This document shows, in pieces, positions 1-37,415 of a DNA stretch of 37,415 nucleotides (position 1 is its first letter; each line of letters starts with the position of its first letter). The notes under the pieces were generated by a model that was given only the letters and a program-made list of their open reading frames with translations, was not told the origin of the DNA and ran no database searches. The stretch covers positions 1 to 37,415 of the forward strand of contig DASYWW010000058.1 of assembly GCA_035935655.1 (NCBI GenBank), given 5' to 3'. The DNA is from Candidatus Bathyarchaeia archaeon (GTDB taxonomy: Archaea > Thermoproteota > Bathyarchaeia > 40CM-2-53-6). A program made the translations under genes and the position numbers.

Positions 1-88
1 TCGGAGGACAATGCTCGGACAAGACTGCCAATGCCCTGTCTATTGTGAACTGTGCAACATGCCTCCAATGGAAACTCCGAAGCTATGA
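1..88 (+). CDS. 3' end of small Cys-rich protein (copy of 37275-37362)
   Basis: These bases are the last part of the gene that begins at 37159 on the circle. They encode the Cys-rich end and stop at the TGA that overlaps the ATG at 85. It is not a separate gene. Confidence 0.85.
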   Translation, partial: RRTMLGQDCQCPVYCELCNMPPMETPKL

Positions 89-141
89 CCAACGACAGGA
101 ACCGACTCGCGAAGAAACAACGAGAGAATCTAATCAAGAAA
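1..141. repeat. terminal direct repeat, left copy (circular join)
   Basis: This stretch is identical over all 141 bases to 37275-37415. Reading frames continue through the join: the zinc-protein gene starting at 37159 ends where the HNH-like gene at 85 begins. The simplest reading is a circular molecule whose assembly overlaps itself, not a biological terminal repeat. Confidence 0.95.
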
Positions 142-459
142 TTCGGAGGGAAGTGCGAAGGTTGCGGTGACGAGAAATGCTCAGAGCTCGAAGGCTTCGA
201 ATTCGCTCACGTCGACCTGACTCCAATCCACAGGCTGAAGCCTTGGCAAACTAATCACTCAGGACGGGGTCGAAAAGAGCGACTCGCAGACATTGGAAAA
301 TATCCGAGATCCTATCTGCTACTCAGAACTCCGTGCCACAGCAAACTCACCGAACTCGAACGAAAATTCAAGTCCCTCGCGGGATCCCGGGTGATCGCAC
401 TCAGGGCCCTTGCAATGACTTCCGACAAACTACAGCGTTTGGAGACTTGGATCCTGTGA
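85..459 (+). CDS. HNH-like zinc-binding nuclease family protein
   Basis: The 124-residue product has CEGCG near residue 24, then FAHVDL in the place of the usual DH of an HNH fold, and a late TPCHSK that could supply the second zinc pair and the last His. This order (CxxC, His, CxxxH) fits a diverged HNH nuclease, but Ala precedes the first His where Asp is usual, so activity is uncertain. I chose the ATG at 85 because it overlaps the stop of the previous gene as ATGA, like most junctions here. An upstream in-frame ATG at 52 would overlap that gene by 37 bases. It lies second to last before the glycosyltransferase in an operon of small zinc proteins. It could equally be a non-catalytic DNA-binding protein. 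Confidence 0.7.
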   Translation: MTNDRNRLAKKQRENLIKKFGGKCEGCGDEKCSELEGFEFAHVDLTPIHRLKPWQTNHSGRGRKERLADIGKYPRSYLLLRTPCHSKLTELERKFKSLAGSRVIALRALAMTSDKLQRLETWIL

Positions 460-1217
460 AGATCCTGCACATCTTCAATCAGGGAGGAGTCTCGTCGACA
501 CTCGCCCCGATCATGGACGAAAACTGCGGGACTGTCAGCCGGGTCGTCACGCGAACAGCACTCAACAGGTTCCGTTTCCCCGCAGAGGAAATCGACAAGG
601 GAGCATGGGGTTTCGTCCTCAATGCTGCGAAGATCGCACTGAAGGCAGACGTCGTGCACGTCAACGGAGGGATCCCGACTCATAACTTTCTGAAGAAGAT
701 CCTGTCTTGGAAGGATCATGTCATGCACTTCCACGGATCAGAGTCCCGGGGAAAGAAAATCGAGATAGACGGATCGCTGCAGCTCTATTCCTCTCCCGAT
801 ATGATCTACTCCCTCCCCTCGAGTGCGATCTACCTCCCGAATCCCGTCGATCGGTCGATCTTCGCGCCTCAAGACATTCATGGAGAAGGAAAGGCCATGA
901 CTTTCAGCTACAATGCTTCAGACGTCGCCGAGGAGTTCGCAAGGCAGAGAGGTCTCGAGTTGACGGTGCTCGATCGGAGATACACTTGGAATCAGATCCC
1001 CGACCTGTTTAGTCATTTTGAATACTACATTGACTCGAAGAGAATGAAAGGCGAGCTAATCAAGGCGAGGAGCATGACCGCTCTGCAGGCACTCGCCTGC
1101 GGCCTGAAGGTGATCGAATGGGACGGATCAGTCTCGAGCTATTTTCCTGAAGAGCATGACGCCCTCCGAGTCGCTTTCAGACTCTACGATCTCTACAGGG
1201 GCTTCGGTCTCGCGTGA
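456..1217 (+). CDS. GT-B fold glycosyltransferase (GT4-like)
   Basis: The 253-residue product starts with a Rossmann strand and a GG loop (KILHIFNQGGVSS). It then has VVHVNGG and VMHFHGSE strands typical of the GT4 acceptor domain, IYLPNPVD at the domain hinge, and MTALQALACGLKVIEW near the C-terminus. That last segment is the GT4 nucleotide-sugar-binding signature, with Gln where Glu is more usual. The protein is short for the family (often 350-400 residues), so it is a compact version. The GTG start overlaps the previous stop as GTGA. A sugar transferase beside a set of Ser/Thr-rich surface proteins suggests modification of surface glycoproteins or host glycans. Donor and acceptor cannot be told from sequence. 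Confidence 0.75.
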   Translation: MKILHIFNQGGVSSTLAPIMDENCGTVSRVVTRTALNRFRFPAEEIDKGAWGFVLNAAKIALKADVVHVNGGIPTHNFLKKILSWKDHVMHFHGSESRGKKIEIDGSLQLYSSPDMIYSLPSSAIYLPNPVDRSIFAPQDIHGEGKAMTFSYNASDVAEEFARQRGLELTVLDRRYTWNQIPDLFSHFEYYIDSKRMKGELIKARSMTALQALACGLKVIEWDGSVSSYFPEEHDALRVAFRLYDLYRGFGLA

Positions 1218-1429
1218 AGACTTCGACCAACGAGACCAATGACTATCTTAGAGTCCTTTGTGCGACATGCGGCCATGATCGAGGTCAACACTACGCACAG
1301 ATCTTCCCTTCTAACATTGCTCTACCAATCGTCCTACAACACAGGCTCGGGAAGTGCCGCTATCCTTCATGCAACTGCAAACGATTCGTCGCATTGAGAA
1401 GAGCCTCAACGGAGAACGCTCCTCCTTGA
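1214..1429 (+). CDS. small zinc-binding protein (CxxCGH...CxxxxCxC)
   Basis: The 71-residue product has CATCGHDRGQHY near the N-terminus and KCRYPSCNCKRF near the C-terminus, enough Cys and His for one or two zinc sites. Small proteins of this layout are common on phages and plasmids and have no settled function. The GTG start overlaps the glycosyltransferase stop as GTGA, and its own stop is overlapped by the next TTG, so it is translated as part of this operon. Confidence 0.7.
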   Translation: MKTSTNETNDYLRVLCATCGHDRGQHYAQIFPSNIALPIVLQHRLGKCRYPSCNCKRFVALRRASTENAPP

Positions 1430-1560
1430 GTTTCCACTTCTGCGTCGATCACCTGATTAGAGCCAAGATCCCCAACGATCCCCGGGACGTCTTTGTCTGT
1501 GTCGTCTGTAGATCTCAATGGGTCGCAATCAAGGGAGAATACCGGAGATTAAAGTCGTGA
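1426..1560 (+). CDS. tiny zinc-ribbon-like protein
   Basis: The 44-residue product carries FCVDH at residues 4-8 and VCVVCRSQW around residues 27-35, a possible C/H plus CxxC zinc site. I chose the TTG that overlaps the previous stop as TTGA; a GTG further upstream at 1354 would overlap the previous gene heavily. The GTG of the next gene overlaps its stop. Function unknown. Confidence 0.55.
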   Translation: MSFHFCVDHLIRAKIPNDPRDVFVCVVCRSQWVAIKGEYRRLKS

Positions 1561-1853
1561 GTCCCTATAATCGTGCAGGAAACCCTCGTTGCAATTCCGA
1601 GATCTGTCGGGAGAAACACAAGTCTTGGAGTGACTACTACAAGAAGTTCCACTATTGGACTCCCGAAATGATAAGGGCCTACGTCCGACTCGAGAAGTCA
1701 GATCCGAAGTCAGCCCGGGCAACTAAGAGAAGAGTTTGGATCCCGATTGGTTGGTTCTGTGAGAAGTGCAATACCTTCGAGCCTGAAGTAAATTTCAGAC
1801 GGACGGAAGACTACAGGCATGTCGTAGTCCAGGAAGGTCAAAGGCTGTTGTAG
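1557..1853 (+). CDS. small basic zinc-ribbon-like protein
   Basis: The 98-residue product has an N-terminal Cys pair (CNSEICREK) and a later FCEKC, with a basic helical stretch between them. The pairs could form one split zinc ribbon, suggesting nucleic-acid binding. The GTG start overlaps the preceding stop. It is the last gene before the structured non-coding region, so transcription of the join-spanning operon probably ends soon after. No family recognised. Confidence 0.6.
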   Translation: MSPYNRAGNPRCNSEICREKHKSWSDYYKKFHYWTPEMIRAYVRLEKSDPKSARATKRRVWIPIGWFCEKCNTFEPEVNFRRTEDYRHVVVQEGQRLL

Positions 1854-1910
1854 ACGTCGACGTATCATATACCACTTCGGAGATCCCCGGAGAAATCCTG
1901 TTGCCCTGTC

Positions 1911-2101
1911 GCGGTATACCATGAGCAGGGAGCCTGTTTTGGGAAATCTTCCCCTGCTTATGGTAGGCCATTGGCAGCTCTTCAAAAATTGCGTTAGTGG
2001 GAGGGGAGCTCCCTCGGTGATCATGCCGGGAGAGCTGCCTCCGACGTCAACGGATCCCTCTCGTGTGATCGTATTAAGCAGAGCTGCCAATGGTATACCG
2101 C
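1911..2101. other. structured non-coding region with competing inverted repeats (candidate origin or leader)
   Basis: GCGGTATACCAT at 1911-1922 is perfectly inverted at 2090-2101. CCATTGGCAGCTCT at 1968-1981 is perfectly inverted at 2080-2093. The two right arms merge into one uninterrupted stretch, while the left arms are split by about 45 bp. That spacer holds a third hairpin, TACCATGAGCAGGG (1917-1930) with CCCTGCTTATGGTA (1952-1965), 14 bp with one G-T pair. The outer left arm and the third hairpin share TACCAT, so the folds exclude one another. A 10-bp palindrome GGGAGCTCCC sits at 2004-2013. Such density suggests a replication origin, copy-control RNA, attenuator or recombination site; sequence alone does not decide. 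Confidence 0.6.
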
Positions 2102-2248
2102 AAAACTCCGATCGACGCTGCAATTATTACAACCAAATTACGAAACGATTCTGAATCCATCCCCGGGCTCCATCCCTTAGATCCAGAGCTCGCTCGGGAG
2201 ATCTACCTCAATCTGGATTCTGAATCACGAGCTGCTGCGGCTCCCTGA
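2090..2248 (+). CDS. small hypothetical protein
   Basis: The 52-residue product begins with ATG inside the right arm of the inverted repeat. It has a mixed N-terminal part, an acidic middle containing ELAREIYLNL that may form an amphipathic helix, and an Ala-rich end. Protein-like codon content and its position just before the pilin-like gene support it, but no family is recognised. The two 11-bp GATTCTGAATC repeats in this stretch are both in frame and encode Asp-Ser-Glu-Ser. Confidence 0.45.
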   Translation: MVYRKTPIDAAIITTKLRNDSESIPGLHPLDPELAREIYLNLDSESRAAAAP

Positions 2249-2279
2249 CAGGTGGAAAGATCTTGCCCAACTCCTCCCT

Positions 2280-2590
2280 GTGGGCACCGCAACGATCCTC
2301 TCCCTCGTCATTGCTCTCTCCTTCGTCGGGGTCGCTGTTGCAGCGTCCTCGATTGGAGGAAGTTCAGGTGTCAGCATTTCAGTCAAGAGCGCGGGCCTCA
2401 TTACGGCTGCGACTTGGACTGCTCCAACTGCCGGGACGTGCACAGGCGTCCCCGGATCTTCTTTCACCTGTTCCGGAGTAGTCTTCAATAACGGAGATCA
2501 AGACTTCCTACAACTCACAGTCAAGAATAACCTCGCGTCTTCCTCGGCGACCTTCGTGCCTCAGGCCCCTGTAATTACGGAGTCTGTGCC
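2280..2590 (+). pseudogene. pilin-like secreted protein, 5' part (interrupted)
   Basis: From GTG at 2280 the frame encodes a hydrophobic N-terminal segment (ILSLVIALSFVGVAVAAS), then a Ser/Thr/Gly-rich extracellular part with a Cys pair. It reads sensibly to about PVITES and then runs into unrelated codons and a stop at 2616-2618. The matching 3' part lies at 5318-5503 in the same strand and style. The break coincides with the start of the methyltransferase cassette, so I read this as a gene split by insertion. The frame is open upstream of 2280 without another standard start. The intact protein would be roughly 160-170 residues with one N-terminal anchor. Confidence 0.7.
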
Positions 2591-2743
2591 ATGCCATATG
2601 AAGGGTGGAAGACGGTAGCTGTGCGAGATGAGGTCTATGCGAAGCTGAAGAAGAAAGCCGACAAGGAGCATCGGAGCATAACCAACATGGCCGAAGTCAT
2701 CCTGTTAGAAGCAACTGAGAAGGACGCGTCGCGGCAGACTTAA
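2591..2743 (+). CDS. ribbon-helix-helix (CopG/Arc-like) regulator
   Basis: The 50-residue product has a short strand (WKTVAVRDEVYAKLKKKA), then SITNMAEVILLEA. This matches the strand-helix-helix pattern of ribbon-helix-helix repressors, in which the strand binds DNA as a dimer. It is the first gene of the cassette and ends just before a TATA-like box and a perfect 7-bp inverted repeat preceding the methyltransferase. It may act like the controller of a restriction-modification unit or like an antitoxin. The start is close to the insertion edge, so its promoter is unclear. Confidence 0.65.
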   Translation: MPYEGWKTVAVRDEVYAKLKKKADKEHRSITNMAEVILLEATEKDASRQT

Positions 2744-2745
2744 AT
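2739..2745 (+). promoter_or_regulatory. TATA-like box for the methyltransferase gene
   Basis: CTTAAAT lies about 32 bp before the ATG at 2775. Initiation about 25 bp downstream would give a leader of only a few bases, the usual archaeal arrangement. It overlaps the end of the ribbon-helix-helix gene. Confidence 0.5.
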
Positions 2746-2768
2746 CGACGATTCCTTAGGCATCGTCG
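2746..2768. promoter_or_regulatory. inverted repeat at the methyltransferase start site (candidate operator)
   Basis: CGACGAT (2746-2752) is perfectly inverted as ATCGTCG (2762-2768) with a 9-base spacer. It lies between the TATA-like box and the start codon, where a bound dimer would block initiation. The ribbon-helix-helix protein encoded just upstream is the obvious candidate ligand. Confidence 0.5.
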
Positions 2769-2774
2769 GAGAGA

Positions 2775-4277
2775 ATGACGACCGTAGAGCCTCAGTCCCT
2801 CGTTCTCAAGGCTCTGGAAGAGGCAGGGTCGATAGGGATGGCGCCTCGGCAAATCGGCATTAAAGTTGGCCTCCCAACGCAGGAAGTCCAAGTGCTCCTC
2901 GACAGGACGAAAGAAAAGGGCACCGCCTCCATGATTGGGAGGAACCTCTGGATACTTTCGAAGAATGCCGACATCGGCCTTCAATTCGGATTCAAGACCT
3001 CCGATTCTTACCTGAAGGAGTTCGAAAGACAGTTCAAGACAAAGCTCGTTAGATATGGCGGCAAAATCACGTTCACCGAGAACGGAGACAAGAGGATACA
3101 CGGTTGGTCTCCCTGTGTCCAAGGATTCTCTTCTAGCTTTGTAAGTCAATTCCTGAAGCAGTTCGGACTCGGCAAGGAGTCTTGGGTCGCCGACCAATAT
3201 GTCGGGTCGGGGACGGTCGCAGTCTGTGCCAAGATGAAGGGCATCAACTCCATCGGCCTCGACCTCAATCCCCTGATGACCTTCATGGCGAAGAGCAAGC
3301 TCGCATGGGAGACAGACATCGAGCATCTTTTCGACAGCGGAATCGAACTTCTTGCCAGGGTCAGGGACACCGAACCATCGAAGGACTTGCCCTTCCTTAC
3401 CGAGACGGAGAGGCAGTTCGACCCACCCATCCTGAAGAACCTCCTCAAGATGAGGGCCGCGCTGTCAAAACTCCCAGAGGGCAAGACTACGCGGATGCTC
3501 TGGTTCGCCTTCGGAAGCATCTTGGTTGACTCCAGTCGATTGTGGCGAGCCCCTGGTCTCGGATATACGACCAAGCACCTCCCGCCGAATGCCCCTCAGA
3601 TATTCTTCTCTGCGAAGCTCAAGCAAATGGTGGAGGACTTGCATTACGTCCAGGCATTCAGAGAGAGATGGGGAGAGACGAAGATACTCACAGCCGACGC
3701 TCGGACATATGAGTTCGAGCCTAACAGTATGGACGCTTCGATTCAGTCTCCTCCGTATTCGAATGGCATCGATTACGTCATCAACTACAAGATAGAAGCG
3801 GCATGGCTGAACATCTTGAATTCGTATGAGGATATGGCGAAGTTGAGAGACAAAATGGTCGTTTGCGACAACGTTTCGAGAGGAGTGATAGAGGAGTTCC
3901 GCTCAGAGAAGGGGCGCGTCGAGGATGAATGGCTGACCGAGATAGTCGCCACCATAGGGGCGAACCTCGAAAGAAAGAAGATTGCGCGAAGGCCCGACAT
4001 GCATCAGGTCATTCGGAAGTATTTCGAAGACCTTTATCCGTCGCTCGAACAGGTTCATCGAGGCCTTAAGAAGAAAGCGCCTCTGGTCATGGTTCTGGGT
4101 GATTCTCTGATTTCAGGCGTCTATATCCCTACCGACATGATAGTCGCTCGGATGGCTAAGAAGGTCGGATTCAGGCTTCAGGCCTTCGAACTGGCTCGGC
4201 GCAGACGGTCGGGCCAATGGAGGGATTTCATTCTTCGCGAGACTATTCTCGTGTTGGCGAAAGAGAACTCAGCTTAG
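2775..4277 (+). CDS. amino-type DNA methyltransferase (N4-C or N6-A) with N-terminal winged helix
   Basis: The 500-residue enzyme carries the SAM-binding motif I DQYVGSGT at about residues 140-147, followed by GLDLNP. The catalytic motif IV SPPY is at 325-328. Motif I before motif IV with a PPY tetrapeptide defines an amino-methyltransferase acting on adenine N6 or cytosine N4; SPPY is frequent in N4-cytosine enzymes. Residues about 10-62 resemble a winged helix (APRQIGIKVGLPTQEVQVLL). It converges on and overlaps by 9 bp the GIY-YIG nuclease gene, so the pair is probably a type II restriction-modification system. The cassette lacks the NTGA junctions typical of the element, consistent with recent acquisition. 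The recognition site is unknown. Confidence 0.85.
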   Translation: MTTVEPQSLVLKALEEAGSIGMAPRQIGIKVGLPTQEVQVLLDRTKEKGTASMIGRNLWILSKNADIGLQFGFKTSDSYLKEFERQFKTKLVRYGGKITFTENGDKRIHGWSPCVQGFSSSFVSQFLKQFGLGKESWVADQYVGSGTVAVCAKMKGINSIGLDLNPLMTFMAKSKLAWETDIEHLFDSGIELLARVRDTEPSKDLPFLTETERQFDPPILKNLLKMRAALSKLPEGKTTRMLWFAFGSILVDSSRLWRAPGLGYTTKHLPPNAPQIFFSAKLKQMVEDLHYVQAFRERWGETKILTADARTYEFEPNSMDASIQSPPYSNGIDYVINYKIEAAWLNILNSYEDMAKLRDKMVVCDNVSRGVIEEFRSEKGRVEDEWLTEIVATIGANLERKKIARRPDMHQVIRKYFEDLYPSLEQVHRGLKKKAPLVMVLGDSLISGVYIPTDMIVARMAKKVGFRLQAFELARRRRSGQWRDFILRETILVLAKENSA

Positions 4278-5258
4278 ACGATACTTGTTGAGGTCGAGTG
4301 TTTTGAAATCAGATACATTCCAGAGCTTCTCATTTACCAAGTCGGCGTAAAGGTCGATTGCCTCCTTGCCTGGCTCAATAGGCCACAACTTACCACCTAA
4401 CCAATTTTTCAGGTCTTGAGCTGGAATCAGATAGCCTCTACCTCTTGAGATAATCAGACCACCCTTACCAGAAAAGAGGGCCTCTCTCGGTTTCGTCCTG
4501 AGGGAGAAGTGCCATCCTTTCTCTGATTTGCGGGGTTTACTGCCTGGCCTTCTGAAGTAGGTCTCCTTGTCGACCACCCATTGGTCTCGACTGACCTTGG
4601 AGACTGCGAGGTTCCTCTTTGTGAGGAGGGTCTTGACGTTGTCTTCGTTAATCTCATCGGTCGGAACTTGCTTCTTAGAAATTTGGCGAGCGATTCCAAG
4701 TTTCGAGAGAACGAAGATTAGTTCGTTGTCGAGTTGAGTCGCGATAGTCTCGACAGAGGCAGTCATCTTCGGTGGGTCTTCCTGCTTGTTTACTGGTTGG
4801 AGGATTCCGCCTTCCTTCAAATGACTGATAGTCGCTTTTTCCAGATATAATCGCAAAGTTGTGTCAGTAAAGATAGACTGGTAGTAGCTCCGCCCATCGC
4901 CGATGACGGCAATATCAGTCCAAGGCTTCGGCAATTCCTTGGGGTCTTTCTGAGTGTGGTCTCGAAGGCGTTTCCTCAGGTCGCTTGATTCTCCGACATA
5001 TGCCTTTGGCTCGCCTTCGACAGTCAGGACGTAGAGTCCGGGGTGGGTCAGTTCGCCAGCGAAGTCCTTACCGTTGATTTGGCCCAACGAAGAACGTGGG
5101 AATCGCCAAATCCGCAGTTGGCCGAGCTTTGTCCTTGACCTTGTTATGCTATCGGTATCGGGAGGGTCGTCTTCCCAGCCGTAGCCGTCCACAATGCGGA
5201 CGGCATGGTTGTGGCGTAACAAGGCGATTGGGTATCTTAAGAATGAAATCCTGAGCAT
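4269..5258 (-). CDS. GIY-YIG endonuclease, probable restriction enzyme
   Basis: The 329-residue product has the GIY-YIG core at about residues 74-101: GLYVL, then AYVGES, then LRKRLRDH with the catalytic Arg. It is followed by YLEKATISHL, which supplies the conserved Glu. The rest, about 200 residues, has no recognised domain and may set specificity. No NUMOD repeats typical of GIY-YIG homing enzymes are evident. Its 3' overlap with a methyltransferase gene argues for a type II restriction enzyme of the Eco29kI/Hpy188I kind. The ATG at 5258 fits a leaderless start about 25 bp from a TATA-like box. A homing or other nuclease role is less likely. Confidence 0.8.
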   Translation of the reverse strand: MLRISFLRYPIALLRHNHAVRIVDGYGWEDDPPDTDSITRSRTKLGQLRIWRFPRSSLGQINGKDFAGELTHPGLYVLTVEGEPKAYVGESSDLRKRLRDHTQKDPKELPKPWTDIAVIGDGRSYYQSIFTDTTLRLYLEKATISHLKEGGILQPVNKQEDPPKMTASVETIATQLDNELIFVLSKLGIARQISKKQVPTDEINEDNVKTLLTKRNLAVSKVSRDQWVVDKETYFRRPGSKPRKSEKGWHFSLRTKPREALFSGKGGLIISRGRGYLIPAQDLKNWLGGKLWPIEPGKEAIDLYADLVNEKLWNVSDFKTLDLNKYRLS

Positions 5259-5278
5259 CCAAGGAATAGCCGCGTGGG

Positions 5279-5287
5279 GGTATTAAC
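5279..5287 (-). promoter_or_regulatory. TATA-like box for the GIY-YIG gene
   Basis: On the minus strand GTTAATACC is centred about 25 bp upstream of the ATG at 5258, as expected for a leaderless archaeal transcript. It must belong to the inserted cassette, so the right cassette edge lies beyond it, between about 5288 and 5317. Confidence 0.5.
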
Positions 5288-5317
5288 AAGCCACCAACCA
5301 AGTTTAGACAGTCCGAA

Positions 5318-5503
5318 GGATTACCACTTCCAACCGTCAACTGGACAGAACCCACAGGTCTATTCATAACTTCAGGCACAACTCCTGCATCCGTAACTCT
5401 AACCGCAGGCTCTTCGACAACTGTTACCTATGTGTTCAACGTCGCAGCCGGAGCGACGGCAGAGAGCGGGATCTCAATCAGCGTTTCGATTAGCGGCCCA
5501 TAG
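5318..5503 (+). pseudogene. pilin-like secreted protein, 3' part (interrupted)
   Basis: This open frame has no start of its own. It encodes LPLPTVNWTEPTG followed by Thr/Ser/Ala-rich strands and ends SISVSISGP with TAG at 5501-5503. It matches in style the truncated secreted protein at 2280-2590. Removing the cassette would join them on the same strand. The exact joint is uncertain because the frame stays open back to about 5279. The stop lies inside the 3' end of the convergent recombinase gene (14-bp overlap). Confidence 0.65.
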
Positions 5504-6296
5504 TGGCCGCTTCCTCCTTTTTCTGACCACCCTCTCCAAACTTCCTTACGTTAGACAAGAGGGCCCAAGCCTGACGCGACGTCAGTTCGGGGAGCAGCTT
5601 CCTCAGGTTCCGAGGCTTCGCCTTCTTGAAGTTCCGGATCATATCGAGGGCAGCTCTCCCATTGTCGTCGAGCTGCAGAACTCCGTGGACTTGACAAGAG
5701 TGTGGATCGTGACCAAGTCTCAGGCAGTCCTTGGCATTGTGATCGATCCTGTAGCCGAGGGGAATCGTCCCTGAGTGTCTGCTCTTCTCCCGGGCAGTCG
5801 CGAGCCCTTCCATCGTCCTCTGCTTGGTCATGGCTGCCTCCCTCTCCGCAGCCCACGCAAGGATCAGGATCAGGAGCGATCGCATTGACCTGTCCTCAAC
5901 TTGAAGAAATGCCTCCTTCGGGGACGTCGAAACGATCGGACACTTCTCCTCGAGCTGCTTGATTATTTCGAGGATCTCCCACAGGTTGCGACCGAGCCTC
6001 GAGATCTCGTAGACCACAACATGAGTCGGGGCATTTCCGTCCCCGAGCATGCCTTCAAGTGTTTCGTAGAGATCCCTGAATCCTTCCCTCTGCAGGGGAG
6101 GCACCTTCACTCCGGAGACGTCCTTGTCGACGAACCAATCGACGACTTCGATCCCATGCTCCTTCGCATACCTCGTGATCTGTAGCCGTTGGTTGTCTTC
6201 GTCCTGCTTCCTCGTCGACACTCGGAGGTAGGCAAAAGCAATCGGACTCGCGAGCTCCTCCTCCTGTGCGATCTGCTCGATCACTTCGTCACTCAA
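5490..6296 (-). CDS. small serine recombinase (resolvase/invertase family)
   Basis: The catalytic domain begins AFAYLRVSTRKQDEDNQ with the nucleophilic Ser at about residue 27. It continues with the VVYEISRLGRN motif and the long helix AAEREAAMTKQRTMEGLA. These are diagnostic of the resolvase N-terminal domain, which cuts DNA through a phosphoserine link. The C-terminal about 100 residues begin GTIPLGYRI, contain C/H residues, and do not show an obvious classic resolvase HTH. I chose TTG at 6296 because it overlaps the stop of the small upstream gene as TTGA; a TTG at 6317 is possible. Strong inverted repeats 200-270 bp upstream are candidate crossover or operator sites. Roles may be dimer resolution, inversion or integration. 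Confidence 0.85.
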   Translation of the reverse strand: MSDEVIEQIAQEEELASPIAFAYLRVSTRKQDEDNQRLQITRYAKEHGIEVVDWFVDKDVSGVKVPPLQREGFRDLYETLEGMLGDGNAPTHVVVYEISRLGRNLWEILEIIKQLEEKCPIVSTSPKEAFLQVEDRSMRSLLILILAWAAEREAAMTKQRTMEGLATAREKSRHSGTIPLGYRIDHNAKDCLRLGHDPHSCQVHGVLQLDDNGRAALDMIRNFKKAKPRNLRKLLPELTSRQAWALLSNVRKFGEGGQKKEEAATMGR

Positions 6297-6433
6297 TGCA
6301 ACCACGTCGATAGCCAAACTCCGAGCTCATAGATCCCGACGAGCTCCACAACAAGGAGACCCCCAAGGATCGCGAAGATCTTCCATGTTTTCAATGCGAC
6401 CCTCCGCAGCACTCGCAGCCCGCACGAATACAT
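6293..6433 (-). CDS. small single-pass membrane protein
   Basis: The 46-residue product has a basic N-terminus with several Arg and Lys, one hydrophobic helix (IFAILGGLLVVELVGIY), and a short Trp-containing tail. Its TGA overlaps the TTG start of the recombinase, the same coupling seen elsewhere, which supports both starts. Other frames cover this stretch, but this one has the best protein character. Function unknown. Confidence 0.5.
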   Translation of the reverse strand: MYSCGLRVLRRVALKTWKIFAILGGLLVVELVGIYELGVWLSTWLH

Positions 6434-6492
6434 TCGGCCACGGTCGCGCAGATACACACCTCGCAGCCACAGCTCCGAAGAAGTTTTGCCTC

Positions 6493-6557
6493 GGGAAAAT
6501 TCCCCAAACGGACGTTTGGCGAATTTCCTGCGGCACCTTCGGCCAAACCAAGGTGCC
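6493..6557. promoter_or_regulatory. tandem inverted repeats upstream of the recombinase (candidate res/att or operator)
   Basis: CCAAACG (6504-6510) and CGTTTGG (6513-6519) form a perfect palindrome with a 2-bp centre. It is flanked by GGAAAATTC and GAATTTCC, which extend the symmetry imperfectly to about 35 bp. Just beyond, GGCACCTT (6532-6539) is inverted as AAGGTGCC (6550-6557). A 2-bp centre is what serine recombinase crossover sites have. The stretch 6434-6624 holds no gene I can support, only these repeats and a TATA-like TATACATTAT near 6558. Confidence 0.6.
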
Positions 6558-6624
6558 TATACATTATCAGACTGCTCCGAGGTGGAGGAGGGGGTATATG
6601 GTCTAACCTTAGCTTGGTTGGCTG

Positions 6625-7893
6625 TCATTGACCCGTAGCCTGCGGATAGAGCGGCCCCTGCCCTTGTCCGGGCCCCGTCATGTGTGTCGCAACCTCACAG
6701 GAGCATTGCCCCCGAAGGTGATACTTGACCTTCTGCCATGACATAGGAATTCCCTCGTTGCTCATTAGATATGCGACGTCTTTGTAGCTGCGTCCTTCTC
6801 CATGCAGTTCGATCATTCTTCTGTGGAGATCATTGTTGGACGGGAGATACTTGGCGTCTCCCCACGGATCTCTTTCCACGGCTCCTCCTTCCTTGGGCCT
6901 CAGGGTGACGACGATGTTATGGTTCCTTAGGGGAGACTCTCCCTTGGGGACGTGCCAAGGTATGTCTGCGTAGGTGCCCCGGGCTACTCCGTTCTTGTAG
7001 GTGAGGAGAATGAATTCGTCAATCGGAGTGTTGCGAACCAACCAATCGTGCATGCCGAAGAGCCTCGGCTTGAAGAGGAAATCGAGCTCGTCAGGGATTG
7101 GCATTGATCCGAATCCCTTGATGTATCTGTAGTCGGTCAGCGACCTCACCGAAGCTGCCAAGTCCGTGAATCTCTGCGTGTCGATCAGAGCTGCAACCTT
7201 CGAGTGATAGCGTTGGTTGTGGAGCTTCCTGAAATTCCTCATTGCTCCCTGCTCGTCTCTCGAGATCCCCGCTTCCATCTGTGAGATGATCACGTTCCAA
7301 GCCTCGCGAATTATGAAGGAGATTATCCTCTGCTTGGGCCCTCCCTCTCTCTTCTTCACGAGCTGGAAGATTCTCGCGAGTGCCGCATAGTAACGGTTCT
7401 CCCACTTGTCGTCGTCGAGGGGCCCGTAGAAGGCCCTGTCCGTGACGATCATTTTGTAGTCCTTCGCCTTCTCGAGTGTGAACTCGCCGATCGGCATGAC
7501 CTGATCCCAACCGTCGACCTTGACCTCATTGCCTACTACAAAGAGCAGGCTGTCCCTGACGTCGGGATCGTCGAGGTGAGCCGTCGATTCCGAATCGTTC
7601 TCAGCTCCGAAAGCGTCTATCCCCTGTGCATTGGCTCTCCTCTGAAACATCTTCCACAGCCTGATCAGCAGTCTTGATTTCCCTGTGTCCGTAGTCCCGA
7701 AAATGAAGCTCGACTCTGCCCTCAGGAATGTCGGCTTCCACTTGGGCCCCTGTTTCCAACTTGTTATGAAATAGCCGTCGTCGAGGTGGAGTGCCATTGG
7801 GTTCTCACGCGGAAGAGCTGTGGGCCTCGAGGAGCTGCGCTCGAGCCTGTCAAGCATTGAGTCGATATTTGCGAACCGGAGATCCTGTGCCAA
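6625..7893 (-). CDS. P-loop ATPase, HerA/FtsK-like with altered Walker B
   Basis: The 422-residue product has a Walker A FGTTDTGKS at about residues 69-77. A hydrophobic strand ending FIIREAWN sits where HerA/FtsK/VirD4-type ATPases carry Walker B; Arg replaces the metal-binding Asp, while Glu and an aromatic follow. LIDTQRFTDLAASVRSLTDY then matches the strand-Gln-Arg region after Walker B in this superfamily. The C-terminus has a helical stretch like a small HTH (YKDVAYLMSNEGIPMSWQ) and a Gly/Gln tail. The TTG start is 3 bp past the previous stop. Lying last in an operon of membrane proteins, it probably powers a membrane-linked process such as DNA transfer, packaging or secretion. Activity with Arg at this site is uncertain. 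Confidence 0.7.
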   Translation of the reverse strand: MAQDLRFANIDSMLDRLERSSSRPTALPRENPMALHLDDGYFITSWKQGPKWKPTFLRAESSFIFGTTDTGKSRLLIRLWKMFQRRANAQGIDAFGAENDSESTAHLDDPDVRDSLLFVVGNEVKVDGWDQVMPIGEFTLEKAKDYKMIVTDRAFYGPLDDDKWENRYYAALARIFQLVKKREGGPKQRIISFIIREAWNVIISQMEAGISRDEQGAMRNFRKLHNQRYHSKVAALIDTQRFTDLAASVRSLTDYRYIKGFGSMPIPDELDFLFKPRLFGMHDWLVRNTPIDEFILLTYKNGVARGTYADIPWHVPKGESPLRNHNIVVTLRPKEGGAVERDPWGDAKYLPSNNDLHRRMIELHGEGRSYKDVAYLMSNEGIPMSWQKVKYHLRGQCSCEVATHMTGPGQGQGPLYPQATGQ

Positions 7894-7896
7894 GTC

Positions 7897-8490
7897 CTAC
7901 CCTGCGTTCTTTTGCAGGAGGTTCTTAAGCTCAGGGTCGATCTGTTCTCCTCCCCCGGGTAGGAGCTGCGGAGGATTGTGGAGAGCTGCGACGAATTGAG
8001 GACTGTGAAAATCAGGGCCGAACGTGACGTCGACGACATCCTTTCCCCAAGGGATCACCCAACGCTCGCCGAATCTCGTAACCATGTCCTCGACTTCATA
8101 GAGAGGAAGCTGCAACGGATCCCAAGTCCTTCCACGTTGCCTTCTCTTCCTCAGATAGTCGAGGGCTCCTGCATACCAATATCTGTGTGCCATTTTGTGA
8201 AAGTTGGATCGATAGCTCTGAATCCATTGGTCGGTGCGGGCCTCAGCAATCGTCGAGAGCCTCCCCTCGAGATTGACGAGTTCTCCGATCCTCCATTCGA
8301 TCGGGCGCGTATAGTCGTTGATGTAGAGATAAGAGTCTTCGACAAACTCCATGACCTTGATATTGGTCAGATTGTTTGACAGGGTGAGGTAGAGCTTCTT
8401 GGTGATTATCCGTTCCTGCTCGTCCTGAGCAGCTCGCAGGACTCTCGAGAGGCTTCGCTGCGCGAGATTGCCTTCACGCGCTTCGCTCAT
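7897..8490 (-). CDS. hypothetical soluble protein in ATPase operon
   Basis: The 197-residue product has no membrane helix. It begins with a helical, charged segment (RVLRAAQDEQERIITKK) and has a central Trp/Tyr/Arg-rich part (MAHRYWYAGALDYLRKRR) and a Pro/Gly-containing tail. No family is recognised. It is followed after 3 bp by the ATPase gene and overlaps the tiny gene before it by 17 bp, so a role with the ATPase is likely. The ATG at 8490 is the only good start. Confidence 0.65.
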   Translation of the reverse strand: MSEAREGNLAQRSLSRVLRAAQDEQERIITKKLYLTLSNNLTNIKVMEFVEDSYLYINDYTRPIEWRIGELVNLEGRLSTIAEARTDQWIQSYRSNFHKMAHRYWYAGALDYLRKRRQRGRTWDPLQLPLYEVEDMVTRFGERWVIPWGKDVVDVTFGPDFHSPQFVAALHNPPQLLPGGGEQIDPELKNLLQKNAG

Positions 8491-8563
8491 TGAAATCCTT
8501 CCCGGGATCGGCCACGACTTCGTTATTCAATCGGAATAGCCAAGAATCGTCTACTGCTTTCAT
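8474..8563 (-). CDS. very short hypothetical protein
   Basis: A 29-residue frame starts with an ATG that overlaps the stop of the 279-residue membrane protein as ATGA. It runs into the start of the next gene, filling what would otherwise be a 70-bp gap in a tightly packed operon. It is acidic and polar with a WLFRL core. It may be a real small protein or mainly a coupling device. Confidence 0.35.
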   Translation of the reverse strand: MKAVDDSWLFRLNNEVVADPGKDFNERSA

Positions 8564-9399
8564 TGGGCTCCCCCGGGCCTGATCCTGCTTCTGCGTCTCT
8601 GTTGGAGCCAATAGTAGAGAAAGATCGATCCAAACACGCCGACGATCGCCCCAATGATCAGGAGATTCCTCGGCTCCGAAGCTCCATTGAGGATATACTG
8701 AAGATTCTGAGGTTGGAAGATTCCTTCGCCAATGACCACGATCGCTGTTATTGCGAGTGCGATCAGAGCGAGCTTTTCTACGATCGGAATCCACGTCGAT
8801 TTGCCCCGCTTGGTGTGATCGAGCACCCACTTCTCGTCGATCAGGGAAGCGAATCCGAGGAAATATTCATAGCCCAAGTTGCCGAGATATTGGATCTCTG
8901 TCAGCAGCCCGAGAGTGTGTGCCTGCTGATCGGCGCGAGTGCGTGAAGCGGAGACCGACCTCGCAGTCTCCCTTGAAAGTGCCGCTCCCTGAGTTTCCCA
9001 AGCAGCTCTCTCTCGGAGTGTCTTGAATCGCGGGCCCCCGGGGATCACGGGCATATCGGCTGCATTGCCTCCTCCCGTAGTCGCTTGGTTCTCTTCGATC
9101 CGATCGAGTCTTGACTGCATGTCTTCGAAACCTTGTCGGACGTCCTTCAGCATGTAGTAGACGTCCTTCTCGCTGAATCCTTCCTTCTCGTCGTCAGAGG
9201 TCATTCTTTGCGGTCTTGACCGAGGAGCCGAGGCTGCTGCGGCCTCAGGAGCTGGAGAGGGAGGAGGATCTTGAGCAGGAGAAGCTGCTGCGGCTTTAGA
9301 TCCGGGGGGATTTGGAGGAGGAACCGAGGGAGCTGCTGCGACCTGTCTATTGGTTTTCGGAATGGGCCTCCCCTTCTGATCCGTTGTCTGACCACTCAT
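8560..9399 (-). CDS. membrane protein with disordered N-terminus and coiled coil
   Basis: The 279-residue product starts with about 65 residues rich in Pro and Ala, likely disordered. A charged helix (EGFSEKDVYYMLKDVRQG and onward to about residue 105) is probably a coiled coil. The C-terminal region has two hydrophobic helices (about 212-231 and 246-266) and ends in a basic tail. The ATG overlaps the previous stop as ATGA. This layout suggests a membrane adaptor or scaffold that presents a long cytoplasmic arm, possibly to the ATPase encoded in the same operon. No family recognised. Confidence 0.65.
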   Translation of the reverse strand: MSGQTTDQKGRPIPKTNRQVAAAPSVPPPNPPGSKAAAASPAQDPPPSPAPEAAAASAPRSRPQRMTSDDEKEGFSEKDVYYMLKDVRQGFEDMQSRLDRIEENQATTGGGNAADMPVIPGGPRFKTLRERAAWETQGAALSRETARSVSASRTRADQQAHTLGLLTEIQYLGNLGYEYFLGFASLIDEKWVLDHTKRGKSTWIPIVEKLALIALAITAIVVIGEGIFQPQNLQYILNGASEPRNLLIIGAIVGVFGSIFLYYWLQQRRRSRIRPGGAQ

Positions 9400-10260
9400 T
9401 TCTTCTTCGACCTCGCAGGTTTGTCGGACTTGGAGAGAATTGGGAGAGCCGCAGCCTCTTCTTCCGGAGTAGGCAGTGCCTCCGTCTCCTCAAGCCGTTT
9501 AACAGATTTGACCCACGCCTTGATTCCTCCCTCGTGATAGGCTGTAGAGGAATACATGTCGAAGTCACCCTTCCTTGTCAGGATCACTTCGAAGACAGGA
9601 TAAGGCTTTGACCCTTCTCCTTCTTCGTTGTAGTATTCGGTGATCGTCGGAAGAAGGTTGGCTTCGTCAGCGTGAGGGTGATAGAAGGGGACTCCTCGCT
9701 TGGCTACGATCGCGCCCGTGGTCAGATCAAAGCGGTCTCGGAAGAAGAGATCATATTGCAGGTGAACCGTCCAAACTGCGGAGACGCCGAGATCTGCGAG
9801 CTCGGTGAAAAGATCCGAGAAGTCCTTCGGCTCCGTAAGGTAGAGTGCCATGTCGTGTCTTGGTATGAAATCTCCTGCCGCGATCCCGTGTCTGTGGTGC
9901 CCGCGCAGATCGAACGTATCTCCTCTGTCTTCTTCAAACTCATTGTCGGGATTGTAATTGAGCGGGGTCTCGTGGTATTTCCCTCCGTGAAAAGGAAGAT
10001 CCACAGGCTCGTCTCTCTGAGCAATGTGAGCTGAAATATAGTTGTCGGCTCTCGCAAGGTAGGGCTGAATGAAGACCCCTGCGATCAGCAGCGCGAAGAC
10101 TCCGACAATCAATGCGATAATGACGGGGATCTGGATCGCCGGGTCGAGATAGATCTTGTCGAGGACTGCCGCGATTATTATGAAAACGACAGCCGGGATG
10201 ATGTAGAGGACTCCCCGGTTCCTGTGCCACCGCCCACCAAATCTCTAAGGTAGAGCTCAT
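9396..10260 (-). CDS. membrane protein with two N-terminal helices; apparent +1 frameshift
   Basis: The ATG at 10260 overlaps the LAGLIDADG stop as ATGA and reads MSSTLEIWWAVAQEPG. That frame then loses protein character. Moving +1 at the four C's at 10213-10216 (G's on the coding strand) joins it to VLYIIPAVVFIIIAAVL, a second helix IPVIIALIVGVFALLIAGVF, and a soluble His/Asp-rich domain ending in a Lys tail, 287 residues in all. A caller that needs one frame would start only at TTG 10112, inside the second helix. The shift may be an assembly or true indel, or programmed frameshifting. The soluble domain has no recognised family. Confidence 0.6.
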
Positions 10261-10772
10261 TTGGTGGCGATCGCCTCCTGCTCGGGCATCACTCCCACGA
10301 GCTGATTCCCACGATGATTGAGAGTTCTGAGCTCCCAATAGATTTCCTCTTCGCGGGGTCTCACGATACTCGGATGCGAGTCGTGAGTTCTTGGTTTCTT
10401 GATTGCGAGCCACTCCAACAGAAGATCAGCTTGTCTCTTCTTTATGACAAGTCGAGGCCCAATAAATTCAAGGACTCTCTGTGCTTCTATCTGAGAGTAA
10501 ATGACGACATGATGAACAGGCTTCCGATTGTTGCCTGTTTGATAGTTGTGAGTGTAATTGTGTTTATCTCCAAATCCAAGAATCCGCAGACAATTCTGAA
10601 TGAAGACCATATTTGTATTCGAGATTCTGACATGCGGAGCATATTGCCAAAATTCGAGACCAGGTCTCCGCGAATCTTTTCGTCTATATCTTCCGAGGAA
10701 AATGCAGCCTTCCGAATCTATGGTTCCTGCAAGCCAACCCAAATCAAATTCCGAAACGAGAGTGCTCGACAA
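10257..10772 (-). CDS. LAGLIDADG homing endonuclease, free-standing
   Basis: The 171-residue product has the LAGLIDADG motif LGWLAGTIDSEG at residues 11-22. The middle (VRISNTNMVFIQNCLRILG) is the usual continuation of a single-motif enzyme, which acts as a dimer; a second, weaker motif is not evident. It starts with TTG directly after the stop of the zinc-finger membrane gene, and its stop overlaps the next ATG. It therefore sits exactly between two operon genes without an intron or intein. Base composition is a little more A/T-rich than its neighbours, consistent with mobility. Confidence 0.85.
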   Translation of the reverse strand: MSSTLVSEFDLGWLAGTIDSEGCIFLGRYRRKDSRRPGLEFWQYAPHVRISNTNMVFIQNCLRILGFGDKHNYTHNYQTGNNRKPVHHVVIYSQIEAQRVLEFIGPRLVIKKRQADLLLEWLAIKKPRTHDSHPSIVRPREEEIYWELRTLNHRGNQLVGVMPEQEAIATK

Positions 10773-11522
10773 CTACTTCGCCTCCATGAAGTAGGTCTCG
10801 ATCATTGTCTGTGCGAAATCCTCAGGGGGAAGACTATCGAAGAGAGTGTCAAGCTCGTAGGAGTGCGTCCTGATATGTGCGAGCAGCTCGAACCAACCTG
10901 TTCTGTTTGAAGTGGTGACGTAGGGACAGAGTTTGCATTTGATCGTCCCCATAACAGGAGGAGCCGAGGGAGTTGCACCCTCAGAACCCGGCCCGCTCGT
11001 CGTTGACTGAGCGGTCGTGGCAGTCTGAGACCCGGGCCCCGTCTCTGACTTGGCTCCGGGCTCTCGTGTTGTCAGCTTGGTCTTCAGTCTTGCTAATCGC
11101 GATCTGAATCCTGTTGTTGCCTTGGCCTCAGTTTCCGGTCGTATGGATTCAACCGGACGGTGCGATCGATAATACATGATCACCAATCTCACCGTCAAGA
11201 CTTCGGCCAAGACAACCATGATTCCGACAAAGGTGAATCTGTATCCCGTCAAAGTCCCGGGGTAGGTAATGATCCAATAGATCGCGCTGTAGATCTGAAA
11301 CTCTGACGACGCGGGAACGAGAGGTGCGAGAACCAATGCAGCAATCGAGAGGACTGCAGCAACAGGGACGACGAGGATCACGATCAGGAATTTCCGAAGT
11401 CCCTGAGTCTCTCTGAGAGTGTGGGGGTGCTTCATCTCAGCCTTGTCCTTGTTGCTTCTCATTGTCGGCATACCCAAAGGTTGCTGACGTCCGTCCTTGG
11501 GGTGATCTTCTTTCTTAGCCAT
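10773..11522 (-). CDS. two-TM membrane protein with C-terminal C2H2 zinc finger
   Basis: The 249-residue product has a charged N-terminus and two hydrophobic helices at about residues 44-67 and 93-118. A Ser/Thr/Gly/Pro-rich linker follows, then IKCKLCPYVTTSNRTGWF with HIRTH, a C2H2-like finger with about 16 residues between the Cys and His pairs. The ATG at 11522 is chosen because it overlaps the previous stop by 8 bp; a start at 11636 would overlap far more. A membrane-anchored zinc finger could tether DNA or protein at the membrane, fitting with the ATPase further along the operon. No exact family recognised. Confidence 0.65.
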   Translation of the reverse strand: MAKKEDHPKDGRQQPLGMPTMRSNKDKAEMKHPHTLRETQGLRKFLIVILVVPVAAVLSIAALVLAPLVPASSEFQIYSAIYWIITYPGTLTGYRFTFVGIMVVLAEVLTVRLVIMYYRSHRPVESIRPETEAKATTGFRSRLARLKTKLTTREPGAKSETGPGSQTATTAQSTTSGPGSEGATPSAPPVMGTIKCKLCPYVTTSNRTGWFELLAHIRTHSYELDTLFDSLPPEDFAQTMIETYFMEAK

Positions 11523-12123
11523 AGACTCTCGATTCCTTGTTAGCGGTCTTTGTTGACTCTTCGAGTTCATGCCTTGTCTCCACGATCTTCTCAAGCACGG
11601 GTGCCCGCTTCGGTATGATCCATACTTCGGCGTCATGAGCGATCAGCCCCTCCGTCACCATTTCAGCGATCATGTCAGGATTTGTGATCCCAATGACCTT
11701 GGTCGATCCATCGTCGAAGGGAAGCAGCTCTCTCCCGTCCTTCAGGTATACCCTCCGTTTCGAACCTTCGAAATAGATACTCGCAATATCGAATCGGTAG
11801 GAGAGATCCTCCCACCTGTCATTGGCTTTCTTCCAAGTCTCGCGGAGCTTCTCAATTAATTTCACGTCCGAATACCTCTCAATCTGCTTTCGCCCTTTTC
11901 CATGCAGCCTTATCCCTTCAGACATATTCTTCTTCTTATGACATGATTCGCAGAGGACTTGAATATTCGAAATCTCATGCTTCCCTCCACTCTGCAATGC
12001 GATTTTATGGTCGAAATTGAAAGGGCCTTCCACAGTCCCACAGTCGACGCATTTCCTTCCAAAGAGACTGAATAGGAGATCAGCATTAGATCCTCGCTTG
12101 GCAGAATCCGTCCCATTTAGCAC
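11515..12123 (-). CDS. HNH endonuclease
   Basis: The 202-residue product has the classic HNH core: KCVDCG, then FNFDHKIAL, then NIQVLCESCHKKK, giving two zinc CxxC pairs, the catalytic DH and the final Asn/His. The C-terminal half (SYRFDIASIYFEGSKRRVYL and on) is of unknown fold and may bind DNA. I chose GTG at 12123 because it lies where a transcript from the shared TATA-like box at 12155-12162 should begin; a GTG at 12174 would precede that start. It heads the minus-strand operon and overlaps the next gene by 8 bp. Confidence 0.8.
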   Translation of the reverse strand: MLNGTDSAKRGSNADLLFSLFGRKCVDCGTVEGPFNFDHKIALQSGGKHEISNIQVLCESCHKKKNMSEGIRLHGKGRKQIERYSDVKLIEKLRETWKKANDRWEDLSYRFDIASIYFEGSKRRVYLKDGRELLPFDDGSTKVIGITNPDMIAEMVTEGLIAHDAEVWIIPKRAPVLEKIVETRHELEESTKTANKESRVYG

Positions 12124-12154
12124 CCCAATCCGGGCGCTCCTTGAGCCCAACCAT

Positions 12155-12162
12155 GTTATAAG
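12155..12162. promoter_or_regulatory. TATA-like box shared by divergent promoters
   Basis: GTTATAAG reads as CTTATAAC on the other strand, so it can serve both directions. Initiation about 25-30 bp away fits the ATG at 12191 on the plus strand and GTG 12123 on the minus strand. It would drive the surface module on one side and the ATPase operon on the other. Confidence 0.55.
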
Positions 12163-12190
12163 AACAATCCTCACAGGTCACGACTAACGC

Positions 12191-13411
12191 ATGTCGAAAA
12201 AGCTCTCTGAAATCAGAGACTCAAGTCCGAATAGCATCTTCACAGGAAGACATTCACCAATCGTTCACAAGCGCAGGGCAATATCTCTCGGTGCCGTAGT
12301 CCTCGGTCTCGTGATCGTGGTCGCCGCGGTAGCCGTGATCTTCATTGAACTGCCTCCACCCAAGCAGGTAACAATCAATCTCCCCGGAGGATCTACTACG
12401 TCGAGCACGACCGGAGTCGCCGCAGCTTGCACAGGTCTATCCGCCTCAGTCATAACCCTCAACTTCGCAGATGGCCTCGCAGGAGGTTCCTCAACTCCAA
12501 CCACAGTCAAGATCGTCCCTGACGCCGGGGTCGTAGTCGGAGGTCAACCTGCTTCGGGGAAGACAGCTCTTGAAACTGTAACAATCTCCTCAGGAACCGG
12601 AAACACAGCCAACCAATATCCGTGCGGAGCAGGACTCAGCGTCTACGAAGTTCTCTCCGGATCGGAGACGATGTATTGGCACACAATCGCGCCGGGTGCG
12701 ACTCCGTCACAAATCCAAGGCAAAAACTTCCCTGCACTCAACCTGCTCACCTTCGCAGCCCCGACTTTGAAATTCCTCGTCCTTGACGACGCAGGCAACT
12801 CCTACACGTCAGGAACTTCGATTGCCAATTTCAGCGCGAAGACAGGCAACACAGCTAACAACTTTTGGCTCAACGAAGCAACAATCACATTCACGGTCAC
12901 AATCACCAACACAGTCGCCAACTCAGGATTCGCCTCGAGCTACGATCCGATCAACCTTCAGAATTGGTGCTCGGGCCTTCTAATGAAGGAGAACGGAACC
13001 ACAACCAATACTGTCGGAGTTACAGGCTTCCCAACCTCGGGAGGAGCACTCACAGTAGGGTCGACGCGCTATTGGCAGGCAACGATCCCTGATGGATTCT
13101 CCTCAGGCGTCGCGAACCCAATCCTTTCCGGATCCTTCGCCAACACAGGCTTCACGACTAACTGCGCTTCATACAGCGCAGGGAGCGGAGGACTGTCAAG
13201 TCAGAAGCAGGCAGGATCCAACACGGGAGGTGTCTGGACATTCAAGTTCAGCGTGTCCAAGGGCTCAATGGCCCACGGCAACACGCTTGTCCTGACTCCT
13301 TCAGCCTTCGAATACTACGACCCGGCTTACGCACTCTCCAACTCTGCGAGCGGTGGAACTACTGCCGCTCAATACGCATCGGCCTTCTTCCACCTGAAGA
13401 TCGGCGCATAG
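12191..13411 (+). CDS. membrane-anchored extracellular protein
   Basis: The 406-residue product has about 28 polar residues, a short basic stretch, one hydrophobic helix (ISLGAVVLGLVIVVAAVAVI) and then a long Ser/Thr/Gly/Asn-rich region of likely beta structure with scattered Cys. The N-terminus is like archaeal pilin or signal-anchor proteins, but no clear prepilin cleavage site is seen. It would sit outside the cell or on a particle. It is the first gene after a good TATA-like box and probably starts the surface module. Abundance of Asn-x-Thr/Ser suggests glycosylation. Confidence 0.7.
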   Translation: MSKKLSEIRDSSPNSIFTGRHSPIVHKRRAISLGAVVLGLVIVVAAVAVIFIELPPPKQVTINLPGGSTTSSTTGVAAACTGLSASVITLNFADGLAGGSSTPTTVKIVPDAGVVVGGQPASGKTALETVTISSGTGNTANQYPCGAGLSVYEVLSGSETMYWHTIAPGATPSQIQGKNFPALNLLTFAAPTLKFLVLDDAGNSYTSGTSIANFSAKTGNTANNFWLNEATITFTVTITNTVANSGFASSYDPINLQNWCSGLLMKENGTTTNTVGVTGFPTSGGALTVGSTRYWQATIPDGFSSGVANPILSGSFANTGFTTNCASYSAGSGGLSSQKQAGSNTGGVWTFKFSVSKGSMAHGNTLVLTPSAFEYYDPAYALSNSASGGTTAAQYASAFFHLKIGA

Positions 13412-13424
13412 TCACACATGAAGC

Positions 13425-13455
13425 CCCGGGTCGTCGCTCGGACTCGGAACCCGGG
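13425..13455 (+). terminator. inverted repeat between surface genes
   Basis: CCCGGGT (13425-13431) pairs with ACCCGGG (13449-13455) across an 18-base loop, in the 93-bp gap after the 406-residue gene. A short T-run follows at 13463-13467. It may attenuate or end transcription, or be a processing site. No other feature is evident in the gap. Confidence 0.3.
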
Positions 13456-13504
13456 CCCCCTCCATTTTGAGAGAGCTCGCGAAGTGCGTTAGGAAATTCC
13501 CAAA

Positions 13505-15454
13505 TTGCCAAGTAGCAGAGGGCCGAGTCAGGTTCTCGTTATTATCGGTGCGCTCATGCTTGTTGTCGGAGGAGTCGGTGCGATCTTCGCTCAATCGACG
13601 ATCCCCGTTGCTTCGAATCCGTTGACCGTGGACTGCTCCTCGGGATCATATTGCCTTGTCCAATATCTTGTGACCAACGTCGCGGCCACGAGCAACAATC
13701 AACCGACTTCCTACCAAGTCGACTTCTGCACTTACGCGAACGCTGCCAACGGGCGCGTGACAGCTCCGAGCTTTTCTAACTGCTACCAACAGTTCAACGG
13801 CAACCCTGTCTACTATGACGAAACCCTCTACACCGGAACTCTCGCAGTCGGTCAGCAGCAGGTTCTCTCTTTCCAGATCCCACTTCGAGACAACCTTGGC
13901 AACGTCCTTCTTCCAATGGGGAACTACTTTGAGACCGCATGTCTACAAGACTCATACACGTCGACAGGAAATAACTGCGGGGTCACAGGCAACGTCATAA
14001 CATTCAACCAAGGGACGGCAATCACTTCTACGACCATTGCCACGACCGGGCCTCAGCCTTTCCTGATCTACTACGGGCCACAATTCTCCAATCTGCAGGT
14101 GGGTCCCTCGGGATCGAACGTCCAAGCATGCACCAACGGAGGGAGCTGCCCGCAGGGAGCCAACACATACCAAGCGAGTTGGAACGTGGGGACTCAGCTC
14201 TCAATCACAGTCAGCTTCTCTTCGGCCTTCTACAACGCAAACGCCTGCATTGTGGGGACAAGCTCCTGTCAGACGATCACTTCCGGTCAGGCATTCACGA
14301 TCACGACCACGGCTCCGGGCAGCAATGGAGTCCCCGGAACCTTGATCCTTCAAGCACAGGCGAGTCAGACTCCTCCGATCACGATCGTCCCGCAAAGCGC
14401 AGGAGTCGTAGGTTCTTGGAGCCCCTCCTCAGCGCAGACGATCAATCCGTCGCCGACCTCTCCGACGTCCGTGACTTTCAAGTTCACGAGCAACCAAGGC
14501 TATTCTTGCTCGGGATCTTGGATCCTTTATTCTCCCGGGAGCAACCAATATTTCACTTCAGGATTGGGATCTGTCCAAGGAGTGACCTTCCAATACTCAC
14601 AGCTTCAGCAGTATATCGCGAACAACGGCTACACGTTCTACCTCTACTCGGGAAGCCAATCTGACACAGGCTGCCACGTCCCTCTTCATTTGCTGAAGCT
14701 GACAGGAATCGGACAGGGAGGACTCGCGAGCTACACATGCACGTCCTTCGATCCTACAATAAATTCGCAGAACACCTACGTCTGTCCTGCGAGCTCGACC
14801 TTCGCGAGTGGATCGGTCACAGTCACAGCCAATCCCTCAGCAGGCTACGGCTATCCTGTCACTTACACGACCAATGGGATCGTAGGATCTCCGATCGGAG
14901 GAGCGACTTCGACCACTCCTGCAGGAGTCAACGCAGGGCTGACCCTCAACATGAATCAGAACTACACGATCAGCGCGTCCTTCACTTTGGGAGGACAGTC
15001 GATCGGAGGATCTCTGAGCGGCTCGTGCACTCTGAGTCCCTCGACTAACGGGGGCATGGCAGTCACGGTCTTCGATCTCAAGACGGGGAAACCGATCTCC
15101 GGAGCGACCGTCGTCCTTGATCCGGGGAACGGTGCGAGCCAACTGACAGGGACGACGAACGGGGCAGGTCAAGTCATTCTGTGCAACTTCCCCGTCCCCA
15201 CGGGAATCTTGGGGTATCTCGGGGCGAGCAATTCGGGAGCTGTGAAAATCACAGTCTCTCAGTCGGGCTACAGCACGTCGACCACCTCACCGATCGCTTA
15301 CCAAGGAGTCACGACCTCCTACACCGTGACCCTGAATCCCTCGATCTTCGGAGGAGGACTTGCTCAGGCGATCCTCTTCGGAGTCGCAGCCGGGGGAGTA
15401 GTGGTTCTTGGACTCGCGTTTGTCCCCGGGATTGGAAGGCGAGCTTCGCATTGA
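13505..15454 (+). CDS. large secreted Ser/Thr-rich surface protein with two membrane anchors
   Basis: The 649-residue product begins with TTG. It has an N-terminal hydrophobic helix (VLVIIGALMLVVGGVGAIFA), some 580 residues rich in Ser, Thr, Gly, Asn and Gln with many Cys, and a C-terminal helix (AILFGVAAGGVVVLGLAFV) followed by a short basic tail. About residues 500-590 (MAVTVFDLKTGKPISGATVV and on) look like a carboxypeptidase-regulatory or Ig-like fold. The protein is probably displayed on the cell or particle surface and held by the C-terminal anchor. The stop is overlapped by the next TTG. Confidence 0.75.
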   Translation: MPSSRGPSQVLVIIGALMLVVGGVGAIFAQSTIPVASNPLTVDCSSGSYCLVQYLVTNVAATSNNQPTSYQVDFCTYANAANGRVTAPSFSNCYQQFNGNPVYYDETLYTGTLAVGQQQVLSFQIPLRDNLGNVLLPMGNYFETACLQDSYTSTGNNCGVTGNVITFNQGTAITSTTIATTGPQPFLIYYGPQFSNLQVGPSGSNVQACTNGGSCPQGANTYQASWNVGTQLSITVSFSSAFYNANACIVGTSSCQTITSGQAFTITTTAPGSNGVPGTLILQAQASQTPPITIVPQSAGVVGSWSPSSAQTINPSPTSPTSVTFKFTSNQGYSCSGSWILYSPGSNQYFTSGLGSVQGVTFQYSQLQQYIANNGYTFYLYSGSQSDTGCHVPLHLLKLTGIGQGGLASYTCTSFDPTINSQNTYVCPASSTFASGSVTVTANPSAGYGYPVTYTTNGIVGSPIGGATSTTPAGVNAGLTLNMNQNYTISASFTLGGQSIGGSLSGSCTLSPSTNGGMAVTVFDLKTGKPISGATVVLDPGNGASQLTGTTNGAGQVILCNFPVPTGILGYLGASNSGAVKITVSQSGYSTSTTSPIAYQGVTTSYTVTLNPSIFGGGLAQAILFGVAAGGVVVLGLAFVPGIGRRASH

Positions 15455-16182
15455 AGCCGCATCATGTTTTCGGGACTCTGCTATGGATAGTCGCGATTGT
15501 GATCTTCATCTTTGGGAACGCAGCAGCTCTCGGTCTCCAATCGACTGTCCCATTGGGACAGCCCTTCTACTACACATGCACGGTGAGCTCGGCGACCAAC
15601 ATCGGAGTCTCGAACTGCTACATGTTTCTGATCGGGCCCGAGCCTGACGGCAGCTTCTATTCCGGAGCAGGGTTGTCATTCTATTCGACGATCTGCGTGA
15701 CTCAGGCTTCACAATGGAATCCTTCGATAACTTGGGCTTACAGCCCCGGGAATACGACCGTAGGGATTGCACCCGCAGCACAGCATTACAAGACTCTGCC
15801 CTCACAGATCACCGTGCAATGGTCGATCTCAGTCACAGGGATCGCAGGATCGGGATCGGGTAGCGTGATCTTGAAGCCGACGCAAGGAACTAACAGCTTC
15901 AATCCGGGGAACTTCAACCCGGGCTTTCCAAACTGCGTGACCACGACAACGACAAGCAGCTCCAATGTAGTTGGAGGTAGCAGCACTTCGACGACGTCGA
16001 CTTCATCGTCTTCAACGACTTTGACCTCGACTTCAGGAACTATCACAACGCAGAACGGAGGTGGAGTTGCGAGCTCCCCTCCTCCCCCAAGGGCCCCTTC
16101 GCTTGATCCGATTTCCACAGGGATCGCCGGGGCACTTGGAATCGCCGGGGTCGTCTTCTTCGTTCCGAGGAGAGTCCATTGA
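15451..16182 (+). CDS. surface protein with N- and C-terminal membrane segments
   Basis: TTG overlaps the previous stop as TTGA. The 243-residue product has an early hydrophobic helix (TLLWIVAIVIFIFGNAAAL), a Cys-containing extracellular domain, a Ser/Thr stalk (TSTSSSSTTLTSTSG), and a C-terminal helix (STGIAGALGIAGVVFFV) with a basic end. It is a smaller version of the neighbouring 649-residue protein and probably its partner. Long Thr/Ser stalks are usually O-glycosylated in archaeal surface proteins. No family recognised. Confidence 0.7.
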   Translation: MKPHHVFGTLLWIVAIVIFIFGNAAALGLQSTVPLGQPFYYTCTVSSATNIGVSNCYMFLIGPEPDGSFYSGAGLSFYSTICVTQASQWNPSITWAYSPGNTTVGIAPAAQHYKTLPSQITVQWSISVTGIAGSGSGSVILKPTQGTNSFNPGNFNPGFPNCVTTTTTSSSNVVGGSSTSTTSTSSSSTTLTSTSGTITTQNGGGVASSPPPPRAPSLDPISTGIAGALGIAGVVFFVPRRVH

Positions 16183-16404
16183 TTGAAGGACATAAGTCCG
16201 ATCACAACGGGAGGATTATTCCTGAGCGTAGTCAGTCTCACACTTCTTCTCCTCGGGTTTCAATTCTCTGCCCTGTCATTCTGCGCGGGATACATGCTGT
16301 TGGGCTTCTGCGTCGGACTGACTGTCAACTACACTTGGGTCGTTTGGACAGTCCTGTTGATCGTGGGAGCTTTCATAGTCGTCTTCTCGAGGCGACGGAG
16401 ATAG
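16183..16404 (+). CDS. small polytopic membrane protein
   Basis: TTG at 16183 follows the previous stop directly. The 73-residue product is almost entirely hydrophobic, with about three helices (GLFLSVVSLTLLLLGF, LSFCAGYMLLGFCVGL, VVWTVLLIVGAFIVVF), and ends in four Arg. Its 3' end overlaps the convergent HNH gene by 32 bp, which suggests the HNH gene arrived later. Function unknown. Confidence 0.6.
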   Translation: MKDISPITTGGLFLSVVSLTLLLLGFQFSALSFCAGYMLLGFCVGLTVNYTWVVWTVLLIVGAFIVVFSRRRR

Positions 16405-16762
16405 TTGAGGGCTTGACATGAGGACAGATTCCATCCTGACCCGGTCTGTCTCTGCCAAAATTGCAGTTGTAACAAAGAAGTCTCAGCTCTTTCGGAAAAC
16501 CATGCGATATCGCATACTGCCAAAGATCACTTCCGTGGTGTTGGATTCTCTTATTGGCTGGATCAGAATGGTCGAGCGTCAGGAAAGCGAGTTCATTCAC
16601 TCCACAGCACGAACATCTCCCTGCATAAGCGAGGAGGATTTCGCGCCTCAATTTAGCCCGGTGTTTCGCTTCGTGGTTTTTGAAATAGTAAGGATGATTT
16701 CTACGATATTCTGCAACACGGGTTCTTGCTTTTTGTCTGCGTTGCTCATCAGCAATTACCAC
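16373..16762 (-). CDS. HNH endonuclease, free-standing
   Basis: The 129-residue product has a basic helical N-terminus, then CSCCG, FLTLDHSDP, and LRLLCYNCNFG, a full HNH core with zinc CxxC pairs, the DH and the final Asn. The spacing with HGFPKE before the last strand matches a family common in phages, to which the gene at 32863 also belongs. The GTG start sits about 25 bp from a TATA-like box, so the message is leaderless. It lies against the direction of the surface genes, typical of a mobile free-standing homing gene. Confidence 0.8.
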   Translation of the reverse strand: MVIADEQRRQKARTRVAEYRRNHPYYFKNHEAKHRAKLRREILLAYAGRCSCCGVNELAFLTLDHSDPANKRIQHHGSDLWQYAISHGFPKELRLLCYNCNFGRDRPGQDGICPHVKPSTISVASRRRL

Positions 16763-16781
16763 AGAGAAAATACAATTCCAC

Positions 16782-16792
16782 GGTTATTTAGG
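16782..16792 (-). promoter_or_regulatory. TATA-like box for the HNH gene
   Basis: On the minus strand the sequence is CCTAAATAACC, centred 25 bp from the GTG at 16762, which would be the first base of the transcript or very near it. Confidence 0.5.
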
Positions 16793-16814
16793 TTTAACCT
16801 CATGGGGTTAAAAG
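16793..16814 (+). promoter_or_regulatory. operator-like inverted repeat with TATA-like box
   Basis: TTTAACC (16793-16799) is perfectly inverted as GGTTAAA (16806-16812) around six bases. Its right half overlaps a TATA-like GTTAAAAG that is about 25 bp before GTG 16832. It also abuts the divergent HNH promoter, so one dimeric protein could regulate both. Confidence 0.45.
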
Positions 16815-16831
16815 GTAGGTGAAATGAGATC

Positions 16832-17179
16832 GTGCATAAGACAATAGCAGCCTATTCAGCGATTGGAGCTCTGCTAATCTCGGTCTTGACCTTGATCTTC
16901 CCGGCTGCTCTGTTGATCTTGCTCACGGGCCCTATCGGACTCGCTCTAACAGTCTTACTCTTCCTCGTCTCTTTCGTCGTCAATTTCGCCATTCTCTTCG
17001 CAATCGGTTGGATCGTAATCAAGATCCCGAAGAATGTCGCGATCGCTCTCGGAATCGTGCTGTTGGTAGTCGGCATAGTCCTGCTGCAACCTGAAGTCGA
17101 CGTAATCGCTCTCTTCGAACTCTTCTTCATCTTCGCTCTACCGAAGAAAGCAACGGCTGGACTTCCGAAATTGAGGTAG
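16832..17179 (+). CDS. polytopic membrane protein
   Basis: The 115-residue product has about four hydrophobic helices, including LISVLTLIFPAALLILL, LTVLLFLVSFVVNFAILF and VAIALGIVLLVVGIVLL, and a short basic C-terminus. The GTG start fits a near-leaderless message from the TATA-like box at 16807. It is followed by a terminator-like hairpin, so it may be its own unit. Function unknown; it could be a holin-like or membrane-structural protein. Confidence 0.6.
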   Translation: MHKTIAAYSAIGALLISVLTLIFPAALLILLTGPIGLALTVLLFLVSFVVNFAILFAIGWIVIKIPKNVAIALGIVLLVVGIVLLQPEVDVIALFELFFIFALPKKATAGLPKLR

Positions 17180-17213
17180 GAGAATCTGAATTCTCCTCCC
17201 TTCCTTTTATTTA
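17179..17213 (+). terminator. terminator-like hairpin followed by T-rich stretch and TATA-like box
   Basis: GGAGAAT (17179-17185) is perfectly inverted as ATTCTCC (17190-17196) with a 4-base loop, directly at the TAG of the preceding gene. The following CCCTTCCTTTTATTT is T-rich. The TTTTATTTAA part (17204-17213) also looks like a TATA box for the protease gene downstream. Confidence 0.5.
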
Positions 17214-17440
17214 ATCCAGAGACAGAGGACATTCTGCTCGAGCCTTTCGTCCTCCTGTGGAGACTTTCGCTCAGGGCAGCGTTATTCATTCTGAATGACA
17301 TACCTGAGCAGCTCCTCTTTGACATTGGGGTAATCGGCTACAGGATCTTCGGGATCCGGGGACGGAGAACCTATGGAGCCATAATCAGGGCCGACCCCGT
17401 CTCCGATTGGATCTCTGTCTTCGGGATCGTCTTCTTCGTT

Positions 17441-18034
17441 ATGACCCTGATCTTCGCAATCAACTTCGGCAACGTGATCCTCTCTGCAGCAGCAGGGGGA
17501 GTCGCGATCATGCAACTCGCAGGGGAGGCGATCAACAGAAAGGCAGGGCCCCCGATCAGGACAATAGCGAAGCCGAAGCTCGGGAGCATTGTCACCTACA
17601 TTGTCCTCGACCTTGGTCTCTTCGCGGCTCTCGACATTGTAGGAGCCAACGCGCACTCTCTCCCCGGGCTCCCTCTCTCAGTCCTGACGAGTGGCAACCT
17701 GAATCAGATCTTGACCGTAGGAGCCCTGTTCACCGTTCAAATCGGGATCGCAGAGGAAGTCTTCTTCAGACTCGGACTCGCAAACTACGGGGCAAAATTT
17801 GGAGGGCCTCCTCTCGGGATCTTCACTTCCTTCGCAGCCTTCTCTCTCTTTCATGTCCCGGCTGACTACGCCAATCCTCTCCAAGTCCTGATAATCGGAA
17901 CTGACGGTGCGGTCATGGCTTGGAGCGACTTCGACACAGCGTCAGTTCTCCCCTCACTCTTCGCGCACATAACTAACAATCTGATCTTCCTGCTCGTTGC
18001 TGCCGTGATCGGAGTGAAGGTGCTCGGACTCTGA
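17441..18034 (+). CDS. CPBP (Rce1/CAAX-type) intramembrane protease
   Basis: From ATG 17441 the 197-residue product is hydrophobic and carries the three CPBP motifs: EEVFFR at 105-110, FSLFH at 134-138, and a later His-Ile-Thr-Asn at 176-179. These Glu, His and Asn residues form the proposed glutamate protease site in the membrane. The frame is open and protein-like for about 70 codons upstream with no ATG, GTG or TTG, and the ATG falls inside a hydrophobic helix. Translation may therefore start at a non-standard codon near the expected transcript start, for example CTG 17234. Within the surface module it may process surface proteins or give protection against a host or rival factor. Family assignment is firm; the substrate is unknown. 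Confidence 0.8.
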   Translation: MTLIFAINFGNVILSAAAGGVAIMQLAGEAINRKAGPPIRTIAKPKLGSIVTYIVLDLGLFAALDIVGANAHSLPGLPLSVLTSGNLNQILTVGALFTVQIGIAEEVFFRLGLANYGAKFGGPPLGIFTSFAAFSLFHVPADYANPLQVLIIGTDGAVMAWSDFDTASVLPSLFAHITNNLIFLLVAAVIGVKVLGL

Positions 18035-18609
18035 GCACGAGACGAAAAAGTGGTCAGGCCCTTCTACTCGGCTTGTCCCTTGTTGTCGCAGGTGGAATAT
18101 TCGCCTACAACGGTTCACTCCTCCAAGTCCTCGCAGGGACGGTGACTGCCATGTTGGGACTCTTCGTGGTGATCTTCTCCTTCGGCCCTCCGGGGCAGCA
18201 CCTAATTCAGACGATTATTCGAGATCGTTGGCTAATATTTTTCCTGACTCTGATCCCTCTGATCGTGATCTTCATAGAATACGATCTGAGACAAGGAGGT
18301 TCCTTCGGGACTTTCAAGTTCGGAGGGATCGTCCTCGAGCATGAAGGCTTCGCAGTCGGCATGATCGGGGCAGCCACTTTCTTCAAGACGAGCCTCCTGA
18401 AGCACATTGTCATAGGAGTCGGATTTGCCTTCATCGTCAGCGAAGCCTACATCAATTTCCTCGTGGATTTCATCAATAATTCATTCGGAATAACGATCTC
18501 AGGGTTGCTCGGATTCCTTGTAACCTACACCTTCTTCCGGGCTGCCGGACTATTAGAGCGAAAGGAAAAAGGAGGAGTCCGAGACTATGTCGCGTCGGTG
18601 ATCGAATGA
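18031..18609 (+). CDS. polytopic membrane protein, possible CTG start
   Basis: The product is about 192 residues with at least four hydrophobic helices (LLLGLSLVVAGGIFA, GTVTAMLGLFVVIFSF, WLIFFLTLIPLIVIFIE, HIVIGVGFAFIVSEAY) and a charged end. A CTG at 18031 overlaps the protease stop as CTGA and adds a basic N-terminus (STRRKSGQ) that suits the first helix. The first standard start, TTG 18073, would cut that helix. The next gene overlaps its stop as ATGA. Function unknown. Confidence 0.65.
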   Translation: MSTRRKSGQALLLGLSLVVAGGIFAYNGSLLQVLAGTVTAMLGLFVVIFSFGPPGQHLIQTIIRDRWLIFFLTLIPLIVIFIEYDLRQGGSFGTFKFGGIVLEHEGFAVGMIGAATFFKTSLLKHIVIGVGFAFIVSEAYINFLVDFINNSFGITISGLLGFLVTYTFFRAAGLLERKEKGGVRDYVASVIE

Positions 18610-19058
18610 GAATAAGCTCTCGCAGGGGATTCGCAGGAGGTTTGGGCGTGATCCTGATCGTCTTCGTGATCCTCTTCGTCGTGATTGTAGGCTTCTACCT
18701 CAACACCCCCAAGGCTCCAAGCGGATCGTCTTCTCCCATAGGCCCCAATTCTGCAAACGTCCAAATCACTTTCTATGGAATCTCGGCAAACAGCTACGGC
18801 TTCTCAGCGACGATCAGCCCGATTCTTGGGAACCTTCCTTCCCCAATAGTCTATGCGACCATAAAGGGAGTGGCAGGATCAATCGTGGCACAGGGGATAT
18901 ACAACTTCGGGTCAACAGTCGTTGCACAAGACACTCCAATTTCGGCGAATTGGAATACGGGAACTGTGGGAAGGGGAACCTACACTCTCGTCCTCTATGC
19001 TACAGATCAATCGGGAAACGCGATCTCCTCAATTACGAGTCAGACGGTGAGTTTCTGA
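18606..19058 (+). CDS. single-anchor surface protein with Ig-like region
   Basis: ATG overlaps the previous stop. The 150-residue product has a basic N-terminus, one long hydrophobic helix (GVILIVFVILFVVIVGFYL) and an extracellular region with alternating strands, as in Ig-like folds (TYTLVLYATDQSGN). There are no Cys residues. It resembles minor surface or pilin-like subunits of archaea. No specific family recognised. Confidence 0.65.
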   Translation: MRISSRRGFAGGLGVILIVFVILFVVIVGFYLNTPKAPSGSSSPIGPNSANVQITFYGISANSYGFSATISPILGNLPSPIVYATIKGVAGSIVAQGIYNFGSTVVAQDTPISANWNTGTVGRGTYTLVLYATDQSGNAISSITSQTVSF

Positions 19059-19059
19059 T

Positions 19060-19455
19060 TTGAATTTCAGAATTACCCCAACCAAGGCTCTCGTCATTGC
19101 CTTCGTCGTGACAGGGCTCGACTTTGTCTTCCATCTTTTCTTCACGTTCCCGATGGAGACTCTCTTCTACTTCGTCGCGAAGTTCTTGATCGGCTTCGCC
19201 GCAGCCTTCACTATACCGAGACTGAGGTTGATCTACGGTTCATTCTTCTTCGCGATCGCCTTCTCAGCGATCTACTATCCGATCGCCTACTACTCAGGGA
19301 TCCCGGGTCTCACAGAATACACAGCGCAGCCGATCACGCTGATCGGGATACCCAACCCCATGATCTTCCTGATAGCGGAGTTTTTCGTCCATTGGTTTCT
19401 CTACTTCATCGGAGCCTTGGTTGTAGTGTTCACTCCGATCGGAGACAAACGGTGA
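19060..19455 (+). CDS. polytopic membrane protein
   Basis: TTG at 19060 is one base after the previous stop. The 131-residue product has four predicted helices (ALVIAFVVTGLDFVFHLFF, LFYFVAKFLIGFAAAFTI, GSFFFAIAFSAIYYPIAYY, FLIAEFFVHWFLYFIGALVV). It is rich in Phe, Tyr and His within the membrane. Its stop is overlapped by the GTG of an HNH gene. Function unknown. Confidence 0.65.
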   Translation: MNFRITPTKALVIAFVVTGLDFVFHLFFTFPMETLFYFVAKFLIGFAAAFTIPRLRLIYGSFFFAIAFSAIYYPIAYYSGIPGLTEYTAQPITLIGIPNPMIFLIAEFFVHWFLYFIGALVVVFTPIGDKR

Positions 19456-19904
19456 GATCACCATTGAGATCAAAGATTGTCCATATTAACCACTTCCTGC
19501 TGTCCTTCGGTTCGTTGGGTTCCCATATCCCACTCTCCAAAAACGAATGGAATAAACATCTCCTCGAAAGATTTTGGTCGAAAGTCAGGAAGGATGATAG
19601 TGGCTGTTGGATTTGGACAGGTGCGAAATCATCATATGGATATGGTGTCTTAATCGGACATGCAGGTGAAAAATTAATTCTCGCCCACAGACTTTCCTAT
19701 AGTCTTGCTAACGGTTCGATTCCTGATTGGATTCCGGGGGGATTCGAATTGGATCATCTTTGCCGGAACAGAATTTGTGTGAATCCGAATCATTTGGAAC
19801 TCGTGAGTCAAAGGGAAAATCTCGCACGAGGAACTAATTGGATCGCGGAACGAATCCGACCCAAATCAGTAAATATCGAGCATGTGAGAGGAGTGACGCA
19901 GTAG
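19452..19904 (+). CDS. HNH homing endonuclease (HNH_3-type), free-standing
   Basis: The 150-residue product has the WSKV...CWIWTG start and then FELDHLCRNRICVNPNHLEL, the classic HNH_3 core of phage homing enzymes, with SQRENLARG after it. The GTG at 19452 overlaps the previous stop, so the gene has been fitted into the operon. Its codons are visibly more A/T-rich than those of its neighbours, a sign of separate origin. Confidence 0.85.
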   Translation: MRSPLRSKIVHINHFLLSFGSLGSHIPLSKNEWNKHLLERFWSKVRKDDSGCWIWTGAKSSYGYGVLIGHAGEKLILAHRLSYSLANGSIPDWIPGGFELDHLCRNRICVNPNHLELVSQRENLARGTNWIAERIRPKSVNIEHVRGVTQ

Positions 19905-19905
19905 C

Positions 19906-20898
19906 TTGTCCTTCAGAACTCGGAAGAAGGGATCGCAGGCTCAGAAGGGGAAGGTCTTTCCTGTCGACCAAACAGCTTTCGGGCCTCCCGAGCACCCGCA
20001 GCTCGCCAAGGAAGTCCATGCAGAGTCACAGGCCGACGCCCGGAGATCCGTCCAAGAACTCGAGAGAGACTTCAACTCGGCCAAGACCGACACAAAAAAG
20101 GAAGAGATCAGAAAGGCAACTCAGCTCGAAGCCAACAGACTTGACATTGGGGCCCACAATGCAAACAACTCGGTCGAAGCCCGGGAGTCGCTCGCAAAAA
20201 GGGCTATGATCTTCGAGGGTGCAGCGCAACGAATGAAACGAGATCTTCAGAAGAGGAGAGATCAGGAAGTCCACGCAGCACAAGCAAAGGTCGAAGGGAA
20301 AGCCTCGGATTCAGACGTCGAGATCCCCTACAATAGACTCAACGACGAAGGGACTACGATCCTCGGCGACCGCTTGGTAGTTTGGCACGGCAGAACCTAT
20401 ACGACCCGGGAAGATCTGAAGACGTTCCCCGACAAGATTCACCTGATCCCCGACAAGGGGACGAGACTCGGCCTGCCTCCTGCGAAGAGCGAATACGATC
20501 AGAAGGCCAACGGCTTCCTCGAGAAGAATGACATTTCCTACCGGACAAAGTATGTCGGAGACGAGCCCTTCCCCGGGGAACCAAACGGAGAGGAACATGC
20601 GACCTACATGGTCACGTTTTCAAAGCCCGGAGGAAAGAGAGTCTCCTACAGGTTCCATACTTCGCTCCAAGATACGCGAACGAAGACTCCCGACACAGGA
20701 GCTCCGACTCCTTACGACGTCCTCGCTGCGATCGAGAAGAATGATCCCGGGACGTTCGAGGACTTCGCAAGCGAATTTGGCTACGACACGGACAGCAGGA
20801 AAGCCGAGACGACCTATCGGGCTGTCACCAAGGAGTATCAGAAGACGTCCAACTTCTTCACCCCGCAGCAGCTTGAGGAAGCACAGGAGATCTCCTGA
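19906..20898 (+). CDS. soluble charged protein with conserved phage/plasmid-type C-terminus
   Basis: The 330-residue product lacks membrane helices. Residues about 30-130 are a charged, likely helical region. The middle holds strands around WHGRTYTTREDLK. The C-terminal part (FEDFASEFGYDTDSRKAE) resembles a motif I recall in many uncharacterised phage and plasmid proteins, with no known role. TTG is one base after the HNH stop, and GTG of the next gene follows directly. It is the only large soluble protein in the surface module, so it may be internal to the assembly or a regulator. Confidence 0.6.
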   Translation: MSFRTRKKGSQAQKGKVFPVDQTAFGPPEHPQLAKEVHAESQADARRSVQELERDFNSAKTDTKKEEIRKATQLEANRLDIGAHNANNSVEARESLAKRAMIFEGAAQRMKRDLQKRRDQEVHAAQAKVEGKASDSDVEIPYNRLNDEGTTILGDRLVVWHGRTYTTREDLKTFPDKIHLIPDKGTRLGLPPAKSEYDQKANGFLEKNDISYRTKYVGDEPFPGEPNGEEHATYMVTFSKPGGKRVSYRFHTSLQDTRTKTPDTGAPTPYDVLAAIEKNDPGTFEDFASEFGYDTDSRKAETTYRAVTKEYQKTSNFFTPQQLEEAQEIS

Positions 20899-21279
20899 GT
20901 GTGGAAATTGAAACGTGGGGAGAGTGCAAAGAACACGGGATCGTCTTCCGCGATCCCGTTGAAGCAGCTCTCCATTGGTCGAGATTCCACGGGCAGGAAT
21001 ACAGGGCCGAAAGCCGTCCGATTGAAGGGATTCTCCCTTAGGATCGGCCTTGCTCTGCTGTGGAGACTCTACTACCTGTTCGCCCCACTTTTCCTGATCG
21101 TCCTCGTCGTCGACGTTGCCTACATTTGGATCGTCGCAATGCCCTCGGGGGCAATGCTCTACGTCAACAGATTCGGGGAAGGCCCACGGGAGCTCGCTGA
21201 GATCGTGTCGCCTCTTCCTTGGTTGATCGTAATGGTGAAAAAGATCCTGTGGAAGCTAATCGATGAAACCAAAGCATGA
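20899..21279 (+). CDS. small membrane protein
   Basis: GTG starts directly after the previous stop. The 126-residue product has a basic, polar N-terminal 50 residues, a hydrophobic helix (LYYLFAPLFLIVLVVDVAYI) and a second, weaker one (WLIVMVKKILWKL). A new TATA-like box follows its end, so it probably closes this transcription unit. Function unknown. Confidence 0.55.
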   Translation: MWKLKRGESAKNTGSSSAIPLKQLSIGRDSTGRNTGPKAVRLKGFSLRIGLALLWRLYYLFAPLFLIVLVVDVAYIWIVAMPSGAMLYVNRFGEGPRELAEIVSPLPWLIVMVKKILWKLIDETKA

Positions 21280-21297
21280 GAGGTCTTGAAGGTCTTT

Positions 21298-21305
21298 CTT
21301 TTATC
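21298..21305 (+). promoter_or_regulatory. TATA-like box for the largest surface gene
   Basis: CTTTTATC is centred about 25 bp before position 21327. A transcript from there would exclude the ATG at 21317 and make ATG 21338 the first usable start. Confidence 0.45.
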
Positions 21306-21337
21306 GACGTAATAACATGGACAAGAATTGTGTCGAC

Positions 21338-23617
21338 ATGAATCACTTCATGCCGGGGCAAATAAAATATGTCAGCAAAATTTCTCACAAGTTTCGCATT
21401 GTCTCTATCATTTTTCTGATTTTAATCAGCGCCTTTTTAATTATCCCAATCACTAAAGTATATGCACAACCCACGGTGACGACGATACAGGCACGTTCTT
21501 CTGCCGGGACTGGGGCGTCTTTCACCCCGGCTTCGGGGACTTTCATCCTCGTCGCCGTTGAAGGAATGTTATGCACCTCAAATGGTTCTCCCGCAGGGTG
21601 TTCAGGGGTTGGAACCATTCAGGTGACGGATAGTCAATCAGATTCGTTCACGGCACAAGTTGCTAAACGGACATCAGCGACCGGATGCCTCAATTCGGGA
21701 GGCTCCTTCGATTGTTATTCGGCTCAATGGACGACCGTCCCAGCAGCATTTATTTCCATGACCATAACTGTCACAAATACCAACGTCGGAACATCAGGGG
21801 CAATCATCGGCTGGGAAGTGTATACAATCTCAGGCAATTCGGGAACGGCTCTTTGCACGGCCTCCGGTTCGGGGACGAGCGCGAGCACTTCGACTTCAAC
21901 GACTTGCACGGGAGACAATAACGCAATGATCGGGGCGGCAGCTGAACCATCGGCGACAATAACAACGCCCGGAACTGGATATATAGCATACAATGCCATC
22001 GGGGGCGCTGAAGAAACAATACATTCGGTGACGATCTCAGGGTCGAGCAATTTCCCGATTACGATGTCCGGAGGCGGCGCAGGGAGCGGAACATGGTCTG
22101 AAGTGGGAGCGAGTTACGGTGCCTCGACAGTCACTCTTCCGGTTCAATGCTCAATGTCTTCAGGCCCAATCTTCGCTTTGCTGGCGTTATCAGGAGGAAG
22201 TCCTGCGCCAAACCCTTCAAGCGTCAGTTGTGACAATTCGACTCACAACATCGTAGTCTCAGCTACGACAACGATTACGGCGACCGATCCTGCAGCTTCA
22301 GCCGGAGTTAGGTATGAATTTCTCGGAAATGGCACGACCACGACGCAAGCAAGCTGCGGTTCAGGCACCTGTCCGACTTGGATAATCCACAATTATCAAC
22401 AGTTCGAAGCAACCTATACTTTCAAAGCCTTGGCTCAAACCAATTTCGATCCGGGTCTCACCTTCCAGCTCTCAGTGATCCAACAAGGCAATGCGAACCT
22501 TGTAAGTGTGACCTCGATCGTCGCGCCCTCCTTCTCTCGAACGACTTGGTCAGATACGGGATCACAAGTGATCATCCTGTATTTGAATGGCGCACCAACA
22601 GGTTCCCAATGGTTTGATTCGCTCACCAACCGGACGATAGCAGGGCCTACGGCCCAACTCACCTACAAATTTCCGTTCTACAAACAATTCGTCCTCAACG
22701 GAGCAAGCAGCATTCTTCCGATCTTTAGAACTTCGGCGGGGGTGGCAGGCGTGATTACCACAAATGATTACTACGATTCTGGATCCATGATCGAAGTCCA
22801 AGGGATCAGGACGATCGATTATGCTTCACAGACTCGACCCTTCTACGCCTATCAACCCTGCACAGACGGGACTCAATTGATTACCAATACAACGGCAAGC
22901 GCAGTCTCCTGCGCCACGCCGGGACAGATCACTTGGATGTCGACGAAGACATATCTCCAATTCTTCGATCCCGGAGGAGCAACCATTACTGCAATCACAG
23001 ACAACGGGATCGACAAATTGACGGCAGCGACCCAATCTTCTCTGTTCGGCGGGATTCTTTATGCGACATCAGGGTCTTCAAGTTGGGTGATCACTTGGGG
23101 GGCGACTTCGACACATACGACCCTCGGAGGAAACGGCTGTTATGGCATTTGCGACGGAAGATCTGTCTCGACGAACACGGGGCCTCTGGTAGTCTCAATT
23201 TCTTCTACCTCTTCAGGCACCGCCTCTGTGTCAATCACGGTCACGGGAAGCCAAACCTATCAGATTCCTCCGGGGAACTATTCAATAGGAATAGCCTGCG
23301 TCCTCAATCGGACGACCACGACGACTACACTCGTGACCACAGTCATACTGCACGTCAACGCGACCTCTTCACTCGCCTTCGACAATGGCTGCCACGCAAC
23401 TTTGTCATTGACGGGGACTCCGATCCCCAACAATCTCCTGATCCTCGACTTCTTCCTGCTCTTTCTGCTATTCGTAATAATCGCACTTGTCGCCTCGAGA
23501 AAGAAACTGCAGAAGGCAGGCGACGCGCTCGCAGCCGACGTCAGTCGACCCACTCGGGACATTCACGTTGATCTTAGGAAGGATCCCGGGAACAGGAGGC
23601 GAAAGAGAAAGGATTGA
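21338..23617 (+). CDS. giant secreted surface protein, C-terminally anchored
   Basis: The product is about 759 residues. A signal peptide or anchor (IVSIIFLILISAFLIIPI, ending near YAQ) is followed by some 680 residues rich in Ser, Thr, Gly and Ala with regular Cys and beta-type periodicity. A C-terminal helix (LILDFFLLFLLFVIIALVA) and a basic tail of about 45 residues come last. Repeats of the form TVTNTNVGTSG and stalk-like TSASTSTSTTC suggest several Ig- or lectin-like domains. It is the largest protein of the element and the best candidate for an adhesin, S-layer-like or spike protein. ATG 21338 is chosen from the promoter; ATG 21317 is the alternative. Its stop is overlapped by the next TTG. 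Confidence 0.7.
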   Translation: MNHFMPGQIKYVSKISHKFRIVSIIFLILISAFLIIPITKVYAQPTVTTIQARSSAGTGASFTPASGTFILVAVEGMLCTSNGSPAGCSGVGTIQVTDSQSDSFTAQVAKRTSATGCLNSGGSFDCYSAQWTTVPAAFISMTITVTNTNVGTSGAIIGWEVYTISGNSGTALCTASGSGTSASTSTSTTCTGDNNAMIGAAAEPSATITTPGTGYIAYNAIGGAEETIHSVTISGSSNFPITMSGGGAGSGTWSEVGASYGASTVTLPVQCSMSSGPIFALLALSGGSPAPNPSSVSCDNSTHNIVVSATTTITATDPAASAGVRYEFLGNGTTTTQASCGSGTCPTWIIHNYQQFEATYTFKALAQTNFDPGLTFQLSVIQQGNANLVSVTSIVAPSFSRTTWSDTGSQVIILYLNGAPTGSQWFDSLTNRTIAGPTAQLTYKFPFYKQFVLNGASSILPIFRTSAGVAGVITTNDYYDSGSMIEVQGIRTIDYASQTRPFYAYQPCTDGTQLITNTTASAVSCATPGQITWMSTKTYLQFFDPGGATITAITDNGIDKLTAATQSSLFGGILYATSGSSSWVITWGATSTHTTLGGNGCYGICDGRSVSTNTGPLVVSISSTSSGTASVSITVTGSQTYQIPPGNYSIGIACVLNRTTTTTTLVTTVILHVNATSSLAFDNGCHATLSLTGTPIPNNLLILDFFLLFLLFVIIALVASRKKLQKAGDALAADVSRPTRDIHVDLRKDPGNRRRKRKD

Positions 23618-24009
23618 CAAGCCAAGGCTCGAGACTCGGCAGCTTCACCCGGACCTTAGTCCGTGTCTTGCTCGTGTCGACAGCCTTGACCGTTGTGATC
23701 GATCTCTTCTTCGTCCCGAATTACGCTTCTCCTCCATTGGTTCTGTTGGCGACGGTCTTCGGAACTCAGGTGGTGAGCATACTCGCGGCGACTTCGATCC
23801 TGAGGAATGTCCTCCACGGATTTCTCGCAGTCAAGTTCTCGTCTCCGATCCGGACGGTCATTGTTGCCTTTCTCTTCTCCCTGTGGATCGTCTTCATTCT
23901 GCAGCCTCTCAACAACATTGGACTGCTGTGGACTTTCGTCTCGATCATGATAATCGAGATCTTCGCCTACGGAGCGGTAGAAGCTATGATTCGGTTCGAT
24001 AAGAAATAG
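23614..24009 (+). CDS. polytopic membrane protein
   Basis: TTG overlaps the giant surface gene's stop as TTGA. The 131-residue product has about four hydrophobic helices (LVRVLLVSTALTVVIDLFFV, LVLLATVFGTQVVSILAA, VIVAFLFSLWIVFIL, LLWTFVSIMIIEIFAYGAV). Its tight coupling suggests a helper or anchor for the surface protein. It is similar in size and layout to the membrane protein at 19060, perhaps a paralogue. Confidence 0.6.
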   Translation: MTSQGSRLGSFTRTLVRVLLVSTALTVVIDLFFVPNYASPPLVLLATVFGTQVVSILAATSILRNVLHGFLAVKFSSPIRTVIVAFLFSLWIVFILQPLNNIGLLWTFVSIMIIEIFAYGAVEAMIRFDKK

Positions 24010-24025
24010 CTGCAATTCTTCATCG

Positions 24026-24385
24026 TCATTCTGCAACCCTGTGCTCACGAGTCTGCCTCTTTTTTTGAGCCTTGCTCATTCTCTGTAGGGTCTCCTTTGA
24101 AAATCGACCCGTGTAGTGCTTCTTCTTGTGGTTCGGTCTTGGGATTCTCTCGACCTTGACTGCAATCCCCAATCTCTCGAGCTGCTGAATAGCTTCCCTC
24201 TGCTCAGGCTTAAGGGAGTCGTCTCCCCCCTTCACTTCGACGAGCATTATCTGAGGGACTCTCTCGCTGCTAACACGAATCACGCAGAATAGATCAGGGA
24301 ACCCAAGATTGGTATTAAGGACAGTCCAGCCTTCAGATCTGAGCCTGTCTGCGACAGGATCTTCGAGTTTGGAGTTTCTCGGCAA
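24026..24385 (-). CDS. PD-(D/E)XK nuclease with NUMOD3-like tail (candidate homing endonuclease)
   Basis: The 119-residue product has Glu near residue 8, GFPDLFCV with Asp at about 31, LVEVKGG with Glu 50 and Lys 52, and a Gln at 62. This is the PD-(D/E)XK/VRR-NUC active site order. The C-terminal YTGRFSKETLQRMSKAQ matches the NUMOD3 DNA-binding motif of homing endonucleases. The TTG start lies near the edge of a divergent promoter region. The combination suggests a homing or invasion nuclease; a Holliday-junction resolvase-like role is the alternative. Confidence 0.75.
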   Translation of the reverse strand: MPRNSKLEDPVADRLRSEGWTVLNTNLGFPDLFCVIRVSSERVPQIMLVEVKGGDDSLKPEQREAIQQLERLGIAVKVERIPRPNHKKKHYTGRFSKETLQRMSKAQKKRQTREHRVAE

Positions 24386-24420
24386 TTTGTAGCTCCCGTA
24401 TAGCTCCCCCCTGCAAGAAC

Positions 24421-24430
24421 ACTTATAAGC
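24421..24430 (+). promoter_or_regulatory. TATA-like box of the maintenance operon
   Basis: ACTTATAAGC is centred 25 bp before about 24451, three bases ahead of ATG 24454, so the message should be nearly leaderless. It is the only strong promoter-like signal before the fifteen coupled genes that follow. Confidence 0.6.
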
Positions 24431-24453
24431 ACAATGATTCCTCCTTGGCCCTC

Positions 24454-24603
24454 ATGGATTCAACCGCAAGACGTCAAATCGCGAAGGTTATGGATCTCAT
24501 TGAGAGGCCCTTTTTTGTCTCTCTCAATCTGATCGGCAACGTGGAGATCGTTGCTTGGGAACCGGAATATCTCCGACTACTTGATGGAGTGCCTGCGGCA
24601 TGA
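24454..24603 (+). CDS. small hypothetical protein heading the maintenance operon
   Basis: The 49-residue product begins at the ATG predicted by the promoter and ends with a TGA that overlaps the ATG of the Toprim gene. It has an N-terminal helix with Arg and Lys and a hydrophobic middle (FFVSLNLIGNVEIVAW). It may be a small regulator or a coupling leader. No family recognised. Confidence 0.5.
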   Translation: MDSTARRQIAKVMDLIERPFFVSLNLIGNVEIVAWEPEYLRLLDGVPAA

Positions 24604-25547
24604 GCTCCGTCCAAGCAGTTCCCTTCCCAAAGCGCGAGATCCTCCTCGCAGCCGTCAAGTCCAAGCTACAGGAGTTCTCGGGCATGGTCGTCACCGTCAG
24701 GCAGCTCTACTATCGACTCGTGGCTGCCGGGGTGATCCCAAACAACTTCCGCAGCTACAAGAACCTCGGGGCAGCCTTGACCGCATGGAGAAGGAGCGGG
24801 GATATTTCCCTCGAAGCCTTCGAGGACAGGACTCGATCAATGGAATTCCATGATCAGGGCAACTCGGACGAGAACGCCGGGGATTGGATGAACTCCTACC
24901 TCAAAGCAGGGATTAGGGCAGCCCGGAACTTCGACCTGAAGAGGTGGCACAATCAGCCCTACAGGGTGATCGTGGCTGTGGAGAAACAGGCACTCGAAGG
25001 GCCCTTCGCTGAAGTCTGCAGGGAGCTCGACGTGGACTTGGCAGTCTGCAGGGGCTACCCAAGCCTGAGCTTCCTCAACGAGATCTCAGGGACGATCGGC
25101 AACGAGGACAATCGGACGAACGTGATCCTCTACTTCGGGGATCTCGACCCTTCGGGGCTCGACATACCGAGGGCGATCGAAGAGGATCTCACAGGCTTCT
25201 TCGGTCAGAAGCTCGAGTTCAAGCGTCCGGCCTTGACTCACGAGCAAGTCTCCGAAATGAACCTGATCCCGGCCCCTGTCAAAATGACTGACATGAGGGC
25301 AGCCGGGTTCATCGCGGAACATGGGACTGAGGTCTACGAGCTCGACGCGATCGAGCCGAGGACTCTGCAGCAGATCATACGCGACAACGTCGAAGCCTAC
25401 TTCGACACCGAGATCGACGAGACAAGGCAGGACACGATCAAGGACGCCAAGACCAAGATCGAGAAGTGGCTGAAGGACTTGGACATTGAAGACTTCCTGC
25501 GGAAGATCAGCTCGCAGGACAAAGGCAACGGAGGTAACGACGAGTGA
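24600..25547 (+). CDS. Toprim protein related to topoisomerase VI A/Spo11 (mini-A-like)
   Basis: The 315-residue product has VTVRQLYYRLV with Tyr 37 and 38 in a helix-turn-helix (5Y-CAP) context. A Toprim domain follows, with Glu 128 in VIVAVEKQALEG and DLDPSG at 181-186 for metal binding. This order (catalytic Tyr domain, then Toprim) is that of topoisomerase VI A, Spo11 and the B-less mini-A proteins of mobile elements. No GHKL ATPase (B subunit) is present in the window. Such a protein could nick or cleave DNA to start replication, resolve DNA or act in recombination. Uncertainty remains over which Tyr is used and whether cleavage occurs. ATG overlaps the previous stop as ATGA. Confidence 0.75.
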   Translation: MSSVQAVPFPKREILLAAVKSKLQEFSGMVVTVRQLYYRLVAAGVIPNNFRSYKNLGAALTAWRRSGDISLEAFEDRTRSMEFHDQGNSDENAGDWMNSYLKAGIRAARNFDLKRWHNQPYRVIVAVEKQALEGPFAEVCRELDVDLAVCRGYPSLSFLNEISGTIGNEDNRTNVILYFGDLDPSGLDIPRAIEEDLTGFFGQKLEFKRPALTHEQVSEMNLIPAPVKMTDMRAAGFIAEHGTEVYELDAIEPRTLQQIIRDNVEAYFDTEIDETRQDTIKDAKTKIEKWLKDLDIEDFLRKISSQDKGNGGNDE

Positions 25548-25941
25548 TCTCGGAGCACCCGACGACGTCGGCAGGATCGAAAGGGAGAGGCTGACAATCC
25601 TTGATTGGCTTGCCGGGAAGTGGGTCGAGAAGGAGCTCTCCATGCTCTCGATCTCCCTCGGAGGATCTTGGGGAGTCGGCCTCTACACAGGCTACTACGC
25701 AATGCCCGGAGAGCCCTACGACATTCCCCTGTGGGTCGTGACCTACAAAATGAGGATCGTCGACGTCTTCCGCGACGACATTCCAAAACTCGAGGGAGAG
25801 CGGAGGAGGGAAATGAAGAGGGCCTTCGGCACCTACTACGCGATCACGCAGCAGGAAGGTCTCGCAGAATCCCTCAGGAGACAGGGGCTCGAAGCCAAGG
25901 TGCTGAGGAAATTCCCCGGAGAAAAGGAGTGGTCGGAGTGA
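25486..25941 (+). CDS. hypothetical soluble protein
   Basis: The frame runs from TTG 25486, which overlaps the Toprim gene by 62 bp. Good protein character is seen only from about 25535 on, so the true start may be a non-standard codon near the Toprim stop. The body has IERERLTILDWLAGKW, a Gly/Tyr-rich part, and a helical basic end. No family recognised. The downstream GTG overlaps its stop. Confidence 0.55.
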   Translation: MKTSCGRSARRTKATEVTTSDLGAPDDVGRIERERLTILDWLAGKWVEKELSMLSISLGGSWGVGLYTGYYAMPGEPYDIPLWVVTYKMRIVDVFRDDIPKLEGERRREMKRAFGTYYAITQQEGLAESLRRQGLEAKVLRKFPGEKEWSE

Positions 25942-26054
25942 ACCTCCGATCAGCTCCCGAGTTCGCGGAGCAATTCATTACGAATGAGCCCGGGGAGGAC
26001 GGGCCCGGGTCGCTCTACGACTTCGTGGTCAAGATCGGGAGGGGACAGGTTTGA
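25938..26054 (+). CDS. tiny hypothetical protein
   Basis: GTG overlaps the previous stop as GTGA, and its own TGA is overlapped by the next TTG. The 38-residue product is acidic in the middle with a hydrophobic end (SLYDFVVKIG). It is supported mainly by the exact coupling on both sides. Confidence 0.45.
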   Translation: MNLRSAPEFAEQFITNEPGEDGPGSLYDFVVKIGRGQV

Positions 26055-26398
26055 TCCTCTGCCCCGACGAGCCGCACAATCACCTCCCCGGGGAACTCGA
26101 CGAGACGGTCAAGGCTTTCAAAGCCCTCGTCATGCGGAGCAGCTTGATCCATGCTACAGGATCGGGTATGTCGATCGCTGCCTTCGATCAGTTGATACAC
26201 AACGCCAAGGAAGGAGCCACCAAGCTCGACGATCTGATTGACGAGATCTCCTACACTTGGGAAATCGAATCTAAGGGAGCCCGGGGAGAAGACGTTCCCG
26301 CGAGGCGAGCCTTGGTCGCCAAACAGATCCGGACGACGATCGACATTGTGAAGATCCTGACTCATGAACTCGAATTCAAGGTGGATCGGGGAGTATGA
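26051..26398 (+). CDS. small helical protein
   Basis: TTG overlaps the previous stop. The 115-residue product begins with a short Cys/His stretch (LCPDEPHNH) and is then mostly helical with alternating charged and hydrophobic residues (AALIHNAKEGATKLDD-like pattern, then IRTTIDIVKILTHEL). It may oligomerise. No family recognised. Confidence 0.6.
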   Translation: MILCPDEPHNHLPGELDETVKAFKALVMRSSLIHATGSGMSIAAFDQLIHNAKEGATKLDDLIDEISYTWEIESKGARGEDVPARRALVAKQIRTTIDIVKILTHELEFKVDRGV

Positions 26399-26706
26399 GT
26401 CAGGAAATAGAACTCAAGGATCAACTCGCGGAGAGCGAGAAGTTGACCAAGGCTGCGAAGGAATTGGTCGAAGTCAAACGGTTCGACTCCTCTGTCTCTG
26501 ACGACGAGTTCCTGAAGGTCGTGTATGCCTACCTCGATCTGAAGGAGCAAACAGGACATGTCAAGGCTGCCCTTATCAGGCTCGAAGACAATGAACGCGA
26601 AGTCGGATCTGCTGACGACGACAGAATGAGAGAGTCTGAGAGCAAACTCGAGAGATTACTTTCAGAGATACCCGGGCCCGAAGCCGAGGAGGGAGCTACA
26701 GGTTGA
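26395..26706 (+). CDS. small acidic coiled-coil protein
   Basis: ATG overlaps the previous stop. The 103-residue product is highly charged and helical (LKDQLAESEKLTKAAKELV, then KAALIRLEDNEREVG), consistent with a coiled coil. It has no Cys or membrane helix. Its role is unknown; it could scaffold operon partners. Confidence 0.6.
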   Translation: MSQEIELKDQLAESEKLTKAAKELVEVKRFDSSVSDDEFLKVVYAYLDLKEQTGHVKAALIRLEDNEREVGSADDDRMRESESKLERLLSEIPGPEAEEGATG

Positions 26707-26888
26707 CATTTTGCGACCAAGACCTTTGCTCCGAGGACGCAGATTTCGCCTTGAAGATGGGGACTCTTGTTGGGAGATACTGCACCGTTCACTTAGTTAG
26801 ATACATGCAGAGTGGCAACGTCAGTTTGCCTGTCCCGATTTGGCCCGCAGAGACAGAAGACTCCGAGATCTTGGAGTGGAAACAATGA
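26703..26888 (+). CDS. small zinc-binding protein (C...C...CxxH type)
   Basis: TTG overlaps the previous stop. The 61-residue product has Cys 4 and Cys 8 and then GRYCTVHLV, so C-x3-C plus C-x2-H can bind one zinc. Genes at 34252 and 34986 end in a similar FCxxH or FCxxxH step, suggesting a family of small zinc proteins on this element. Function unknown. Confidence 0.55.
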   Translation: MTFCDQDLCSEDADFALKMGTLVGRYCTVHLVRYMQSGNVSLPVPIWPAETEDSEILEWKQ

Positions 26889-27085
26889 TCTGCACGAAGT
26901 GTCACCACGGGACTAACTGCTACGCAGAGCTTACCCTCGAAGTCAGAGAACGATTCGTGAACGAGCATGCTCCGCACAATCCAAAATGGGCGCGAAGGTG
27001 GAGACGCCTGATCGCCGAAGCCAAGGTCGCCAAGCTCGAAGGCAAACCCCATTGGTTACTGCTTCAACCGAGGGTGATCGCATGA
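26885..27085 (+). CDS. small zinc-binding basic protein
   Basis: ATG overlaps the previous stop. The 66-residue product starts ICTKCHHGTNC with a likely zinc knuckle, followed by an acidic helix and a basic Trp/Arg-rich helix (KWARRWRRLIAEAKVAK). Nucleic-acid binding is plausible. Confidence 0.55.
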   Translation: MICTKCHHGTNCYAELTLEVRERFVNEHAPHNPKWARRWRRLIAEAKVAKLEGKPHWLLLQPRVIA

Positions 27086-27354
27086 CCAAGGATCCCGACG
27101 CGACGACTACGACCGAAGTCTTCCTCGGCGATCTCGAGGTGCTGCAGGACTTGAAAGACTACAGGGATGAACCCAACAAGGTCACGATCCGTAGAGTCCT
27201 GAAGGTCTACCTCGACGAGCTGCTGAAAAAGAAACCTGTGATCCTGATCGACACTCAGAGGTTCATGGATCTCGACACAAAACTGAGGAAAGCTCTGATC
27301 GCGGGGGACTACGACGGGGTCGTGCAACGAATTAGGGAGCTGTCGAGGAAATGA
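27082..27354 (+). CDS. small hypothetical protein
   Basis: ATG overlaps the previous stop. The 90-residue product has an acidic Thr-rich N-terminus and then helices (LEVLQDLKDY, VTIRRVLKVYLDELLKKK). The N-terminal half of the helical region vaguely resembles ribbon-helix-helix proteins but lacks a clear strand. No family recognised. Confidence 0.55.
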   Translation: MTKDPDATTTTEVFLGDLEVLQDLKDYRDEPNKVTIRRVLKVYLDELLKKKPVILIDTQRFMDLDTKLRKALIAGDYDGVVQRIRELSRK

Positions 27355-27557
27355 CCCTCCAAGCAGCCAAGGCAGTCCTCCTCGCGACGAAGAATGTCGC
27401 GAATGTCGCACAACGTCATGTGAAGGAAATGCCTCAGTCGACATACGATGAGGTCTCGGATCACCTCGAGAAAATGACAACGGCTCTAATGAAATGGGTC
27501 GACATTGAGAAGCAGGCTCAGGAAGCAGCAGACAGGGTCAAGGAGGAGCTCGATTGA
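27351..27557 (+). CDS. small helical protein
   Basis: ATG overlaps the previous stop. The 68-residue product is Ala-rich and almost wholly helical, ending in EKQAQEAADRVKEELD, probably a coiled coil. The TTG of the next gene overlaps its stop. Function unknown. Confidence 0.55.
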   Translation: MTLQAAKAVLLATKNVANVAQRHVKEMPQSTYDEVSDHLEKMTTALMKWVDIEKQAQEAADRVKEELD

Positions 27558-28279
27558 CTCGTGGCTGCGGAGACCGACAGGATCAGGCACTCTACGCGAC
27601 TGTGCCGAGCTCTCCCTTCGGAAAGCCGATCGACTATTTTCTCGTCGATCCAACGATCCGATTCGACGCCAAGAACCTGAGGGCTCCAATGCTCGTCCCC
27701 GATCCAGAGGGAATCGTGCATGTTGTCCTCGGAGTAAGTGCCGAGTTCTACCCGACGATCCCTGACTTCGTCGAAGAAGCCCGGGTCATGGGAATCTCGA
27801 AAAGACTACCAAGAGATTTTGACCCGAAGAAGCTGACCCCCGGGAAATCGAAACTGCTGCTCTTTCACCCCAAGGCGACTCCCGACTTCCCCCACGAGAA
27901 GCTAATGACAAAGGAGACGTGCCCGACCTTGACTTCCAAGGATCACGAGTGCATTGGAGAGCTATGGCCCCTCTGCGTCTACGAGCCTTCGACTGACAAG
28001 CACACGGTAGTCTTCGGATTACCTGTGGACTCGATCAAGACTCCGTCGACGTCATACCAAGTCAGGCATGCTCACCTGAAGATCAGGGGATTCAAGATGG
28101 TCACAACGAAGAAGGAGGGGGCCCTCCGGCCCAACAAACCCCTGAAGTATCTCCCGGGGATTTTCCTCGCCTTCCCTACTTTCAACTTCGAGTATGTCTC
28201 CAAGTCCGGAGAGATCCCTGCTGACGTCGTCGAGAGGATTGACAGGGCAGGCTACGAACTCAAGGTGGTTCCGGAATGA
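27554..28279 (+). CDS. hypothetical protein of a phage/plasmid-like family
   Basis: TTG overlaps the previous stop. The 241-residue product contains YPTIPDFVEEARVMGISKRL followed by LLLFHPKA, a Cys-containing stretch, and HAHLKIRGFK, then IPGIFLAFP-like strands. The DFVEE...G.SKR...HPKA order recalls uncharacterised phage proteins. Several Cys and His residues could bind zinc. Its place between small helical proteins and a zinc-ribbon protein suggests DNA-linked work. I do not assign a function. Confidence 0.6.
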   Translation: MTRGCGDRQDQALYATVPSSPFGKPIDYFLVDPTIRFDAKNLRAPMLVPDPEGIVHVVLGVSAEFYPTIPDFVEEARVMGISKRLPRDFDPKKLTPGKSKLLLFHPKATPDFPHEKLMTKETCPTLTSKDHECIGELWPLCVYEPSTDKHTVVFGLPVDSIKTPSTSYQVRHAHLKIRGFKMVTTKKEGALRPNKPLKYLPGIFLAFPTFNFEYVSKSGEIPADVVERIDRAGYELKVVPE

Positions 28280-28494
28280 AGTGTGCCTTCTGCGGTCGTG
28301 ACTACCTTGTCGGTTGGGATCACCCGAAATTCGATCCAAGGGGCCCGAGGCACAAGCCCGGTGAAAGGATCGGTCGTGGCTGCCCGGGAACTCCGCATTG
28401 GAAATGTCCCAAGTGCGGCACCTACAACGGAAATCCCGATCAGATCTGTCGGAAATGCAGAGAGCCTAAACCTGCCAAGGAGATTGTTGCCTGA
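28276..28494 (+). CDS. zinc-finger protein, RanBP2-like
   Basis: ATG overlaps the previous stop. The 72-residue product starts MKCAFCGRDY and ends with a second module, WKCPKCGTYNGNPDQICRKC, whose C-x2-C-x10-C-x2-C spacing is that of RanBP2-type zinc fingers. Such modules bind single-stranded nucleic acid or protein. Confidence 0.65.
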   Translation: MKCAFCGRDYLVGWDHPKFDPRGPRHKPGERIGRGCPGTPHWKCPKCGTYNGNPDQICRKCREPKPAKEIVA

Positions 28495-28894
28495 ATTGGT
28501 CACAGATCATGAATTCAAGGAAGCTGTAAAGACGCTTGACAGGAGAGACAGAATCATTGCACTCTACCTCGCAGAGAAGATCGACGAAGCCAAGGCTCTT
28601 AGGATTCTCGACGAAGAGAGGCTGAAGAAGGAAATTGGCAGCACAGCACTCGAGATTCTGAAAAAAGAATCATACGAGGTCTTCTTCAGCTATGAAAAAC
28701 GACTGCTTGAGCTCGTCGACTCTGTCGCAAAGGATAGGAAAGCAGCAGCTCGGATCTTCGAAGTCTTGCAGGCCAATCACACACGGATTGCCGCGAATCT
28801 CGTCCTACTCGCCAAACGCCTCAATATTAAGCTCACAGCCACAGAATTTACTCCAATCACCGGAGAGATAAGAGGAATCGATCTCAAGAAATGA
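28487..28894 (+). CDS. helical hypothetical protein
   Basis: The 135-residue product is charged and helical (FKEAVKTLDRRDRIIALYLA, RLLELVDSVAKDRKAAARIF) with a small beta-like end (TEFTPITGEIRGIDLKK). TTG 28487 overlaps the previous gene by 8 bp; TTG 28496 is an alternative 1 bp after the stop. ATG of the ParB-like gene overlaps its stop. It may partner that protein. Confidence 0.55.
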   Translation: MPELVTDHEFKEAVKTLDRRDRIIALYLAEKIDEAKALRILDEERLKKEIGSTALEILKKESYEVFFSYEKRLLELVDSVAKDRKAAARIFEVLQANHTRIAANLVLLAKRLNIKLTATEFTPITGEIRGIDLKK

Positions 28895-29475
28895 CCAAGA
28901 CCAAGACCAAGGAGATCGGCGAGCAGCATGACGTCAAGACCCGTCGACGGGACTACAGAGTTCATGTCCGGGGCAATCCTGCTGAGGAGGCCCTACTGAT
29001 CGAGAAAATGACCAAGGAAGGGAAGACTCAGACTGAGATCGGGAAGGCTCTGTCATTGAGTCAGCCGCAGATCTCCAAGCGTCGGCTCCTGCTGAAACTC
29101 CTTCCTGCTCTCTTCGAGAAGCTCCGATCCGGAGAACTGCTGCCGACTGCAGGCTACATGCTCGCGAAGATGGACGAGTCTATTCAGAAGGAATACAACG
29201 GGGAAGACAAGGTGACTGTGAGGGCTGTCGAATCCAAGCGCAGGGAGATCCTTGTCTCCTCTGAGCTGACAGCCCTCCTCGTCAAGAAGATCGACGTCGA
29301 TCCTCCAAGAGATCACACAGCCAAGTCGCTCTATAGGATCACAATCGATATGAGTTGTCCTTGGATCCAGCACGACCCTCCCTTCGATCCCAAGGAGGTT
29401 GGGGATTGGCTCGTCAAGGAGATCAAACGGAATACGGAAAAAGTCAAGGTCGTCGACGCGGGTTGGGCTCCATGA
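28891..29475 (+). CDS. ParB/KorB-like helix-turn-helix protein
   Basis: ATG overlaps the previous stop. The 194-residue product has a central HTH of the ParB/KorB kind (GKTQTEIGKALSLSQPQIS, then RLLLKLLPALFEKLRSGELL) at about residues 50-90. The N-terminal CTP-binding/nuclease domain usual in ParB is not recognisable, so this is a short version. The C-terminal 70 residues are a mixed domain containing CPW. Just before an ATPase gene, it may act in partition, origin binding or regulation. Confidence 0.7.
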   Translation: MTKTKTKEIGEQHDVKTRRRDYRVHVRGNPAEEALLIEKMTKEGKTQTEIGKALSLSQPQISKRRLLLKLLPALFEKLRSGELLPTAGYMLAKMDESIQKEYNGEDKVTVRAVESKRREILVSSELTALLVKKIDVDPPRDHTAKSLYRITIDMSCPWIQHDPPFDPKEVGDWLVKEIKRNTEKVKVVDAGWAP

Positions 29476-30941
29476 GTGTTTTCCTCGGCTTCGAAAAGGG
29501 CACAGGGAGCCCGGTCTCAGTCCCCATAACTCACACCTTGATCGCAGGCACGACAGGATCCGGCAAGACAGTCACCATGCGATCGATAATCGCGCAGACA
29601 AGAGGAGGAGGCTACTCCGTCCTGATAATCGATCCCAAGAATCCCCCGGACTATGCGGAGCTCGAGCATATCGAACCCTATGTCGAGAAGCGGGGTGATC
29701 CCCTCAGCGTGAAGAAACTACTCGAAGCGAAAAACAAGATTTGGCTTCGCAGGGAACTCTCCTACCTGATCGACGCTTTCAAGGATAATCCGAGTTGGGA
29801 CGTCGCGCTGAGACGGATTCAGGATCGCATGAAAGAAAAGATCCATCCGATCGAGCTCAAGGATCTCAAAGTCGTCGAACTACTCCTTCGGGAGCTCGTG
29901 ACTGAAATGAAAGAGATAGATTTCGCCGACGATCTTGACCTAACTCCCGGGAAAATCTCAGTCATGGACATTAGCAAAATGACCCTCGGACTGCAGCAGC
30001 TCGTCGTGAAGTCTGTCGCCACAAAGATCCTGTCAGAAACAGGATCCCACGTTATTCTCGTGATCGACGAATTCCACAGAGTCGCGCCCCGGGACAAGCC
30101 GAGCGCAGCCAAGGACTCGATCGAGATCTTCATTCAGGAAGGCAGGGCCTCGTCGAAATGGCTCTACGGCAGCAATCAAACTGTGACAGGAGTCGACGAA
30201 GCTGTCAGGAAGCAATTTCAGGTTTGGCTACTCGGCAGACAGAATGACGTCAACGAAGCAAAAAGAGTAGTCGACCAAGTCCCCGGGGAGTTGAAGCTGT
30301 CATTCAAGGACGTCTATCAGCTCAAAGCAGGTTGGTTCATTGCCAATGATTTCACCGAGGGCACGAGCAGACTGATCTACGTTGTGCCCCAAGGGATCGA
30401 CGTGAACGACGGTCGAAAGATCGCGATAGGTCACAGTCCTCCGGCAAGACTCGGGCCTTCGAAATCGGAGCCAACTGTGACCGTATCTGAAATCGGCTTG
30501 CGAGAGCAGACAACAAAAGTCTTGGAACTCGAAGGACAAGTCAAGGAGGCCAAGACCGATCTTGCCCGGGCTCTCGACGACGTCGACAGATTGACACAGG
30601 AAAAGACTCAGCTCGAAGCGACTGTCGAAAAGTTCGAGGAGTTCAAAACTCTCCTGAAAGATTTCCTCGGCCCTGCAGGATCCAAGACCGAGCAACTCGA
30701 TAACACAGTCAGAGCAAACCTGAAGCTCTATGTAGACAATCCAACCGTCCCTACTGCCGCTCGGGATCTTCTGAAGGTCTTTCAACAGACTCCGAAAGGA
30801 ACGATCCTGACCAAGTCACAGGCAGCAATCCAAGCTCGGAGATCACCAAGGGGAGGAGCGACCTTGTCAGGTTGGGCCTATTTGACTCGCAACAAGCTCG
30901 TTGAACTGACCGAAGGTGGAGTGAAACTCTATGGCGAATGA
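29472..30941 (+). CDS. HerA/FtsK-like ATPase with coiled coil and C-terminal winged helix
   Basis: ATG overlaps the previous stop. The 489-residue product has Walker A AGTTGSGKT at about residues 25-33 and Walker B VILVIDEFHRVAP near 195-207. SKWLYGSNQTVTGVDEAVR follows, as in HerA, VirB4 and related DNA-pumping ATPases. After about residue 330 comes a coiled coil (LELEGQVKEAKTDLARAL and on), and the end (SQAAIQARRSPRGGATLSGW) looks like a winged helix. It could move DNA for partition, transfer or packaging. It keeps a standard Walker B, unlike the ATPase at 6625-7893. Confidence 0.8.
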   Translation: MSVFLGFEKGTGSPVSVPITHTLIAGTTGSGKTVTMRSIIAQTRGGGYSVLIIDPKNPPDYAELEHIEPYVEKRGDPLSVKKLLEAKNKIWLRRELSYLIDAFKDNPSWDVALRRIQDRMKEKIHPIELKDLKVVELLLRELVTEMKEIDFADDLDLTPGKISVMDISKMTLGLQQLVVKSVATKILSETGSHVILVIDEFHRVAPRDKPSAAKDSIEIFIQEGRASSKWLYGSNQTVTGVDEAVRKQFQVWLLGRQNDVNEAKRVVDQVPGELKLSFKDVYQLKAGWFIANDFTEGTSRLIYVVPQGIDVNDGRKIAIGHSPPARLGPSKSEPTVTVSEIGLREQTTKVLELEGQVKEAKTDLARALDDVDRLTQEKTQLEATVEKFEEFKTLLKDFLGPAGSKTEQLDNTVRANLKLYVDNPTVPTAARDLLKVFQQTPKGTILTKSQAAIQARRSPRGGATLSGWAYLTRNKLVELTEGGVKLYGE

Positions 30942-31227
30942 ATTGACAACCGTTATGGTGAGCATAAATCATCTTAAACCCGAAGATGCAGCTTGGCTCG
31001 CAGGATTTGTAGACGGTGAAGGTTCAATCACACCCGTAACCTCAATCAAGGAAAATGGTAGAATTTACCGCTATGTCAGAGTCGAAATTAGGGTTCTGTT
31101 AACCCATCAACGGCCGACATCTCCGGCACCAGCGCGGTTAACAGTCCATGCTTCAAACAACCCCGGCGGGGGCGCTGTCAAACCAGCGTGGGACGTTCAG
31201 GCTGTCAAAGTTCGGGGGATGGCCTAA
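30931..31227 (+). pseudogene. LAGLIDADG endonuclease, truncated by insertion
   Basis: The first about 55 residues contain the LAGLIDADG motif AAWLAGFVDGEGSITPV and the expected strand YVRVEIRV. Then the frame turns Pro/Ala-rich and lacks the rest of the domain before stopping at 31227. The turn near 31093-31096 is where I place the left edge of the second insertion. No continuation is recognisable after the insertion. The start overlaps the ATPase gene by 11 bp. Confidence 0.65.
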
Positions 31228-31287
31228 ACATTGGGAGACTCCGAAAAAGAATGGGCTCGTCTCAACCACCTCTCTGTTATTCTCCCT

Positions 31288-31295
31288 CTTAAATA
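31288..31295 (+). promoter_or_regulatory. TATA-like box for the frameshifted two-TM gene
   Basis: CTTAAATA is centred about 25 bp before 31318, immediately ahead of GTG 31319. Between this box and the LAGLIDADG remnant I see only an inverted repeat, CTGTTAAC (31096-31103) with GTTAACAG (31136-31143), near the insertion edge. Confidence 0.5.
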
Positions 31296-31318
31296 CGGAA
31301 GTATCATCTCGGAAGGCC

Positions 31319-32160
31319 GTGAGCCGTCCACCGAGGCCTCCGACGCGGAGGGTGTTCTGGGTCATCATGATATTCTACATTCTTGTCCTTTTACTGTTCT
31401 TCCCGAACCTCCTAACACAAGGCCCGGTAGCCCTCCTACTGAGCCCAATCAACCTCGCCAACGTGCTTCTAATCGGGTTAATCATCGCGGAGTCGGCTCC
31501 TTTTTTATCCATCCACGGCTCGGGCTTGAATCGTTCACCAAACTAACCGTCCATCGGCATCCAGACATCCTCCGGCTCCCCTTCGAAGAAAAAGAGCATT
31601 GGGGGAAGGGGAGAATCGAAGTCAGGGCGAGGGTCGTGAACCGTGGAATGTTCACTTGGTTCTTCCTCCCCACAGTCAGAGCAAAGGACGCGAGAGCAAG
31701 ACTGTTGTTATTCGACACCAAATCCAAAGATGTCTATCATGTGAAATGCTTCTGGACATCCGAACTGAGTGAGACGATGGACATTCCGGCCAGTTTCACG
31801 CCCGAACTTCTAACTTTGTTTCAGATTCATCCCTACACCCACCAAGTTATCCTTCTCGGTGATAAGGGAATCGAGCCCATCCCGACCGGAAGATACGCAT
31901 TCACGCTGATATTGGATGCGGAAGCGACGAGCGCAACGGAAGTGGACATGGACGAATATGATTTTCCCAATTCGTTCCTCGATGACAAGAATGCATTCGA
32001 CGTTTGGAAAGGCACGCTGAAGGAGGATGGCTATGCCGTGTTCTTTGAACGGACTTCGGATAACCGCACGGTCGCAAGGACTGTCGGCAAGATTCCTCCA
32101 GCTGACTTGGCGAGAATCAAGAGCAAACTGAAGTTCGCGTTCACTTGGGAGGAGGTTTAG
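31319..32160 (+). CDS. two-TM protein with soluble domain, read through a -1 frameshift
   Basis: From GTG 31319 the zero frame gives a basic N-terminus and two hydrophobic helices (VIMIFYILVLLLFF and LANVLLIGLIIAE), then stops at 31546 after 75 residues. The -1 frame carries on with FFIHPRLGLESF and a well-formed soluble domain to TAG 32158-32160. The switch falls at CCT TTT TTA (31499-31507), exactly the canonical slippery heptamer T TTT TTA in zero frame. The joined product is 280 residues. Alternatives are a sequencing error in the six T's or a true mutation. The soluble domain is unrecognised. It converges with a ribbon-helix-helix gene with 4 bp overlap. Confidence 0.6.
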
Positions 32161-32291
32161 CCCTTTGCAAGATATTCGCTCAGTATGTATCGGATTGTCT
32201 CCGGTATCGAGTCAAGAGCGCGTTTCTTCCGCTCCAACTCCAAGCGCTTCTTCATCTCTTCGGTTATCGAGATGTTCAGTTTCTCCATCAT
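32157..32291 (-). CDS. ribbon-helix-helix (CopG-like) protein
   Basis: The 44-residue product, MMEKLNISITEEMKKRL at its start, has the N-terminal strand and two helices (PETIRYILSEYLAKG) of CopG/Arc repressors. ATG 32291 is about 25 bp from a TATA-like box, so leaderless. It converges with the two-TM gene. It may regulate that gene, be an antitoxin, or be cargo of the insertion. Confidence 0.7.
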   Translation of the reverse strand: MMEKLNISITEEMKKRLELERKKRALDSIPETIRYILSEYLAKG

Positions 32292-32314
32292 ACCCTCTCC
32301 CCTCTCGGCCTGAG

Positions 32315-32322
32315 TATTTATG
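32315..32322 (-). promoter_or_regulatory. TATA-like box for the ribbon-helix-helix gene
   Basis: On the minus strand CATAAATA is centred about 25-27 bp upstream of ATG 32291, giving a leaderless message. Confidence 0.55.
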
Positions 32323-32341
32323 CTTCGCCCCATTGGGCGGG

Positions 32342-32866
32342 CCTTGGAAAAATGGAGTCTCACTCGCAATCGCGACAACCCATCTGATCTACAACGTAGA
32401 CGCCCGGAATCTGAAAATCGTCAATGGCAACGGCAGCCTCGGATCTCTCTCGGCTACTCTAATGGTGAATGGATCACTCGATTCAGCCATGCACATCAAC
32501 AACTTCAATATCAGAACCTTGCGACTCAACTCGACAGCTTACAAAGTCGAAGTCTTCGTCGGCCACGTTGATCTCCTCGAGGGCAAATATTTCCAATCAC
32601 AACTCGCGAATACAGGGCCTTCGATTGCGGGACTTGGCGTAGTCTCCTTCGACAATCTGAATTTTGCTTTCGCGTATAATTGCCTGACGGGACGGATCGG
32701 CTATCTCGCGTCTGCCAACACCTCAATCTTCTCCCTCGCCAAAATTGCACAGGGCACAGCAATCGCAGAGATCGAGCGATCGTTAGGACGCAGCTCGATC
32801 TCCTCCCCTTTTTCCGTATTACGCTCGGTCAATCTTTTCAGAGTTGAGGAGGCAATGACAATTTGA
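32342..32866 (+). pseudogene. 3' remnant of a secreted or membrane-linked beta protein
   Basis: The frame has no standard start before ATG 32462. It is protein-like from about WKNGVSLAIATTHL onward, with alternating strands (LKIVNGNGSLGSLSATLMV, LNSTAYKVEVFVGHVDLLEG), and ends at a TGA overlapped by the next TTG. The 5' part seems to have been lost or separated by the second insertion. The strand pattern loosely recalls LEA14/WHy-type domains, but I hold this weakly. A re-started short form from ATG 32462 is possible. Confidence 0.45.
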
Positions 32867-33366
32867 AGACAATCAATCCCAATTCGCTGAATCAACAGTC
32901 ACTCCGCATGGGCAAACACAGAAACTATCTCGCAGGCAAAAAGTGGAAGGAAAGAAATCACGAGAAAAGGAATGCACAACACAGGCGAACTATTGAACGT
33001 CTGCGATTAGAAGCTCTTCATGCCTACGGGAGAAACTTCCCAATCTGCGAATGTTGTAGTGAGTCAAATCCAAAGTTTCTGACCCTGTCTCATCCGGACG
33101 GAGACGGACGCATTCAACGTAAAAGCGTGGTCATTGGAGGCAAGAACAAAGGTGGGGTTGCATTTTACAGAGCTCTTAGACGTCTTGGATTCCCAAAGAA
33201 TTTCAGAATCCTCATTGAATGCTTTAACTGCAACATTGGGGCGACAGCAAACGGAGGAGTCTGCCCTCATAAAACTGTTACGCTCGGGATCCCTAATCCG
33301 GGCGAGCTGAAGGCAAAAGGTAACAGTCCCAACCTTCTGCCTCCGGCCCCGGCGAAGGAGGACTAA
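32863..33366 (+). CDS. HNH endonuclease family protein, altered DH motif
   Basis: TTG overlaps the previous stop. The 167-residue product has a basic helical N-terminus, CECCSES, FLTLSHPDG, and ILIECFNCNIG with the RRLGFPKN step before it. It is in the same HNH family as the minus-strand gene at 16373. Ser replaces Asp before the first His (LSH instead of LDH), which may reduce activity. The C-terminus is Pro-rich. The following ATG is directly after its stop. Confidence 0.75.
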   Translation: MKTINPNSLNQQSLRMGKHRNYLAGKKWKERNHEKRNAQHRRTIERLRLEALHAYGRNFPICECCSESNPKFLTLSHPDGDGRIQRKSVVIGGKNKGGVAFYRALRRLGFPKNFRILIECFNCNIGATANGGVCPHKTVTLGIPNPGELKAKGNSPNLLPPAPAKED

Positions 33367-33915
33367 ATGACTGAGAATATCCGAGATCGATTCCTCAACC
33401 AAGGCCGACGCACAGGGAATTTCACCTCTTTCCCAAATTTCAACAAAGTCGGAGACGAAAAACTTCTCCCGACTGCTCACGAAGAGCTCGAGAAGATCCT
33501 GCGGGCCGCAGGTTGGGAGATCACGGAACTCAGGCCGATCACAACCAAGCAGCTCAATGCAGTCCAAGCTCTGAGGTTCATGATCTCAGACAAAGTGAGG
33601 TCGTGGATCCTACCCCTTTGTGCCAAGAAATACCCAATCTCAAGACCGGACACCGGAGCTCTGTGGTTTTCGGTCTCTGAGGTCGTAATCAACGCAGCTC
33701 ACCAATACGGGGACAACGTCGTTCTAACATATCTTTCGCAATTAGGAAAGATCTACGCGACCCACGCCGGAGCAGCAGAACCCGACAATTTCGGAGGCGA
33801 CTACCTGAGATTCAACGAGCGATATTATGGTTGGAACCTGAAGGCTGCAATCAGTCTTGACAAGTGGATGAAGGATCCAAGCAGTCTCACCGTGCAGGAG
33901 CGATTGCTTCCATGA
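33367..33915 (+). CDS. hypothetical soluble protein
   Basis: ATG is directly after the HNH stop. The 182-residue product has an N-terminal basic stretch, a helix (LEKILRAAGWEI) and a helical body (LNAVQALRFMISDKVRSWIL and VVINAAHQYGDNVVLTYL). No motif recognised. Its last bases overlap the start of a tiny membrane gene as ATGA. Confidence 0.6.
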   Translation: MTENIRDRFLNQGRRTGNFTSFPNFNKVGDEKLLPTAHEELEKILRAAGWEITELRPITTKQLNAVQALRFMISDKVRSWILPLCAKKYPISRPDTGALWFSVSEVVINAAHQYGDNVVLTYLSQLGKIYATHAGAAEPDNFGGDYLRFNERYYGWNLKAAISLDKWMKDPSSLTVQERLLP

Positions 33916-34004
33916 GCAGACGTGATTGTGCGATCCTGATTGGAGTAGAACTCGCGTCGACCTTGATCGTCCTGATCGTATTCGCTTGGAGAATCTTCCA
34001 TTGA
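33912..34004 (+). CDS. tiny single-pass membrane protein
   Basis: The 30-residue product reads MSRRDCAILIGVELASTL and continues hydrophobic to RIFH. ATG overlaps the previous stop and its own TGA is overlapped by the next TTG. The exact coupling on both sides is the main support. Confidence 0.5.
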   Translation: MSRRDCAILIGVELASTLIVLIVFAWRIFH

Positions 34005-34255
34005 GGCTGCGACCTGCCCGGGTAGACAGAGGCCAAAAATGGGGTGAGCTCAAACAGGCTTGGAAGGACTACTCCACAGCCAAGAAGAGATTTGACACCG
34101 AGACAATGAAGAGCTGTGCCAACAAGATCAGAGCTGCTCAGGTTGCACTCGAAATCCCTGTCGCAGATTTCGACGAAAAGGGAAGACAACGATTCCCGAT
34201 GAAATTGAACCGCGTCAAGACGACACAGGTTGAACCGGGGCAGGCAGGATTTTGA
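34001..34255 (+). CDS. small basic helical protein
   Basis: TTG overlaps the previous stop. The 84-residue product is Lys/Arg-rich and helical (WGELKQAWKDYSTAKKRF, then ANKIRAAQVALE). Its TGA is overlapped by the next TTG. No family recognised; nucleic-acid binding is plausible from charge only. Confidence 0.55.
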   Translation: MRLRPARVDRGQKWGELKQAWKDYSTAKKRFDTETMKSCANKIRAAQVALEIPVADFDEKGRQRFPMKLNRVKTTQVEPGQAGF

Positions 34256-34407
34256 TCGTCTGCCAATATCGGGTCTTCAGCAACCTCGAGGACTTCGACG
34301 GAAAGGATTCGAAAGCCAAGGTCGTGATCTGCGGGTCGAACGACGTCGACGAAGGACAAATCTTCTGTAAGATTCATGTCGCGCAAATGAAGGAGGTTAT
34401 TCATTAG
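34252..34407 (+). CDS. small zinc-binding protein
   Basis: TTG overlaps the previous stop. The 51-residue product has Cys at 4 and in VVICGS and ends IFCKIHVAQ, so C, C and C-x2-H could bind one zinc. It shares this end with genes at 26703 and 34986. A GGAGG lies within its last codons and probably serves the next gene. Confidence 0.5.
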   Translation: MIVCQYRVFSNLEDFDGKDSKAKVVICGSNDVDEGQIFCKIHVAQMKEVIH

Positions 34408-34409
34408 GA

Positions 34410-34844
34410 ATGCGATTCTATCTCGGCATGAATTTCAACGGAGGAGGAATCGAGATCGCGAAGAAGTTGATCCCCATGCTCGAAGAATTGACCGGAGACC
34501 AATGCACGAGTCGTTGGGTATGGAGCGAAGCCCACAAATCTCAAGAGTTCCGGCTGACGATCGCGATTACGGATCTCGTTGACATTTCCCGGGCTGACTA
34601 CGTCCTTCTTGCTCCATTGACCGAAACTTCGAGAGGTGCTCATGTCGAGCAAGGTTTCGCTTTCGGTCAGGACAAACCTGTCTATCTCTACCGACCTAAG
34701 GAGATCAACGGAACGGGATTCGATTCCCTGTGCAAACCTTGGAAAGACGAGTGGATCCAAGCACTCGAAGAGATTCTCGGGGAGTCCAAATACCCTGTCG
34801 ACGAAAAGCCGATCGGTTGGGTAGGCACCGAGGGATCTCCTTGA
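34410..34844 (+). CDS. nucleoside 2-deoxyribosyltransferase-like protein
   Basis: The 144-residue product begins with a strand-Gly motif (FYLGMNFNGGGIEIAKKL). It carries VDISRADYVLLAPL and SRGAHVEQGFAFGQDKPV, the signature of the nucleoside 2-deoxyribosyltransferase family, with Asp 63 in the substrate site and Glu 80 as likely nucleophile. Length matches the family. The ATG has a GGAGG about 15 bp upstream instead of an NTGA overlap. It may salvage or modify nucleosides, change DNA precursors, or sense nucleotides. The next TTG overlaps its stop. Confidence 0.7.
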   Translation: MRFYLGMNFNGGGIEIAKKLIPMLEELTGDQCTSRWVWSEAHKSQEFRLTIAITDLVDISRADYVLLAPLTETSRGAHVEQGFAFGQDKPVYLYRPKEINGTGFDSLCKPWKDEWIQALEEILGESKYPVDEKPIGWVGTEGSP

Positions 34845-34975
34845 AGTGCTCTGCATGCAACGGAGGCACGTTTGGAATAGGGGAAACTATTCGCTGCTCA
34901 CGCTGCGGTGAATTGGAGAAGCAATGCACTTGTCGGCCTCTGCGTTATCTGAATCCAAAGAGACGGAAGAAATGA
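34841..34975 (+). CDS. tiny zinc-ribbon protein
   Basis: TTG overlaps the previous stop. The 44-residue product starts MKCSACNGG, continues IRCSRCGELEKQCTC, and ends in a basic tail (NPKRRKK). Two CxxC pairs form a zinc ribbon. A five-codon frame (MKELQ) links its stop to the next gene by ATGA on both sides. Confidence 0.6.
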   Translation: MKCSACNGGTFGIGETIRCSRCGELEKQCTCRPLRYLNPKRRKK

Positions 34976-34985
34976 AGGAACTACA

Positions 34986-35156
34986 ATGACTCTACCCGAA
35001 CATTGCTCGAAGAGGGACTGCAGGGAAAAGGCGACGATTATCTTGATCGAAGTCGAAGCGGTCAACGAAGCCGGGGACGTCGAGATTACCACTTTTGGAT
35101 TCTGCAGCTATGACCACCTGTCAATGTGGCTCCGCGACGGTGAAAGATACAAATGA
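34986..35156 (+). CDS. small zinc-binding protein
   Basis: The 56-residue product has HCSKRDCREKA near the N-terminus and FGFCSYDHLSMWL near the end, a C-x4-C plus C-x3-H zinc site, with beta strands between. It resembles the gene at 26703. The ATG of the HNH gene overlaps its stop. Confidence 0.6.
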   Translation: MTLPEHCSKRDCREKATIILIEVEAVNEAGDVEITTFGFCSYDHLSMWLRDGERYK

Positions 35157-35524
35157 AGGAAATAGACAATCAAGATTATCGAAGAATTGTCGTCGCACTT
35201 CTTGGAACAAGGTGCTCCTTCTGCGGATCGACAAAGGCCCTCCAAATTGATCATATCCTTCCGCTCAGTAGAGGGGGATCAAACGAAGCTACTAATCTGA
35301 GACTTCTCTGTAAAAATTGCCATTTTATCCGGCATCTTCAAGACGGGACTTTCGCTCCGGGGCTCAAAAAGGCAGGAGAACGATCAGCCCCCCACCCCTT
35401 ACTTTCTACTGTTTCCACTCGAAACTCGAGGCTCGAATGGGACGATCGAACGGAAAGAAAATTCCGATCAAATCCTAAGGCTTCCTCAGCAACTCGCGCG
35501 TTTCTCAGGAGGTTTCCACCTTGA
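35153..35524 (+). CDS. HNH endonuclease
   Basis: ATG overlaps the previous stop. The 123-residue product has a textbook HNH core: CSFCGS, LQIDHILPLSRGG, NLRLLCKNCHFIRH. The C-terminal 45 residues are basic and Ser-rich. It is the most standard HNH protein on the element. Its TGA is overlapped by the TTG of another HNH-like gene. Confidence 0.85.
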   Translation: MKEIDNQDYRRIVVALLGTRCSFCGSTKALQIDHILPLSRGGSNEATNLRLLCKNCHFIRHLQDGTFAPGLKKAGERSAPHPLLSTVSTRNSRLEWDDRTERKFRSNPKASSATRAFLRRFPP

Positions 35525-36312
35525 AGGATTTTCGTAGATCTGATGACGATGATCGCGAGCAGCATTTCGTCGAATCACTCAAGGGCCCTATCGACTTGGT
35601 CAAGGCTCAGATCTTCACGATCCAGATCACTCGAAGAAAGAAGACTTGGAACGTGACGCTCGGCCCCGACAACATTGCCAACTTCGACTCCGACGGAAGG
35701 ATCCAAGGTTTTCGCAGACAGATCGTCGTGAAGTATCTACTGAAAAGGGATGGGAACCATTGCATGATCAGGAGCCCTTTCTGCCTGATGGGAGACAATC
35801 CCTTCGAGAATCCAATGGGTGCGACGATCGATCATATTCAACTCGCTCCTCAGGGTCAGGATCCGGATCAGCACTTCCGCAATCTGAGGCTCGCCTGCTC
35901 ACCATGCAATGCACACTATCAGAAGGTTCAACGTCTCCAATGGAAATCTAATCTTGCAGTCACAGGCACCTTAGATAGAGAGAAAATCCCGCGCACACAC
36001 AGACACGCAAAGCTCTCCGACTTGGACAAGGAAAGGGCCTCTGCGGAGATCAAGATCAACCTCGACATTTACCCCGTCTTCTGCAGGTGGTTGAAAGACG
36101 AGATCGACGAGAAGCAGGAGATCACGGTCGACCACGCAATCTCAGGTGGAGCGAAATACATGAGGAAGAAGTGCGGCTACGGATCTGTGCAGAGCTCGAG
36201 GGCCTACCTCAAAATGGAGACGTCGGAGGAAGGCAATTTCGTGATCGTCGAAGGAATGGTGAGACGAAGGGAGAAGAAGGCCAAGGTCGTCAAGGAGGCC
36301 CGAATTGCTTAA
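35521..36312 (+). CDS. larger HNH endonuclease-like protein
   Basis: TTG overlaps the previous stop. The 263-residue product has an acidic start, a basic strand region (FTIQITRRKKTWNVTLG), and CMIRSPFC with ATIDHIQLAP and LRLACSPCNAHYQ, an HNH core with a wider first Cys pair. About 130 more residues follow, including YPVFCRWLKDE and a basic end, possibly a DNA-binding domain. Two HNH genes in tandem overlap are unusual. It may be a homing or defence nuclease. Confidence 0.75.
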   Translation: MKDFRRSDDDDREQHFVESLKGPIDLVKAQIFTIQITRRKKTWNVTLGPDNIANFDSDGRIQGFRRQIVVKYLLKRDGNHCMIRSPFCLMGDNPFENPMGATIDHIQLAPQGQDPDQHFRNLRLACSPCNAHYQKVQRLQWKSNLAVTGTLDREKIPRTHRHAKLSDLDKERASAEIKINLDIYPVFCRWLKDEIDEKQEITVDHAISGGAKYMRKKCGYGSVQSSRAYLKMETSEEGNFVIVEGMVRRREKKAKVVKEARIA

Positions 36313-36469
36313 TCACACATATACCGAAGTTGAGCTCTCAAAGCGAGGAGAGGATAGACCAAAGCATGAAGCGAGACCCCTCTACCTGAGAAACAAGAGA
36401 GGTGAATACGTCAAAGTTGCGAACTTCTGCCCTGTCTGCAGAACGATTGATTGGGTGATTCCTGTTTGA
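36305..36469 (+). CDS. tiny protein with CxxC
   Basis: TTG overlaps the previous gene by 8 bp. The 54-residue product is basic and has one FCPVC near the end. The four-residue start and Arg/Lys content suggest a small binding protein. Support is moderate. Confidence 0.45.
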   Translation: MLNHTYTEVELSKRGEDRPKHEARPLYLRNKRGEYVKVANFCPVCRTIDWVIPV

Positions 36470-36534
36470 GTTCTGTCAGGCCGAGACTCCATTATGTCAC
36501 AGCCAATAAGAGGCCCGGTGCCGTGTCAGGAGAG

Positions 36535-36560
36535 ACTTTAACGGGAGTGAGACCCTCCCG
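36535..36560 (+). promoter_or_regulatory. TATA-like box and hairpin before the join-spanning operon
   Basis: ACTTTAAC (36535-36542) is about 28 bp before the likely start of transcription near 36563 and about 35 bp before ATG 36574. CGGGAG (36542-36547) is perfectly inverted as CTCCCG (36555-36560), placed where a repressor would block initiation. The 104 bp from 36470 to 36573 holds nothing else I recognise. Confidence 0.45.
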
Positions 36561-36573
36561 CACGGGGTAGGCC

Positions 36574-36885
36574 ATGACCAAGCGTCGATCGAGGGCAAAA
36601 GTATCACCGAGGGCCCGCAGAAGGGGGGCTTCTGATAGGATCGGCTTCACTCCCCGGGAGCAGGAGATCATTGAAGTCGGGTCTCTCCCTCCCTACAAGA
36701 CCTACAGAGAGATCGCCGAGATCTTGACCAAGACTCACCCCCGGGATCGCGTCACCGAAGCAGCCGTAAAGAACGCAATGTCCCGGGCAGGCTACCGGGC
36801 CCTGCGAGCGAACTCCTATCAAAAGAAGTGGTATGCCTTCGCAGGACTCCGACGTCGACTCAGGAGAGGTATTCAAGATGAATAA
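36574..36885 (+). CDS. small basic HTH DNA-binding protein
   Basis: The 103-residue product has a very basic N-terminus, then FTPREQEIIEVGSLPPYKTY and REIAEILTKTHPRDRVTE, followed by AAVKNAMSRAGY, which looks like an HTH with a recognition helix. The basic tail (RRRLRRG) supports DNA binding. As the first gene after the promoter and hairpin, it may autoregulate the operon. The ATG of the next gene overlaps it by 8 bp. Confidence 0.65.
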   Translation: MTKRRSRAKVSPRARRRGASDRIGFTPREQEIIEVGSLPPYKTYREIAEILTKTHPRDRVTEAAVKNAMSRAGYRALRANSYQKKWYAFAGLRRRLRRGIQDE

Positions 36886-37162
36886 GTGGTCTCCGGTCAA
36901 GGTCTACCCCGGAATCGCAGACGCAAGTCACGCCACAGAGTCAGGACGACATAGCGAAAAGTCCAGCGCGTCGGTTCCCACCACGACAAAGAGTGCTCCG
37001 AGCCGCGTGGTATTGAACAATCGGAGTGCCGACAACGAAAGCGCGAGGGGGTCAAAGGGCTCAATTAACGAATCGTCTGACTCGGCGAAAGAAAAGATTC
37101 TCGCCTGCGGACATACGAAAACTGAGCATGGCCTGAACTTCATTGGACATGGGGCCCATTGA
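36878..37162 (+). CDS. Ser-rich protein with zinc-like C-terminus
   Basis: ATG 36878 follows an AGGAG. The 94-residue product is Ser/Asn/Lys-rich and likely disordered for 70 residues, then ends ILACGHTKTEHGLNFIGHGAH, a CGH...H...H cluster like the CxxCGH start of the gene at 1214. The TTG of the next gene overlaps its stop. Function unknown. Confidence 0.5.
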   Translation: MNKWSPVKVYPGIADASHATESGRHSEKSSASVPTTTKSAPSRVVLNNRSADNESARGSKGSINESSDSAKEKILACGHTKTEHGLNFIGHGAH

Positions 37163-37362
37163 CTAACATTCGAAATATTTCAGACGACGAAAAAACCAAA
37201 TGCGTAAGCTGTGGACGTCACCTATCAAATCACGAACGCGGTCAACTCCTCTGTTGGCCCTGCGAACGGCATTATCGGAGGACAATGCTCGGACAAGACT
37301 GCCAATGCCCTGTCTATTGTGAACTGTGCAACATGCCTCCAATGGAAACTCCGAAGCTATGA
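37159..37362 (+). CDS. small Cys-rich zinc protein across the circular join
   Basis: TTG overlaps the previous stop. The 67-residue product has CVSCGRHLSNH, LLCWPCERH and CQCPVYCELC, enough for two or three zinc sites. On the circle its TGA overlaps the ATG of the HNH-like gene (positions 85-88). Its last part is repeated at 1-88. Confidence 0.65.
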   Translation: MTNIRNISDDEKTKCVSCGRHLSNHERGQLLCWPCERHYRRTMLGQDCQCPVYCELCNMPPMETPKL

Positions 37363-37415
37363 CCAACGACAGGAACCGACTCGCGAAGAAACAACGAGAG
37401 AATCTAATCAAGAAA
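37275..37415. repeat. terminal direct repeat, right copy (circular join)
   Basis: It is identical to 1-141. See the left copy: it marks closure of a 37,274-bp circle. Confidence 0.95.
37359..37415 (+). CDS. 5' end of HNH-like gene (copy of 85-141)
   Basis: The first 19 codons of the HNH-like protein are seen again here because of the overlap. The full gene is at 85-459. Confidence 0.85.
   Translation, partial: MTNDRNRLAKKQRENLIKK

Follow-up and report, generated by a model that had tools for sequence, protein, structure and literature searches.

In Type II restriction-modification (R-M) systems, a methyltransferase protects the DNA and a nuclease cuts DNA that is left unprotected; when carried on a mobile element, such a system restricts competing DNA and makes loss of the element costly. 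Type II systems with GIY-YIG endonucleases include Eco29kI, Hpy188I and the DraI system (PMC1952068, PMC2630997, PMC10855626). R-M systems are known to move between genomes, and one demonstrated case of movement within a genome was linked to an IS element (PMC3031569).

The stretch of DNA analysed here (the window, 37,415 nucleotides from a Bathyarchaeia archaeon) carries a cassette of this general kind. As in the Eco29kI, Hpy188I and DraI systems, a GIY-YIG nuclease appears to work with a modification enzyme, and in the DraI system the partner is an alpha-class N4-cytosine methyltransferase. The window nuclease is larger than those of the described systems, however, with an extra C-terminal region, and a ribbon-helix-helix (RHH) gene has been added; at the sequence level the nuclease matches no solved chain at E < 0.4. 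The PADLOC defence models call the methyltransferase as Type II (1.4e-41) and the nuclease as the defence candidate PDC-S14 (1.2e-11). The PDC-S label denotes single-gene candidates, whereas the window gene has a methyltransferase partner. An N4-cytosine methyltransferase of Haloarcula virus HJTV-2 is 26% identical over 74% of the window methyltransferase, but this enzyme is viral and more distant than the family described below. What is new here is that this methyltransferase and this nuclease belong together as a pair, in a convergent, rearranged version of a type of system already known.

Our reading is that a Type II R-M module with an RHH regulator probably sits in, and has inactivated, a small secreted-protein gene on a circular extrachromosomal element of 37,274 bp. 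We infer a recognition-and-cutting activity, a regulatory role and a benefit to the element. Acting on one short motif in the DNA of element and host, the methyltransferase would add its mark, probably to N4 of cytosine, and any copy without the mark would be open to cutting by the nuclease. Restriction of incoming DNA would follow, as would a penalty for cells losing the element, and the RHH protein would tune expression.

The circular element and its genes

The window is an entire contig (C58 of genome G000) from a 2.5-Mb multi-contig genome bin. Comparison of its ends revealed a 141-base perfect direct terminal repeat (positions 1-141 and 37275-37415), and because the ends are identical the contig is read as a circular molecule opened by the assembler. 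The element is taken to be a plasmid or virus-like, based on a ParB-like helix-turn-helix gene, a HerA-type ATPase, a topoisomerase-like gene, large secreted proteins and a serine recombinase. Relatives of the element sought by way of its ATPases and topoisomerase were limited to distant matches in other genomes, and viral contigs gave none. Bathyarchaeia are abundant and uncultured, and the papers searched say little about extrachromosomal elements in this lineage, with no description of Bathyarchaeia plasmids among them. The window provides a complete Type II R-M-like module on a circular element of this lineage.

Homing-type nuclease genes are numerous for 37 kb, with four of the HNH type and one LAGLIDADG gene just under the cutoff (Table 1). 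Three further frames (52-459, 16373-16762 and 32863-33366) look HNH-like by eye, without a Pfam match.

Table 1. Positions of the cassette, its flanks and other features of the element, numbered along the window
Feature	Position	Strand	Remarks
Putative 5' part of secreted-protein gene	2280..2590	+	GTG start 2280; N-terminus Sec-like by eye
RHH putative regulator, 50 aa (RHH_5/VapB-like)	2591..2743	+	Pfam RHH_5, 9e-5
DNA methyltransferase, 500 aa	2775..4277	+	N6_N4_Mtase, 2e-6; motif I then SPPY
GIY-YIG nuclease	4269..5258	-	PF01541, 3e-5 (above cutoff); convergent with methyltransferase, 9-base overlap
Zone expected to hold right joint	5193..5317	.	Right joint between 5193 and ~5318
Putative 3' part, open frame	5270..5503	+	Recognisable from ~5318; ends with TAG at 5501-5503
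Serine recombinase (resolvase/invertase type)	5490..6317	-	Backbone gene adjoining the insertion; convergent with and overlapping the 3' part
Homing-type genes (four HNH, one LAGLIDADG)	10257-10772, 11515-12174, 19473-19904, 35153-35524, 35521-36312		

The methyltransferase-nuclease pair and its family

The initial annotation placed a cassette of regulator, methyltransferase and GIY-YIG nuclease between two secreted-type frames, and all of these parts are where it located them. Downstream of the RHH gene, after a gap of 31 bases, comes the methyltransferase, which has the two hallmarks of a Type II enzyme, a SAM-binding motif I and a catalytic (S/N/D)PPY motif. In the family alignment, D140, G144, G146 and T147 and the motif S325-P-P-Y328 are invariant, and the predicted fold matches SAM-dependent methyltransferases; an extra N-terminal stretch is predicted at low confidence, leaving its fold uncertain. 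Because the motif is SPPY and the motifs occur in the alpha order, the target is probably N4-cytosine.

The nuclease likewise has the GIY...YIG strands together with the Arg and Glu characteristic of its class, and Y76, Y87, G89, R97 and E140 are conserved in the family. Its fold search gave no match at E <= 0.001, and the only GIY-YIG fold matches, including the I-TevI catalytic domain, were weak. Homology to the family begins at GTG 5192 and not at ATG 5258, suggesting that the GTG is the likelier start.

Early protein searches returned distant methyltransferases only. The family was reached by scanning the class with the PDC-S14 model, which picked out a second Bathyarchaeia genome (G196), and an alignment of the two methyltransferases then led to 50 loci, of which 49 came from genome contigs and the remaining one from viral contigs. 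G196 has homologues of both genes next to each other (locus L075, identical to L112), their products being 36% (methyltransferase, E 1e-93) and 31% (nuclease, E 3e-34) identical to the window proteins. A separate endonuclease gene is linked to the methyltransferase, as expected for Type II R-M, in the window and in 43 of the 50 related loci (from bacteria, ANME-1 and one other Bathyarchaeia genome); since the loci were collected via the methyltransferase, this count tells how regularly the methyltransferase is accompanied by the nuclease, and not how regularly the nuclease is accompanied by the methyltransferase. In four other loci the contig ends at the methyltransferase (L122, L126, L127) or soon after it (L128), and three loci truly lack the nuclease (L116, L120, L131). 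The family as a whole retains motif I, SPPY and the catalytic residues of the GIY-YIG domain, and the PDC-S14 models match the nuclease and its homologues (best 1e-14 among the homologues).

The occurrence of the same two genes side by side across many phyla, in dozens of unrelated genomes, bears out the initial assignment to restriction-modification and argues firmly that the methyltransferase and nuclease are a real R-M-type pair. Both close nuclease homologues found in Bathyarchaeia have the methyltransferase beside them. The literature searched contained no description of this R-M family, and the association suggests a function for the PDC-S14 nuclease, which in this branch would be half of a two-gene restriction system. 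The pair was present in only two of 257 Bathyarchaeia genomes (that of the window and G196), and for this reason it probably moves horizontally.

The window pair is nevertheless a relative and not a regular member of this family, because its two genes are convergent whereas in all 37 loci where both genes are near full length they lie head-to-tail on one strand, methyltransferase first, with gaps of -125 to +15 nt. The head-to-tail pairs come from Chloroflexota, Planctomycetota, Nitrospirota, Bacteroidota and ANME-1 (L082-L130), and both window proteins are homologous to theirs over most of their length and share the catalytic residues. In addition to its convergent arrangement, the window pair differs by the added RHH gene and the N-terminal extension of the methyltransferase. 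Its best identities to the family are 39% for the methyltransferase and 31% for the nuclease, whereas the nearest kin of other members are about 82% and 79% identical (medians), and in the tree the window pair is on a long branch of uncertain place. No RHH gene was found beside the pair at any other locus examined, and the idea that this gene is a fixed part of the module was accordingly rejected. A more ambitious proposal, which we regard as unlikely, is that the window pair represents a deep, rearranged branch of two-gene R-M systems, with its nuclease flipped into the convergent orientation under an RHH regulator, that passes from one archaeal extrachromosomal element to another by disrupting genes, with no transposase involved.

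One of the three loci without a nuclease is the viral contig (IMG/VR; L131, 5731-7681), where the gene next to the methyltransferase has a nuclease-like start (RHIRSWEI) and then continues with unrelated sequence, a pattern that resembles loss of the nuclease by deletion. The other two are from Anaerolineales (L116, 4208-5602, and L120, 5578-6972), and the L116 methyltransferase is flanked by apparent sugar-nucleotide and surface-polysaccharide genes.

The frames on either side of the cassette

The 5' frame stays open to 2615, continuing into the cassette, with its stop at 2616-2618. Its N-terminus is hydrophobic and, judged by eye, Sec-like. The 3' frame runs for 77 codons without a stop, and ATG, GTG and TTG are all absent from it before 5432 (codon 55), which excludes a stand-alone gene of this size beginning at a conventional start codon. 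The 3' segment ranks first in likeness to the element's other secreted proteins (0.27, with the next at 0.14) among the 376 stop-to-stop segments outside listed genes, and the 5' part scores 0.36 on the same measure of amino-acid composition; among sliding windows of the size of the 3' segment, 34 of 2,020 score as high. The codon score of the 3' part is the best of the six frames, yet near zero (-0.03), and coding bias alone is therefore no proof that it is coding.

Taken from these frames, the 3' part is probably the stranded 3' end of a secreted-protein gene. A 5' part with a Sec-like signal and a start-less 3' part of secreted-type composition flank the cassette, and a split gene is thus the simplest reading, as the initial annotation had proposed. 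We infer that the two parts were once one gene and that the cassette was likely inserted in it.

The intact relative that the annotation hoped to find did not appear in 151 related genomes, viral contigs, phages, genome contigs or plasmids, nor did relatives of either part in the same collections, and the arrangement that would have spoken against the annotation, with the two parts as separate genes lacking the cassette, was not seen either. A counterpart of the split gene was absent from the loci with the distant ATPase and topoisomerase matches (L050-L054). Weak matches spanning the joint were judged to be chance. A profile made from the repeats of a distant protein found the two parts in the right order, weakly and below significance, and the joined protein did no better against it than one with a shuffled 3' part. 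Pfam gave no significant family match across the joint and no pilin family match. An archaeal type IV pilin would be expected to have a class III signal peptide as well as such a match, and the description of the gene as pilin-like is loose; the evidence goes no further than a secreted product, perhaps of Ig/Fn3-like type.

The missing intact relative and the lack of a family match across the joint would also fit a history in which the frames come from two different genes: the 5' frame would be a short gene with a trimmed end, and the 3' frame the tail of another gene lost by deletion or rearrangement as the cassette entered, for which the adjacent serine recombinase offers a means. We consider this unlikely, because the two parts are similar in composition, collinear on one strand and of sizes that fit one small secreted protein, and because a single gene requires no second lost gene.

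Expression and entry of the cassette

Four-base NTGA overlaps occur eight times among the other genes of the element and never in the cassette, in agreement with the initial annotation. Its proposal that the cassette has promoters of its own finds weak support, in that each of the three genes of the cassette is preceded by a box-A-like site with 6/8 matches (background 3.7% each); the site for the nuclease counts only if ATG 5258 is the start. The idea of a recent acquisition is not supported by composition. The G+C content and codon usage of the cassette match the rest of the element, the codon score of the methyltransferase (0.22) falling within the range of the backbone genes (0.12-0.42) and that of the nuclease (0.08) somewhat lower, and on this basis the acquisition need not be recent, although neither remnant has yet gained a stop codon.

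The left joint of the cassette is at or before 2591. The joints were to be checked for a target duplication, and their direct comparison gave nothing above shuffles; mobile-element ends and terminal inverted repeats, as would accompany a transposon-borne insertion, were also absent from the joints. An intron was considered and rejected, since the window has no Rfam match and genes on both strands argue against it. Entry of the cassette into the secreted-protein gene by way of the adjacent serine recombinase or by homing-type copying is possible, and the locus is a specific example in which to study the arrival of restriction modules in mobile DNA when no transposase is involved.

In the strict form of homing, the GIY-YIG nuclease would itself have cut the intact secreted-protein gene, the cassette would have been copied into the break, and the methyltransferase would now shield the cut site. 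An insertion without target duplication fits such an event, as do the wealth of HNH and LAGLIDADG homing-type genes on the element and the weak resemblance to the I-TevI catalytic domain among the sole GIY-YIG fold matches. However, homing genes normally travel without a modification enzyme, and the fixed methyltransferase partner in 43 of the 50 loci is typical of restriction and not of homing, making this explanation quite improbable. Wrong fusion of two DNA molecules in the metagenome, which might be raised for a single-copy contig from a multi-contig bin read here from the assembly alone, is scarcely credible given that the contig closes cleanly on itself and that the cassette matches the rest in codon usage and G+C content.

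The gene-poor region 1911-2101 contains nested inverted repeats, with arms at 1962-1981/2080-2099 (90%) and 1911-1928/2084-2101 (89%). These are possibly a site of replication or recombination.
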